This document shows, in pieces, positions 1-60,568 of a stretch of 60,568 bases of DNA; position 1 is the first letter of the stretch; each line of letters starts with the position of its first letter. The notes beneath the pieces were generated by a model, which saw only the letters and a program-made list of their open reading frames with translations, had not been told where the DNA came from and ran no database searches. The stretch covers positions 1 through 60,568 of the forward strand of contig JADGBN010000003.1 in NCBI GenBank assembly GCA_015231435.1. The letters are read 5' to 3'. The position numbers and the translations under genes are program-made. Origin of the DNA: Gammaproteobacteria bacterium. GTDB lineage: Bacteria > Pseudomonadota > Gammaproteobacteria > Thiohalomonadales > Thiohalomonadaceae.

Positions 1-1253
<1,253 letters not shown>

Positions 1254-1303
1254 AATAATTTTCCACTTATAGGTTAGTCTTTAAAAAATTTAGCTAAGAG
1301 CGA

Positions 1304-1319
1304 TGTTTCACATGAAACA
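1304..1319. promoter_or_regulatory. parS-like ParB-binding palindrome TGTTTCACATGAAACA
   Basis: 15/16 match to the canonical parS TGTTTCACGTGAAACA, in the gyrB-dnaN intergenic region. Confidence 0.8.
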
Positions 1320-1341
1320 AGGCTGAGTCTGTTAAAAAACG

Positions 1342-1357
1342 AGTTTCACGTGAAACA
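1342..1357. promoter_or_regulatory. parS-like ParB-binding palindrome AGTTTCACGTGAAACA
   Basis: Perfect GTTTCACGTGAAAC core, 15/16 to canonical parS, just downstream of the dnaN stop. Confidence 0.85.
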
Positions 1358-1363
1358 CACAAA

Positions 1364-2485
1364 TTATGGCTTGATTGGCATAATAACATAACGATAAGAA
1401 TTGTCGTGTAAGCCATGAAATAGTGCGCTTGTCGTATTAATATCATGTGGTAGATTAATGACAATATTCTTGTCATCGATAGCATTAATAACGTCTAGGA
1501 AATATGAGATATTAAAGCCAACTGCGTAGGTAATATCGTAAGAAAAATCTATATCAAGATCTTCTACTGAGTTATCATGATCAATAGAAGCTATAGATAA
1601 AGATAGATGGTTAAATGAAAACGAGAAATTTATCGCGGATAGTTTATCGGGTATTAAAGAGGCAGTGCGTAGAATTGATGATTTAAGAAGTTCACGATCG
1701 ATAGTAAAAATGTAAGGTAAATCATTCGGAATAACTCTATCGTAATCAGGGTAAACTTCATTAATTAAATTACTAAGTATTGAAATAGATCCGATGGAGA
1801 TCTCAAAGCTGCTATTACTAAAATTTAAGTTACATAGATCAGTTGTATTTTCTAAAATACGATTTAACTCTAGTGCAGTATTACGAGGGAGGATAATCTT
1901 ATTTGCTGAAAAGTCATCTGCGAGATTAATTGATGAAAATGCCAAACGATGGCCGTCAGTAGCAACAGCTATTAATGTGTTACCACGAAATTCTAATAAG
2001 AGTCCATTAAGATAAAGACGAATATCTTTAATTGCCATACAAAAAGATGACTTTGCCAACAACCACTTAATATCATTTTGTGGTAAAGAAATAGAGAAGA
2101 GTGATGCTTGCATTGAATATATTGTAAAAGATTCAGGGTTAAGTAGCATCAACTGATAACGATTCCTTCCAGAACGTAAAATTGCTTGAAGTTCATTAAT
2201 ATCAAATTTGAGTAGTGACCCAGGAAGTAAATTTCTACAGATCTCAGAAAATTTTTTAGCAGGTAAAGTAAAATTAAAAGTAGTGGAAGAATCTAAATCA
2301 GTGGAGTGAATTTCAACAGAAGCGGTAATCTGAATTTCTGAATCTGAGGCAATAATAGTGAGCGTAGAGTCTGTTAGAGATAAAAAAAATTGACTAAAAA
2401 TAGGTATTGTCGGTTTCGTTTGAATGATTGAAGACAATATAGAGAGAGGATAAATTAACGAATCACGATAAACTTCAAATTTCAT
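1364..2485 (-). CDS. dnaN: DNA polymerase III subunit beta (sliding clamp)
   Basis: 373 aa; MKFEVYRDSLIYPLSILSSIIQTKPTIPIFSQFFL..., VATDGHRLAF, C-terminal YVIMPIKP. Confidence 0.95.
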   Translation of the reverse strand: MKFEVYRDSLIYPLSILSSIIQTKPTIPIFSQFFLSLTDSTLTIIASDSEIQITASVEIHSTDLDSSTTFNFTLPAKKFSEICRNLLPGSLLKFDINELQAILRSGRNRYQLMLLNPESFTIYSMQASLFSISLPQNDIKWLLAKSSFCMAIKDIRLYLNGLLLEFRGNTLIAVATDGHRLAFSSINLADDFSANKIILPRNTALELNRILENTTDLCNLNFSNSSFEISIGSISILSNLINEVYPDYDRVIPNDLPYIFTIDRELLKSSILRTASLIPDKLSAINFSFSFNHLSLSIASIDHDNSVEDLDIDFSYDITYAVGFNISYFLDVINAIDDKNIVINLPHDINTTSALFHGLHDNSYRYVIMPIKP

Positions 2486-2702
2486 ATTGGCTCCAAATAT
2501 TAAATAAAATACATATTATATTATTGTTATTATTAGGCAGAACAATTTCTGTTGATAACGACTAAAATTACTATTATTACATGATGTTAGCTTAAGAATA
2601 ACCTATTGACTAGTAGTGAATAAAGTTGTGAACAAGATGTTGAGTAGTTAGCCAGGTATGCAAAAAAAATTTTATCCACAAATAATCAAGCGATTTATAA
2701 GA
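2486..2702. other. Candidate origin (oriC-like) dnaA-dnaN intergenic region with DnaA-box-like 9-mers
   Basis: AT-rich spacer with TTATCCACA at 2672-2680 and near matches in reverse orientation: tgttgataa 2550-2558, agtgaataa 2615-2623, tgtgaacaa 2627-2635. Confidence 0.5.
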
Positions 2703-4151
2703 CTAAATAGATAGTTTTCTTAACAGGATATCGTAATCATCGGATAATGAAGGATCAATAGCGCGAAGAGCCTTAATTGTCTTAACTGCGTGCATGACTG
2801 TCGTATGATCACGACCACCAATACTATTACCAATTTCAGGTAGACTGTGTTCGGTGATCTCTTTTGCTAAAGTCATTGCGATTTGTCGTGGCCTGACAAT
2901 AGAGCGATTGCGTCGTTGCGATAATATATCACTGATTTTAAGGTTAAAATGGTCGGCAACGACTTTTAATATATTATCTATGGTGATCTGTTTAGACTGT
3001 AAGGAGAGTTGATCGCGCAAGGCTTCTTGAGCAATTTCCATTGAGATCGGTTGTGTTCTAAAAGTTGCATTTGCGATAACTCGGGTTAAAGCACCTTCTA
3101 GAGCACGAACATGTGTACGACAATGTTTGGCAATAAAAAATGCAACGTCTGTTGGAAGTAGTACACTGCATAGTGCTGCCTTACTGTTAAGAATAGCAAC
3201 CCGTGTTTCTAAGTCAGGTGGCTCAATAGAGACTGTGAGGCCCCAGGTAAGACGAGATTTTAGTCTATCTTCTAAACGCTTAACTTCAGTTGGATAAGTG
3301 TCACAGGTTAGAATAATCTGTTTCTGACCCTCTAATAAGGTATTGTAGGTATGGAAAAACTCTTCCTGAGTACGATCTTTACCGGCAAAAAACTGTATGT
3401 CATCAATCATTAAGGTATCAAGTGAGCGATAGTAACGCTTAAAATCGTTAATGGTATTATTCTGCAAAGCCTTTACCATGTCGGCGACGAATTTTTCTGA
3501 ATGAAGATATAATACTTTAGCACCGCGGTTGTTTTGCAAAATTTTATTGCCAATTGCCTGCATAAGATGTGTCTTTCCAAGTGCACTGCCACCATAGATA
3601 AAAAGAGGGTTATAGGCAACGCCAGGTGAAGCTGACACTTGCAAAGCAGAGGCTCTGGCAATTTGATTAGACTTGCCCTCAATAAAATTATCAAAATTAT
3701 TATTTACATTGAGATTGCTACGAAAATCGCTGGGAGAGACAGAACGGTTAACAATACGATTATTATGTTGTTGGGCAGGTTGGTTGAAAGCACTATTTTC
3801 AGACGTGCTGCTTGGAAAGCTCTGGGACTCAGGCAACTTTAGTTCAGGTATTGCTTTTGCTAAAGTAGGGGGAGCAGATTGACTCTTCTGTTTCGAGCCA
3901 ACGAGAAATTTTACCTCTTTAATTAGGTGAGCGAAGTTTTCATCGATTATTTGGTGAATTAATTTGGAAAAACGTGACTCAACTAGATCCTTTACAATTG
4001 GATTTGGCGAATAGAGTGTCAGTGTATCAGAATCTACTTCCGCCTGAAGTGGAAGAATAAATAGTGTGTATTGTTGTGCACTAATCTTTGTTTCAAGTAT
4101 TTGCCGACAATGCTTCCAAAGGTCATCATTCATTATTAAAGAGAGCGCCAT
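2703..4151 (-). CDS. dnaA: Chromosomal replication initiator protein DnaA
   Basis: 482 aa; NPLFIYGGSALGKTHLMQAIGN, DTLMIDDIQFFAGKDRTQEEFFHTYN, C-terminal GGRDHTTVMHAVKTI. Confidence 0.98.
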   Translation of the reverse strand: MALSLIMNDDLWKHCRQILETKISAQQYTLFILPLQAEVDSDTLTLYSPNPIVKDLVESRFSKLIHQIIDENFAHLIKEVKFLVGSKQKSQSAPPTLAKAIPELKLPESQSFPSSTSENSAFNQPAQQHNNRIVNRSVSPSDFRSNLNVNNNFDNFIEGKSNQIARASALQVSASPGVAYNPLFIYGGSALGKTHLMQAIGNKILQNNRGAKVLYLHSEKFVADMVKALQNNTINDFKRYYRSLDTLMIDDIQFFAGKDRTQEEFFHTYNTLLEGQKQIILTCDTYPTEVKRLEDRLKSRLTWGLTVSIEPPDLETRVAILNSKAALCSVLLPTDVAFFIAKHCRTHVRALEGALTRVIANATFRTQPISMEIAQEALRDQLSLQSKQITIDNILKVVADHFNLKISDILSQRRNRSIVRPRQIAMTLAKEITEHSLPEIGNSIGGRDHTTVMHAVKTIKALRAIDPSLSDDYDILLRKLSI

Positions 4152-4192
4152 ACCTATGAGATAAAAGCCTATTGTACCCCGCAGCGATAAAG

Positions 4193-4201
4193 TTATCCAC
4201 A
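4193..4201 (+). promoter_or_regulatory. Consensus DnaA box TTATCCACA upstream of dnaA
   Basis: Exact 9-mer between the dnaA start and the livJ-like gene. Confidence 0.55.
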
Positions 4202-4368
4202 GCTAACGGAATGAGTTGGAACAGAAGTAATGCGTGAAAAATGAAATTATTAATAAAGAGATTGAAGAAGCCAGTCAAGTGATAATTACTTGTTTCATTT
4301 CTGTATCTGAGGTATCGTTTACGATTGAATAGCATGATTCTCTTAACATTAATTTCGGAGATAGATAA

Positions 4369-5481
4369 GTGAAAAAATTTAAAGTGAATTCAATTTTTGC
4401 AGCAGTAATCGCTTTTACCGCAGTAAATACAAATGCTGACACCCTGAAAATAGCGATCGCCGGACCGGTTACTGGCCCTGTTGCGCAATATGGTGAGATG
4501 CAGGTAATTGGCGCAAAGATGGCGATCGAACAGATTAATGCGGCAGGCGGAGTCAACGGTAAAAAAATTGAAGCCGTGTTACTTGATGATGTTTGTGAAC
4601 CCAAACAGGCGGTTGCCGTTGCAAACCGGGTAGTTAATGAAAATATTCGTTATGTGGTTGGCCACCTCTGTTCAGGATCAACTCAGCCTGCATCAGATAT
4701 TTATGAAGATGAGCAGATAATAATGATTACGCCGGCTTCAACAAGTCCGGGGATTACCGAACGTGGCTTCAAAATGGTTTTTAGAACCATTGGTCTTGAT
4801 AGCCAGCAGGGACCAGTTGCAGGTAAATATATTGTTGAAAAAGTGAAGCCGACCAAATTGGCGATTATTCATGATAAGCAGCAATATGGTCAGGGAATAG
4901 CCACAGAAGTTAAGAACTATGTTGAGGGTGCAGGTTTTGAGGTTGTTCTCTTTGAAGGTGTTAATAAGGATCAGAAAAATTTTTCTGCATTAATTACAAA
5001 GATGAAAAGCAAGGGTGTTGATTTTGTCTATTATGGTGGATACCACCCTGAGTTGGGTCTTATATTAAGACAGTCACGCGAACAAGGTTTTAATGCAAAA
5101 TATATGGGGCCAGAGGGGGTTGGTAATAAAGATATTAGTACGATTGCTGGCGAAGCTTCAGAAGGGCTCCTGGTAACACTGCCGGCAGATTTTACAAAAC
5201 TCGCAGAAAATAGTGAACTTGTTAATTTATTTAAAAGTAAAAATGAGGATGCCAGTGGACCGTTTGTCATGCCGGCATATGCCGCAGTACAGATAATTGC
5301 CGATACGATTACGGCAACAAAAACTGAAGATACCGTTATTAATGCCGAGTATATTCATAAAAGCAGTTTCAAAACACCGATTGGAGAAGTCTCCTATAAA
5401 GAGAATGGAGATCTAAACTCATTTAAATTTGTAGTTTATAGCTGGCATGCAGATGCGTCAAAAACAGCATTAGCAGATTAA
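4369..5481 (+). CDS. Branched-chain amino acid ABC transporter substrate-binding protein (LivJ/BraC family)
   Basis: 370 aa; signal peptide, LKIAIAGPVTGPVAQYGEMQVIGAKMAIEQINAAGGVNGKKIE; GTG start; upstream of the permease and ATPase genes. Confidence 0.93.
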   Translation: MKKFKVNSIFAAVIAFTAVNTNADTLKIAIAGPVTGPVAQYGEMQVIGAKMAIEQINAAGGVNGKKIEAVLLDDVCEPKQAVAVANRVVNENIRYVVGHLCSGSTQPASDIYEDEQIIMITPASTSPGITERGFKMVFRTIGLDSQQGPVAGKYIVEKVKPTKLAIIHDKQQYGQGIATEVKNYVEGAGFEVVLFEGVNKDQKNFSALITKMKSKGVDFVYYGGYHPELGLILRQSREQGFNAKYMGPEGVGNKDISTIAGEASEGLLVTLPADFTKLAENSELVNLFKSKNEDASGPFVMPAYAAVQIIADTITATKTEDTVINAEYIHKSSFKTPIGEVSYKENGDLNSFKFVVYSWHADASKTALAD

Positions 5482-5489
5482 ATTAAGAG

Positions 5490-5531
5490 ATCACTGGTAT
5501 CGGATTCTCAATATAATTCTGTACCAGTGAT
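5490..5531 (+). terminator. Hairpin between livJ and livH (attenuator/terminator candidate)
   Basis: ATCACTGGTA (5490-5499) / TACCAGTGAT (5522-5531), perfect 10-bp inverted repeat followed by TATTT. Confidence 0.5.
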
Positions 5532-5551
5532 TATTTAAGCTGATAAATCAG

Positions 5552-6478
5552 ATGTCACAATTTATTTTAGAGTTTATCCAACAAATCATTAATGGTTTGA
5601 CATTAGGGAGTATCTACGCCCTTATCGCCATTGGTTATACCATGGTATATGGAATCATCGGCATGATAAATTTTGCCCACGGTGAAATTTATATGATTGG
5701 CGCCTATATTTCTATTGTCGTCATCGCGGCATTAGCAATGATTGGGATTACCGCGCTTCCAGTTGTCCTGTTATTAACCCTGCTAATGACAATAATTATA
5801 ACCAGTCTCTATGGCTGGAGTGTCGAACGTATTGCCTATCGGCCACTGCGCGGGCGCCATCGTTTAGTACCGCTAATCTCTGCAATAGGGATGTCAATTT
5901 TTTTACAAAATTATGTTCAAATTGCGCAGGGTGCTCGCGATATCGCTATGCAACCATTAATTTCCGGCGGCTGGCGTTTTGGTGATGCTGGCGGGTTTCA
6001 GATATATGTCTCCTATATGCAGGTGATTATTGCTTTAGTGACGCTTGCCTTTATGATTTTATTATCGCTTTTTATTTTAAAGAGTCGTGTTGGCAAGGCA
6101 TCACGTGCGGTTGCACAGGATCGTGAAATGGCTAATCTCCTTGGTATCGATACAGACCAGATTATTTCAATTACCTTTGTGATTGGCGCGGCACTTGCGG
6201 CAGTGGCTGGGTTGTTGGTCGGACTCTATTACGGAATAGTGAATGCGTATATTGGGTTTATTGTTGGGCTGAAAGCCTTTACTGCAGCGGTTTTAGGAGG
6301 GATAGGAAGTATTCCGGGCGCGATGTTGGGTGGAGTCTTATTAGGGCTGGTAGAGAGCTTCTCTTCCGCCTATTTAAGTACAGAATATAAAGATGTTGTC
6401 GCCTTTTCGGTGTTAATTCTGGTTCTTCTGTTTAGACCAACAGGTTTAATGGGAAAACCCGAAGTGGAAAAAGTTTAA
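5552..6478 (+). CDS. livH: Branched-chain amino acid ABC transporter permease LivH
   Basis: 308 aa; QQIINGLTLGSIYALIAIGYTMVYGIIGMINFAHGEIYMIGAY. Confidence 0.95.
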   Translation: MSQFILEFIQQIINGLTLGSIYALIAIGYTMVYGIIGMINFAHGEIYMIGAYISIVVIAALAMIGITALPVVLLLTLLMTIIITSLYGWSVERIAYRPLRGRHRLVPLISAIGMSIFLQNYVQIAQGARDIAMQPLISGGWRFGDAGGFQIYVSYMQVIIALVTLAFMILLSLFILKSRVGKASRAVAQDREMANLLGIDTDQIISITFVIGAALAAVAGLLVGLYYGIVNAYIGFIVGLKAFTAAVLGGIGSIPGAMLGGVLLGLVESFSSAYLSTEYKDVVAFSVLILVLLFRPTGLMGKPEVEKV

Positions 6479-7720
6479 ATGATAGTACGTCAGCAAATTA
6501 TAGCAGCATTAATGGCCGCGTTAGTGACGCTAGTTTTGGCGATTCCTATTGTCGGTGTTCATATTATCTCTGAGCCTGGGGTAATTGCACTGAGTTGGGA
6601 TGGCTGGAAAGTAATGGTTGCTGTTGTTGTGGTATTTATTGTCCAATTACTAAAATCATATTTTATAAAATCAGCAGTTATATTTAACTACAAGGCAAAA
6701 TTTGCCCCGGGACTACTTATCGAAAAAAATAGAAAACTAATTATCTCTTTGGTTATTCTGTTTGCTATTGTCTGGCCTTTTTATGCATCTCGTGGAGATG
6801 TCGATATTGTTACTTTAGCCTTCATTTATGTGATGATGGGGTTAGGATTGAATATTGTTGTGGGTTTTGCCGGATTGCTCGATTTAGGCTATGTCGCATT
6901 CTATGCGGTGGGGGCTTATAGCTATGCGCTGCTGTCACAATATTTTGGCATCTCGTTTTGGATCTGCTTGCCAATATCCGGGGCGATAGCCGCTCTGTTT
7001 GGCTATCTTCTCGGTTTTCCTGTACTGCGTTTGCGTGGTGATTATTTGGCGATAGTGACTTTAGGTTTTGGTGAAATTATTCGTTTGCTGTTAAATAATA
7101 TGGATAGCTTAACCGGTGGACCTGATGGTATTGGTAATATTGCAAAACCGACCCTATTTGGTTTGCAGTTTGAACGTCAATCAAGTGATGGTGGTTTAAC
7201 TTTTCATCAGTTCTTCGGACTACCCTATAGCAGTGGTGATAAAACGATTTTTCTCTATCTGTTGGCACTACTGCTGGTACTACTCAGTCTATTAGTGATT
7301 AACCGTCTTATTCGAATGCCGGTAGGTCGCGCCTGGGAAGCGCTGCGCGAAGATGAAATTGCCTGTCGTTCGTTGGGATTAAATCCGATGCATATTAAAC
7401 TCTCAGCATTTACGCTGGGGGTAAGTTTTGCCGGATTTGCGGGTTGCTTTTTTGCCGCTCGACAAGGCTTTATTAATCCAGAATCATTTACTTTTATCGA
7501 ATCTGCGATTGTTTTGGCGATTGTTGTGTTAGGTGGTATGGGTTCGCAGCTAGGTATTATTCTTGCGGCGTTGGCGATGACTATACTACCTGAAATCGCA
7601 AGAGAGTTTGATCAGTATCGCATGTTACTATTCGGCATGGTTATGGTTCTTATGATGATTTGGCGACCACAGGGGCTGCTGCCGAGTCAGCGCCATATTA
7701 TCAAAATTGAAACATCATAA
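6479..7720 (+). CDS. livM: Branched-chain amino acid ABC transporter permease LivM
   Basis: 413 aa; [27 protein letters not shown]...[11 protein letters not shown]. Confidence 0.95.
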
Positions 7721-8502
7721 TGACTACGAATGCCGTAGCGCTGTTAAGCGTTGAAAATGTGGGTATGCAATTTGGTGGATTGACGGCACTGGAGGCGGTC
7801 TCATTTAGCCTTAATGAGAAAAAGATTGTTGCAGTTATCGGTCCCAACGGCGCAGGCAAAACAACACTATTTAATTGTCTGTCGGGATTTTATCAACCGA
7901 CAACAGGCCGCGTGATGTTAGATGGCCGTGCTATTGACAAACTTCCAAGTCATGAGATTGCACGCGCAGGATTGGTGCGAACCTTTCAAAATATTCGTCT
8001 ATTTAAGCAGATGACGGTAATGGAAAATCTGCTTGTCGCGCAATTTACGCGAAGTGATAATCGTCTGTGGGCTGGCTTGTTAAACAATCGACACTATCGC
8101 GAAAAAGAGGAGACTGTTAAACGTGAGGCGATCTACTGGCTCGAACGTATGGAGTTAACGCCCTTTGCCAATCGCGAAGCGGGAAACCTTGCATATGGTC
8201 AGCAACGACGTTTAGAGATAGCGCGATGTATGGCAACGGCGCCGCGACTATTACTGCTTGATGAGCCCGCAGCCGGGCTGAATCCGAATGAGACGGTCGC
8301 TTTATGTCAACTGATTAGTGATCTTCGCAATGATCATGGCGTCACCATCCTGTTAATTGAACACGATATGAGTTTGGTTATGGAGATCTCGGAAGAGATC
8401 CTTGTACTCGATCGGGGCCGTCCTATTGCTTGGGGTGTTCCGGCAGCAATACGTGAGGATCGTGCGGTGATTAGTGCTTATCTTGGTGAAGAGTGCCTGT
8501 AA
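7720..8502 (+). CDS. livG: ABC transporter ATP-binding protein LivG
   Basis: Walker A GPNGAGKTT, YGQQRRLEIARC, LLLLDEPAAGLNP. Confidence 0.95.
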   Translation: MTTNAVALLSVENVGMQFGGLTALEAVSFSLNEKKIVAVIGPNGAGKTTLFNCLSGFYQPTTGRVMLDGRAIDKLPSHEIARAGLVRTFQNIRLFKQMTVMENLLVAQFTRSDNRLWAGLLNNRHYREKEETVKREAIYWLERMELTPFANREAGNLAYGQQRRLEIARCMATAPRLLLLDEPAAGLNPNETVALCQLISDLRNDHGVTILLIEHDMSLVMEISEEILVLDRGRPIAWGVPAAIREDRAVISAYLGEECL

Positions 8503-9203
8503 TGCTCAGACTTGAGGAGGTCCACACCCATTATGGTGCCATTGAAGCGCTAAAAGGGGTCTCACTAGAGGTGAATCAGGGTGAGATTGTGACTTTAATT
8601 GGGGCAAATGGCGCCGGGAAAAGCACCCTATTAATGACGGTTTGTAGTAATCCTGCCCCGACAAGCGGGACAATCACTTATAAAGGCAAAGCTGTTGAGC
8701 AACAGTTAACGGCTAAAACAATGCGTTCAGGTGTTGCGATAGTGCCAGAGGGGAGACGTCTCTTCGCATCCCTTAGTGTATTAGAAAACTTGCAGTTGGG
8801 TGCATTTTTTGCCTCTACGGAGGAGATGGAAAATGATTTAGCTTATGTTTTTGATCATTTTCCGATATTACAGGAGCGGCAATTTCAACGTGCAGGAACG
8901 CTTTCCGGTGGTGAGCAGCAGATGGTCGCTTTCGGGCGGGCACTCATGAGTCGGCCACAACTTCTCTTAATGGATGAGCCTTCATTGGGGTTGGCACCAC
9001 TTATCATTAGCCAGATATTTTCTATGATTAAAAAAATTCGTGATGAAGGAGTGACCATCTTCTTAGTCGAACAAAATGCACATCGTGCATTGGCTATTGC
9101 AGATCGAGGCTATGTATTGGAGAATGGGCGTATTGTTCTGTCGGCCAGTGGCAGCGATCTTCTGCATAACAGTGAGATCAAGAGATCCTACCTGGGTGGT
9201 TAA
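8502..9203 (+). CDS. livF: ABC transporter ATP-binding protein LivF
   Basis: GANGAGKSTLL, LSGGEQQMVAFGRALM; ATG overlaps the livG TAA (TAATG). Confidence 0.95.
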   Translation: MLRLEEVHTHYGAIEALKGVSLEVNQGEIVTLIGANGAGKSTLLMTVCSNPAPTSGTITYKGKAVEQQLTAKTMRSGVAIVPEGRRLFASLSVLENLQLGAFFASTEEMENDLAYVFDHFPILQERQFQRAGTLSGGEQQMVAFGRALMSRPQLLLMDEPSLGLAPLIISQIFSMIKKIRDEGVTIFLVEQNAHRALAIADRGYVLENGRIVLSASGSDLLHNSEIKRSYLGG

Positions 9204-9290
9204 TTGTCTGGATAATTTAACTGTACTGCTGAACCGGATTAAGCATCATTAATTTAATTTTTATATAAATATTATATTTTGGAGTAACAG

Positions 9291-11312
9291 ATGAGTCTAT
9301 CGATAAAGGCAAAGGTGATTTCCAACGTTATTGTTACCTCGGCAATCCTTATTATTATGTTTATATCTAATAAACAGATATTTGATGAGATTAATCAGCA
9401 GTCAAGTGAAATTCGCGATCATGGAATAAAGCACCTGCTGCTGATTAAGGAGATGCAGTTAGATGTCATACAGGTACAGCAGTGGCTGACTGACATAGCT
9501 GCAACGCGTGGTCTGGATGGACTAGATGATGGATATGCCGAGGCTGACAAATATGCACAGGATTTCTATGAAAAAATTGACATCATAAAAAAAATTCATC
9601 GTCAGCGTGATGGTCTAAATAACAAGGTTGATGGTCAGCTGGATGCACTGAAATCTGATTTTACCAGTTATTACGATATTGGGAAAAAGATGGCGCAAAG
9701 CTACATAGATCATGGACCATCGATGGGCAATGCCATGATGGAACAGTTTGATCCCTATGCGCTCAAAATCAATGATCAAGTTATTAAATTAGTTGAGGAG
9801 GCAAGTAATCAATTAATCTCATCAACCAATAAAACAATTGATAATATTATTAGCTCTGAAAACAACTTTATAACGCTTACCCTGTTCGCCATCGTCATAA
9901 ATATAATCATTGGTCTCTATTTGATGATTAGTATTTCCGCTTCATTTAAAACGCTAATTGAAATGATTAATCGCCTAGTTAGTGGTGACCTGCAGATTGC
10001 AAAGTTGCATTATGGTAATGATGAAATAGGCAAAATTGCCACCTTGGTAGAGTCTTTAAGAGAGAAGCTTTCGGTTATCTTCGCATCGATGCTAAAGGAG
10101 ATGAGTCATCTTGCATCATCGGCAAATCAGTTAACCGACATCTCCATTGAACTAAATAGTGGTTCAGCAGACACCATGAACCGTGCGGCCTCTGTCTCTG
10201 CCGCTGCTGAGGAGATGTCTGCAAACATGACGACAATTGCTGCGGCTATGGAGCAGTCGTCAACCAATGTAGATGCAATGGCGGCGGCAACTGAAGAGAT
10301 GTGTGCCAATATCGCAGAACTGGCCGGTAATAGCGAAGAGACCCTCGCAAGTACACGTCGTGCCGTCACAAAAACCGAGCAGACATCAAAACAGGTGGAT
10401 GAGTTAGGGCGTGCTGCCAATGAAATCAGTCTGATGACCGAAACGATTGCAGCCATATCTGAAAAGACTAATCTGCTGGCACTCAATGCCACGATTGAGG
10501 CGGCACGCGCCGGTGATGCTGGCAAGGGCTTTGCTGTGGTTGCTAATGAAATTAAGGAGTTGGCAAATCAAACTGCCAAGGCAACGACAGACATTGAGCA
10601 GAAGCTGAAGATGATACAGGGCGCGGTTAAAGTGACTATTAGCGATATTGGTGAGTTCTCACACACCATTACCGACATTGATCAGAGTGTCAGTACGATA
10701 GTGGAGGCAATGGAGCAACAAAAACTAGCGACAGCAGAGATCTCTAGTAATGTTGGACAAATTTCGAGTGGTATTTCTGAGGTGAACGAGAGTGTTAATC
10801 AAAGTTCTATTGCCTCTTCGCAGGTTGCCAACGAAATTTCACGCGTCAGTCTTCTCTCAGATGGTCTGCATAGTTCAAGTGAAATTGTTGAAAAGAGTGC
10901 TGCTGAGGTCGGTAAAATGGTTCTCAATGTTCGTAGCAGCTTGGCGCAGTTTACGCTGGAGTCGAGTGGCTTCGATGCCTCTTCGGTGAAGATGGCGCAC
11001 ACTGAGTGGAAACGCAAGCTGACAGCGATGTTAAGTGGTCGGCAGCGGCTCAAACCGCAAGATATTACAGACCATAAACATTGCGCTTTTGGTCAATGGT
11101 ATTTTACTGAAGGGCAGGAGAGGTATAGTCAACTTGAGACTTTTCGCAAAATTGATGGCCAGCACGCTGCGGTACATGAGTTAGCAAAGCGAATCGCGCA
11201 GTACCATAACGATGGTAAAATGCAAGAGGCTCAGGATCTCTTTGTTCAGTTTAAAAAGAGTGTTGATGAGTTATTTGTACTGCTCGATAGACTGGAAATT
11301 GAATCTGTTTGA
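9291..11312 (+). CDS. Methyl-accepting chemotaxis protein with C-terminal CZB (zinc-binding) domain
   Basis: 673 aa; MCP core [39 protein letters not shown]-terminal HTEWKRKL...[10 protein letters not shown]...HAAVHE. Confidence 0.93.
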
Positions 11313-11328
11313 CAGAAATCCTCGCTTA

Positions 11329-11444
11329 GCTTAAAGATTGCAGCGCTGTTGGCTGCAGTCGCTCACCCCAATCACATCGTTAATCTATGCTCATGGGGAT
11401 TCGCGACTTTGCCGCCTACCTGCATTTCCAAGTAGTTTGGGTAT
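11329..11444 (+). repeat. Dispersed ~130-bp imperfect-palindrome repeat, copy 1 (degenerate left end)
   Basis: GGCTGCAGTCGCTCACCCCAATCACATCGTTAATCTATGCTCATGGGGATTCGCGACTTTGCCGCCTACCTGCATTTCCAAGTAGTTTGGGTAT; near-identical to 26567-26694 and to the reverse complement of 60374-60513. Confidence 0.9.
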
Positions 11445-11447
11445 CTA

Positions 11448-11957
11448 TTATGGTTGACGTACTTTGGTCAGGGCGGCAGTGAATTTCTCTTCGAGCTCTG
11501 TCACAAAATAATCTGGATTAATAACGCCGATGGTCGGTTCAGTAAGCGTTTCACCGTGTGAGTCGACAATCACAATGGTGGGTGTGACACGAATTTGATA
11601 CTGCTGTCGCAGCGCATTAATGGTGGTGTTCTCGCCGTTAAAAGCGATAAATTGCCGCTGATCTCCTAGCGAGATCATCACCATCACTATCTGTTGCTGG
11701 TAGCGACCGCTGGCATACATGGGGTTGAGAAACATCTCCTCCATACGTAAGCAGTAAGGGCAACCGGGTGCAGAGAAATAGAGCATAATCGGTAACTTGC
11801 CTGCGGGATGTTCAGCAGCGCTCTTGCCAACCTCGGCAAGATTGTGGATCTGTGGCAGATGCCCGGATAGTGCGTCACCCCATGCCATCGGGCTTGCGCT
11901 GTAGAGTAGCGTTGTGAGTACGGCAATAGCGCTTAAAAAGTGGCGACGCTGTATCAC
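11448..11957 (-). CDS. Thioredoxin-fold periplasmic protein (SoxW/DsbD-gamma-like)
   Basis: 169 aa; N-terminal signal, LYFSAPGCPYCLRMEEMFL, cis-Pro region RVTPTIVIVDSHG. Confidence 0.8.
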   Translation of the reverse strand: MIQRRHFLSAIAVLTTLLYSASPMAWGDALSGHLPQIHNLAEVGKSAAEHPAGKLPIMLYFSAPGCPYCLRMEEMFLNPMYASGRYQQQIVMVMISLGDQRQFIAFNGENTTINALRQQYQIRVTPTIVIVDSHGETLTEPTIGVINPDYFVTELEEKFTAALTKVRQP

Positions 11958-13603
11958 TGTTTCTGACTGCTTATTAAAATTACGGCGCCAAATCCGCCTA
12001 AAATCCAGGTGAGCAGCGGCGCACCTGCGATGATTGGCAAGGCATAGCCATCTAGTCCAAGTAGCAGAGCTGCGCTAATAATTAATGAGCCCCCGGTAAT
12101 TGCCGCCACTGTGCGGTTGGTGCCAGTGCGAATCTCATGTTGCAGTGGTTTTAGGGAGTCACTATTTAAACGCATCTCCATCTCGCCATGTTCAGCCTTT
12201 TGCAATAGGTGATAGGCGAGTATCGGTAGCTCTGGTAGCGCCTCTCCCCAACGGGGAATGTTGCGCTTAACCCGATTGAGAATCGCACGGCCACCTAACT
12301 GTTCACTCATCCAGCGCTCTAAAAAGGGCTTGGCAGTCTGCCAGAGATCGAGATCAGGGTTAAGCTGTCTACCTAATCCTTCAATGTTAAGCAGGGTCTT
12401 CTGTAGTAAAACGAGTTGCGGTTGAATCTCCATATTAAAACGGCGTGCTGTCTGAAAGAGACGAAGCAGGAGATGACCAAAGGAGATCTCATGGAGCGGC
12501 CGTTCAAAAATCGGTTCACATACCGTGCGAATGGCTGCTTCAAACTCATCAATACGCGTACCACGCGGAACCCAGCCAGATTCAACATGTAGCTCGGCGA
12601 CCCGTTGATAGTCACGATTAAAAAAAGCAAGAAAGTTTTCCGCCAAATAGCGTTGATCGCCAGGGCTGAGGGAGCCGACAATGCCAAAATCGATGGCGAT
12701 ATATTGTCCCTCCGGGGAGACAAAGATATTTCCTGGGTGCATATCGGCATGAAAAAAGTTATGGTTAAAGACTTGGGTAAAGAAGATCTCCACGCCCTGT
12801 TCTGAAAGCAGCTTAAGATCAATGCCGTGCTTGCGCAGGGAGTCAATATTACTCACCGGTATCCCTTTCACCCGCTCCATGACCATCACGCTTTTGCGGC
12901 AGAAGGGCCAGTGAACCTCAGGAACATGGAGGAGTTCACTGTTTAGGAAGTTGCGGCGAATAAGGGCGGCGGAAGCCGCTTCCCGCATCAAATCAAGCTC
13001 ATCAATTAAGTTCTTCTCAAACTCGGCGACAACCTCAATGGGACGTAAGCGACGTCCCTCAGACCAGTAGCGTTGCAGTTGCCGAGCAATGGTGTAAAGC
13101 AGCGAGATATCACGGCGGATAACGGGCTCAATACCCGGACGCAGCACCTTTACCACCACTTCACGCCCATCATGCAGGGTGGCTACATGCACCTGAGCAA
13201 TAGAGGCTGAGGCTAACGGGGTACGGTCAAATTCGCTGAAAATAGTCTCAAGGGGGCGGCGATAAGCCTCCTCAATAATATGTTTTGCCTGAGCAAAGGG
13301 AAAAGGCGGAACCTGATCCTGTAATTTAGCGAGCTCTTCGGCGATATCGTCAGGGAGAAGATCGCGCCGCGTTGAGAGTATTTGCCCGAATTTAACAAAG
13401 ATGGGGCCTAAATCCTCAAGCGTGCGACGAATGCGCACGCCGCGTCCGGTGTTGCTGTTACGTAGTAATCGCCAGAACATCAACCAGCGTAAAAAGGAGA
13501 TGGGGCGAAAAAGATGGCTGGCAATCAGCACCTCATCAAGGCCGTGACGCATGAGTGTCCAGCCAATGATAAACAGGCGGTAACCTTGTGCCAGTTGCAG
13601 CAT
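11954..13603 (-). CDS. ubiB: Ubiquinone biosynthesis regulatory kinase-like protein UbiB
   Basis: 549 aa; LEDLGPIFVKFGQILSTRRDLLPDDIAEELAKLQDQVPPF, NFFHADMHPGNIFV. Confidence 0.95.
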   Translation of the reverse strand: MLQLAQGYRLFIIGWTLMRHGLDEVLIASHLFRPISFLRWLMFWRLLRNSNTGRGVRIRRTLEDLGPIFVKFGQILSTRRDLLPDDIAEELAKLQDQVPPFPFAQAKHIIEEAYRRPLETIFSEFDRTPLASASIAQVHVATLHDGREVVVKVLRPGIEPVIRRDISLLYTIARQLQRYWSEGRRLRPIEVVAEFEKNLIDELDLMREAASAALIRRNFLNSELLHVPEVHWPFCRKSVMVMERVKGIPVSNIDSLRKHGIDLKLLSEQGVEIFFTQVFNHNFFHADMHPGNIFVSPEGQYIAIDFGIVGSLSPGDQRYLAENFLAFFNRDYQRVAELHVESGWVPRGTRIDEFEAAIRTVCEPIFERPLHEISFGHLLLRLFQTARRFNMEIQPQLVLLQKTLLNIEGLGRQLNPDLDLWQTAKPFLERWMSEQLGGRAILNRVKRNIPRWGEALPELPILAYHLLQKAEHGEMEMRLNSDSLKPLQHEIRTGTNRTVAAITGGSLIISAALLLGLDGYALPIIAGAPLLTWILGGFGAVILISSQKQ

Positions 13604-13624
13604 ATTAATTAAGTAGTCAGGTTG

Positions 13625-14038
13625 TTATGGGGCAGGGCGGGGAGGCGCAGGGGGCAGCATCGGATTTGCGCCCGGATTGGGGCGTTGCGGCAGCATTCCC
13701 GGCGCACCCTGCCCAGCACCCTGAGGGGGACGGTGCTGCATCTGACGGTTGAACATCTCGCGCATTTTCTCTTGTTCGGCAACAATCTCGGCGCGGGTCA
13801 CCTTGCCATCACTGTTAGCATCCATCCGCTGAAAGCTCGCTTTAATGCGCGGCAGATTAAAGTTGATAAACTCCTCTTCACTCACCTGATCATCCTTGTT
13901 GCTATCGACCTGGGTAAAAAAATCGGGTTGCGGCGGTGGCGCAGTGGCAACCGCCGGGGCAGCCGGTGTCGCTGTCTCTGCAGCATAGAGCGGGGTGATT
14001 AGGGCGAAAAGAAACAGTGCGAAAGGGCGGTGGGTCAT
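13625..14038 (-). CDS. EF-hand domain periplasmic protein, Pro-rich C-terminus
   Basis: 137 aa; two EF loops DSNKDDQVSEEEF and DANSDGKVTRAEI; N-terminal signal. Confidence 0.8.
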   Translation of the reverse strand: MTHRPFALFLFALITPLYAAETATPAAPAVATAPPPQPDFFTQVDSNKDDQVSEEEFINFNLPRIKASFQRMDANSDGKVTRAEIVAEQEKMREMFNRQMQHRPPQGAGQGAPGMLPQRPNPGANPMLPPAPPRPAP

Positions 14039-14069
14039 TATAAAATCCTGTTAAATATAAGAGAAAAGA

Positions 14070-14534
14070 CTATTTTTCGCCGGCGTCAATGAGTTCGTCA
14101 AGTGACTGTGAGGCAAGCGGATCAGCGATAATCGCGGTCTGATGAATAACCACCGTAGAGGCGATAAGATCATGAAATCCCTGACGGCGTGGGTGCCAGA
14201 TTATCCAGAAGAAGCCCAGACCTAAAGGGATTGTTGAGACAAAATAGGCAAGATAACGCAGTATTGCCTGCCCCGGCTGTAATTTATCCCCCGTTTGGGC
14301 ATCGACAATATAGCAGTTTAGCAGCAACTTACCCGGTGTTCCGCCATAACGTAGCCAGAGGGCGATGACCAGAACAACCGGAAGAATATTATTCACCAGC
14401 TGTATTGTCAGTGGGTCAATTAGTGCGGCAAACAAGGCGTAGAGAACAATAAAGAGAATAAGCAGAAACAGGGTATCAATTAGCGAAGCGGCGAGGCGGC
14501 GGGAAAAACTTGCGTAGTGAACCTGTTCATTCAT
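14070..14534 (-). CDS. RDD family membrane protein
   Basis: 154 aa; FSRRLAASLIDTLFLLILF...YGGTPGKLLLNCYIVDAQTGDKL. Confidence 0.85.
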   Translation of the reverse strand: MNEQVHYASFSRRLAASLIDTLFLLILFIVLYALFAALIDPLTIQLVNNILPVVLVIALWLRYGGTPGKLLLNCYIVDAQTGDKLQPGQAILRYLAYFVSTIPLGLGFFWIIWHPRRQGFHDLIASTVVIHQTAIIADPLASQSLDELIDAGEK

Positions 14535-15283
14535 CAGTATTTAAAGCCACGGTGCAGGGCGACGATTCCCCCGGTCATGTTGTGAAAGTCACAATCCTCA
14601 AAACCTGCCTGTTGCATCATCTCCAGCAGGGTCTGCTGATTGGGATGCATACGAATGGACTCGGCAAGATACTGATAGCTGTTGCGGTCGTTGGCGACCA
14701 TCTCTCCCATACGCGGGAGCACTTCAAAGGAGTAGAAGTCGTAGAGTTTGCCAAGCAACGGTGATTGTGGTTGTGAAAATTCCAGTACCAGTGCCCGCCC
14801 ACCGGGTTTAAGAATGCGCCACATCGAGGCGAGTGCCTGATCCTTGTGGGTGACATTGCGCAGGCCAAAGGCGATGGTAATACAGTCAAAACTGTTATCG
14901 GGAAAGGGGAGCTGTTCTGCATTGGCCTGAACATAGCGCACATTGCCAATAATCCCCTGGTCAATCAGGCGCTCACGACCGACTTCAAGCATGGAGGCGT
15001 TAATATCTGCCAGTACCACCTCACCACTGCTGCCCACTATTTTGGCAAAGCGGGCGGTTAAATCTCCAGTACCGCCAGCAATATCAAGCACACGCTGACC
15101 CCAGCGAACGCCACTTTTGGCAATCGTAAAACGTTTCCAGAGACGATGAACGCCAAAGGACATCAGATCGTTCATCAGATCGTATTTACCGGCAACCGAG
15201 TCAAAGACTTCGCCTACCAGTTGTGCTTTTTGTCGCTCAGGCACATCGCGAAAGCCGAAATGGGTTGTTTTTTCGTTACTCAC
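14534..15283 (-). CDS. ubiE: Demethylmenaquinone/ubiquinone C-methyltransferase UbiE
   Basis: 249 aa; [56 protein letters not shown]. Confidence 0.96.
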
Positions 15284-15286
15284 TGC

Positions 15287-15646
15287 TTAATTGACCTTGC
15301 GTTTAATACCGGCAGCGGCGAGGCGGTTAAGATAGTCCTGCCAGTTTGCCTCATGGTTGACGGCGAGATCGTAAAGCATCTCCCAGTCGTATATGCCGCT
15401 GTCATGGCCGTCATCATAGGTAAATTTCAGGGCATAGGTACCGACCTGTTCAATCTTCTCAATGTTCACCTCCTCTTTGCCAATTTGCAGCTTCTCTTCA
15501 CCGGGGGCGTGACCGCGTACTTCGGCGGAGGGGGAATAGACACGAAGATACTCACAGGGAAGTTGATAGCTCTGCGCCTCAAAGGCGACCTCCAGCAGAC
15601 GCTGTTCGCGGTGCAGGGTAACCTGGCTAGGAATATGCTGACTCAT
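15287..15646 (-). CDS. DUF971 (gamma-butyrobetaine hydroxylase N-terminal-like) protein
   Basis: 119 aa; LPCEYLRVYSPSAEVRGH...YALKFTYDDGHDSGIYDWEMLYDLA; between hslU and ubiE. Confidence 0.85.
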   Translation of the reverse strand: MSQHIPSQVTLHREQRLLEVAFEAQSYQLPCEYLRVYSPSAEVRGHAPGEEKLQIGKEEVNIEKIEQVGTYALKFTYDDGHDSGIYDWEMLYDLAVNHEANWQDYLNRLAAAGIKRKVN

Positions 15647-15743
15647 AATGACCTCGGTAAAAAATAGACGTGCGAACTAAATCGTGCCACGGGTGACAAT
15701 TCTCAAGGTAAAGTTGCCAGAAGTCACGCAAAAGAGGCGCAGC

Positions 15744-17075
15744 TTAGAGAATATATTGACGGAGATCCTCATCGCTGGAGAGCGCTTCAAGTTGCAGATT
15801 GACATAGCCTGCATCAATAGTAAAGGTCTCTCCGTGGTGCAGCTCGGCATCAAAGGAGATATTCTCCAGCAGTCGCTCTAGTACGGTATGGAGGCGTCGC
15901 GCACCAATATTTTCACTTTTATTATTCACCTCCCAGGCGATTTCAGCAAGGCGGTGAATGCCATCCTCGCTAAAATCGAGCGTCACCCCTTCAGTAGCCA
16001 GCAGCGCCTGATACTGTTCGGTGAGTGAAGCATCGGGCTCGGTGAGAATGCGGACAAACTCAGCAGCACCCAAAGCCTCAAGCTCAACCCGTATCGGCAG
16101 ACGCCCCTGTAACTCAGGAATGAGATCGGAGGGTTTTGAGAGGTGAAAGGCACCGGAGGCGATAAAGAGAATATGATCGGTTTTAACCATGCCATATTTG
16201 GTGCTCACCGTAGAGCCTTCAACCAGGGGCAGTAGATCCCGCTGTACCCCCTCGCGGGAGACCTCCGGCCCTTTGATATCGGCGCGGCTGGTGATTTTGT
16301 CCATCTCATCAAGAAAGACAATGCCGTTCTGCTCAACCGCTTCAAGGGCGCGGGACTTCAGATCCTCCTCATTAATCAGCTTGGCCGCCTCTTCATCGGT
16401 GAGCGTCTTCAGGGCGCGGCTGATGCGCATTTTGCGGCGACGGCTCTTTTTACCGCCAAGATTTTGAAAAAGTCCCTGAAGTTGGTTGGTCATCTCCTCC
16501 ATGCCAGGAGGGGCCATAATCTCTACGCCGATGGCAGCGCTGCTAACCTCAATTTCAATCTCCTGTTCATCAAGATCGCCCTCACGTAGTTTTTTACGAA
16601 AACGTTGGCGGGCGAGACTCTCCTGTCCGCCACTCTCGGTTGCATTTTCACCACGGGCGGGGGGTAGCAGAATATCGAGAATGCGATCTTCGGCAGCTTC
16701 ATAGGCACGGTGGCGCAGACGTTTCATCTCCTGCTCGCGCAGCTGTTTAATCGCGATATCGACTAAATCGCGAATAATTGACTCGACATCACGACCGACA
16801 TAACCGACTTCGGTAAACTTGGTTGCCTCAATTTTAATAAATGGAGCCGCAGCAAGTTTAGCGAGGCGGCGTGCGATCTCAGTTTTGCCGACACCGGTAG
16901 GGCCAATCATGAGAATGTTTTTCGGGGTGATCTCACCACGTAGCGTTTCGTTAACCTGGCTCCGGCGCCAGCGGTTACGCAGGGCAATCGCCACGGCACG
17001 TTTGGCGGCCTGCTGGCCGATAATATGTTTATCAAGTTCGCGAACAATCTCGCTGGGGGTTAAATAACTGGACAT
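15744..17075 (-). CDS. hslU: ATP-dependent protease ATPase subunit HslU
   Basis: 443 aa; [54 protein letters not shown]. Confidence 0.97.
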
Positions 17076-17641
17076 TAGCGGTTCTCTTGAAGAGTGGTTG
17101 TGGTGCGCTCAAGCTGCTCAATGGTGAGATGCGTATTGGTGTAGATGCAGATCTCGGCGGCAATCTGTAAACTTTTTTCGACAATGGAACGGGCATCAAG
17201 GTCGCTGTTGCGCAGCAGCGCTGTGGCAGCTGCCTGGGCGTAGGCGCCCCCTGAACCGATGGCCATCAGATTATCTTCCGGTTCAATCACATCGCCATTG
17301 CCGGTAATCATTAACGTGGTGTCAATATCGGCCACCAGCAGCAGTGCCTCAAGACGGCGTAAAATACGGTCGGTGCGCCAATCTTTGGCCAACTCCACGG
17401 CAGAGCGGACAAGATTACCGTGGTGCTTCTCTAATTTTGCCTCAAAGCGTTCAAACAGGGTAAAGGCATCGGCTGTCCCGCCGGCAAAACCGGCAATCAC
17501 CTTGTCGTGATAGATGCGCCGCACTTTTCGTGCATTGCCTTTCATAATGGTGTTGCCGAGGGAGACCTGGCCATCGCCACCAATGACCACGAGGTTACCG
17601 CGACGTACTGCGAGAATGGTCGTGCCGTGATACTGCTCCAT
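17075..17641 (-). CDS. hslV: ATP-dependent protease subunit HslV
   Basis: 188 aa; [39 protein letters not shown]. Confidence 0.97.
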
Positions 17642-17688
17642 AAGGATGGTCTCTCAAAAATAGCTGTGGGGACTGAAAAATTAATAAT

Positions 17689-17715
17689 CGCCACCGCTAC
17701 AGAATAGCGATGGCG
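17689..17715 (-). terminator. Hairpin between mlaC-like and hslV, terminator candidate
   Basis: CGCCACCGCTA / TAGCGATGGCG (11-bp stem, one mismatch); on the minus strand followed by ATTATTAATTTTT. Confidence 0.5.
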
Positions 17716-17772
17716 CGCATTTGCAGTGTCGCTTGGGTGAGGCGGGTTCTTGCGCTGCGCAGGTCTATTTTA

Positions 17773-18462
17773 TTACTGAAGCTGTGCCTGTTTTTGCAAC
17801 AGTTCAACATTGGTTGCTTGCATCCGTTTCAGGGTAGCCTCCAGACCATCACGCTGAATTTCACTGCCAAAGCTGGCACGATAGTTAATAATCAGACTGC
17901 CGCCTTCGACAACGACATCATAGATTTTCCAGACACCCGCCTTGTCACGCAGCATACTAAAACCGACAGGCACGATCATGCCGCTGGGCAGCTTCACATC
18001 GGCGCGAATCGTCAGATCTCGACTATCCTCCTGGATCTGTAGTGGTTTATAGCTAATGAGTGAATCTGCAGCATTAAGAATGGCGTCAATATTTTGCGGA
18101 TTCTCCATCAGTGCGTTGACATAAAAACGTTGCAGCAGCAGGAGAAACTCCGTGGCAAAGCGCTGACGATGTGCATCATTGGCGGCACGCCAGTGCTGCG
18201 CCAGGACCAAGCGCGACATGGTGGTAATATCAACATGGGGGACAAGGTGCTGGTCGGTGATCTGATAGAGAGTTTGCGGATCAGCCATAATCTCCTGACG
18301 CTGCTGTTTCATCGTCTCAAGAATACTACTGACAATATTTTTGATAATCGCCAAGGGCTCAGGATCTGCCGCTTCGGCATGGGTGAGCGGGCTGTAACAG
18401 GTAAACAGCATGAGCGACAACAAGAGCGTTTTTGCGGACGATTTCAGAAAAAGGATCGACAT
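17773..18462 (-). CDS. MlaC/Ttg2D-family phospholipid-binding protein
   Basis: 229 aa; signal peptide, LVLAQHWRAANDAHRQRFATEFLLLLQRFYVNAL, DVKLPSGMIVPVGFSML. Confidence 0.85.
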   Translation of the reverse strand: MSILFLKSSAKTLLLSLMLFTCYSPLTHAEAADPEPLAIIKNIVSSILETMKQQRQEIMADPQTLYQITDQHLVPHVDITTMSRLVLAQHWRAANDAHRQRFATEFLLLLQRFYVNALMENPQNIDAILNAADSLISYKPLQIQEDSRDLTIRADVKLPSGMIVPVGFSMLRDKAGVWKIYDVVVEGGSLIINYRASFGSEIQRDGLEATLKRMQATNVELLQKQAQLQ

Positions 18463-18559
18463 GGATCACTCCAAAATAAAGATTGAGGGACAGATGGGTG
18501 GCGGTTAAGCCATTTTCAATGGCCACTATAATACAAGGAAAAGGGGCGAAATGGTTAAT

Positions 18560-19204
18560 TTATAGCAGGAGTCGCAGTGCCAGTCCAAGAAATAACAGGG
18601 CAGTGACACGGTGTAACCAGCGGCTAACGGTGGCTGAGCGGTTGAGTCGGGCACCACCTCTGCCGCCAATAAAGGCGATGCTGCCAAAGACCAGAAGTGT
18701 GGCAATAATAAAAAGAGCGCCCAAAATCAGCGTCTGCAGTGCGGCTGAATAGCTTGCGCTGGCATCAATAAATTGCGGTAAAAAGGCGAGAAAAAAGAGC
18801 GTCACTTTGGGGTTGCTAATATTGAGTAAAACACCGCGACGGTAGAGACGCCGCAGGGAGATAGCGATTGGAGAAGGGGCGCTGCGTTGCGCTGCGCCGT
18901 GAGCAACATTTACGCTGGATGCTTCGCGCCACGCCAGGTGTGCCAGATAGAGGAGATAACCGGCGCCGCTGAGCTTTAATAGGGTAAAAGCGAGTGGTGA
19001 TTGCAATAGTAGTGTGGCAACTCCGAGGGCGACGGCAGCGGTATGCAGCAGCAGCCCGCTACAGAGCCCGAGGGTCACACTCACTCCCGCCCGCACCCCC
19101 TGGCGCAGCGCGATTGACAGGACAAAAAGATTGTCGGGTCCGGGAGCGATACCAAGGAGCAGGGCGCTGGTAAAAAAGAGCAGCAGTTGCGCTGGATCGG
19201 GCAC
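18560..19204 (-). CDS. LysE/RhtB family translocator
   Basis: 214 aa; LLGIAPGPDNLFVLSIALRQGVRAGVSVTLGLCSGLLLHT, NPKVTLFFLAFLPQF. Confidence 0.9.
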   Translation of the reverse strand: MPDPAQLLLFFTSALLLGIAPGPDNLFVLSIALRQGVRAGVSVTLGLCSGLLLHTAAVALGVATLLLQSPLAFTLLKLSGAGYLLYLAHLAWREASSVNVAHGAAQRSAPSPIAISLRRLYRRGVLLNISNPKVTLFFLAFLPQFIDASASYSAALQTLILGALFIIATLLVFGSIAFIGGRGGARLNRSATVSRWLHRVTALLFLGLALRLLL

Positions 19205-19295
19205 GCTAGTGAAGCAGTGGCGCGATCAACGCCCGCGATCAGCCGAACCTGGGTGAGGATTCGGGGGTGTGGCGATCGTGACGTCTGCGGCCATC

Positions 19296-20375
19296 TTATG
19301 GTTTAAAGGTAAATTTGATTTCGCGTTCAAAGAGCTCTGCCTGTGCCGGCAGGGGGAGGGGAGACGCTTTATAAACGGCGCTCTCAACCGAGCGGCGATA
19401 GGCGGGGGAGCCGGTACAGTTGCCAATTTTGACATCAATCACATCACCGCCGGGAATTTGCGTCACCAGTACCTCACACTCGCCCGCCTCGTTATCTTCG
19501 GGGGGGCGTATCCAGTTGCGGCTTACTTTGCCACGAATCTCACTCTCATACTGACTCAGCTGCCGTGCACGTTGGCGCTGCTGCTGCTGTGAGGCTTCAG
19601 CGGCGGCAACGGCATCAAGCTCGCGCTGCAGCGCCGTTTCCCGCTCTTTTTGCGCGGCAAGGCGCGCCTTCTCCTCGCGCTCCTTACGCGCTTTTTCAGC
19701 GGCGGCCTGTTCTGCAGCGGCCTTCTCTGTTGCCGCCTTCTGGGCAGCCGCCTTCTCCTGAGCTGCTTTTTCGCTGGCTGCCTTCTCTAGGGCGGCTTTT
19801 TCTTTTTTCGCTTTTTCGACGGCGGCCTGCTCCTTGGTGAACTTTTCAGCCGCTGCTTTTTCTGCTGCCAGCTTGTCGCTGGCGGCTTTTTCTGTTGCCT
19901 GCTTTTTCGCAAGTTCGTTCTGTTGCTGGACGATCTTTTCCCGCTCAAGTTCGGCCGCTTTTTTGGCGGCCTCTGCCTCTGCTTTCTGCTTGTTAAGGGT
20001 GTTTAGCCGCTCCGTCTCAGCCTGGCGCTGCAGCTCGGCCTCTTTGAGGCGTGCTTTCTCCTCCGCCTGTTGCTGTTTTAGCTCCTGCAGCCGTTTCTGC
20101 TCCTGTGCCTGTTCTGCCTTTAACTCTTTGAGCCGCTGCTCCTGTGCCTGTTTGGCGGCGCGTTTGCTCTCCTCATCGGCGGCGATCTCCTTTTTGCGTT
20201 GCGAGATCTCGGCGCTGATTTTTCGCTCATCAATGGCAACCGCAGAAATGGGGGTGATCTCCTCGGTATTGGCCGAGGGGTGAAGATCCGGCTCCTGACT
20301 GAAGTTAAAGCCAATGAGATAGAAGATCAGTAGATGCAGTACGATAGAGAAAATAATCGCAGCAGTGCGTATCAT
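19296..20375 (-). CDS. tolA: Cell envelope integrity protein TolA
   Basis: 359 aa; N-terminal TM, long A/K/E/Q-rich helical domain, C-terminal ESEIRGKVSRNWIRPPEDNEAGECEVLVTQIPGGDVIDVKIGNCTG; next to tolR. Confidence 0.93.
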   Translation of the reverse strand: MIRTAAIIFSIVLHLLIFYLIGFNFSQEPDLHPSANTEEITPISAVAIDERKISAEISQRKKEIAADEESKRAAKQAQEQRLKELKAEQAQEQKRLQELKQQQAEEKARLKEAELQRQAETERLNTLNKQKAEAEAAKKAAELEREKIVQQQNELAKKQATEKAASDKLAAEKAAAEKFTKEQAAVEKAKKEKAALEKAASEKAAQEKAAAQKAATEKAAAEQAAAEKARKEREEKARLAAQKERETALQRELDAVAAAEASQQQQRQRARQLSQYESEIRGKVSRNWIRPPEDNEAGECEVLVTQIPGGDVIDVKIGNCTGSPAYRRSVESAVYKASPLPLPAQAELFEREIKFTFKP

Positions 20376-20376
20376 G

Positions 20377-20808
20377 CTATTTTTTCCTCGGTTCTGGGGG
20401 TTGCGTTAGCAGCCCGACAGAGGCGACCCCTGCCTGCTGAATAAGGGTCATCGCGGTGATCACTGCGCCATAGTTGACCGCCGCATCGCCGCGAACATAG
20501 ACGGGGCGGTTGGGGGTGAGGCGATGCTCAGCAGCAATGCGAATCACCAGCATTTCAGCGTTTACTGCGCTGCGACCCTGATCTTCGATATTCAGGTAGT
20601 AGTCTCCCTGTGCATCAACGGAGATGATAATCGGCTCCTGTTTCTCCTGGTCAACCGGTTTGGCGGCCGCCTGGGGAAGGTCAACCTTAACACCCTGAGT
20701 AAGCATCGGCGCGGTGACCATAAAGATCACCAGTAATACCAGCATGACATCAATGTAGGGAACGACGTTAATCTCTCCCATCATGGTGCGGCGTTGTCTG
20801 CGTGCCAT
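20377..20808 (-). CDS. tolR: Tol-Pal system protein TolR
   Basis: 143 aa; MGEINVVPYIDVMLVLLVIFMVTAPMLTQGVKVDLP. Confidence 0.95.
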   Translation of the reverse strand: MARRQRRTMMGEINVVPYIDVMLVLLVIFMVTAPMLTQGVKVDLPQAAAKPVDQEKQEPIIISVDAQGDYYLNIEDQGRSAVNAEMLVIRIAAEHRLTPNRPVYVRGDAAVNYGAVITAMTLIQQAGVASVGLLTQPPEPRKK

Positions 20809-20822
20809 AGTGCCTCCGAGTG

Positions 20823-21500
20823 CTAGCGGCTGTAGGCTTGACGTTGCAGCAGGCTGGAGAACTCATCGTTAAAGGTCTCCATCTGGTTTTCAATACGATC
20901 AAGGGAGTGGGAGTAACGGTTATAGGCAATGACCGCAGGAATGGCGGCAAAGAGCCCCATCGCGGTGGCGATGAGCGCCTCGGCGATGCCCGGGGCGACC
21001 ATCGACAGCGTCGCTTGCGTCGAACCTCCCAAGGCGCGAAAGGAGTTCATAATTCCCCAGACCGTGCCAAAGAGGCCGATATAGGGGCTGGTGGAGCCGA
21101 CCGTGGCGAGAAAAGCGACCCGCGATTCGACGCGCTCCGCTTCACGGGACATGGCGACCCGCATCGCCCGCTGCGCCCCCTCAACGATGGACATCGGATC
21201 GGCGCCCTCCTGTTTACGCAGGCGGGCAAATTCACCAAAACCGGCGGTGAAGATCGAGGGGAGTCCCTCAAGGGTTTCGACCTCCTTACTAAGCTGGCGG
21301 TAGAGATCAACCAAATCGATTCCTGACCAGAAGCGCTCTTCAAAAATTTTGGCATTAGCGCGGGCGCGCCGCAGCATTAGCCACTTCTCAAAGATAATCA
21401 CCCAGGAGGCAACCGAGGCCATGAGGAGAATAAACATCACCAGTTTAACCAGCAGGCTGGCACCTAAAAACAGCTCTATAATCGAGAGCTCGCCATTCAT
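20823..21500 (-). CDS. tolQ: Tol-Pal system protein TolQ
   Basis: 225 aa; VAFLATVGSTSPYIGLFGTVWGIMNSFRALG...IAEALIATAMGLFAAIPAVIAYNRY. Confidence 0.95.
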   Translation of the reverse strand: MNGELSIIELFLGASLLVKLVMFILLMASVASWVIIFEKWLMLRRARANAKIFEERFWSGIDLVDLYRQLSKEVETLEGLPSIFTAGFGEFARLRKQEGADPMSIVEGAQRAMRVAMSREAERVESRVAFLATVGSTSPYIGLFGTVWGIMNSFRALGGSTQATLSMVAPGIAEALIATAMGLFAAIPAVIAYNRYSHSLDRIENQMETFNDEFSSLLQRQAYSR

Positions 21501-21502
21501 CG

Positions 21503-21904
21503 TTACAACACCTCTTGTAGTCTGGATTGCAGGGTTGCGCCCAGCGGGCGCGGTTTAAAACTATCGGGGTCAAGCGCGGCCACCTTGACTTCACCATCAC
21601 AAAGAATGGTCTGGTTGCGGTGAACCGTTTGGTAAAAATCGACGCTGGCACGCCCGAGACGACTAAGGCGGGCCGTGACGGTCAGGGTATCATTAAAGCG
21701 GGCCGGCAGGCGGTAGTTTAGGGCGATATGGCGAACGGCAAAAATAGTGCCCTGTTGGCGCAGATCGCTCTGTTCAAAACCGAGGGCACGCAGCCATTCA
21801 GTGCGGCAGCGCTCCATAAATTTTAGGTAGTTGGCGTAATAGACCACGCCGCCACTGTCGGTATCTTCATAATAGATGCGCACCGGCCAGCTAAATTCGT
21901 TCAC
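21503..21904 (-). CDS. ybgC: Tol-Pal associated acyl-CoA thioesterase YbgC
   Basis: 133 aa; [37 protein letters not shown]. Confidence 0.93.
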
Positions 21905-22983
21905 AGAGGGAGCGCCTGATCGCCAAAGAGGGAGAGTTCGCGCGCTCTTTTGGCCTCTGCATCTTTAGGGGCGGTGACGCCAAAGTGGAGATAGGCGCTA
22001 TTGGTGGCGATGCGGCCGCGTGGGGTGCGCATAATAAAACCCTGCTGGATTAAATAGGGCTCAAGAACATCCTCAATGGTGCCGCGCTCCTCACCAATCG
22101 CAGCGGCAAGGTTATCAACGCCAACCGGGCCACCATCAAATTTATCGATAATCGCTAGCAGCAGTTTGCGGTCAAGATTATCAAAACCATTGCCGTCAAT
22201 CGATAACATATCCAGCGCACGGTCGGCAACGGGTGCCGAGATATGGCCGTCTCCCTTGACCTCTGCATAGTCGCGGACACGTCGCAACAGGCGGTTGGCG
22301 ATTCGCGGTGTACCGCGTGAACGTCGCGCGATCTCATGGGCACCCTCGGGCTCAATGGCGACACCGAGAAGTGAGGCGGAGCGGCTGACAATGGTGGCAA
22401 GCTCGGCTATCTGGTAAAACTCAAGTCGCTGGACAATACCAAAACGGTCGCGCAGCGGCGAGGTGAGCATCCCGGCGCGGGTCGTTGCGCCAATGAGGGT
22501 GAAGGGGGGAATATCGAGCTTAATTGAACGCGCGGCGGGGCCGTCACCAATCATAATATCAATTTGGTAATCCTCCATAGCCGGATAGAGTACCTCTTCA
22601 ATGACTGGGCTCATGCGATGAATCTCATCAATAAACAGAACATCGTGGGGATCAAGGTTGGTCAGCAGGGCGGCAAGATCACCAGGTCGCTCCAGTACCG
22701 GGCCCGAGGTTTGCCGCAAATTAACCCCAAGTTCATGGCTGATAATATGTGCCAGTGTCGTCTTGCCTAAACCCGGGGGGCCAAAGATAAGCAGATGATC
22801 AAGCGCTTCGGCGCGATTGCGCGCCGCACTGATGAAGATCTCCATTTGGGTGCGTACCGCTTCCTGACCAATATATTCAGCCAGACGCTTGGGACGGATG
22901 GCGCGGTCAATCTGTTCATCGCCTACCACCCGGGTTGGGGTGAGTTCGGGAGAGGTCACGCTGATACGGTCGGGTTTAATCAT
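21901..22983 (-). CDS. ruvB: Holliday junction helicase RuvB
   Basis: 360 aa; [54 protein letters not shown]. Confidence 0.97.
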
Positions 22984-23588
22984 CGGCTAACTGCCTGGCG
23001 CAGGGCGGCGCGAATAACCGCTTCACTATCCATGTCGTCAGTCGCCACCTGCTGCACCAAACGGCTCGCCTCAACTGGTTTATAGCCAAGCGAGATGAGC
23101 GCGCTAATTGCATCGTCATGGGCGTTATGTGTGGCTTGTACTGGAGTGTAGCCCCCCTTTTCGCCAAGGGGTGAAGTGGCTTGCCACCCTTGCAGCCGAT
23201 CGGCCATTTCGATAACCAGACGTTCGGCGGTCTTTTTCCCAACGCCGGGCAGGCGCATTAGGGCGGTTAGATCACTCTGCTGCAGAGCGGTTACCAGTTC
23301 GTGACAGTTCATTCCCGAGAGCATCGCCAGTGCGAGTTTGGGGCCGACCCCATTAACGCGAATTAGGGTGCGAAACAGATCGCGCTCGGCGTGGCTAATA
23401 AAGCCATAGAGAAGGTGCGCATCCTCGCGAACCACCATATGAATCAGCAGGGTAGTGGTCTCGTTGACTCCCGGGAGCTCATAAAAGCTGCTCATCGGCA
23501 GCTCAATCTCATAACCGACGCCCGCCACATCCAGCAGGAGTTGCGGTGGCTGTTTTTCGATAAGCGTTCCCTGCAGGCGTCCGATCAT
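22980..23588 (-). CDS. ruvA: Holliday junction helicase subunit RuvA
   Basis: 202 aa; [39 protein letters not shown]. Confidence 0.96.
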
Positions 23589-24112
23589 CGGTAACGTCCG
23601 GCGCGGCTGCTGCTAACAGCAGGTATTTTATCGAGCAGTGTGCGGGTGTGATGGTGGCAGAGTGCGACCGCCAAGGCATCGGCAGCATCTGCCTGCGGTG
23701 TCGCATTAAGTTGCAGCAAGGCGCAAATCATGTGTTGAATCTGTCCCTTCTCGGCGTTGCCTTTACCGACCACCGCTTTTTTAATCTCTGCAGGGGTGTA
23801 TTCATGAACGCTGAGATCCCCTGCCATGACCGCGCAGATGGCGGCGCCACGCGCTTGTCCAAGCTTCAGTGCCGAGTCGGGGTTACGGTGCATAAAGACC
23901 CGTTCGATGGCGACTTCGTTGGGGTTATATTGGTTAATCAAGGTGGTCACTGCGTCAAAAATCTCTTTCAGTCGCTCTGGTAATGAGGCGCCAGAGGTGT
24001 GGATGGCACCGCTGCTCAGATAGCTGCTGCGCCCTTGATGAATATCGATAATCCCATATCCGGTGATGCGTGAGCCAGGATCTATGCCTAATATGCGCTG
24101 TGGCAGCACCAA
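23585..24112 (-). CDS. ruvC: Crossover junction endodeoxyribonuclease RuvC
   Basis: 175 aa; [44 protein letters not shown]. Confidence 0.96.
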
Positions 24113-24231
24113 CCTCCTGTCCTCGTGGCAAAAATAGATGGCGCTATTTTAGCATTGTGCGGAAAATTTGGTATGAATTTATACCCGTCATTCTTGACAA
24201 TGTGGGGGCGTTGACTACCTCTCGTTGACGC

Positions 24232-26277
24232 TTACTTTATCTGCTGCCGAACTGCCTCGATGGTGCGAATCCAGGGGCGATTTTGGCGATAGGATTGCGA
24301 AAGCGCAGCGGCTGCCGCTTTGGCGCTCTGCTGGTTGGGGTAACTCCCCTGGAGCAGGATTTGCCAGGTTTTGCCTTGCTGCTGATAGCAGACGCTGGCT
24401 AAAGTTTCGTCGTTGTTTTCGGACTGACGGATAAAACGCGGGATGTTACAGTTGTTGCTGCAGGCGAGAAGTTGAATAGTGTAGTTTTTTTCAGGCTGTT
24501 GCTCAAGCCACCGTTTATCCAGCAAGGTTATTTGCGGGCTAGCCACTGTTGCTGTGGCGGGAACCTTTTTTTTTGCGCTAACTTTCCCGGTCGTGGTCTG
24601 CTTGTCGGTTCTGCGCTGCGCAGCGGGTTCACTTTTGTGGCTGTTTACTGCAGTGTCAGGGCGATCTTCCAGCTGCTTGAGTCGTTGCTGCATCTGCTGC
24701 TGCCGTTGCTGATGGCTCTGCTGCGCCTGCTGTAATTTATCAATCTCGCTATTGAGTTGATTAAGTTGTGCCGGTGTTGGCGAGGTCGGGCGGGACTCGT
24801 CACGTTGGCGCATGGCTGTCACCGCCTCCTGCGCCGCGCTTAGGCTCTGTAGGCGCATTGAGCTCTGCTCAATACGTTGATTATGCTGATCCGCCAAGGT
24901 GTGAAGCGTGCTGTTTTCATAGGTGAGCCAGCCACTGCTAAGGGCGATCGCCGCGAGTGGTAAGGCGGTCAGCCATTTAAGCGAGATCAGCTGCTGCTGT
25001 ACCCGATCTCCCTGTTTGCGATGTTGATCATTAAGGCGCCGCAGTTCGTTGCCTTGCATTAAGTTATAGTGATCCAGAGCGTCCAACTGGCTCTGCTGTT
25101 TTTTCTGCTGAAGATTTTGATCCTCAAGCTGCAACTGCTGTTGCTGTTGCTGGTTAACCAGCCGCTTAAGCTCTGCAGCGGCATGGCTCTCCTGTTGAGT
25201 AACGCGCTGTTTAACCAGCGACAGCTCGTGAAGTTGTTGCTGCTGTTGTGCGTCAAACTGCTGTTGCTGCTCCTCCAGCTGCTGCTGCTTGAGTTGTTGT
25301 GCCCCGAGTTGCTCTTGAAGTTGCGTGCTTCGCTGCTGCTGTTGCTGCTGTGCATCGGCATGGCGGTTATCGTGCTGACTGAGCTGTTGGTGAATTTGCC
25401 GAAGGTTGTCAGTGGTCGCGTTATCGCGCTCTTCAAGGTGATTCAGGCGGCTGTCAAGAAGACGCTGCAGTTTGCCAAGGCGCTCACTTTCACGGCTGAC
25501 ACGGTTTTCAAGCTCGATAAACTTCTGACCCTGCTGGGTTTTGAGTTGCTCCACACTCTCATTGGTAACGCACAGATCATGACCCAGCGTGCTCTCAAGG
25601 GTTGTTAGATTCTCCTGCAGCTGGGTGACTGGCTGTTGTAGTGCCAGCACGCTCTCGCTGACTGCGGCTAAATCCTGTGACAGGGTATTGAGTGACTGTT
25701 GCAGCTGATCCTGATTTTTATCACTGGCTATTTGGCGCTGCTTTAACGCCGTGTTCAGCGCATCGACATTGACGCTAAGCTGCTCTAACTGCTGCTGCAA
25801 CTCATTTTGACTGTTGCCGACCTCTGATTGCTGTTGCTGCTGTTCGCGGCTCTGCTCAAAAATGGTGTTTAGCGACGCTTGCAGCTGAGTGACGGTCTGC
25901 GCCGTAGAGGAGTGGTTCTGTTTAAGCTGGTTAAGTTCGTTTTCCTGAGGCAACCATGAGGCGGCGGCGATTTCGAGCTTGGCAATTTGCGCTTCAATGC
26001 GTTTGCTATCACTGGCAAGAGCGCTCATGGCGGCTTGTAGCGACTCCTGAAATGAGGTGTCGTTAAGGGCAGCGCGGTTATTGTCGAGTTGTGCGGTGTG
26101 ATCGTGAAGTTGCTCAAGGCAGCCATCAAGCATGGTATGAAGTTCGCCAATCTGCCGAACCAGATCACCCTGATGTCCATTGACGTCGGTCACCTCACTT
26201 GCAAGCTGTCGCAGCCGCGTATCAAGGGTGGCGAAGTTGTCGCTGAGCTGTTTGGCAATAGGGTCTTTTATGTTCAT
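24232..26277 (-). CDS. Gln-rich coiled-coil membrane protein with SPOR-like C-terminus
   Basis: ORF to 26307; likely start MNIKDPIAKQ. About 430 aa Q-rich coiled coil, one TM (WLTALPLAAIALSSGWLTY), second coiled coil, C-terminal NYTIQLLACSNNCNIPRFIRQ...KTWQILLQGSYPNQQSAKAAAAAL. Confidence 0.8.
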   Translation of the reverse strand: MNIKDPIAKQLSDNFATLDTRLRQLASEVTDVNGHQGDLVRQIGELHTMLDGCLEQLHDHTAQLDNNRAALNDTSFQESLQAAMSALASDSKRIEAQIAKLEIAAASWLPQENELNQLKQNHSSTAQTVTQLQASLNTIFEQSREQQQQQSEVGNSQNELQQQLEQLSVNVDALNTALKQRQIASDKNQDQLQQSLNTLSQDLAAVSESVLALQQPVTQLQENLTTLESTLGHDLCVTNESVEQLKTQQGQKFIELENRVSRESERLGKLQRLLDSRLNHLEERDNATTDNLRQIHQQLSQHDNRHADAQQQQQQRSTQLQEQLGAQQLKQQQLEEQQQQFDAQQQQQLHELSLVKQRVTQQESHAAAELKRLVNQQQQQQLQLEDQNLQQKKQQSQLDALDHYNLMQGNELRRLNDQHRKQGDRVQQQLISLKWLTALPLAAIALSSGWLTYENSTLHTLADQHNQRIEQSSMRLQSLSAAQEAVTAMRQRDESRPTSPTPAQLNQLNSEIDKLQQAQQSHQQRQQQMQQRLKQLEDRPDTAVNSHKSEPAAQRRTDKQTTTGKVSAKKKVPATATVASPQITLLDKRWLEQQPEKNYTIQLLACSNNCNIPRFIRQSENNDETLASVCYQQQGKTWQILLQGSYPNQQSAKAAAAALSQSYRQNRPWIRTIEAVRQQIK

Positions 26278-26531
26278 GATCTCTGTCCAACTATCCAGGT
26301 TAACCAAGCGATGACAAGGGGGGAAATCCTACTGGAGTCTGGTTATGCGAAGATAGTGCCAAATAAGAAAATAGATATTCATTTCAATGAATAACAGAGA
26401 AGTGATAGGACTTGGCGTGAGCATGACAAAAAATTGACGAAGGCGAAGAGTGGCGCTGGTCAGGAAAAATCAGGGGTTATTTTTCGCTTCAATCGTAAGG
26501 AGAAGGCGCTTATGCCATGCGTGTGGTTGCG

Positions 26532-26562
26532 CCTGTCGCATAGCAGCGCGCTATGCGACAGG
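26532..26562. repeat. Perfect 12-bp inverted repeat (hairpin)
   Basis: CCTGTCGCATAG-CAGCGCG-CTATGCGACAGG, 5 bp from the dispersed repeat copy 2. Confidence 0.85.
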
Positions 26563-26566
26563 GAGC

Positions 26567-26694
26567 TATACCCTTTCTACTTGAAACTGCAGGGTCGTTG
26601 GCTGCAGTTGCTCACCCCAATCACATAGTTAATCTATGCTCATGGGGATTCGCAACTTTGCCGCCTACCTGCATTTCCAAGTAGTTTGGGTATA
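26567..26694 (+). repeat. Dispersed ~130-bp imperfect-palindrome repeat, copy 2
   Basis: TATACCCTTTCTACTTGAAACTGCAGG ... CCTGCATTTCCAAGTAGTTTGGGTATA terminal inverted repeats; inner arms GTTGCTCACCCCAATCACATAG / CTATGCTCATGGGGATTCGCAAC. Confidence 0.92.
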
Positions 26695-26794
26695 GTTAAC
26701 CATTGAAACCTTAGGTTACGCGAAGTTGCAGCGGTGTTGGCCCGATCTTCGAGTCGTTTGCGGATTTTGCGGATAATGGTCAGGCGATACCGTG

Positions 26795-27196
26795 TCAGAT
26801 ATCGTCATCCATATCGTCAATATACTCATCATCGTCGTCATCGCCATCATCGGCAGTGACAACATCATCAACGTCAACTGCCACCGCTGTTGCTGCACCG
26901 CCGCCACTGGCAGCAAGGTTGGCAAGGTTAATTTTTTGCTGTACACGCGGCGTAAAGCCAGCGAGTGCTGCTTCGTAGGCAGATTGCAGATCGCTAGAAG
27001 ATGCACGCTCATCATCATTGAGTTCGCGCAGCTTGCCTTCGACAATATCACGACGAAACTCAACAAACTGATTGCGCTTCTGATGGAACAGATAGAGGGT
27101 ATCGGGATTGCCGGTACTAAGCGCCTCATCACGAACCACTGCGGTACTTTTTGCTCCGGCTTCGAGGTAGCCACACCATAAGAGCTTGCTATTCAT
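26795..27196 (-). CDS. Hypothetical protein with Asp-rich acidic C-terminal tail
   Basis: 133 aa; ...QQKINLANLAASGGGAATAVAVDVDDVVTADDGDDDDDEYIDDMDDDI; no overlapping better ORF. Confidence 0.6.
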   Translation of the reverse strand: MNSKLLWCGYLEAGAKSTAVVRDEALSTGNPDTLYLFHQKRNQFVEFRRDIVEGKLRELNDDERASSSDLQSAYEAALAGFTPRVQQKINLANLAASGGGAATAVAVDVDDVVTADDGDDDDDEYIDDMDDDI

Positions 27197-27426
27197 TCCC
27201 TCTCTAATACCTCTTGGGCTGTGGATAATTCACGGGGGGCAATATTTTCCCATTTTAGCGGCGCTGTCAATACAAATATGGTCCCATGGGATGAGTAATC
27301 TGATTGGGTAAAAAATGGAAGGTGGGTAAGTAATGAGAATTTTTATCAGGTGGTATTGACAGTGAGGTGGTCGTTGCATAGGATAGCAGCACTGATTGAT
27401 AACCGTTCTTGAAAAAGGAGCCTGTA

Positions 27427-27684
27427 ATGCCACACTATCGCTGGATGGGAAAACGTAAAATGAGTCGTGAGAGCCAGGTGAGCCGCGCCACTAAAGTGGT
27501 TGCTGCACTGCCGGTTGGAGTGGGTCTTGCTACCAAGGGTGCCATGTTGCTTAAGGGCGGTGTTCTGCTCACCATGGCGAGCGGCGTGCTGACGTTGGTG
27601 CCGGGGGTTGCTGCGGTTGTCGGTGGGTTGGCGCTGCATCAGAGTATGCAGAGTCATCGCCAAGGGCAGATGGTTAGTCACTAA
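27427..27684 (+). CDS. Small Gly-rich hydrophobic protein
   Basis: MPHYRWMGKRKMSRESQ...LPVGVGLATKGAMLLKGGVLLTMASGVLTLVPGVAAVVGGLALH; preceded by AAGGAG. Confidence 0.55.
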   Translation: MPHYRWMGKRKMSRESQVSRATKVVAALPVGVGLATKGAMLLKGGVLLTMASGVLTLVPGVAAVVGGLALHQSMQSHRQGQMVSH

Positions 27685-27807
27685 TCTGCGCTGTTTGATT
27701 GCTTGCGCTCTTCTGTAGCCAGTAGCGGTGCTTGGGTTATACTTCGCGCTCTCGGCAGTCAGTGCCTTTGGTGCTGACAAAACCCGTCACTGTTTACAGG
27801 AGAGAAC

Positions 27808-28812
27808 GTGAGCAAGGTTGAGCTTGTCTGCCCCGCCGGGGCGTTTCCCGCACTGCGTGCCGCCGTGGATAATGGCGCTGATGCAGTCTATATCGGTTTT
27901 CGTGATGCGACGAATGCCCGCAATTTTCCGGGTCTGAATTTTGATCGTGAGACCGCCGCCAAGGCGATTCGTTATGCTCATGATCATCACAGCAAGGTTC
28001 TTCTTGCCCTGAACACCTACCCGCAACCGCAAACTTGGTCAGTCTGGTGTGATGCGGTTGATCAGGCGGCAGATTTAGGCGTCGATGCGCTTATTCTTGC
28101 CGATCTGGGTCTGATGCGTTATGCGCGTGACAAGTGGCCTAATCTGCGTCTGCATCTTTCGGTGCAGGGCTCGGCTACCAGCCATGAAGCGATCGCCCTC
28201 TATCGCCGCCTTTTTGGCATTGAACGGGTGATTCTGCCGCGTGTACTGTCGATGCCGCAGGTGGCAAGAGTGATTGAGAACAGCGATGTCGCTGTCGAGG
28301 TCTTCGCCTTTGGCAGTCTGTGCGTCATGGTGGAGGGGCGCTGTTATCTCTCCTCCTATGTCACCGGCGAGTCCCCCAATACCTGTGGCGCCTGCTCCCC
28401 TGCCTCTGCGGTTGAGTGGAAGGAGACCGCTAACGGCCGGGATGTCAACCTTAACGGCGTGCTGATTGATCGCTTCAATCAGGATGAGAGTGCCGGTTAT
28501 CCGGTGATCTGCAAGGGTCGCTTTAAGGTGAATGGCAAATTGGACTATGCGATTGAGGAGCCCACCAGTTTGAGTGTGCTTGATATTCTTCCAGATCTGA
28601 TAAAAATCGGTGTCTCGGCGATAAAGGTTGAGGGGCGCCAGCGTAGCCCCGCCTACGTGGCGCAGGTGACCAAGGTGCTGCGTGAGGCGCTGGATAGTGC
28701 ACAAAAAGATCCCCTCACTTATCGTCCGCGACAGGAGTGGGTCAGTCAGCTAGGTCGGGTTGCCGAAGGTACCACCCATACCCTAGGTGCGTTGGACAGG
28801 GAGTGGCAATAA
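27808..28812 (+). CDS. ubiU: U32 peptidase-family protein UbiU (O2-independent ubiquinone biosynthesis)
   Basis: 334 aa; VELVCPAGAFPALRAAVDNGADAVYIGFRDATNARNFPGLNFD, CVMVEGRCYLSSYVTGESPNTCGACSPA. Confidence 0.9.
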   Translation: MSKVELVCPAGAFPALRAAVDNGADAVYIGFRDATNARNFPGLNFDRETAAKAIRYAHDHHSKVLLALNTYPQPQTWSVWCDAVDQAADLGVDALILADLGLMRYARDKWPNLRLHLSVQGSATSHEAIALYRRLFGIERVILPRVLSMPQVARVIENSDVAVEVFAFGSLCVMVEGRCYLSSYVTGESPNTCGACSPASAVEWKETANGRDVNLNGVLIDRFNQDESAGYPVICKGRFKVNGKLDYAIEEPTSLSVLDILPDLIKIGVSAIKVEGRQRSPAYVAQVTKVLREALDSAQKDPLTYRPRQEWVSQLGRVAEGTTHTLGALDREWQ

Positions 28813-29738
28813 TGCGACTTGCTTTAGGTCCACTGCTCTACTTTTGGCCGCGTGAAGAGGTGATGGCGCTCTATCAGCAGGCAGCTAGCTGGCCTGTCGA
28901 TGTCATCTACCTGGGCGAGGTGGTCTGCTCTAAACGTCGTACCACCCGAACCGATGATTATCTGGAGATTGCGGCGATGCTGGCGGACAGCGGCAAGCAG
29001 GTCGTGCTCTCGACACTGGCGCTTGTTGAGGCGGAGTCAGAGCTGAAAACGTTGAAGCGACTGGTGGGTAACGGCCGCTTTTGGGTGGAGGCCAATGATA
29101 TGGCGGCGGTCAATCTGCTTGCCAATGCGGATCTCCCTTTTGTCGCCGGGCCGCATCTTAACTGCTATAACGGCGCCAGTATTGCCATGTTGCAGCAGCT
29201 TGGTGCAAAACGCTGGGTGATGCCGGTCGAGCTGGGCGAGGCGACGCTTAGGGCGATGATCGCCGCGCAACCGCCAGCGATGGAGAGCGAAGTTTTTGTC
29301 TATGGACGTTTGCCACTCGCCTTTTCGGCACGCTGTTTTACCGCACGGGCGGCCAATCTGCCAAAGGATGATTGTCGCTATCTCTGTGGCGATTATCCTG
29401 ACGGGCAGTTGGTAAGCGATCAGGACGATAACCCTTTTCTGGTCTTTAACGGTATTCAGACACAGTCGGCATCGACGCTAAATCTTCTTGAGGCGATCCC
29501 CGTCATGGCGAAGATGGGGGTAGATGTGGTGCGCATATCGCCCCATGCGCGCCATCTGGAGCGTATCGTTGAACAGTTTGCCGCCGTCTTGAGCGGCGCG
29601 CAGCGGCCAGGCGAAGCGAATGAACGGCTGCGCCAAACTGTTCCGGCAGGGGGGTTCTGTAATGGTTACTGGCATGGTGAAGCGGGGATGGACTGGCGGG
29701 CGCCCTCAGCGCAGGAGATTGACGCCCAAATCCCATAG
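28812..29738 (+). CDS. ubiV: U32 peptidase-family protein UbiV
   Basis: MRLALGPLLYFWPREEVMALYQQAASWPVDVIYLGEVVCSKRRTTRTDDY; start overlaps the ubiU stop. Confidence 0.9.
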   Translation: MRLALGPLLYFWPREEVMALYQQAASWPVDVIYLGEVVCSKRRTTRTDDYLEIAAMLADSGKQVVLSTLALVEAESELKTLKRLVGNGRFWVEANDMAAVNLLANADLPFVAGPHLNCYNGASIAMLQQLGAKRWVMPVELGEATLRAMIAAQPPAMESEVFVYGRLPLAFSARCFTARAANLPKDDCRYLCGDYPDGQLVSDQDDNPFLVFNGIQTQSASTLNLLEAIPVMAKMGVDVVRISPHARHLERIVEQFAAVLSGAQRPGEANERLRQTVPAGGFCNGYWHGEAGMDWRAPSAQEIDAQIP

Positions 29739-29769
29739 GTAAAAAAGCGTCAGCTCCGCCGTCCGGCGG

Positions 29770-32040
29770 TCAGGCCGCTGGGTGATTGGCGTTCTGCTGC
29801 AACAGTAGGGTGATTTCGCTGGCGGGCAGGGGACGGGCATAGAGATAGCCTTGGGCGGTTGGGCAGCCTTCACGTTTAAGAAATTTCGCCTGCTCTTTGG
29901 TCTCCACCCCTTCGGCGATCACCTCAAGACCTAGGCTGTTGGCAAGGGCAATAATGGCGCGAGTAATGCCAACATTATCTGTGTCAAGCGGGAGTCCTTT
30001 GACAAAGGATTGATCAATCTTGAGTTTGTGAATCGGTAACTGCTTGAGATAGGAGAGGGATGAGTAACCGGTGCCAAAATCATCAATGGCGAGGTGAAGT
30101 CCGAGTTCGTGCAGTTCGCGCAGTCTGTCTAGTGAGCCGTGATCCTGCCCCATGACAAAACTTTCGGTGATCTCCAGATCGATCCACTCGATCTGACACT
30201 GGTGGCGCGCCATTAGCGCTTCGATGGTTTGCGCGATGTTACCGATAATCAGCTGTTTACCGGAGAGGTTAACCGCCACCTTGCCGGGGTTAAGGCCGCT
30301 GTTGCGCCAGGCGACCGTCTGTGCAATGGCCATATTGAGAACCTCTTCGCCCAGTTCGATAATCTGACCGTTCTCCTCGGCAAGCGGGATAAACTCATTG
30401 GGCGGAACTAACCCACGCAGCGGATCAATCCAGCGTACCAGCGCCTCCATACCGACCAGTTGGCCACTGGCAATATCGAACTGGGGCTGATAGAAACAGA
30501 CAAACTGGTGCTGCAGCAGGGCTTTGCGAATACCGCTTTGGGTATCAATGCGTGAGCGGGCAAGCAGGGTGAGCTCTTTGGTGTAGAAGTCATAACCGTT
30601 GCGTCCACGATCTTTTACCCGATACATCGCCGTATCGGCGTTACGAATGAGGGTTTCGGCATCGCTGCCATCATTGGGAAAGAGGCTGATGCCGATACTC
30701 GGAGTGATATGGTACTGTTGCCCGCCAATGGCCATCGGTTGTCTAATCACCGCGATAATTTTTTCGACAATCGCGCCTATTTCAAGGCAGTTATTTGTCG
30801 CTTCAAGAATAATGGTGAACTCATCGCCACCAAGACGGGCGACACTATCGTTACTGCGTAACGATGTTTTCAGGCGATGTGAGGTCTCCAGCAGTACCGC
30901 ATCGCCAACGCTATGCCCCATGGTGTCATTAATCTGTTTAAACTGGTCAAGATCGATAAAGAGCAGAGAGAAACCGCTATTTTGTGTCAAGCCTCGCAGA
31001 ATTGCCTGCTCAAGATGGTTAACAAAGGCGAGACGGTTATTAAGGCCGGTCAGGGGGTCATGGTGTGCCAGGTGGTCAAAGTGCTGGCGCTTCTCTTCGA
31101 GTTCGTGCTGCAGCTGAATATGGCGGGTCAGCTCATGGGAGGACTCGATAATCCCGACAAGCTTGCCGTTTTCAGCAAAAATGGGTGATGCCAGGAGTTC
31201 AAAAAAGCGGTTGTTGCCATTGGCATCAGGGTGGTTGTGAATGACCGTTGCCGCCTTGCCGGTAGTGATAACCTGCTGCAGCGGGCAGGGGTGTTCATTG
31301 CCATCACAGGGAGTATTGCGATGGTGTGAAATTTGATAGCAGTAGCGCATCTGCTGAGAATTTAGTGGCGGGGTGTTATCTCTTACCGCATTGTTGTAAA
31401 GTTCAATCTGATAGTCGGTGTTAATCACCATCAGGCCATCGGGTATGCCATTAACAATCTTTTGCAGATAGTCATGCTGTTGCTGCACTGCCTGTTCGGC
31501 CAGATGGCGCTGCTTAATCTCAATAAACAGCGGGCGAATCGCCAGACGCTGGAAAATCAGCCAAATACCAAAAGAGAGTGTCGTGAGTAGCAGTAGAGCA
31601 ACGCTTAACTGTTGGCGGTAGAACTGCTGTAGCGACTCATGGGCAAAGCGCAGCTCCGTGGCGATTGCCAGATGAAAAGGGTTGCCGCTTACCGTGATAG
31701 TTTTTGCATCCTTTAGGGTTGGGATAGTTGCGGGCTTCGGGCGCTGGTAGTTGGCGAGGGCAAACCCTGACGCATTGCTAATCGACAGCGCAACGATGTC
31801 GCTATTGCTCTCCCCCCAGCGATGAAAAAACCACTCAATGAGGGCGTAGTTCTCATTCAGCAGCCCCTCCTGTGCCAGCTGGCCGAGTGTCTCAAGGGCA
31901 ATCTGCTGCTCCTTCTCGGCGGAGTGAATTAGGCTCTGCTGTCGCTCGTAATGAATATAGTTGGCGGCGATGACTAACAGCAGGGCGATAAACAGGATGA
32001 GGGCGACGAGTGCGGCATACTGGCGATGTTTAAGGGACAA
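29770..32040 (-). CDS. Membrane-anchored PAS-GGDEF-EAL cyclic-di-GMP protein
   Basis: 756 aa; GGDEF RLGGDEFTIILEA, EAL GMEALVRWIDP and IDDFGTGYSSLSYLKQLP, AEGVET. Confidence 0.93.
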   Translation of the reverse strand: MSLKHRQYAALVALILFIALLLVIAANYIHYERQQSLIHSAEKEQQIALETLGQLAQEGLLNENYALIEWFFHRWGESNSDIVALSISNASGFALANYQRPKPATIPTLKDAKTITVSGNPFHLAIATELRFAHESLQQFYRQQLSVALLLLTTLSFGIWLIFQRLAIRPLFIEIKQRHLAEQAVQQQHDYLQKIVNGIPDGLMVINTDYQIELYNNAVRDNTPPLNSQQMRYCYQISHHRNTPCDGNEHPCPLQQVITTGKAATVIHNHPDANGNNRFFELLASPIFAENGKLVGIIESSHELTRHIQLQHELEEKRQHFDHLAHHDPLTGLNNRLAFVNHLEQAILRGLTQNSGFSLLFIDLDQFKQINDTMGHSVGDAVLLETSHRLKTSLRSNDSVARLGGDEFTIILEATNNCLEIGAIVEKIIAVIRQPMAIGGQQYHITPSIGISLFPNDGSDAETLIRNADTAMYRVKDRGRNGYDFYTKELTLLARSRIDTQSGIRKALLQHQFVCFYQPQFDIASGQLVGMEALVRWIDPLRGLVPPNEFIPLAEENGQIIELGEEVLNMAIAQTVAWRNSGLNPGKVAVNLSGKQLIIGNIAQTIEALMARHQCQIEWIDLEITESFVMGQDHGSLDRLRELHELGLHLAIDDFGTGYSSLSYLKQLPIHKLKIDQSFVKGLPLDTDNVGITRAIIALANSLGLEVIAEGVETKEQAKFLKREGCPTAQGYLYARPLPASEITLLLQQNANHPAA

Positions 32041-32905
32041 CCGTCTTCTCCCGATCTACATAGGGCGCAATATAGTCGGCAAGATTTTGGTAATCTGCTG
32101 CTTTGGCGGGAATAATGGCGGTCACCCCCTTTTCTATATCATTAAGAATAGTCGGCGCATCGGGTTGACGTTCGATATCGTAGAGTATTTCGGCAATCTC
32201 GTCGGCGACTCTTTTGGGCAGACGCGGGCTGGCGACAAAGGGATGGGTTGCAATAAAGGGGCTCCAGCTTAACGCTCGCAGGCCGCGTTCTGCGTACTCG
32301 TCATAAACTTCACTCTTTATCGCGCCGGCGTCATAGTTGCCCATCAGCACGGCTAGGGCGACATTGTGATGATTTTTAAGGTGATTAAAGCGGCTTAGAT
32401 CCGTCAGTTCAACCCCCGCTTTGGCGAGCATGCCACGCGGTACCTGGCTGCTGAGGGTTGAGTTGGGATCACCAAAGGCGAAACTATGCCCTTTAAGCTC
32501 GGCAAGGGTGGTGAGCGGACTCTCCTGGCGGACAATAATGGCGCCGCGAAAGCTGCTCTTTTCACCATATTTCAGGCGCCCCAGCAGTTGGTGCGCTGCG
32601 CCGCTTTGCCATAACTGAACATAGGAGGCGGGTCCCATAAAGCCGAAGTCCACCTCACCCAGCGCCATATTTTGAATATGATCGGCGTAGCTTTTTGCGA
32701 TATGAATCACAATTTTGCGGTTAAGGCGACCGCTAAGATAGTCAATTAGCGGCGTAAAGCGTTCTATTAATGTGGTGGTGTGAAGATAGGGGTGCAGTGC
32801 AAAAATGAGCGGCTCTTCGGCGCTGGCAGGGGTTAACCAGAGCGGCAGCAGGCAGAGCAGCCATACTTTAAGAGTTCGTTTATTGCACCATAAAAAATTT
32901 TTCAT
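32030..32905 (-). CDS. PhnD-like periplasmic phosphate/phosphonate-type binding protein
   Basis: Start chosen at MKNFLWCNKRTLKVWLLCLLPLWLTPASA (signal peptide); EEPLIFALHPYLHTTTLIERFTPLIDYLSGRLNRKIVIHIAKSYADHI...GEVDFGFMGPASYVQ. Confidence 0.85.
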   Translation of the reverse strand: MKNFLWCNKRTLKVWLLCLLPLWLTPASAEEPLIFALHPYLHTTTLIERFTPLIDYLSGRLNRKIVIHIAKSYADHIQNMALGEVDFGFMGPASYVQLWQSGAAHQLLGRLKYGEKSSFRGAIIVRQESPLTTLAELKGHSFAFGDPNSTLSSQVPRGMLAKAGVELTDLSRFNHLKNHHNVALAVLMGNYDAGAIKSEVYDEYAERGLRALSWSPFIATHPFVASPRLPKRVADEIAEILYDIERQPDAPTILNDIEKGVTAIIPAKAADYQNLADYIAPYVDREKTVVP

Positions 32906-33037
32906 TATAAATAGAGCATCAGGGAATCGCCTGTTGCTGTCAAGTATCACAGGCGCAGTCGAGCTGTTTTGTAGTAGAATTGCAGGTGAAGCATCCTGCT
33001 TCTCCCCCATTACTTTGATTACAGGAGTGTTCACTTT

Positions 33038-33367
33038 ATGAAAATGAGTCGTTTGGCAATGGTTGCCACGCTGGTTGCAGGTTTTGGTTTTGCGGGTCAG
33101 GCAGCTGCCCTGGATGGCAAAGCGCTTTATGAAAATCCGGCGAAAGGTGGCTGCTTTACTTGCCATGGTAAAGATGCCAAAACGCCGCTAATGCCCCAGT
33201 ATCCTAAGCTGGCGGGTCAGAACGCCGCCTATCTTGTGCAGCAGTTTACCGATATTAAAAGCGGCAAGCGCAACAATGGCATGACTGCGGTAATGAAAGG
33301 GATTACCGGTATGGTGAGTGATGAAGAGGTTAAAGCGATCTCTGAGTATATCGCTACCCTGAATTAG
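33038..33367 (+). CDS. Class I cytochrome c (c553-like)
   Basis: 109 aa; signal peptide, GGCFTCHGKDAKTPLMPQYPKLAGQNAAYLVQQFTDIKSGKR. Confidence 0.92.
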   Translation: MKMSRLAMVATLVAGFGFAGQAAALDGKALYENPAKGGCFTCHGKDAKTPLMPQYPKLAGQNAAYLVQQFTDIKSGKRNNGMTAVMKGITGMVSDEEVKAISEYIATLN

Positions 33368-33478
33368 GCAACTGCCTAATTTTGGCATTATGGATTGGCT
33401 GGCACTGCCGATTTTGCGACGGTCGCCAGCCAACCCCTCCACGCCTCACTTTTAAATAGTCCATATCCCCTATCGTTC

Positions 33479-33970
33479 ATGAGTTCACGCCAACAGCTTA
33501 TTGCGGCACTGCTTCTGATACTATTGGTGCTGGTTGCTGCCGCAGCCCAACATTGGTTAGGGGCAAAAGCTGAGCTTGTAGAGGTTGAGCGTCTGGCGCC
33601 GGTTGCTGAGGCGGTATGCGATTTGCAGCAGCAGGCCTGTTCTGCCCGCTTTAGTGACGGGCGTGAAGTGGTGCTGGCGATCACCCCGCGACCGGTGGTG
33701 GTGCTGCAACCCCTGACAGTTAAGGCGACGCTGGTTGGCCGTCCTGCCGATGAGGCGGTTATCGACTTTAAGGGGCTGGAGATGAATATGGGTGAGAACC
33801 GTTTTGCCCTGCAAGCAGGTGAGGGTTCCACTTATCAGGGCGAGGCACAGCTGCCGATCTGCGTGCGCAATCGCATGGCGTGGCAGGCCGAACTCCTGCT
33901 GCGTAATGGCGACGAGGTGGTCGTGGCGCCGTTTCAGTTTACCACCTACAGCGCGGGAGGCGGGCAGTGA
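33479..33970 (+). CDS. Membrane-anchored periplasmic hypothetical protein upstream of SCO
   Basis: MSSRQQLIAALLLILLVLVAAAAQHW; 4-nt overlap with the SCO gene. Confidence 0.7.
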   Translation: MSSRQQLIAALLLILLVLVAAAAQHWLGAKAELVEVERLAPVAEAVCDLQQQACSARFSDGREVVLAITPRPVVVLQPLTVKATLVGRPADEAVIDFKGLEMNMGENRFALQAGEGSTYQGEAQLPICVRNRMAWQAELLLRNGDEVVVAPFQFTTYSAGGGQ

Positions 33971-34563
33971 GGCGCAAGCTGATGCCACTGCTGCTTATTG
34001 TCGCAACAGGGTTGCTGGCGCTGGCGATCTTTTTTCCTGCGGCACCGTCGCTCACCTTAATGAACACCAAAGCATCACCGCGTGGTGGAGATTTTACCCT
34101 GCAGGGGGTAGCGGGTGCGGTCTCCCTGTCACAGTTTCGCGGGCAGGTGGTGCTGCTCTATTTTGGTTATACCTCCTGTCCCGATATCTGTCCGATGTCT
34201 TTAGGTGTGATGAGCACCGCGCTGGCGCAGCTTAGCGAAGCGGAGCAGCAGCAGCTTCAGGGGATCTTTATTAGTGTCGATCCGGGGCGGGACAGCGTGG
34301 CAATACTTGATGATTATGTCACTTACTTCTCACCTCGGATGCTAGGGTTAACCGGCAGTGCAGATCAGGTAGCGGCGGTTGCGCGGCAGTATGGTGTCGC
34401 CTATCAGCTGGGTGAGGCCGATGCCAGCGGCAACTACAGCGTTGATCATGCCAGTATTTTTCACCTTATCGGGCGCGATGGTGAACTGGTTGAGGCGCTC
34501 GGGCATCTCACTACCCCTGAGGTGCTGTTAAGGCAGCTGCGCCAGCTGCTGGCAGAGCGCTAA
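33967..34563 (+). CDS. SCO1/SenC family protein
   Basis: 198 aa; VVLLYFGYTSCPDICPMSLGVMS, FISVDPGRDS, VDHASIFHLI. Confidence 0.92.
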   Translation: MRRKLMPLLLIVATGLLALAIFFPAAPSLTLMNTKASPRGGDFTLQGVAGAVSLSQFRGQVVLLYFGYTSCPDICPMSLGVMSTALAQLSEAEQQQLQGIFISVDPGRDSVAILDDYVTYFSPRMLGLTGSADQVAAVARQYGVAYQLGEADASGNYSVDHASIFHLIGRDGELVEALGHLTTPEVLLRQLRQLLAER

Positions 34564-34565
34564 CC

Positions 34566-35348
34566 ATGCTACTGCTGCTCTCCCCGGCAAAAAAACTCGA
34601 CGAAGTTTCGCCTGCCCCTGCGGTGTGGCAGCAGCTTAAGGCGACCACACCCCAGTTTCTTGAAGAGAGCCAGCTGCTGATTAACCAATTAAGCCGTTGT
34701 CACTATCTCGATTTAATGGAGTTAATGAAAATAAGCCGCCCTTTGGCGGAGCTTAATCTGCAGCGCTATCTCACCTTTGCACCGCCGTTTACCGTGGCGC
34801 AACAGCGTCAGGCGCTGCGTCTGTTTAAGGGGGATGTTTATAGCGGGCTTGCGGTTGCTGACTTTAGCGTCGCAGATCTCACCTTTGCCCAGCAGCATCT
34901 GCGCATTCTTTCGGGGCTTTACGGCCTGTTGCGCCCCCTTGATTTAATGCATCCCTACCGTCTTGAGATGGGAACCCCACTGGCAACAGCGCGCGGACGA
35001 AACCTCTATCAGTTTTGGGGCAGCAGCCTAAGTGTGGCGATAGATGAGATTCTGCAGCAGCAGGAAAATCCGCTGCTGTTAAATTTAGCCTCTGCGGAGT
35101 ACTTTAAGGCAGTGAAACCCGACGAGATTAAGGCACCGCTGGTGAATGTCCATTTTCAGCAGCAACAGGGTGACGGTTATCGGGTTATTGGGATTTACGC
35201 CAAACGCGCGCGGGGCTTGATGAGTCGTTATATTATTAAAAACCGCATTGATAGCCTTGAGGCGGTGAAAACATTTACTGACGGGGGCTACCACTTTAAT
35301 GCCGCGCTCTCCAATGAGCGCGACCTCTATTTTCAGCGGGAGTTGTAG
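34566..35348 (+). CDS. yaaA: Peroxide stress protein YaaA
   Basis: 260 aa; MLLLLSPAKKLDEVSPAP, LSGLYGLLRPLDLMHPYRLEMGTPL. Confidence 0.94.
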   Translation: MLLLLSPAKKLDEVSPAPAVWQQLKATTPQFLEESQLLINQLSRCHYLDLMELMKISRPLAELNLQRYLTFAPPFTVAQQRQALRLFKGDVYSGLAVADFSVADLTFAQQHLRILSGLYGLLRPLDLMHPYRLEMGTPLATARGRNLYQFWGSSLSVAIDEILQQQENPLLLNLASAEYFKAVKPDEIKAPLVNVHFQQQQGDGYRVIGIYAKRARGLMSRYIIKNRIDSLEAVKTFTDGGYHFNAALSNERDLYFQREL

Positions 35349-35381
35349 GGCGCCCGCTTGGCACCCCGTTTGAGCCACAGC

Positions 35382-36188
35382 CTAACGCCGTAACTCCTCT
35401 GTTAAATGGGGGGTAATGGTGCTGAGCATGGCGGCAAAGACCTTCGGGCTGGCCGCAAGAATGTTGCCACTGTTCAGGTAGTTATCACCGCCGGTGAAGT
35501 CGCCGACGATGCCTCCCGCCTCACGCACCAGAAGCACACCAGCCGCAATATCCCACGGGCTCAGACCAATCTCCCAAAAGCCGTCAATGCGTCCTGCGGC
35601 GACATAGGCCAAATCAAGCGCTGCCGATCCCGGGCGGCGAATTCCCGCCGTTTCAACCAGCAGCGCCTTAAAGGTGGCGAGATAGGCGTCAAGGTGTTGA
35701 TGATCGCGAAAGGGGAAGCCGGTGCCGAGCAGCCCACCCTGCAGGGAGCGGCGGCTGCTTACCCGAATCCGACGGTTATTAAGCTGTGCGCCATCACCGC
35801 GAGAGGCGGTAAAAAGCTCTTCACTAATCGGATTGTAAACAACGGCTACCTCCGGTTGGTTATCGCGTTGCAGACCGATGGAGACGGCAAAGTGGGGAAA
35901 ACCGTGGAGAAAGTTGGTGGTGCCATCCAGCGGATCAATAATCCAGCGAAAGTGGCTATGACCATTGCTACCACTGTCGCCACTCTCCTCGGCTAAGACG
36001 CCGTGATCGGGGTAGGCTTTGCGAATCGTGCGCAGAATCTCATCTTCAGCCATGCGATCCACTTCGCTGACATAGTCGTTATTCGCCTTTTGGGTGACGT
36101 TAAGCTCATCAAGGCGGCTAAAGGCGCGACGAATGATGTTACCACTGCTACGGGCAGCGGTAATGGCGATGTTTAACATCGGATGCAT
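35382..36188 (-). CDS. suhB: Inositol monophosphatase family protein SuhB
   Basis: MHPMLNIAITAARSSGNIIRRAF..., EESGDSG, IIDPLDGTTNFLHGFPHFAVSIGL. Confidence 0.92.
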   Translation of the reverse strand: MHPMLNIAITAARSSGNIIRRAFSRLDELNVTQKANNDYVSEVDRMAEDEILRTIRKAYPDHGVLAEESGDSGSNGHSHFRWIIDPLDGTTNFLHGFPHFAVSIGLQRDNQPEVAVVYNPISEELFTASRGDGAQLNNRRIRVSSRRSLQGGLLGTGFPFRDHQHLDAYLATFKALLVETAGIRRPGSAALDLAYVAAGRIDGFWEIGLSPWDIAAGVLLVREAGGIVGDFTGGDNYLNSGNILAASPKVFAAMLSTITPHLTEELRR

Positions 36189-36247
36189 GAGTAACTCCCG
36201 AATATAAGCTACTGTTAATGGAGGGAGGAAGATTGTACCATTGATGG

Positions 36248-37033
36248 ATGAACAACTTGGCACCGATAGCTGAAGAAGTGGCGCAATATTTTCCGCAAAT
36301 CCGCATTGTGCTGGTGGAGACCTCGCACCCTGGAAATATCGGCGGTGTGGCGCGCGCCATGAAAAATATGGGATTGAGGGATCTGGTGCTGGTGAACCCG
36401 CTGTTATTCCCGGATGAGCAGGCGACCTCGCGGGCGTCGGGCGCAGAAGATCTGCTGCACAGCGCTGTTGTCGTTAGCGATCTGGTGAGCGCTATCGCTG
36501 GCTGCCGCCAGGTGATTGGCGCCAGCGCACGTCTGCGCTCGTTACCGTTGCCGATTGTGACGCCAAGGCAAACGGCGGCGCTGCTGTCGCAACCCCCCTT
36601 TAGTCGCGAAGATCGGGTTGCCGTGGTTTTTGGCCGCGAGCGTTCAGGGCTGACCAATGATGAGCTGGCAAGCTGTAACTCGCTGTTACATATCCCGACC
36701 TCGCCGGACTTTAGCTCACTCAATCTGGCGGCAGCGGTACAGGTGGTCTGTTATGAGTTTTTTGTTGCTGCCAGTGATACTACCACCATTGCTTCACGGG
36801 TCAATTTTCAGCGTCAGCAGCAAGCGCATGAGCTTGCGATGGCAGATGATATTGAACGCTTTTATGAGCATCTGGAAAAGACCTTGTGGGCAGTTGAGTT
36901 TTTTGATCCCAACCATCCGGGGCAGTTAATGCGGCGGATACGGCGGCTCTTTAACCGGGTCGCCCTTGAGCGGGTGGAACTTAATATATTGCGCGGCATA
37001 TTGAGTGCCGTGATGGCAAAAATTCACTCATAG
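36248..37033 (+). CDS. trmJ: tRNA (cytidine/uridine-2'-O-)-methyltransferase TrmJ
   Basis: 261 aa; [48 protein letters not shown]. Confidence 0.94.
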
Positions 37034-37041
37034 AGGGTGTT

Positions 37042-37851
37042 ATGTTTAGACGTCTAAAAGAGGATGTTCAGTCGGTTTTTGATCGTGACCCCGCAGCACG
37101 CACTATTTTTGAGGTGCTAACCACCTATCCGGGACTGCATGCGCTGCTGCTGCATCGGCTTGCGCACCGTCTCTGGGGCTGGCGCTGGTACTGGCTGGCG
37201 CGGTTTATTGGTTACTTTTCACGCTGGTTAACGGGCATTGAGATCCACCCAGGCGCGGTACTGGGGCGGCGCTTTTTTATTGATCACGGGATGGGGGTGG
37301 TGATCGGCGAGACCGCCGTGGTCGGGGACGACTGTACCCTCTATCATGGGGTGACGTTGGGGGGAACCAGCTGGAATAAGGGTAAGCGTCACCCGACGCT
37401 GGAGGATGGTGTGGTGATTGGCGCCGGGGCCAAGATCCTCGGGCCGATCACCATCGGCCACGCTGCACGGGTAGGTTCCAATGCGGTGATTGTCAAGAAT
37501 GTCCCCCCGGAGACCACCGTGGTCGGTATTCCCGGACGTGTGGTTGCCCCCCGTGCCGCTGCGAATACGGTGGATGACAAGCGGCGTAAAATAGCCGAAA
37601 AGATCGGTTTTGACGCCTACGGTACCTCATCAGATATGCCCGATCCGGTCGCCCACGCGATTAACTGTATGCTGGATCACATTCACCTAATGGATCAGCG
37701 GATGGAGAAGATGTGTGGTGCGATTCGCAGCATGGGTGCAGAACTCGATATGGCGGCGCTGCCCGAACTGCGTAGTTGCGAGCTGAACTCCGGAGAGGAG
37801 CCGGTGCGACCGATGCAGCGCATTGATACCGGTGAGGCGAACGGCGGTTAA
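37042..37851 (+). CDS. cysE: Serine O-acetyltransferase
   Basis: 269 aa; [56 protein letters not shown]. Confidence 0.94.
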
Positions 37852-37868
37852 CTCGGCGGGTCAATAAA

Positions 37869-37893
37869 TTAGTTGACTGTTTTACTATGAATA
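37869..37893 (+). promoter_or_regulatory. IscR type-1-like binding site overlapping the -35 of the iscR promoter
   Basis: TTAGTTGACTGTTTTACTATGAATA resembles E. coli IscR type-1 sites; TTGACT-N17-TAAGTT overlaps. Confidence 0.6.
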
Positions 37894-37964
37894 GGTAAGT
37901 TACATCGGCAACAGCGTTGTGAAAACTCATAACGATAATAACCATAACAGATTGACCTGGAGAT

Positions 37965-38432
37965 GTGATGCGACTGACAACTAAGGGGCGTTATGCGGTA
38001 ACCGCCATGCTTGATTTGGCGATCAATATGGAGAAAGGCTCCATTACCCTTGCGGAGATCTCCCAGCGTCAGGGCATTTCGCTCTCCTATCTTGAACAGC
38101 TTTTTGCCAAATTGCGGCGTCGCGGGCTGGTAGAGAGCTCACGCGGCCCTGGGGGCGGCTACCGTTTAAGCCGTCTGGCGAACGAGATCTCCGTCGCCGA
38201 GGTGATTACGGCGGTGGATGAGTCGATAGATGCGAGAAGCTGCAAGGGGGAGGGGAACTGTCGTGAGAATAACGGGCAGTGTCTGACCCACAATCTCTGG
38301 TGTGATCTAAGTGATCAGATTTTCGGCTTTCTCCAGGGTATTGATTTGGGACAGCTGGTGTTACGCGACAGCCAGTGCAGCGGTAAAAAGTTACGCAAAC
38401 GTGAGGCTGTCCGGCTTGGGATTGCCCCCTGA
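37965..38432 (+). CDS. iscR: Fe-S cluster transcriptional regulator IscR
   Basis: 155 aa; [55 protein letters not shown]; Cys cluster [14 protein letters not shown]. Confidence 0.96.
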
Positions 38433-38449
38433 ACAGTTGAGTAACGGCG

Positions 38450-39640
38450 ATTATCTACCTTGACCATAACGCCACCACGCCGCTTGCGCCAGCGGCGCTG
38501 GCGGCAATGCTCCCCTATTTAAGCGGTGAGGCAGGTGAGTTTGTCAACCCCTCCAGCGCTTCGCGGGCGGCGCGACGGGTACGCAGCGCCCTAGAGCATG
38601 CGCGTCAGCAGGTGGCAGATTTAGTCGCTGCCGAAGCCTCGGAGGTGATCTTTACCAGTGGTGGCAGTGAGGCAAATAATAGTGTACTAAATCACTTGGT
38701 TTTTGCCGATGCCAAGCCCATGTTGGCTGTAGGGTGTAGTGAACACCCTGCGGTAATGCTCGCGGCAGAACGTCTAGAGCAGCAGGGGGTTAACCTGCTG
38801 CGACTCGCTGCTGACCGTGATGGTCAGTTTGCGGAAGAGGCGCTGTTGCAGTGGCTGGAGACGATACCGCAAAGGGTGCGCTCTCAGAGTTGGTTATCGC
38901 TGATATACGCCAATAACGAAACCGGTGTATTAAGTCCGGTGGTGCGTTTTAGCGAATTGTGTCACCGTTACGGCGTGCGTGTTCATAGTGATGCGGTGCA
39001 GGCGGCGGGAAAGGTCGCGGTTAATTTTGCCGCCAGCGGCCTCACCGCCCTCTCCCTCTCTGCGCACAAGCTCTATGGTCCGAAAGGGATCGGGGCGCTG
39101 GTGTTACGCAACGGGGTGACCCTGCCGCCCCTCCTGTTGGGTGGCGGTCAGGAGCAACAGCGGCGTGCCGGCACCGAAAATGTCGCGGCAATTATCGGTT
39201 TTGGCGCAGCGGCGGCGTTGGCCGCCGCGACGCTGGCGAGTGAGCAGCAGCGTCTTGTCACCCTGCGTCAGCGGTTTGAGCAGGGGTTGCTGGCGCGTTG
39301 TCACGGCGCGTTAATTTTTGCGCAGCGTGCAGAGCGGTTGCCCAACACCACGCTCTTTGCCCTGCCCGGGGTGCATGGTGCAACCCTGGTCGAGATGCTC
39401 GATGCGGCAGGTTTTGTGCTCTCCAGCGGCTCTGCCTGTGGCAGTGCGCTGGCCAATGCCAACCCACGGCTGTTGGCGTTGGGTTATCGCGCCGATGAGG
39501 CGTTAGGTGCGGTGCGCCTCAGCATGGGGCAGCGCACGACACAGGATGATATTGAGCGGTTGCTGGAGGTGTTGGTGCGGTTGCAGCGACAGCTAGGCAG
39601 TATGGCTAACCAGATCCCACTAAATGGAGATGTACGATGA
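38450..39640 (+). CDS. Second cysteine desulfurase (NifS/IscS-like) with probable non-canonical start
   Basis: ATG ORF begins at 38507, but the in-frame upstream sequence encodes [21 protein letters not shown] Lys [12 protein letters not shown]; active Cys [11 protein letters not shown]. Confidence 0.85.
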
Positions 39641-40857
39641 GCAAGTTACCGATCTACCTTGACTATTCAGCGACAACCCCCTGTGACCCCCGGGTTGCAG
39701 AGAAGATGTGTCACTATCTGACCCTGGAGGATGGTCTTTTTGGGAATGCCGCCTCACGCTCGCACCGTTATGGTTGGGATTCAGAAAAGGCGGTGGATGC
39801 GGCGCGGGAAGCTGTCGCGGCACTGCTTAATGCCGATGCCAAGGAGATTGTCTGGACTTCAGGCGCCACGGAGTCGAATAATCTTGCGATTAAAGGGGTG
39901 GCACAGTTCTACCAAAAGCAGGGTAAACATATTATTACTTGTAAAACCGAGCACAAAGCGGTGCTCGATACCTGTCGTCATCTGGAGCGTGATGGTTTTA
40001 CGATCACCTATCTTGATCCTGAAGCGAGTGGCCTGATTGACCTTGGCAAGCTTGAGGCGGCGATGCGTAGTGATACCATTTTGGTCTCGATTATGCACGT
40101 GAATAATGAGATAGGGGTGATTCAGGATATTGCGGCAATCGGTGCGCTCTGTCGTAGCCGGAAGATTCTCTTTCATGTCGATGCGGCGCAGAGCGCCGGT
40201 AAAATTCCGATTGACGTGCGCACTATGCAGGTCGATTTAATGTCGCTCTCCGCCCATAAGATCTATGGCCCTAAAGGGATGGGGGCGCTCTATGTGCAGC
40301 GTAAGCCACGGGTGCGTCTTGAGGCGCAGATGCATGGCGGTGGCCATGAGCGGGGAATGCGCTCAGGCACCCTAGCGACGCATCAAATTGTCGGCATGGG
40401 AGAGGCGTTTCGTATTGCCCGTGAAGAGATGGCCAAAGATAGCGCCCATGCGCTGCAACTGCGTCAACGTCTGCTTGATGGCATTAAGGATATGGAGGAG
40501 GTCTACATTAATGGTGACCTTGAACAGCGGGTGGCGGGCAATCTCAATATTAGTTTTAACTACGTCGAGGGTGAGTCGTTAATGCTGGCGCTGTCAGATA
40601 TCGCCGTCTCTTCGGGATCTGCCTGTACCTCCGCGAGTCTTGAACCCTCCTATGTGCTGCGTGCCATTGGCCGCAGTGATGAGTTGGCTCATAGCTCTAT
40701 CCGCTTTAGTTTCGGGCGGTTTACCACTGCGGCGGATGTTGATCACACCATCGAACTCCTGCGCAGCCGAGTTCAGAAGCTACGGGATTTGTCACCGCTC
40801 TGGGAGATGTATAAAGAGGGGATTGATCTCTCAACTATTCAGTGGGCGGCGCATTAG
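39637..40857 (+). CDS. iscS: Cysteine desulfurase IscS
   Basis: 406 aa; [60 protein letters not shown]. Confidence 0.97.
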
Positions 40858-40899
40858 TTTGCGTTTGTCATTTATTTATTATCAGACGAGGTAACAGAG

Positions 40900-41310
40900 A
40901 TGGCCTACAGCGATAAAGTGATTGATCACTATGAAAATCCGCGTAACGTTGGCAGTTTTAGCAAAGACGATATGAATGTCGGTACCGGTATGGTGGGGGC
41001 TCCCGCCTGTGGTGATGTGATGCGGCTGCAGATTAGGGTGAGTGATGAGGGGGTGATCGAAGATGCCTGCTTTAAAACCTATGGTTGTGGTTCAGCTATC
41101 GCCTCAAGCTCACTGGTGACTGAATGGGTGAAGGGTAAAACCCTCGATGAGGCGGCGCTCATTAAAAATAGCGATATTGCCGCCGAGTTGGCGCTGCCAC
41201 CGGTAAAGATCCACTGTTCGGTATTGGCGGAGGATGCGATACGCTCTGCGATTACCGATCTTAAATCGAAAAAAGAGGCACGGGCGGGGGGCGCGTCACA
41301 TGGCGATTAG
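40900..41310 (+). CDS. iscU: Fe-S scaffold protein IscU
   Basis: [49 protein letters not shown]. Confidence 0.97.
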
Positions 41311-41623
41311 TGTCACTGACAGTGCCGCAGAGCGGGTTGCGAAGTTTCTCGCCAATCGTGGTAAGGGGATTGGTCTGCGCCTTGGGGTGAAGACCTCCGG
41401 TTGCTCCGGTATGGCCTACGTGATTGAGTTTGCCGATGAGCTGGGTGAAGATGATTCGGTCTTTGAGGTGAAGGGGGTGAAGGTGATTATCGACGCCAAA
41501 AGCCTCGTCTATCTGGATGGCACCGAACTCGATTTCACCCGTGAAGGGCTGAATGAGGGGTTTAAGTTTAATAACCCCAACGCCAAAGATGCCTGTGGCT
41601 GTGGCGAGAGCTTTAATGTCTGA
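41300..41623 (+). CDS. iscA: Fe-S assembly protein IscA
   Basis: [17 protein letters not shown]..., [34 protein letters not shown]. Confidence 0.96.
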
Positions 41624-42164
41624 TCCACTGCAACAGGATTACTTCACCCTGTTTAACCTTAAACCAGTCTATCGCGTTGCAGAGCCAGCGCTTAAGGCGC
41701 AATATCTGGCCCTGCAACAGCAGTACCACCCCGATCGGGCGGTTAATGCGGATAGTGCGGCGCAGACGCTGGCGGTACAACGGACAGCCTATATTAACGA
41801 TGCCTACCAGACGCTGAAGCACCCGTTAAAACGGGCAGCCTATCTGCTTGAGCAGCTGGGATACTCACTGCAAAGCGATGGTGGTGCTGCAAGCCGCGTT
41901 ATGGATCCCGACTTTTTGCTGCAGCAGATGACCCTGCATGAAGAGCTAGAGACATTGCGCCATGCCGACAATGCGCTGGATCGCCTAGTGGTTTTTCAGG
42001 ATAGCTTGCGGCGTGACGAAAAGGCGTTACAGCAGGAGCTGTTGCAGCTTTTTGACAACGGTAGTGCCACCGCACTCACACAGGCCCGTGAACGGGTGCA
42101 GCGGATGAAATTTTTACAACGGCTGCAGGAGGAGATTCTCGAGCTGGAGTCAACCCTTCTTTAG
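41616..42164 (+). CDS. hscB: Co-chaperone HscB
   Basis: [19 protein letters not shown]..., YHPDRAVN. Confidence 0.94.
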
Positions 42165-42319
42165 GGGGTGCTCTGTGCAGCGGGTTATCCAACCAGTACA
42201 ATCGCGAACCCCATAATCATTGCAAAAGTAGCGTTAGACGGCAGAAAGGTGAACGCTGCGACACTGCATTTGTAAAGGGAAACGGTATCCCTTCACCTAC
42301 ATACTCTAAGAACTCTATT

Positions 42320-44191
42320 ATGGCACTACTACAGATAAGCGAACCCAATCAGAGCCCCGCACCGCATCAGCAGCGTCTCTCCGCCGGCATCGATCTTGGC
42401 ACTACCAACTCCCTCGTGGCAACGGTGCGCAGCGGCTTGGCAGAGACCCTTCCCGATGCGCAGGGACGGCATTTGTTGCCCTCGGTGGTGCACTATCGTG
42501 AAGATGGCAGTGTTAGTGTCGGTTACAGGGCGAAGAGTGGCGCGCAGGGCGATCCGCTCAATACCCTAAGCTCGACCAAACGCTTTCTCGGGCGTGGGGT
42601 GGCGGATGTTAAAACCCTGGGAACGCAGCTCCCCTATCACTTTGTCGATATTCATAACGGTATGCCGAAACTGCGCACCATTGCCGGTGATATCAGTCCG
42701 GTAGAGGTCTCCAGCGAGATTCTTAAGAGTTTGGCGCAACGGCTGCGCGATAGTTTAGGTGGCGAACCCGAGGGCGTGGTGATCACCGTACCGGCCTACT
42801 TTGATGATGCCCAGCGTCAGGCGACCAAAGATGCTGCGCGGCTGGCGGGCTTAAAGGTGTTGCGACTGCTTAACGAACCGACCGCAGCAGCGGTCGCCTA
42901 CGGGCTGGATCAGCGTACCGAAGGGGTGATTGCGGTTTACGATCTGGGTGGCGGTACTTTTGACTTCTCCATTTTGCGCCTTAACAAGGGGGTCTTTGAA
43001 GTGCTTGCGACTTCTGGGGATTCGGCGCTGGGCGGCGATGATATGGATCGTCTGATTGCCACCTGGTTAATGCAGCAGGCGGCCATTGCCGATGATGCGG
43101 ATCACCATCAGATGCGCCGACTGCTCGATGACGCCTGCCGTATTAAAGAGGCGCTGACCGATAGTGAAACCTTCGCATTTTCCATTGAAAAAGAGAACGG
43201 ACAATTTTGGGAAGGGGCGATGGATCGGGCGCAACTGCAACAGATTATTGACCCGCTTATTCGCAAAACCCTCATCCCCTGTCGCCGCGCCTTGAGTGAT
43301 GCGGGGCTGGATATCTCCGAGGTTGAAGAGCTGGTGATGGTCGGCGGTTCAACCCGCACGCCACGGGTGCGAGAGCTGGTCGGGGAGTTCTTTCAGCGCC
43401 AGCCACATATCGATATTGATCCTGACCGCGTGGTTGCCATTGGTGCGGCGATGCAGGCAGATGTGCTGGTGGGTAATAAGCAGGATAACCAGATGCTGCT
43501 GCTGGATGTTATCCCGCTCTCCCTCGGGCTAGAGATGATGGGGGGGCTGGCAGAGAAGATCATTCCGCGCAACACCACCATTCCCGCAGCGCGGGCGCAG
43601 GAGTTTACCACCTACAAGGATGGTCAGACCGCCATGGTGATTCATGTTGTGCAGGGGGAGCGGGAGCTGGTCAGTGACTGTCGCTCACTGTCACGTTTTG
43701 AGTTACGCGGCATTCCGCCGATGGCCGCCGGGGCAGCGCGGGTACGGGTCACCTTTCAGGTCGATGCCGATGGGCTGTTATCGGTCACCGCCCACGAAGC
43801 GACCACGGGGATCGAGAGTAGTATTCAGGTAAAGCCCTCCTACGGTTTAGGCGAGGAGGAGGTGGCGAGAATGATCACCGACTCGATGGCGCACGCCCGT
43901 GAAGATATGGATGCGCGCAATTTGCGGGAACAGACGGTAGAGGCAAATCGCGTGCTTGAGGCGTTGCAGGCGGCGCTGGCGATGGATGGGGAGCAGCTGT
44001 TATCAGTCGGTGAGCGTGCCACGATAGAGGCTTCAATGCAGCGTCTGCGAGATCGCCTGAAAGGGGATGACTGGACGGCGGTTAAAGCCGCGGTGAGTGC
44101 GCTTAACCACAATAGTACCGAGTTTGCCGCACGTCGCATGAATGCCAGTATTCAGATAGCCCTTGCCGGTCAGCAGATCGATAAACTATAG
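42320..44191 (+). CDS. hscA: Fe-S chaperone HscA (Hsp70 family)
   Basis: 623 aa; [34 protein letters not shown]. Confidence 0.96.
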
Positions 44192-44203
44192 AAGGAGGAT
44201 AAG

Positions 44204-44542
44204 ATGCCGCAGATTATTTTTCTGCCGCACCCGCAACACTGCCCTGACGGTGCACTTATTGAGGTTGAGTCAGGTCAGACCATTTGTGATGCGGCGTTGG
44301 CAAACGGGATAGATATAGAACACGCCTGCGAAAAGTCATGTGCCTGTACCACCTGTCATGTCATTGTGCGTGAAGGGTTTGCATCGCTGAATGAAGCGAG
44401 TGAAAACGAGGATGATATGCTCGATAAGGCGTGGGGGCTGGAGGCTGAATCACGTCTTGCCTGTCAGGCGCAGGTCGGTAGCGAAGATCTGGTTGTCGAA
44501 CTGCCTAAATACACCATAAATATGGTTTCTGAACACCATTAG
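44204..44542 (+). CDS. fdx: ISC system 2Fe-2S ferredoxin
   Basis: 112 aa; EHACEKSCACTTCHVIVREGF, RLACQAQV. Confidence 0.95.
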   Translation: MPQIIFLPHPQHCPDGALIEVESGQTICDAALANGIDIEHACEKSCACTTCHVIVREGFASLNEASENEDDMLDKAWGLEAESRLACQAQVGSEDLVVELPKYTINMVSEHH

Positions 44543-44556
44543 CGAGGAGTAACGCG

Positions 44557-44757
44557 ATGTCTTACCGCTGGACTGATGTGCTTGATATTGCTATCTCACT
44601 GGATGAAGCGCACCCCGAGGTTGATCCACTGACGCTGCGTTTTACCGATCTGCACCGTTGGGTATGCCAGCTTGAAGCGTTTGACGATCTCCCCGAGCGC
44701 TCCAACGAAAAGATTCTTGAAGCGATCCAGATGGCCTGGATCGCCGAGCGGGAATAG
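44557..44757 (+). CDS. iscX: Fe-S assembly protein IscX
   Basis: 66 aa; YRWTDVLDIAISLDEAHPEVDPLTLRFTDLHRWVCQLEAF. Confidence 0.95.
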   Translation: MSYRWTDVLDIAISLDEAHPEVDPLTLRFTDLHRWVCQLEAFDDLPERSNEKILEAIQMAWIAERE

Positions 44758-44869
44758 CACGGCACGTTTTTGTTTTCAATCATACATTTTCAGGAATAAA
44801 GGGGTTATCATCCGCCACCGGGGTCATTGACAAGGCCGCGAATCAATAAAAATGATTTAAGGGGGGGCA

Positions 44870-46192
44870 GTGATGCAGCAGCAGTTACGCTTAAATCTGG
44901 CAGCGGGTCTTAATCAGCTCGCAGTGCGTATTTACGTGCTGGTGGTCTCCATGGTGGTAGGTGCCTTTGTCGGACTGATTGCGGTGGCCTTTTTTAAGGT
45001 GGTCGCCCTGAGCGCCGCTTGGTGGAGCGTACCGCTTCCGACCAGTTTTGCCGAGATTGAGTGGCACTATAGCCCCTTTGTCGGTTTTGCGCTGTTGGCT
45101 TCCGCGCTAATTGCCGGTCAGGTGCTAAAGCTGCTTAAACAGGGGCGGCCGCATGGTCCCAGTGACCTTATCGCGTCAGCCCAAATAGGTGAACCGCTTG
45201 ACCTAAAGTCGGGTTTTGTCTCCTCCTTTCTTGCTTTAAACAATCTCTGTGGCGCCGCCTCTGTCGGTATTTTCGGACCCTTGGTTCATCTTGGGGGTTG
45301 CCTCAGCCGCTGGTTACAAAAATCATCAACAAAAATCTCTCATGATGTGGTACTGGGTGCGGGTGCTGGCGCGGCGATCGCTGCGGTATTCTCAGCACCC
45401 ATCGGGGCTGCAATCTATGCGCATGAAGCGATTATTCGTCGCTTTGGAACTTTTGGTGCGGGGCCGGTACTCGCCTGTACTTTTGGCGCCTATTGGGTTG
45501 CCAATGCACTGCTCGGTAAGCACCGCTTTTTTTCAGTAGGCGATGCACCGATCCTAGATAGCCGCTCACTGTTAATTGCCTTGGCGCTCGGCGTTGCGGC
45601 AGGTCTTATTTCGTCAATTTATATCTATAGTGTTACCGAGTCCCCCAAACTCTCCAAGGCATCGCACATCCCGCTGCAGTGGCAGCCGCTGCTACCAGCG
45701 CTGCTGATTTTTCTTATCTCGCCGCTGCTGCCGCATCTGCTGGGAACCGGAATGGGGAGTGTCACCTTGGCGATGCAAGAGAATCTGGCGCTCACCCTAG
45801 TGATTACTCTGCTGTTTAGCAAAATCGTGATTACCACCCTCTGTCTCGGCTTTCGCTACTATGGCGGCGTTTTTGCGCCGGCACTCTTTTTTGGCGCGAT
45901 GTTGGGATCACTTTTTGACCTGGCCCTGGCTGATCTTGGTTGGGTGCAGAGCAGCTCCTATGTCGCCTTGGGTGCCGCCAGCTGTATTGCCACCGTTATC
46001 GGTGCACCCATGGCCTCGATAGTGATTGTTTTTGAGATGACCGGCAGTTATGAGTGGGCGGTTTTATCGATGGTAAGTGTGGTGGTCTCTGCACAGATCT
46101 CGCGCTCCTTTGTGGGGCGATCCCTTTTTGATCGTCAGTTGGCAGCGCGTGGTGTGGTGATGAAAGATGACTATGAAGCGAAGGTGAACTGA
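44870..46192 (+). CDS. ClC family chloride channel/antiporter
   Basis: 440 aa; GIFGPLVHLGG, GAGAGAAIAAVFSAPIGAAIYAHE, GVFAPALFFGAMLG. Confidence 0.92.
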   Translation: MMQQQLRLNLAAGLNQLAVRIYVLVVSMVVGAFVGLIAVAFFKVVALSAAWWSVPLPTSFAEIEWHYSPFVGFALLASALIAGQVLKLLKQGRPHGPSDLIASAQIGEPLDLKSGFVSSFLALNNLCGAASVGIFGPLVHLGGCLSRWLQKSSTKISHDVVLGAGAGAAIAAVFSAPIGAAIYAHEAIIRRFGTFGAGPVLACTFGAYWVANALLGKHRFFSVGDAPILDSRSLLIALALGVAAGLISSIYIYSVTESPKLSKASHIPLQWQPLLPALLIFLISPLLPHLLGTGMGSVTLAMQENLALTLVITLLFSKIVITTLCLGFRYYGGVFAPALFFGAMLGSLFDLALADLGWVQSSSYVALGAASCIATVIGAPMASIVIVFEMTGSYEWAVLSMVSVVVSAQISRSFVGRSLFDRQLAARGVVMKDDYEAKVN

Positions 46193-46193
46193 G

Positions 46194-48878
46194 ATGCAAT
46201 CTGAACCGACAATTTGGCATGCAATCACGGTTGATGAGCTATGGCAGGCGACAGCAAGTCAACCGCAGGGGCTTGCTGCCAGTGAGGTGGCGCTTCGCCT
46301 GCAGCGTGACGGCGAGAACCGTCTTCCTGAAGCGCCGCCGCGCAGCGCCCTCATGCGTTTTTTATTGCAGTTTCATAACGTACTCATCTACGCCCTGATA
46401 GTGGCGGCACTGGTCACCCTCGCCCTGCAGCACTGGCTTGATGCCAGCGTCATTATCGGCGTCGTGGTGATTAATGCCTTTATCGGTTTTATTCAGGAGG
46501 GCAAGGCCGAGGATGCGCTGCGAGCGATCCGGCAGATGTTGTCGCAACACGCCGTGGTGCTGCGCGACGGGCGGCAGCAGCGTGTGGAGGCGGCGCAGCT
46601 GGTGGTCGGCGATATTGTGCTGTTGCAACCGGGTGACAAGGTTCCCGCCGATCTGCGCATCGTTGCGTGTAAAGGGATTGCGGCGCAGGAGGCGGTACTT
46701 ACCGGTGAGTCACTGGCGGTGGAGAAGCAGACCGCCTCGGTCGCTGCCACGGCGCTGCTGGGTGATCGCCGCTGTATGCTTTATTCGGGAACGATGATTA
46801 CCCGGGGGCAGGGGCGCGGCGTGGTGATAGCCACCGCAGCACAAACGGAGATTGGCCGTATTAGCAGCCTGGTCGCCAATGTTGATAGTGTCGTCACGCC
46901 GCTGCTGCGCCAGATGAATGAGTTTAGCCGCTGGTTAACGGCGGCAATTATTGCGGTCGCACTGCTCACCTTTGCCGTGGGTATCTGGCGCGGTTACAGC
47001 GCCAGCGATATGTTTCTTGCGGTGGTGAGTTTGGCGGTCGCGGCGATCCCTGAAGGGTTGCCGGCGATCATGACCATAACCCTGGCGATTGGGGTGCAGC
47101 GGATGGCGGCGCGTAATGCCATTATTCGTCGCCTTCCGGCGGTAGAGACTCTCGGTGCGGTAACGGTGATCTGCAGCGATAAAACCGGTACCCTGACCCG
47201 CAATGAGATGACCCTGAGCCATATGGTCACCGCCACAGAGGGGTACAGCGTTAGTGGTAGCGGCTATGACCCCCACGGTGAAATTAGCACGGCAACGGGA
47301 GCAAAGGCGGGTAGCGCCGATGCCGCCCTGCCACTGCTGTTGCGGGCGATCGTGCTCTGTAATGATGCCGCTCTGGAGCAGTCGCCGCAGGGCTGGCAGG
47401 TGAATGGCGATCCGATGGAGGGGGCGCTGCTGGTGGCAGGGGTTAAGGGTGGTCTTGAGCAGCATCTTGAGCAGCAACGTTATCCGCGAACCGATCTCAT
47501 CCCCTTTGAGTCGCAGCACCGTTTTATGGCAACGCTGCATCATAGCCACAGTGGCGAGGCGTATATTCTGGTGAAGGGAGCGCCGGAGGAGCTGTTAAAA
47601 CGGTGTCAACAGCAGTGGCAGGGGGAGCAGCCGCAGCCACTTGACCTCCCCTTCTGGCAGCAGCAGATTGCGTTACTCGCAGCCCGGGGGGAGCGAGTGC
47701 TGGCGGTCGCGACCCGCGCCGTCGCGCATGAACAGCGGGAGTTAACCTTTGCCGATGTCGCCGACGACTTAATCCTGCTGGGTCTGTTAGCCCTCATTGA
47801 TCCGCCCCGTGAAGAGGCGATTGTGGCGGTGGCAAGTTGCCGTAAGGCGGGCATTCGCGTCAAGATGATCACCGGCGATCACGCCTTGACGGCACGCGCC
47901 ATCGCTGCACAGTTGCAGCTGGATAACAGTCAAGATGTGCTGACCGGCCTTGAGATCGAGGCGATGGATCGCACCCTGTTGCAACAACGCGTTGTTGCAA
48001 CGGATGTTTTTGCCCGTGTTAGCCCCGAACATAAGCTGCTGCTGGTGGAGCTGTTGCAGGCGCAGGGCGAGGTAGTGGCGATGACGGGTGACGGGGTTAA
48101 TGATGCGCCGGCGCTGAAACGTGCCGATGTCGGAACCGCGATGGGACGGGGGGGTACCGAGGCGGCGAAGGAGGCAGCGGAGATGGTACTTGCCGATGAT
48201 AATTTCGCCTCGATTACCCATGCAGTAGAGGAGGGGCGAACCGTTTACGATAACCTGAAAAAGGCGATTATCTTCATTTTGCCGACCAATGGTGGTGAGG
48301 CGCTGCTGGTGCTGGCGGCGATTCTCTTCGGTTATAGTGACCTGCCGCTCACCCCGGTGCAGATCCTCTGGGTCAATATGATTACCGCCGTGACGTTGGC
48401 GCTGGCGCTCGCCTTTGAACCTGCCGAACCCGGCTTGATGCGGCGCGCCCCGCGTCAGAGCAGCGAGCCGATGATCAATCGTTATCTCATCGGGCGCACC
48501 CTCTATGTTTCGCTGATTCTGGTGGCGGGAACCTTTGGGCTCTTCCTCTGGCAACGCGAAGGGGGCGCCAGCCTTGAGTATGCCCGCACGGTGGCGGTCA
48601 ATACCCTAGTGCTCTTTGAGATCTTCTATCTTTTTAATGCACGCTATCTGAGTGCGCCGGTGCTTAACTGGCAGGGATTGACTGGTAACCGTTATGTGCT
48701 GATTGCCATTGCAATCTTATTGATCTTTCAGCTCCTCTTTACCTACTGGCAGCCACTGCAACTGCTTTTTGGCACGGTGGCGATTAGCACAGAGACGTGG
48801 CTGCAAATGGTGCTATTAACCTCAACCGTACTCTTTTTGGTCGAGGCAGAGAAGTGGATAAAGCGCAGCTTTAGATAG
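46194..48878 (+). CDS. P2-type cation-transporting ATPase
   Basis: 894 aa; [51 protein letters not shown]. Confidence 0.95.
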
Positions 48879-48951
48879 CTAGGAGCGGCTGCTGGCGAGT
48901 GACTACCCGAACGCCTCTGCGGGAATGGGATCAATCGCCCCTATTGATGAA

Positions 48952-49098
48952 TCATTCTGCTCTGTGAGACAACTCTGTTTTTGTCTTAATAGCCTGATTT
49001 ACTAAACCTTTTTCGAACAAAAGTCGGCTGATACTATTCAGCATGATTCTCTTCCGATCGTCTAACCTGAAGCAATAGATAGCACTCCCCGTTTCCAT
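48952..49098 (-). CDS. Candidate 48-aa small ORF of unknown function
   Basis: METGSAIYCFRLDDRKRIMLNSISRLLFEKGLVNQAIKTKTELSHRAE* read manually from the minus strand; below the ORF-track length cut-off; could be a remnant. Confidence 0.25.
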   Translation of the reverse strand: METGSAIYCFRLDDRKRIMLNSISRLLFEKGLVNQAIKTKTELSHRAE

Positions 49099-49313
49099 GT
49101 GCGTCTCCAATGCGAGCGCTCAGGCAAGCTTTTAAAATAGTCTGAGTGAGATAACGAAGTGTTTTTTGATGACACGCGCAGTGGCAAAGGGAACAATAAG
49201 GCGGATTGCATTTTTCATCTTATCCCCACTTTTGAAGGTGTATTTTGCAATTTATGCCATCTCATTTACGTAGATTCATTCTTAACTTATTGTAAATATA
49301 AGATATTTATTCG

Positions 49314-49329
49314 TGGCATGAATTTTGTA
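49314..49329 (+). promoter_or_regulatory. Sigma54-like promoter TGGCATGAATTTTGTA upstream of the S/Se cluster
   Basis: Resembles TGGCACG-N4-TTGCW with correct spacing; the -12 element has GT instead of GC; 35 nt before the first ATG. Confidence 0.45.
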
Positions 49330-49363
49330 TCTCATATCAGCAAACATCTGGGAGGAAGAGCAG

Positions 49364-49732
49364 ATGCCCGGTCTTTGTCAGTATTGGTTCGGACGCAGAA
49401 AAAACCACCTGCATCGCCAAAAGCTTTGCAGCCAGGTTAGTGAGAAAGTGATCCTGCCAGGTTTGGGTAGCGTGGTGATTAAGTATCGTATCTCCTGCGT
49501 AGGTGAAAGTTGCCCAAAACCGCAGCTGCTTACGTTGAAGGTATTCGAAGAGAGTGAAGTCGGGAGTGTGATTGAGATCATCACCGACAATGTGTCTGTG
49601 GTTGAGACGATTCCAGCCATGATGGAGGTGTTCGGCGGGCATTATCTCGCGACGACCAGAGATGAAATGGGCTGGCATCTCTATCTCTGTAAAGAACAAC
49701 AAACAGTTTCTAGTCTGGGAGTAAAACAGTAG
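49364..49732 (+). CDS. TusA/SirA-family sulfur-carrier-like protein with N-terminal extension
   Basis: GGAGGA ribosome site; SCVGESCPKPQLLTLKVFEESEVGSVIEIITDN has the CPxP motif. Confidence 0.75.
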   Translation: MPGLCQYWFGRRKNHLHRQKLCSQVSEKVILPGLGSVVIKYRISCVGESCPKPQLLTLKVFEESEVGSVIEIITDNVSVVETIPAMMEVFGGHYLATTRDEMGWHLYLCKEQQTVSSLGVKQ

Positions 49733-51175
49733 ATGAGTAACACGATAAGTTTTGGTGCACCCCAACGTATGCTGGCGCATCGTGGAGGTTATACCGCGAT
49801 TGGGCTGGGCATAGCCATTGCAGTGATTTCAGCGGTGATGTTGCTCAAGGATACACGCTGGATCTATTTGCTGGTCTACGTTTGGTTCGGCGTGGTTTAC
49901 GGACTTTTTCTGCAGTATGGCCGATTTTGCATGGCGTCGGCAGTGCGTGATCTGTTTGCTGTTAATGTGCCTCGTATGGCTGTCGGTGTGATGATTGCGA
50001 CCGCACTGTTTTCAATCATCGCTGGCCTGGTCACTGTCTCTGGTTACAGTACTTTTCATCCTCATCCCTTCGGCTGGCACATTATTATCGGTGGCCTCGT
50101 TTTTGGCTTTGGTATTGTGTTCACCGGTGGCTGTGCTTCAGGTTCGCTTTACAAAAGCGGTGAGGGAAACATCGGTTCGATGCTGGTACTGGTCAGTATC
50201 TCCTTCTCCCAGGCACCGTTCGCTGACCTCGGCAGCTGGTCGAACAGATTCGTGCCGGAAAGCTGGACCGCCTCTGCCCTTGAAAAGGGGATGCCGGAAG
50301 AGCTCTCTGTGACCGCTGGCTGGTTTGACCAGTTCATTACCGGCGACATTTGGGATCTTTCTGGTGGCACCGTTGGTCAGGCATTGAATAGTGGCAATAT
50401 CTGGTTCGACACATTTGTTGGTAATACGCTGCTTGGTGCCATTCTGCCAACGCTGGTGCTGTTGGCAATTCTCTATTCTGTCACCTATCGTAAGGGGTAT
50501 CTGCGTCGGAATAAACTGGTGGCCCCCGCCTTCGCTGATCATCTGCGTGGTTTCTGGGCGATGATGACCGCTTCAAAAAATACCGCCATTGCTGGCCTTG
50601 GTCTGGGTGTCTTCGCTGGTCTGCATATGTGGGCGACCGGTGCTCTGCGTGAACATTATCAAATATTCAACTTTGGTGAGCTCCTCACCAGTATGGGGTT
50701 TAACGAAGGTCTCTCTATTCAGCAGACGGTGTTTGATCCGGGTTATTGGTATATCACCACTCAAGAGGCGCAACTCGGTGCTTGGGTGATGGATGGAATG
50801 GGCCGTGATGTGATGGATAACGTTTTTTTCGGTCTGGAGAATGGCATTCCCAATCCACTGATTAACGCCCCACTGCTGATGTCCCTGGGCATCATTGTTG
50901 GCGCAGCAATTCTTGCCCTCATCCGTCACGAGTTTAAATGGAAGGTGCCGAATCTCGAGACCGCAACCTTTGCTCTGGTTGGTGGTGCTCTGATGGGTAT
51001 TGGTGCACGACTTGGTATGGGCTGTAACGTTGGTGCCTTCTTTGCAGCGGTCACCAATGGCGATCTGACTGGGTGGATATTCCTTGCCGGGATGGTGCTT
51101 GGTGGTTTGCTGGGAGTGAAAGCCTTTGCTTTGTGGATGGATAGAAAGAGCAAGGGTGACGAATTCGATTTCTGA
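49733..51175 (+). CDS. YeeE/YedE family thiosulfate/sulfur-compound transporter
   Basis: 480 aa polytopic; YGRFCMASAVRDLF, GGLVFGFGIVFTGGCASGSLYKSGEG, GGALMGIGARLGMGCNVGAFFAAVTNGDLTGWIF. Confidence 0.92.
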   Translation: MSNTISFGAPQRMLAHRGGYTAIGLGIAIAVISAVMLLKDTRWIYLLVYVWFGVVYGLFLQYGRFCMASAVRDLFAVNVPRMAVGVMIATALFSIIAGLVTVSGYSTFHPHPFGWHIIIGGLVFGFGIVFTGGCASGSLYKSGEGNIGSMLVLVSISFSQAPFADLGSWSNRFVPESWTASALEKGMPEELSVTAGWFDQFITGDIWDLSGGTVGQALNSGNIWFDTFVGNTLLGAILPTLVLLAILYSVTYRKGYLRRNKLVAPAFADHLRGFWAMMTASKNTAIAGLGLGVFAGLHMWATGALREHYQIFNFGELLTSMGFNEGLSIQQTVFDPGYWYITTQEAQLGAWVMDGMGRDVMDNVFFGLENGIPNPLINAPLLMSLGIIVGAAILALIRHEFKWKVPNLETATFALVGGALMGIGARLGMGCNVGAFFAAVTNGDLTGWIFLAGMVLGGLLGVKAFALWMDRKSKGDEFDF

Positions 51176-51232
51176 ACCCGTATGCAGCGTTAAATTAAAC
51201 GATTAATCATAGTGAAAGTGGAGGGTCTGAAA

Positions 51233-51484
51233 ATGGCAATAAAATTTGGAAAAATTTCTGATGGTGAATACGAACTTGATGTGAAAGGTTACGTCTGTCC
51301 GCACCCGCAGATGTATACCAAAAAGGCGATGCAGAAGCTTGATAGTGGCGATGTATTGCACCTGAACTTCGATAACCCCTCATCGGGTGAGTCGATCATC
51401 GCCATGATGGAGAGCGAGGGTAATGAGCTGTTCGAGCGTCTGGACAGTAATGGTTCTTTCTACTGGAAGATTCGTAAGGGGTGA
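51233..51484 (+). CDS. TusA-family sulfurtransferase
   Basis: YELDVKGYVCPHPQMYTKKAMQKLDSGDVLHLNFDNPSS; CPxP motif. Confidence 0.88.
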   Translation: MAIKFGKISDGEYELDVKGYVCPHPQMYTKKAMQKLDSGDVLHLNFDNPSSGESIIAMMESEGNELFERLDSNGSFYWKIRKG

Positions 51485-51486
51485 AC

Positions 51487-51795
51487 ATGAGGCTGGGCAT
51501 TGTAGTTACTGATATCAATCAGGCTGCGCAGGCGCAGTGCGTGGTGAAAGAGGCATTGGCCTATGGTTGGAGTTTGCGCTGCTTCCTGACCGAGAATGGT
51601 GTCAATATGCTCAAGGACGATAGTTTTATCGGGCTGGCACGAAATCATGGACTGCATCTGTCGGTGTGTGAGCACTCTGTTGCACGATATTGTCATGAAC
51701 TGCCGCTGCAGGAGATAAGCGATGTCGTTATCGTTGGCGGTCAATATCAGGATGCGGAACTGGTACGTCACAGTGATCGTGTGCTGGTCTTCTAG
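51487..51795 (+). CDS. DsrE-like protein
   Basis: MRLGIVVTDINQAAQAQCVVKEALAYGWSLRCFLTENGVNML; DsrE/F fold pattern. Confidence 0.7.
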   Translation: MRLGIVVTDINQAAQAQCVVKEALAYGWSLRCFLTENGVNMLKDDSFIGLARNHGLHLSVCEHSVARYCHELPLQEISDVVIVGGQYQDAELVRHSDRVLVF

Positions 51796-51808
51796 GGGAG
51801 GGTAGGCC

Positions 51809-52069
51809 GTGAGTGATGAAATGAAGAGTGTCTTAATGGTAGCACGCAACAAAAAAGTCGAAGCGTTGCGGATGGCTACGGGTCTTACCCTGCTGGACGA
51901 TCAGATCAGTGTGGCGGTTATTGGTGGTATCGACCGTACTGATCCCGAAGTTGAACTGCAGTTGGAGTCTCTTGATTTCGCCGAAGTTGCCGTCGTTGAA
52001 ATCGACAGGGACAAGGCAACGGAGTTTGCAGAGATGATCATCAATTCTGATGTGGTATATGTGGTATGA
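51809..52069 (+). CDS. DsrE/DsrF-like small protein lacking Cys
   Basis: 86 aa; KSVLMVARNKKVEALRMATGLTLLDDQISVAVIGG; GTG start. Confidence 0.6.
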   Translation: MSDEMKSVLMVARNKKVEALRMATGLTLLDDQISVAVIGGIDRTDPEVELQLESLDFAEVAVVEIDRDKATEFAEMIINSDVVYVV

Positions 52070-52260
52070 GTGAAAAGAGTGTTCGACTTTATGTGGTGGG
52101 CAGTGGTGATGCCGAGCTGCAGTCGCTGATCAAACAGGGATTGTTAGCACTGGGGAAGGGGTGCCATGAGAGTGCTGTATCAGAGAACTGTGTCGAGTTG
52201 CTTGACACTCTCTCGCAGGACGAGATTCCTATCATTATTAAACCGTATAACGCTGCGTAA
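52066..52260 (+). CDS. Small DsrH/TusB-like or uncharacterised protein
   Basis: 64 aa; RLYVVGSGDAELQSLIKQGLLALGKGCHESAVSENC; ATGA overlap with the preceding gene. Confidence 0.5.
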   Translation: MSEKSVRLYVVGSGDAELQSLIKQGLLALGKGCHESAVSENCVELLDTLSQDEIPIIIKPYNAA

Positions 52261-52359
52261 CGACCTTATGACTGGTCACCGCGGCGAAAGCAATAATCAA
52301 CTGTGAATGTGGATCGGGATACTCGTCCCGGCATTTAAAATATCTGTAGGAGGAAAGTT

Positions 52360-53853
52360 ATGATAAAACCGAAAATGACGTATTCAGGCAAAGGTTCGTT
52401 AATAGGCCTGTTGGGCATGTCAGCACTGCTACTTGCTGGCTGCTCTGGTACAGAGGATAGTGACTCGCCAGTGGTCATTCCGCCAGTGGAAATTGGCGGA
52501 GTAACGCTGCCTGCCATGAATAAGCCAGCTGACATTGCATCAGTCTCGGCCGATGATTATAACCAGAATACCTATGGATTAATTACAGGTACGACACTTG
52601 TGAATTGGGTGACGGACTGGCCGAATAACAAGCCAGCGGGTATTGAGGGTAAGTTAGTGATTCTGCAGGCTGGTAGTGGTGAGGCTGATGCCGAATACAT
52701 CGCACCGGATAATGTCAATGTATTTACTTATGCGGTAGAGAGTAGTGAATGGGTTGAAACAAGGTCAAATGGGGTTGTGGTGACAAAAAGTTTGGTTCCA
52801 AGCGGCCCCAAAATGGATACCTTCCTAGAAAAGTACAACATTGATACGAATAAGGATATGGTCGTTTGTGCCATGGGGACCGCCGGCTCCAGCCAGGCAA
52901 TGAGTGCGGGACGTTGCTGGTACATGTTCCGCTACTGGGGTGTGCCCAAAGGACGTCTCGCGGTTCTCAATGGTGGTAATGCGTGGAATGTCGCCAATAA
53001 CGCTCTCCCGGTGAGCAAAATGGCGAGTACACCGCCGTATACCGGCACCGCCTCGGTAAGGGACTTGCCGCAACTGAATTTTGCGTTGCAAGCGACACTG
53101 GAGGACATGATGGCGGCAGTAGCCAGTACGGATAGCAATATTCTTGGTGATGGCATTTTTATCTGGGATGCCCGCAGCACCAATCAGTACGATCCCGTCA
53201 GTAATGGCGTTGATGATGGGGATGATGACTTCCAGTCAGGTGCGGTACAAGGGCATCCTAATGGGGCTCTGCAGCTTAATTTTGCCAGTTTGCTTAATAG
53301 TAGTGAAGGTTACACTTACAAGTCGAAGGCCGATTTAGCCGCTTATCTGAATGGTGATGTGGTCGATGGTGCTTCATTTGTCGATGGCTCTTTGCAAGGT
53401 GTGGGATCTGGCATGGCATACCAGGAGGGCGATACGATTTACACCTATTGTGAAACCACCTTCCGGGCCATGATTACCGGCTTCACCACGGCCGCCATTC
53501 TCGGCAAACCCACCCGTTTTTATGATGGCGCTATGACAGAATGGCACTCACTCACCTCAAGATATGATTCGAATGGCGAGCTGCTTTTACCGACAGATTC
53601 GCCCTGGCGTACAGATGACGTCAACCGCAGTTATAGCTTTGATAAGAGTGTGCCGGTAGAACCGCCTGCAAACTCAGAAGCATCCGGCTATATCGTAGAC
53701 CCCTATAGCAAGACTGCACACCGGCTTATCCTCGAAGATTACGAGTACAAGACGGGGACGAGCATCGACACGAGCAGTAGTGAGAGCAGTGGCAAAGAGA
53801 GTAACGCCAGCACAAGTAATGGTAGCGCTCCGGTTGCCAACGGCTGCGGTTAA
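52360..53853 (+). CDS. Tandem-rhodanese-like lipoprotein
   Basis: 497 aa; lipobox LLAGC; candidate active-site Cys in VVCAMGTAGSSQAMSAGR and YTYCETTFRAMITGF; FIWDARSTNQYD; Ser-rich tail ending NGCG; GGAGGA ribosome site. Confidence 0.85.
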   Translation: MIKPKMTYSGKGSLIGLLGMSALLLAGCSGTEDSDSPVVIPPVEIGGVTLPAMNKPADIASVSADDYNQNTYGLITGTTLVNWVTDWPNNKPAGIEGKLVILQAGSGEADAEYIAPDNVNVFTYAVESSEWVETRSNGVVVTKSLVPSGPKMDTFLEKYNIDTNKDMVVCAMGTAGSSQAMSAGRCWYMFRYWGVPKGRLAVLNGGNAWNVANNALPVSKMASTPPYTGTASVRDLPQLNFALQATLEDMMAAVASTDSNILGDGIFIWDARSTNQYDPVSNGVDDGDDDFQSGAVQGHPNGALQLNFASLLNSSEGYTYKSKADLAAYLNGDVVDGASFVDGSLQGVGSGMAYQEGDTIYTYCETTFRAMITGFTTAAILGKPTRFYDGAMTEWHSLTSRYDSNGELLLPTDSPWRTDDVNRSYSFDKSVPVEPPANSEASGYIVDPYSKTAHRLILEDYEYKTGTSIDTSSSESSGKESNASTSNGSAPVANGCG

Positions 53854-53878
53854 CGACCCAGAGGGTTAATGACGATTT

Positions 53879-53898
53879 GGGCGGCCTGCGGGCCGCCC
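53879..53898 (+). terminator. GC-rich hairpin after the rhodanese lipoprotein gene
   Basis: GGGCGGCC-TGCG-GGCCGCCC followed by GCTTTATC (weak T-tract). Confidence 0.5.
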
Positions 53899-53987
53899 GC
53901 TTTATCAAGCTGTCATTTTATCGGATTGCTTTTTTGCCTCAAGAGATCAACCCGATGATTTTGATAAATGTTCTGGAGTAGAGGGGC

Positions 53988-55193
53988 TTGAAATACCTAG
54001 TTGTATCGGGGCTGACCGTTGTTACCCTGTTTATCTACATCTTGTGGCACCACCCGAAAGCAGAACTCTCTGTCGCTGAGTTTCTTGAGCAGCACTGGCG
54101 TTATCCCTTGGAGGCGCAGGGCACACCGCCCGAGACCTTGAATGTATTAGAGGCTTCTCTCGCGCCGGAGTCATGTGGCGTTTGCCATACTGAACAATAT
54201 CGCCTGTGGAGTGAAAGCCACCACAGCCATACGATGGGTTCAGGGATCCTCTGGCAGTTGCAGATGATGGATGCGAAACATTCCCGGGAGTGTCTAAAAT
54301 GCCACGCGCCATTGACCGAGCAGTTTGCACTGCTGGCACAGGAACGTGGTTGGAGCCGTACCTCCGATAAACCGCCTGACTATATACCTATGGATCTGCA
54401 TCTGAAGGGGCTTGTCTGTGCTGCATGTCATCTACGCCAGCATCAACGCTTTGGTCCGCCAGCGAGCAAAACCGAGGTGAATAGAGAGATACACGGTGGT
54501 TTTATTGAGCACAAGGCATTTTCTGACAGTCTCTTTTGTGCTACCTGCCATCAGTTTCCCGAGGATGGCCCGCGCCTAAATGGCAAGTTGCGTGAGGATA
54601 CCTATAATCAGTGGCGTGTCAGCCGCTATGGCGAGGAAGGAAAAGAGTGCCAGAGTTGTCACATGCCGCAACTGCGTCATGAGTGGAAGGGGATACATGA
54701 CGAGCAGATGACTCGGTCGGCGATGAGTGTGGTTATCGAAACCTTGCCTGAGAGCGAAGATGGCCTGAGGGTATTGGCACGGGTGACTAATAGTGGCGCA
54801 GGTCATCACCTGCCCACCTACCTAGTACCTGAGTTGGAGCTGTTGCTCGAGCTGGTGTCGCCAATCGGTTCGGTGCGCGAGTTGGCACGGCATACGCTTG
54901 CATGGCGGGCAGATCTGGCGTTGGCGAGAGAGGCGTTCGATCAGCGACTACCTGCTGGAGAGAGTGTGACATTAGACGGACTGGCTACGCAGCAAGATGG
55001 TGTGGTACGTCTGAGGGTGAAAGTCTCGCCGCGCCACCAATATCTTGTCACCTTCATCGATTATCTGCAAAACAACCGTAAAAATCTCAATCCCACAACC
55101 CGTAAGCTGCTGGTGCAGGCTATTCAGGAAGCGAGGGCTGCGGAGTACGAGTTTATTGCGGCAGAGTACCCGTTGGCAGGGATTGCAAATTGA
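53988..55193 (+). CDS. Multiheme c-type cytochrome, 5 CXXCH
   Basis: 401 aa, TTG start; N-terminal TM; CGVCH, CLKCH, CAACH, CATCH, CQSCH; C-terminal domain with NSGAGHHLPT. Confidence 0.92.
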   Translation: MKYLVVSGLTVVTLFIYILWHHPKAELSVAEFLEQHWRYPLEAQGTPPETLNVLEASLAPESCGVCHTEQYRLWSESHHSHTMGSGILWQLQMMDAKHSRECLKCHAPLTEQFALLAQERGWSRTSDKPPDYIPMDLHLKGLVCAACHLRQHQRFGPPASKTEVNREIHGGFIEHKAFSDSLFCATCHQFPEDGPRLNGKLREDTYNQWRVSRYGEEGKECQSCHMPQLRHEWKGIHDEQMTRSAMSVVIETLPESEDGLRVLARVTNSGAGHHLPTYLVPELELLLELVSPIGSVRELARHTLAWRADLALAREAFDQRLPAGESVTLDGLATQQDGVVRLRVKVSPRHQYLVTFIDYLQNNRKNLNPTTRKLLVQAIQEARAAEYEFIAAEYPLAGIAN

Positions 55194-55280
55194 GGTGGTA
55201 ATCGGTCAGACCACTGCAATGCAACAGCTATAGGGGTAAAAATAATAGCTAACACAATGAAAAACAAGAAATTATGAGGT

Positions 55281-55296
55281 TGGCATGACATGTGCA
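55281..55296 (+). promoter_or_regulatory. Sigma54 promoter candidate TGGCATGACATGTGCA
   Basis: GG-N10-GC spacing; differs from TGGCACGN4TTGCA at two positions; 34 nt before the small CXC protein gene. Confidence 0.6.
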
Positions 55297-55329
55297 TTTT
55301 GAATATGACAGTAAGGAGAATGTGCAGAC

Positions 55330-55614
55330 ATGAAAGCTCGTCTACTGGGTTTAATAATGACAGGTGTGATGATCGTAAATGTGAATTTGGTGATTGCTGC
55401 CAATGAAACGGCTGACGACAACATTATCGTCAATGGTTCAAGTCGATTGAAATTCAAAAAGGGACCGGTCTGTATGTGTAACCATGGGTTGACCGAGCGT
55501 GACATCCTGTTAGCGCAGGGTTCTAAAGGGAATAGACCGATAAAGGAAGTTTTTTCCTGGAGTAATTCAACTGAAAATAACCAAGAGGTAGAAAGGAGGA
55601 AGAATGCAAAGTAA
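55330..55614 (+). CDS. Small exported protein with CMC motif, unknown function
   Basis: 94 aa; signal peptide MKARLLGLIMTGVMIVNVNLVIAA; KKGPVCMCNHGLTERDILLAQGSKGN; 11-nt overlap with the next gene. Confidence 0.7.
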   Translation: MKARLLGLIMTGVMIVNVNLVIAANETADDNIIVNGSSRLKFKKGPVCMCNHGLTERDILLAQGSKGNRPIKEVFSWSNSTENNQEVERRKNAK

Positions 55615-56089
55615 TCAAAAACGTCAAAGCAAGCGCAGCCGTTATAGTTTATGGTTGTCGCTGTTAGTCGCCCCGGTAGTGATGCTTGCCTGGGGAATCT
55701 ATGCCAGTTATGTCATGATGAACGGCGTTCCTGGCGGTGAAGATGGTAGCTGGAGTGCCAATGTCCTGGCGGAAATTCACGAGGGGATAGTCACCGCTTC
55801 TCCAATCGGAATCGCCAATGCATGTGGACTTGGGGCATCGTCCTGTTTTAAGTGTCACAACGGCACACGTGCCGCCTTGGCTGCCCCAAAGCCATGGCAT
55901 ACCGAGCATGAAAAGGTCAATCACTCCTGTGTAGGCTGTCACGATGGTAACGAACGCCTCATGTTGAAGGAGATGGCTCACAAGGAGTTGGTCGGTAATC
56001 CGATACTTACACCTGAGAAGTACTGCATGAATTGCCACAAAGATGCCGATATGCAGACACTGGTCGGCAAATATCAGAGCGCGATGTAA
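55604..56089 (+). CDS. Membrane-anchored triheme c-type cytochrome
   Basis: 161 aa; N-terminal TM LWLSLLVAPVVMLAWGIYASYV; CFKCH, CVGCH, CMNCH. Confidence 0.9.
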   Translation: MQSNQKRQSKRSRYSLWLSLLVAPVVMLAWGIYASYVMMNGVPGGEDGSWSANVLAEIHEGIVTASPIGIANACGLGASSCFKCHNGTRAALAAPKPWHTEHEKVNHSCVGCHDGNERLMLKEMAHKELVGNPILTPEKYCMNCHKDADMQTLVGKYQSAM

Positions 56090-56104
56090 CCAAGAGGGAG
56101 AGGA

Positions 56105-57277
56105 ATGAATACTGAATTGAACACAAAGAGAGGCAAACTGCTAACCGCGACCCTGATAGCGTTGGCCGGTGCAGGCGTGCAGCAGGCTGTCGCTGGACCG
56201 GAGTTTCAGGTTGGTGAACAGGGCTCTATGCAGATCACCTATGCTCTGCAGATGATGATGGAAAAAAAGGAGTACACCTCAGCTAATGACGATGGTGACT
56301 CCTTTGACACATTTTTGCGGCGTAATCGCGTGACCTTTAGCGGCCAATATAATGATTACATCGGTTTCTACGCCCAATTTGAAGCCGGTAATGATAGTAA
56401 AAACGGCAATGACGATCGTGGTGTCTACTACCGTGATGCCTACCTTACTCTCGATAAGAGTGATGCGGTGCGCTTTATCGCCGGTCGTTATAAAAATACT
56501 TTCAGTCGGGAGAATCTTGAGGCGTGTCTTGAACCGTTGACAATGGATCGTAGCAGCCTGCTCGCCTACTCCCCATACGGTGCCAGCCGCGATACCGGTG
56601 TGACCATGTGGGGGAATCTCCTCGATGCGAAACTTCAGTACCGTATTGGGGTTAACGATGGCCGTGAAGGTGAAGCGGTGGTTAAGGATAATCCTCGGAT
56701 TACTGGTCGTGTCCACGCCAGTCTCATCGATCCTGAGTACAACTATGGCTACCGGGGTACCTATCTCGGAACCCAAACTGTTCTGACCATTGGTGCGGCG
56801 GTAGATATGCAGAAGGATATTGCCTACGACGACAACAGTACACGCACAGGTTCGAAGGATTATCGGGCAACGACCTATGATATTTTCTATGAGCAACCAT
56901 TCTCTTTCGGCACCGTGACAACCTCTGCGGCGGTGTTTGACTATAGTCTTGATGGCTATGCCATTATTGCTGATCCGACGCTTTCACCTTATACCGAGCG
57001 TGAGGGTAACTACCTTAAAATGGGTTACATGTTGCCGAATCCGGTGGGGCAAGGTCGACTGCAACTCTTTGCCCGCAATGAGCAAGTCGAGTACGATGAA
57101 GGGACAGGGCTTTCCAATCGCAGTCTGACCGCCCTGGGTGCACACTACTACATTAATGGGCAGTCACTCAAAGTGAGTCTGGAGCACGCCAGTCACGGGT
57201 TCGATATAGAGAATGATTCTGATGCATCGCTACAGGATCATAAGCAGACTACGCTTAGCCTGCAGATGATCTTCTAG
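56105..57277 (+). CDS. Outer-membrane porin (phosphate-selective porin O/P-like)
   Basis: 390 aa; signal peptide; FDTFLRRNRVTFSGQYNDYIGFYAQFEAGNDS..., YRDAYLTLDKSDAVRFIAGRYKNTFSREN; C-terminal Phe (LSLQMIF). Confidence 0.88.
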   Translation: MNTELNTKRGKLLTATLIALAGAGVQQAVAGPEFQVGEQGSMQITYALQMMMEKKEYTSANDDGDSFDTFLRRNRVTFSGQYNDYIGFYAQFEAGNDSKNGNDDRGVYYRDAYLTLDKSDAVRFIAGRYKNTFSRENLEACLEPLTMDRSSLLAYSPYGASRDTGVTMWGNLLDAKLQYRIGVNDGREGEAVVKDNPRITGRVHASLIDPEYNYGYRGTYLGTQTVLTIGAAVDMQKDIAYDDNSTRTGSKDYRATTYDIFYEQPFSFGTVTTSAAVFDYSLDGYAIIADPTLSPYTEREGNYLKMGYMLPNPVGQGRLQLFARNEQVEYDEGTGLSNRSLTALGAHYYINGQSLKVSLEHASHGFDIENDSDASLQDHKQTTLSLQMIF

Positions 57278-57469
57278 GCGGTTGTTCTGCAATGGCTGTT
57301 TACCCATCTTGGTGAGTGATGTCCAGGGTGGGAGCGAATAAATGACGACTCTCCGTGGGAATCGCCATCAACAGAGCAAACTGAGTCGCCTTGTCTGGGC
57401 AAAATTGGTTGGGCCGAAGGGAGTCGGTAATAGAGAGAATGAGTGAACTTTTAGTGGCTACTGAACCTG

Positions 57470-58894
57470 ATGCTGTTTAGTTCTAACTCTCTTGCGAGAG
57501 TCTCTCTCTATTTAGCCGCTGTGGCGCTTGTCACAGCGGCTTTGTTTTTTATTGTTTTCGTGCAGCGGTCCCACTCTGCGATTTCTTACATTTTATTCAT
57601 TGCCATTATGGTGATTTTTGGCCTTGGTGCCTATCTGCTGCTGCAACGTAAAACCATTGTGCATTTGCATGAGGCGATTCTCGATGCTCAGGAGGGAACG
57701 CTCTCCAATGTGATGCGGACAGGCATCTGTGTTGGCGGATTGGAGTCTCTCATTGAGGACTACAATTGCATGATGAACAAACTCAGTGTCATGTTTTTGA
57801 TGGTGGAAGAGTGTCAGAAACGGGTGGTGAATGAGAGAAATATCATGGACACACTGCTTGGCAGCATGCCAGGTGCGCTACTGTCAGTCGACAATGATCT
57901 GAATATCACCAACATCAACCAGCAGGCGGCCGAACTATTTAAGTGCGGACGCGACGGTCTATTGGGGAAAATGTTATTCGATATTATCAAACTTGATCAG
58001 AGTGACCATGATGCTTTGCGGGATGCATTCCTCTACAAGGATCCGGTGAAAAACTACGTCATTCGTACCGTGATTGCAGAATTCGATTGCTATATTTCGA
58101 TTAACATCGGTTTTTACTCTGAATCTGAATCGGATGTTGATGCGGTCATCACCCTGCAGGACATTACCGATTACCAACAACTGATTGATGCTGTTTATGA
58201 TAGGGAAAAACTGGTGGCGATGGGGCAGATGGCAGCAGGAATCGCTCATGAACTCAATACGCCGCTGGGGAATATTATCGGTTATACCCAACTGCTTGAT
58301 GACCCCAATCTTGACGCTGAGAAAACAGTCCGTTACAAAGAGTACATTATCGATGAGGCGCGCCGCTGTTCGCGGATCGTTAGTGACCTGCTAAAGTACG
58401 CACGGCGTAACAATTGCAGTACAGAGGTTTGCGACGCAAATGCGCTCATTCGTGATCTGGTTGACTCCTTCCTTGCTTGCCGCTTGCGTAAGCAAAACAC
58501 CGTGATAGAACTCGTTTTTAACGAGGGTGTGTCACAGGTAGAGGTGCCCTGTGGAGAGCTTGATATCGCCTTGTCGAATCTGTTGCTCAATTCGCTGCAG
58601 GTGCTGGCGGGACGTGATGATGGGGTTATCCGTGTTACAATTAATGCTCATGGTGCCAAGATGGTGGAGATCGCCGTTGAGGACAATGGTCCAGGCATCA
58701 AGGCTATCGATCGTCGCCGCATCTTCGAACCTTTTTTTACGACCAAAGAGGCGGGCGAGGGGACCGGACTTGGACTACCTATCAGCAAGGCAATGCTCGA
58801 CCGACGCGGTGCCAGCCTTGTGCTCGATAGCAGTTACACCAAAGGAGCACGTTTTGTTATTACCCTGCGTGTGGCGATGAGCAATGATGAGTGA
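57470..58894 (+). CDS. PAS sensor histidine kinase with two N-terminal TM helices
   Basis: 474 aa; AAGIAHELNTPLGNIIGYTQLL (HisKA), AVEDNGPGIKAIDRRRIFEPFFTTKEAGEGTGLGLPIS (HATPase). Confidence 0.93.
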   Translation: MLFSSNSLARVSLYLAAVALVTAALFFIVFVQRSHSAISYILFIAIMVIFGLGAYLLLQRKTIVHLHEAILDAQEGTLSNVMRTGICVGGLESLIEDYNCMMNKLSVMFLMVEECQKRVVNERNIMDTLLGSMPGALLSVDNDLNITNINQQAAELFKCGRDGLLGKMLFDIIKLDQSDHDALRDAFLYKDPVKNYVIRTVIAEFDCYISINIGFYSESESDVDAVITLQDITDYQQLIDAVYDREKLVAMGQMAAGIAHELNTPLGNIIGYTQLLDDPNLDAEKTVRYKEYIIDEARRCSRIVSDLLKYARRNNCSTEVCDANALIRDLVDSFLACRLRKQNTVIELVFNEGVSQVEVPCGELDIALSNLLLNSLQVLAGRDDGVIRVTINAHGAKMVEIAVEDNGPGIKAIDRRRIFEPFFTTKEAGEGTGLGLPISKAMLDRRGASLVLDSSYTKGARFVITLRVAMSNDE

Positions 58895-60293
58895 AGAGAT
58901 GAATCTTGAGGCCGAGAATGAACCGCAACAGGTAATGCAGATCATCATTGCCGAGGATGACGTGCGTATGCGCGAACTGATTACAACGCTAATCAGTGGT
59001 CTCGATGCAGAAGTTATACCCGCTGACACCTCACAGCACGCTTTGGATCTAATTGAAGCGGGTGAGAATGTCGCAGTGGTGCTCACCGATTTAAGAATGC
59101 CGTCAGTAGATGGTATCGATGTGGTGCGTTTTGCACGTCGCGTTAATCCACGTACCCAAGTGGTGATGATAACTGGTCATGGCACCGTCGAATCGGCTGT
59201 AGAGGCGCTTAAGGCAGGTGCTGTAGATTATGTGCGCAAACCATTCGACAACGTTGAACTGGTGCATACGGTCAAGCGTGCACTCGAACACTATTGTTTG
59301 AGCATCGAGAATGAGCAGTTACGCCGTCGCCAGCTCGATGATGTGTCAGGGAAATATCAGCTGTTGTTTGGCCGTTCTCAAGAGATGGGCCGAGTGCAAA
59401 AGCTGATTAAGGCTGCAGCGGGATACGATTGTAATGTGCTCATCACGGGTGAGAGCGGTTGTGGAAAGGAGCTGGTGGCGCGGCGGATTCATGATCTCAG
59501 TAACCGTCATGACGCCTCTTTCATCGTGATCAATTGTGCGGCAATACCCGAGACGGTTATCGAAAGTGAACTGTTTGGATATGTGAAGGGTGCTTTTACC
59601 GGTGCAGATCGCAACAAGGCAGGCCTACTTGAGCGCGCTAATGGCGGTTCGCTGTTCCTTGATGAAGTGAATAACGCCTCGTTGTCGCTGCAGGCGAAAC
59701 TGTTGCGGGTGTTGCAAGATGGTAGCTACTATAGTATCGGTAACACCGAACTAAAGCAGGTTGATTTGCGAATCATCGCAGCCAGTAACCGAGATCTGCA
59801 GACGATGATTGAAGCTGGCGACTTTCGCCAAGATCTCTACTATCGTCTCAAGGTAATTGATATTGATCTGCCGCCACTACGGGTTCGGCGTCAGGATATC
59901 CCCTTACTCGCCAACTTTTTCCTTGCACGTCACGCAGGTCGCCTTGGAAAGACACTCACCGGTATTTCCACCAAAACGCTTGGGGCGTTGATGCGACATG
60001 ATTGGCCTGGGAATGTGCGTGAATTGGAGAACGTGATTCTGCGTATGGCGATTATGGAGACAGGTGATCGTATCGGCGAGGAGGTGCTGCCGAAAGAGTT
60101 GGCTGAGTCCTCGGCAGGCAAGGTGCGTAGTTTAGATGTCATGGCACCGCAGAGCCTGGAGGAGGTAGAGGCCTATTTTATCCGTAAAACCTTACGAGAA
60201 CACAGCGACGATCGCACACTGACGGCAGAGATTCTTGGCATAGACAAATCTACCTTGTGGCGCAAAATGAAGCGTTATGGCATCCAGTCATAA
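58884..60293 (+). CDS. NtrC-family sigma54-dependent response regulator
   Basis: 469 aa; receiver IIAEDDVRMRELI...VVLTDLRMPS; AAA+ GESGCGKELVARRIH, ELFGYVKGAFTGADRNKAG; C-terminal Fis-type HTH LTAEILGIDKSTLWRKMKRYG. Confidence 0.95.
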   Translation: MMSEEMNLEAENEPQQVMQIIIAEDDVRMRELITTLISGLDAEVIPADTSQHALDLIEAGENVAVVLTDLRMPSVDGIDVVRFARRVNPRTQVVMITGHGTVESAVEALKAGAVDYVRKPFDNVELVHTVKRALEHYCLSIENEQLRRRQLDDVSGKYQLLFGRSQEMGRVQKLIKAAAGYDCNVLITGESGCGKELVARRIHDLSNRHDASFIVINCAAIPETVIESELFGYVKGAFTGADRNKAGLLERANGGSLFLDEVNNASLSLQAKLLRVLQDGSYYSIGNTELKQVDLRIIAASNRDLQTMIEAGDFRQDLYYRLKVIDIDLPPLRVRRQDIPLLANFFLARHAGRLGKTLTGISTKTLGALMRHDWPGNVRELENVILRMAIMETGDRIGEEVLPKELAESSAGKVRSLDVMAPQSLEEVEAYFIRKTLREHSDDRTLTAEILGIDKSTLWRKMKRYGIQS

Positions 60294-60373
60294 GATGATG
60301 GAGAGTGATTGACGAAGTTGGAATTGCAGCGCCATAGCCCTAGTGTGGTTCTTGAGGGGAATGTGCTGGTTAT

Positions 60374-60513
60374 TATAGACCCAAACGACTTGGAAATGCA
60401 GGTAGGCGGCAAAGGCGCGAATCCCCATGAGCATAGATAAACTATGTGATTGGGGTGAGCGACTGCAGCGTGCGCCGCCTGCCTTTCCTGCAATTTCAAG
60501 TAGAAAGGGTATA
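60374..60513 (-). repeat. Dispersed ~130-bp imperfect-palindrome repeat, copy 3 (opposite orientation)
   Basis: TATAGACCCAAACGACTTGGAAATGCAGGTAGGCGGCAA...CGCGAATCCCCATGAGCATAGATAAACTATGTGATTGGGGTGAGCGACTGCAG...CAATTTCAAGTAGAAAGGGTATA. Confidence 0.9.
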
Positions 60514-60568
60514 TTGATTATTAAGGTAGCTGATGTTCATGTCAGGATGTTTAAAACCAAATTATCAA

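Follow-up and report, generated by a model that had tools for sequence, protein, structure and literature searches.

What does a lipoprotein built from two rhodanese-like halves do with a Ser-rich tail that ends in a Cys, and to which pathway does it belong? An open reading frame in the 60,568 nucleotides of gammaproteobacterial DNA analyzed here (contig JADGBN010000003.1 from a member of the Thiohalomonadaceae; hereafter the window) raises this question. A preliminary description had read the product as a tandem-rhodanese lipoprotein with a candidate active-site Cys in each half and a terminal Cys that might act as an acceptor or tether. We found that the protein is a variant of the ExtH kind, encoded in a regulon with the genes of a YTD/DsrEFH sulfur relay, and that such a regulon is undescribed in the literature searched. 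The preliminary description did not include this context, namely the relationship to ExtH and ExtI, the genes of the sulfur relay, and the regulon under sigma-54.

The gene begins with an ATG preceded by GGAGGA and codes for 497 amino acids. In the lipobox LLAGC the lipidated residue is C28 and the residue at +2 is a Ser, so the product lacks the Asp for retention in the inner membrane. Residues 13-451 match positions 9-409 of the 430 in the NCBIfam model for ExtH (NF040901), homology that extends over the whole model. However, the score of 135.8 bits is below the curated equivalog cut-off of 200 bits, and the same holds for ten homologues with scores from 93.7 to 129.9 bits. We accordingly set aside the assignment of these proteins as true ExtH orthologues. 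Pfam recognized a rhodanese domain (PF00581, residues 266-397) in the second half only, with 26 bits against a cut-off of 22.2. AF2 models built on shallow alignments were of low confidence, with a mean pLDDT of 46.8 at full length and 54.3 when trimmed to the core. Searched with Foldseek against the PDB, these low-confidence models had tandem rhodaneses of the TST/MST/SseA type as all of their top matches. Together, the ExtH model, the Pfam match in the second half, and the Foldseek matches point to a predicted tandem-rhodanese fold, though the details of the AF2 models are not usable.

To see which cysteines are kept, we compared 24 distinct gammaproteobacterial homologues, including the window protein, gathered from whole-genome searches and a scan of genome contigs. 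Every one of the 24, down to an identity of 36%, has C28, C364, and C496. In alignment with the rhodanese 1uar, C364, found in the stretch YCETTFRAM, falls in the active-site loop; it belongs to the consensus C-x-T-T-[FY]-R, consistent with a catalytic position. The lipid anchor, the tandem-rhodanese fold, and the active-site Cys of the second half thus agree with what the preliminary description proposed, while its candidate in the N-half, C170 (VVCAMGTAGSSQ), did not hold up. That residue is a Cys in only 15 of the 24 homologues and a V, F, A, or W in the other nine. In every row of the alignment C170 and C186 are either both Cys or neither is, and the tree requires about five changes of the pair. 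Given its non-conservation and its co-variation with C186, we rejected C170 as a second active-site Cys. Because the two co-vary in a disulfide pattern, a second active site in the N-half is improbable, and a structural disulfide between C170 and C186 is the likelier reading of the alignment. Such a disulfide would fit a degenerate, non-catalytic N-domain, which is usual in tandem rhodaneses.

The gene lies in a conserved cluster of 13 genes, known here from sulfur-oxidizing bacteria, with the order tusA-yedE-tusA-dsrE/F/(H)-like-extH-pentaheme-C-M-C-triheme-extI-histidine kinase-sigma-54 activator (Table 1). Other loci keep this order over as much of the cluster as their contigs include, and a Thiohalomonas MAG is among the carriers of the cluster. 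Wherever a contig spans the region, the extH-like gene is found between yedE-tusA-dsrE/F and the pentaheme, triheme, extI, histidine kinase, and response regulator genes. The DsrE/F/H-like labels were given for position and size beside yedE-tusA, following the layout of YTD/DsrEFH type II clusters (PMC13293266), rather than from a Pfam or other family match. Several of the encoded proteins have conserved cysteines of their own. The active-site C63 of the first TusA is invariant (23 of 23), and YedE has C66 and C134 in 22 of 23 relatives and C431 in all 23. ExtI retains C141 in each of 22 relatives; an invariant Cys is unusual for an outer-membrane barrel. The C-M-C protein (55330-55614) had no family match and possibly stands in place of ExtJ. 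ExtH and an ExtI over its cut-off are encoded in the identical 9 of 369 genomes of the class and in the identical 11 of the 56 relatives' genomes. No plasmid homologues of the ExtH-like protein were found. Just 3' of the extH stop, still within the cluster, is a perfect GC-rich hairpin (GGGCGGCC-TGCG-GGCCGCCC, positions 53879-53898), a possible attenuator or mRNA-stabilizing stem.

Table 1. Features of the extH-like gene and its cluster, by position in the window.
Feature	Positions	Strand	Basis
Degenerate sigma-54 -24/-12-like site TGGCATGAATTTTGTA	49314..49329	+	About 35 bp 5' of the tusA1 ATG at 49364; consensus sites there in 18/22 relatives
TusA-like sulfurtransferase 1	49364..49732	+	Pfam TusA 7.1e-11; ATG with SD GGAGGAAG
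YedE/YeeE-family sulfur transporter	49733..51175	+	Pfam Sulf_transp 4.6e-45
TusA-like sulfurtransferase 2	51212..51484	+	Pfam TusA 1.3e-15; C29 invariant 23/23
DsrE-like small protein	51481..51795	+	Position and size; C34 and C63 invariant 23/23
DsrF-like small protein	51809..52069	+	Position and size; conserved in 22 relatives
DsrH-like small protein	52066..52260	+	4 bp overlap with dsrF-like gene; similarity found in 8 relatives
ExtH-like tandem-rhodanese lipoprotein gene	52360..53853	+	NCBIfam NF040901 135.8 bits, 2.1e-39
C28 codon, lipidated Cys of LLAGC	52441..52443	+	Kept in 24/24 distinct homologues
C170 codon, N-half Cys, probable disulfide partner of C186	52867..52869	+	Co-variation with C186
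C186 codon	52915..52917	+	Co-variation with C170
C364 codon, Cys at predicted catalytic position of C-domain loop	53449..53451	+	24/24; aligned to 1uar loop
Ser/Gly/Asn/Thr-rich flexible linker	53752..53841	+	16-31 residues, 82% GSTNDAP on average in homologues
Arm tip (C496 codon 53845-53847)	53842..53850	+	C496 in 24/24
Periplasmic pentaheme cytochrome c, ExtKL-like	53988..55193	+	5 CXXCH; NCBIfam ExtKL 41.4 bits, below cut-off 250
Sigma-54 -24/-12 site TGGCATGACATGTGCA before C-M-C gene	55281..55296	+	Same place in 14/21 relatives
Small exported protein with C-M-C motif	55330..55614	+	C48 and C50 in 22/22
Membrane-anchored triheme cytochrome	55604..56089	+	Extra invariant Cys C74, 23/23
ExtI outer-membrane porin	56105..57277	+	NCBIfam NF040900 324.9 bits, above cut-off 150
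PAS histidine kinase	57470..58894	+	Pfam HisKA, HATPase_c, PAS
NtrC-type sigma-54 response regulator	58884..60293	+	Pfam Response_reg, Sigma54_activat, HTH_8

By its Pfam domains, the product of the last gene in the cluster is an NtrC-type sigma-54 activator. We looked before each cluster gene for the sigma-54 pattern TGGCAY-N7-GCW, for which the opposite strand gave an expectation of about 0.011 per gene. The pattern is present before tusA1 in 18 of 22 loci, before extH in 10 of 23, and before the C-M-C gene in 14 of 21. The other ten genes have zero or one match each. In Acidithiobacillus, sulfur genes are under sigma-54 two-component systems (PMC6335251).

The genome of the window codes for a DsrA over the cut-off and for SoxYZ. 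Its dsr operon has dsrA, B, E, F, H, C, M, K, L, and further genes, with the dsr and sox names beyond dsrA and soxY given from gene order and sequence appearance. As the genome encodes the reverse-Dsr pathway and soxYZ, and a Thiohalomonas denitrificans MAG belongs to the same family, sulfur oxidation is the most likely way of life of the host. The host SoxY (L099 378-848, minus strand) has the C-terminus ...VVAGGC, without the usual final Gly-Gly. In G045, the relay part of the cluster is present (L023) with no DsrA over the cut-off; there the relay must have another endpoint, and reverse Dsr is thus not always where it ends.

Since the cluster links an intracellular sulfur relay with a channel in the outer membrane and with cytochromes, the ExtH-like protein probably helps the cell to take up sulfur atoms from outside. 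Its relationship to ExtH, and an ExtI over the curated cut-off, would also fit selenite or tellurite reduction as in Geobacter, with ExtI admitting the oxyanion, ExtH and the cytochromes reducing or binding it, and the TusA and YedE-like genes serving selenium. In G. sulfurreducens, ExtI affects both selenite and tellurite reduction, as the phenotype of an extI deletion indicates (PMC5877670), and the YedE of the cluster is closest to the selenium-metabolism YedE/FdhT model, though far below the cut-off. Against this, neither the ExtH of the window nor any of the ten homologues tested reaches the equivalog cut-off, the ExtKL-like protein is also below its cut-off with a reading frame free of a selenocysteine-type interruption, and the cluster has no ExtM-S genes. 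The DsrE-like genes and the reverse-Dsr and Sox proteins of the host point to sulfur instead, and we consider a role in oxyanion reduction unlikely.

The Geobacter extHIJKL cluster also contributes to metal reduction (PMC6148476), as would be expected were the cluster an electron conduit. In that case electrons would run through the cytochromes and an ExtI complex to sulfur or metal outside the cell, and ExtH would bind sulfur at the surface as part of a reductase. The five- and three-heme cytochromes are kept in every locus covering them, but the cluster lacks an outer-surface cytochrome and the host belongs to a family of sulfur oxidizers, which leaves the conduit a doubtful explanation. Given that ExtI and extHIJKL act in selenite, tellurite, and metal reduction in Geobacter, the ancestral role of the ExtH cluster may nonetheless be reductive.

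The tail of the protein runs from the end of a helix with a conserved D-x-x-Y-K through the linker to the terminal Cys. Most homologues have the tip N-P-C-G-G; that of the window protein reads N-G-C-G. Within the tail the Cys is the sole invariant residue, while the linker varies freely in length and sequence. Among the other proteins of the clusters, 11 of 279 have a Cys in their last four residues. As a rough control, 2 of 29 generic tandem rhodaneses have one in the last five, with several of these loci misread. The conservation of C496 is consistent with the strong selection expected of an acceptor or tether, in line with the suspicion first raised about this residue.

Because the NCBIfam ExtH model ends where the linker begins, the tail appears, by comparison with that model, to be specific to the sulfur-linked form of ExtH. 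The homologue in L031, for example, matches model positions 16-430, and the last of the 430 falls immediately ahead of the linker. The reported mass of 49.0 kDa for Geobacter ExtH (PMC5877670) leaves little room for a tail beyond the model. In the form of its sequence alone, the tail with its invariant Cys resembles the arm of SoxY, and a Pfam scan of the ExtH-like protein gave no match to the SoxY domain. In the Sox system, the Cys on the C-terminal arm of SoxY is the sulfur carrier. The invariant extra cysteines of ExtI (C141), the triheme cytochrome (C74), and the C-M-C protein would suit a tether, with C496 in a stable disulfide to one of these partners that holds a complex together and carries no sulfur, but an arm that is rich in Gly, variable in length, and tipped with -C-G-G has the form known from SoxY, whose Cys carries sulfur, and this makes a tether improbable.

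We favor sulfur uptake, with the ExtH-like protein as an outer-membrane lipoprotein sulfurtransferase at the entry point of sulfane-sulfur acquisition, feeding YedE-TusA-DsrEFH; taken whole, the case for this reading is evenly balanced. Polysulfide, elemental sulfur, or similar zero-valent sulfur would reach the protein at the ExtI porin or by passage through that porin. C364 of the second rhodanese domain would accept the sulfur as a persulfide, with the first domain being structural. The persulfide would then move from C364 to C496 at the tip of the flexible Gly/Ser arm. Like the C-terminal Cys arm of SoxY, this arm would swing and present the sulfur to an acceptor, for which the Cys-lined YedE transporter is the most likely candidate. 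The YeeE-like SoxT1A is thought to accept sulfur from SoxY by way of channel cysteines (PMC11582611). Once in the cytoplasm, the sulfur would be passed by TusA and the DsrE/F/H-like proteins to DsrC and on to the reverse-Dsr pathway. A relay of persulfide to DsrC is the published role of DsrEFH type II (PMC13293266). The pentaheme and triheme cytochromes may trade the electrons needed for, or released by, the opening of S-S bonds, and the histidine kinase and sigma-54 activator of the cluster would turn it on. A soluble carrier may be missing from this model, as the arm of an outer-membrane lipoprotein must reach its acceptor across the periplasm.

Only tentatively do we extend the uptake model to a trans-envelope importer of solid or polymeric zero-valent sulfur. 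In such an importer, a tandem rhodanese of the outer membrane, bearing a persulfide arm like that of SoxY, would work with the porin and the multiheme cytochromes and hand on covalently bound sulfur from the cell exterior to YedE-TusA-DsrEFH and reverse Dsr. To our knowledge, the mechanism by which insoluble or polymeric zero-valent sulfur passes the outer membrane is not settled. The substrate specificity of yeeE-tusA-dsrEFH was proposed in the DsrEFH type II study to lie in the uptake system (PMC13293266), and the conserved cluster is a candidate for the missing uptake part of that relay. With a single invariant Cys at the end of the protein, the uptake idea is directly testable by one point mutation.

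Like the extHIJKL(MNOPQS) cluster of G. sulfurreducens (GSU2940 onward), the window encodes a rhodanese-family lipoprotein beside an ExtI porin and a pentaheme cytochrome. Measured against the ExtH model, the window protein is below the equivalog cut-off and has a linker and terminal Cys past the end of the model. The tusA, yedE, and dsrE-like genes and a sigma-54 two-component system replace ExtM-S and the LysR-type regulator of Geobacter, and the ExtKL-like gene lacks a selenocysteine-type interruption and reaches 41.4 bits where the cut-off is 250. The YTD, or yeeE-tusA-dsrEFH type II, clusters of Desulfobacterota and cable bacteria likewise have yedE, tusA, and three small DsrE/F/H-like genes adjacent to one another. 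The window cluster differs in being gammaproteobacterial, in having an oxidative-type dsr operon in its host and a second tusA, and in sharing one regulon with ExtH, ExtI, and cytochromes. Our literature search of open-access papers found none joining ExtH/ExtI to the YTD genes.

Tandem rhodaneses of the SseA/TST type (1uar, 3hzu) also have two rhodanese folds and an active-site Cys in the second, set in a six-residue loop. In contrast, the window protein is predicted to be exported and lipidated, its loop, C-x-T-T-[FY]-R, is without a Gly, and it has large insertions and a C-terminal Cys arm. SoxY, likewise a protein of the periplasmic side, has a reactive Cys on a C-terminal, Gly-containing arm, to which the tail of the window protein corresponds in sequence form, whereas the window protein has neither a SoxY domain nor a SoxZ partner and bears its arm, with a long linker, on a tandem-rhodanese lipoprotein. 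Closest in its suggested import logic is Desulfurivibrio dismutans, for which the available part of a published description suggests that extracellular polysulfide is imported by lipoprotein sulfurtransferases (RS12800/RS05165) and a porin (RS05170) beside YeeE/YedE (PMC12142623). Relative to that part of the description, to which the likeness is drawn, the terminal-Cys arm and the linked cytochromes are features particular to the window (PMC12142623).
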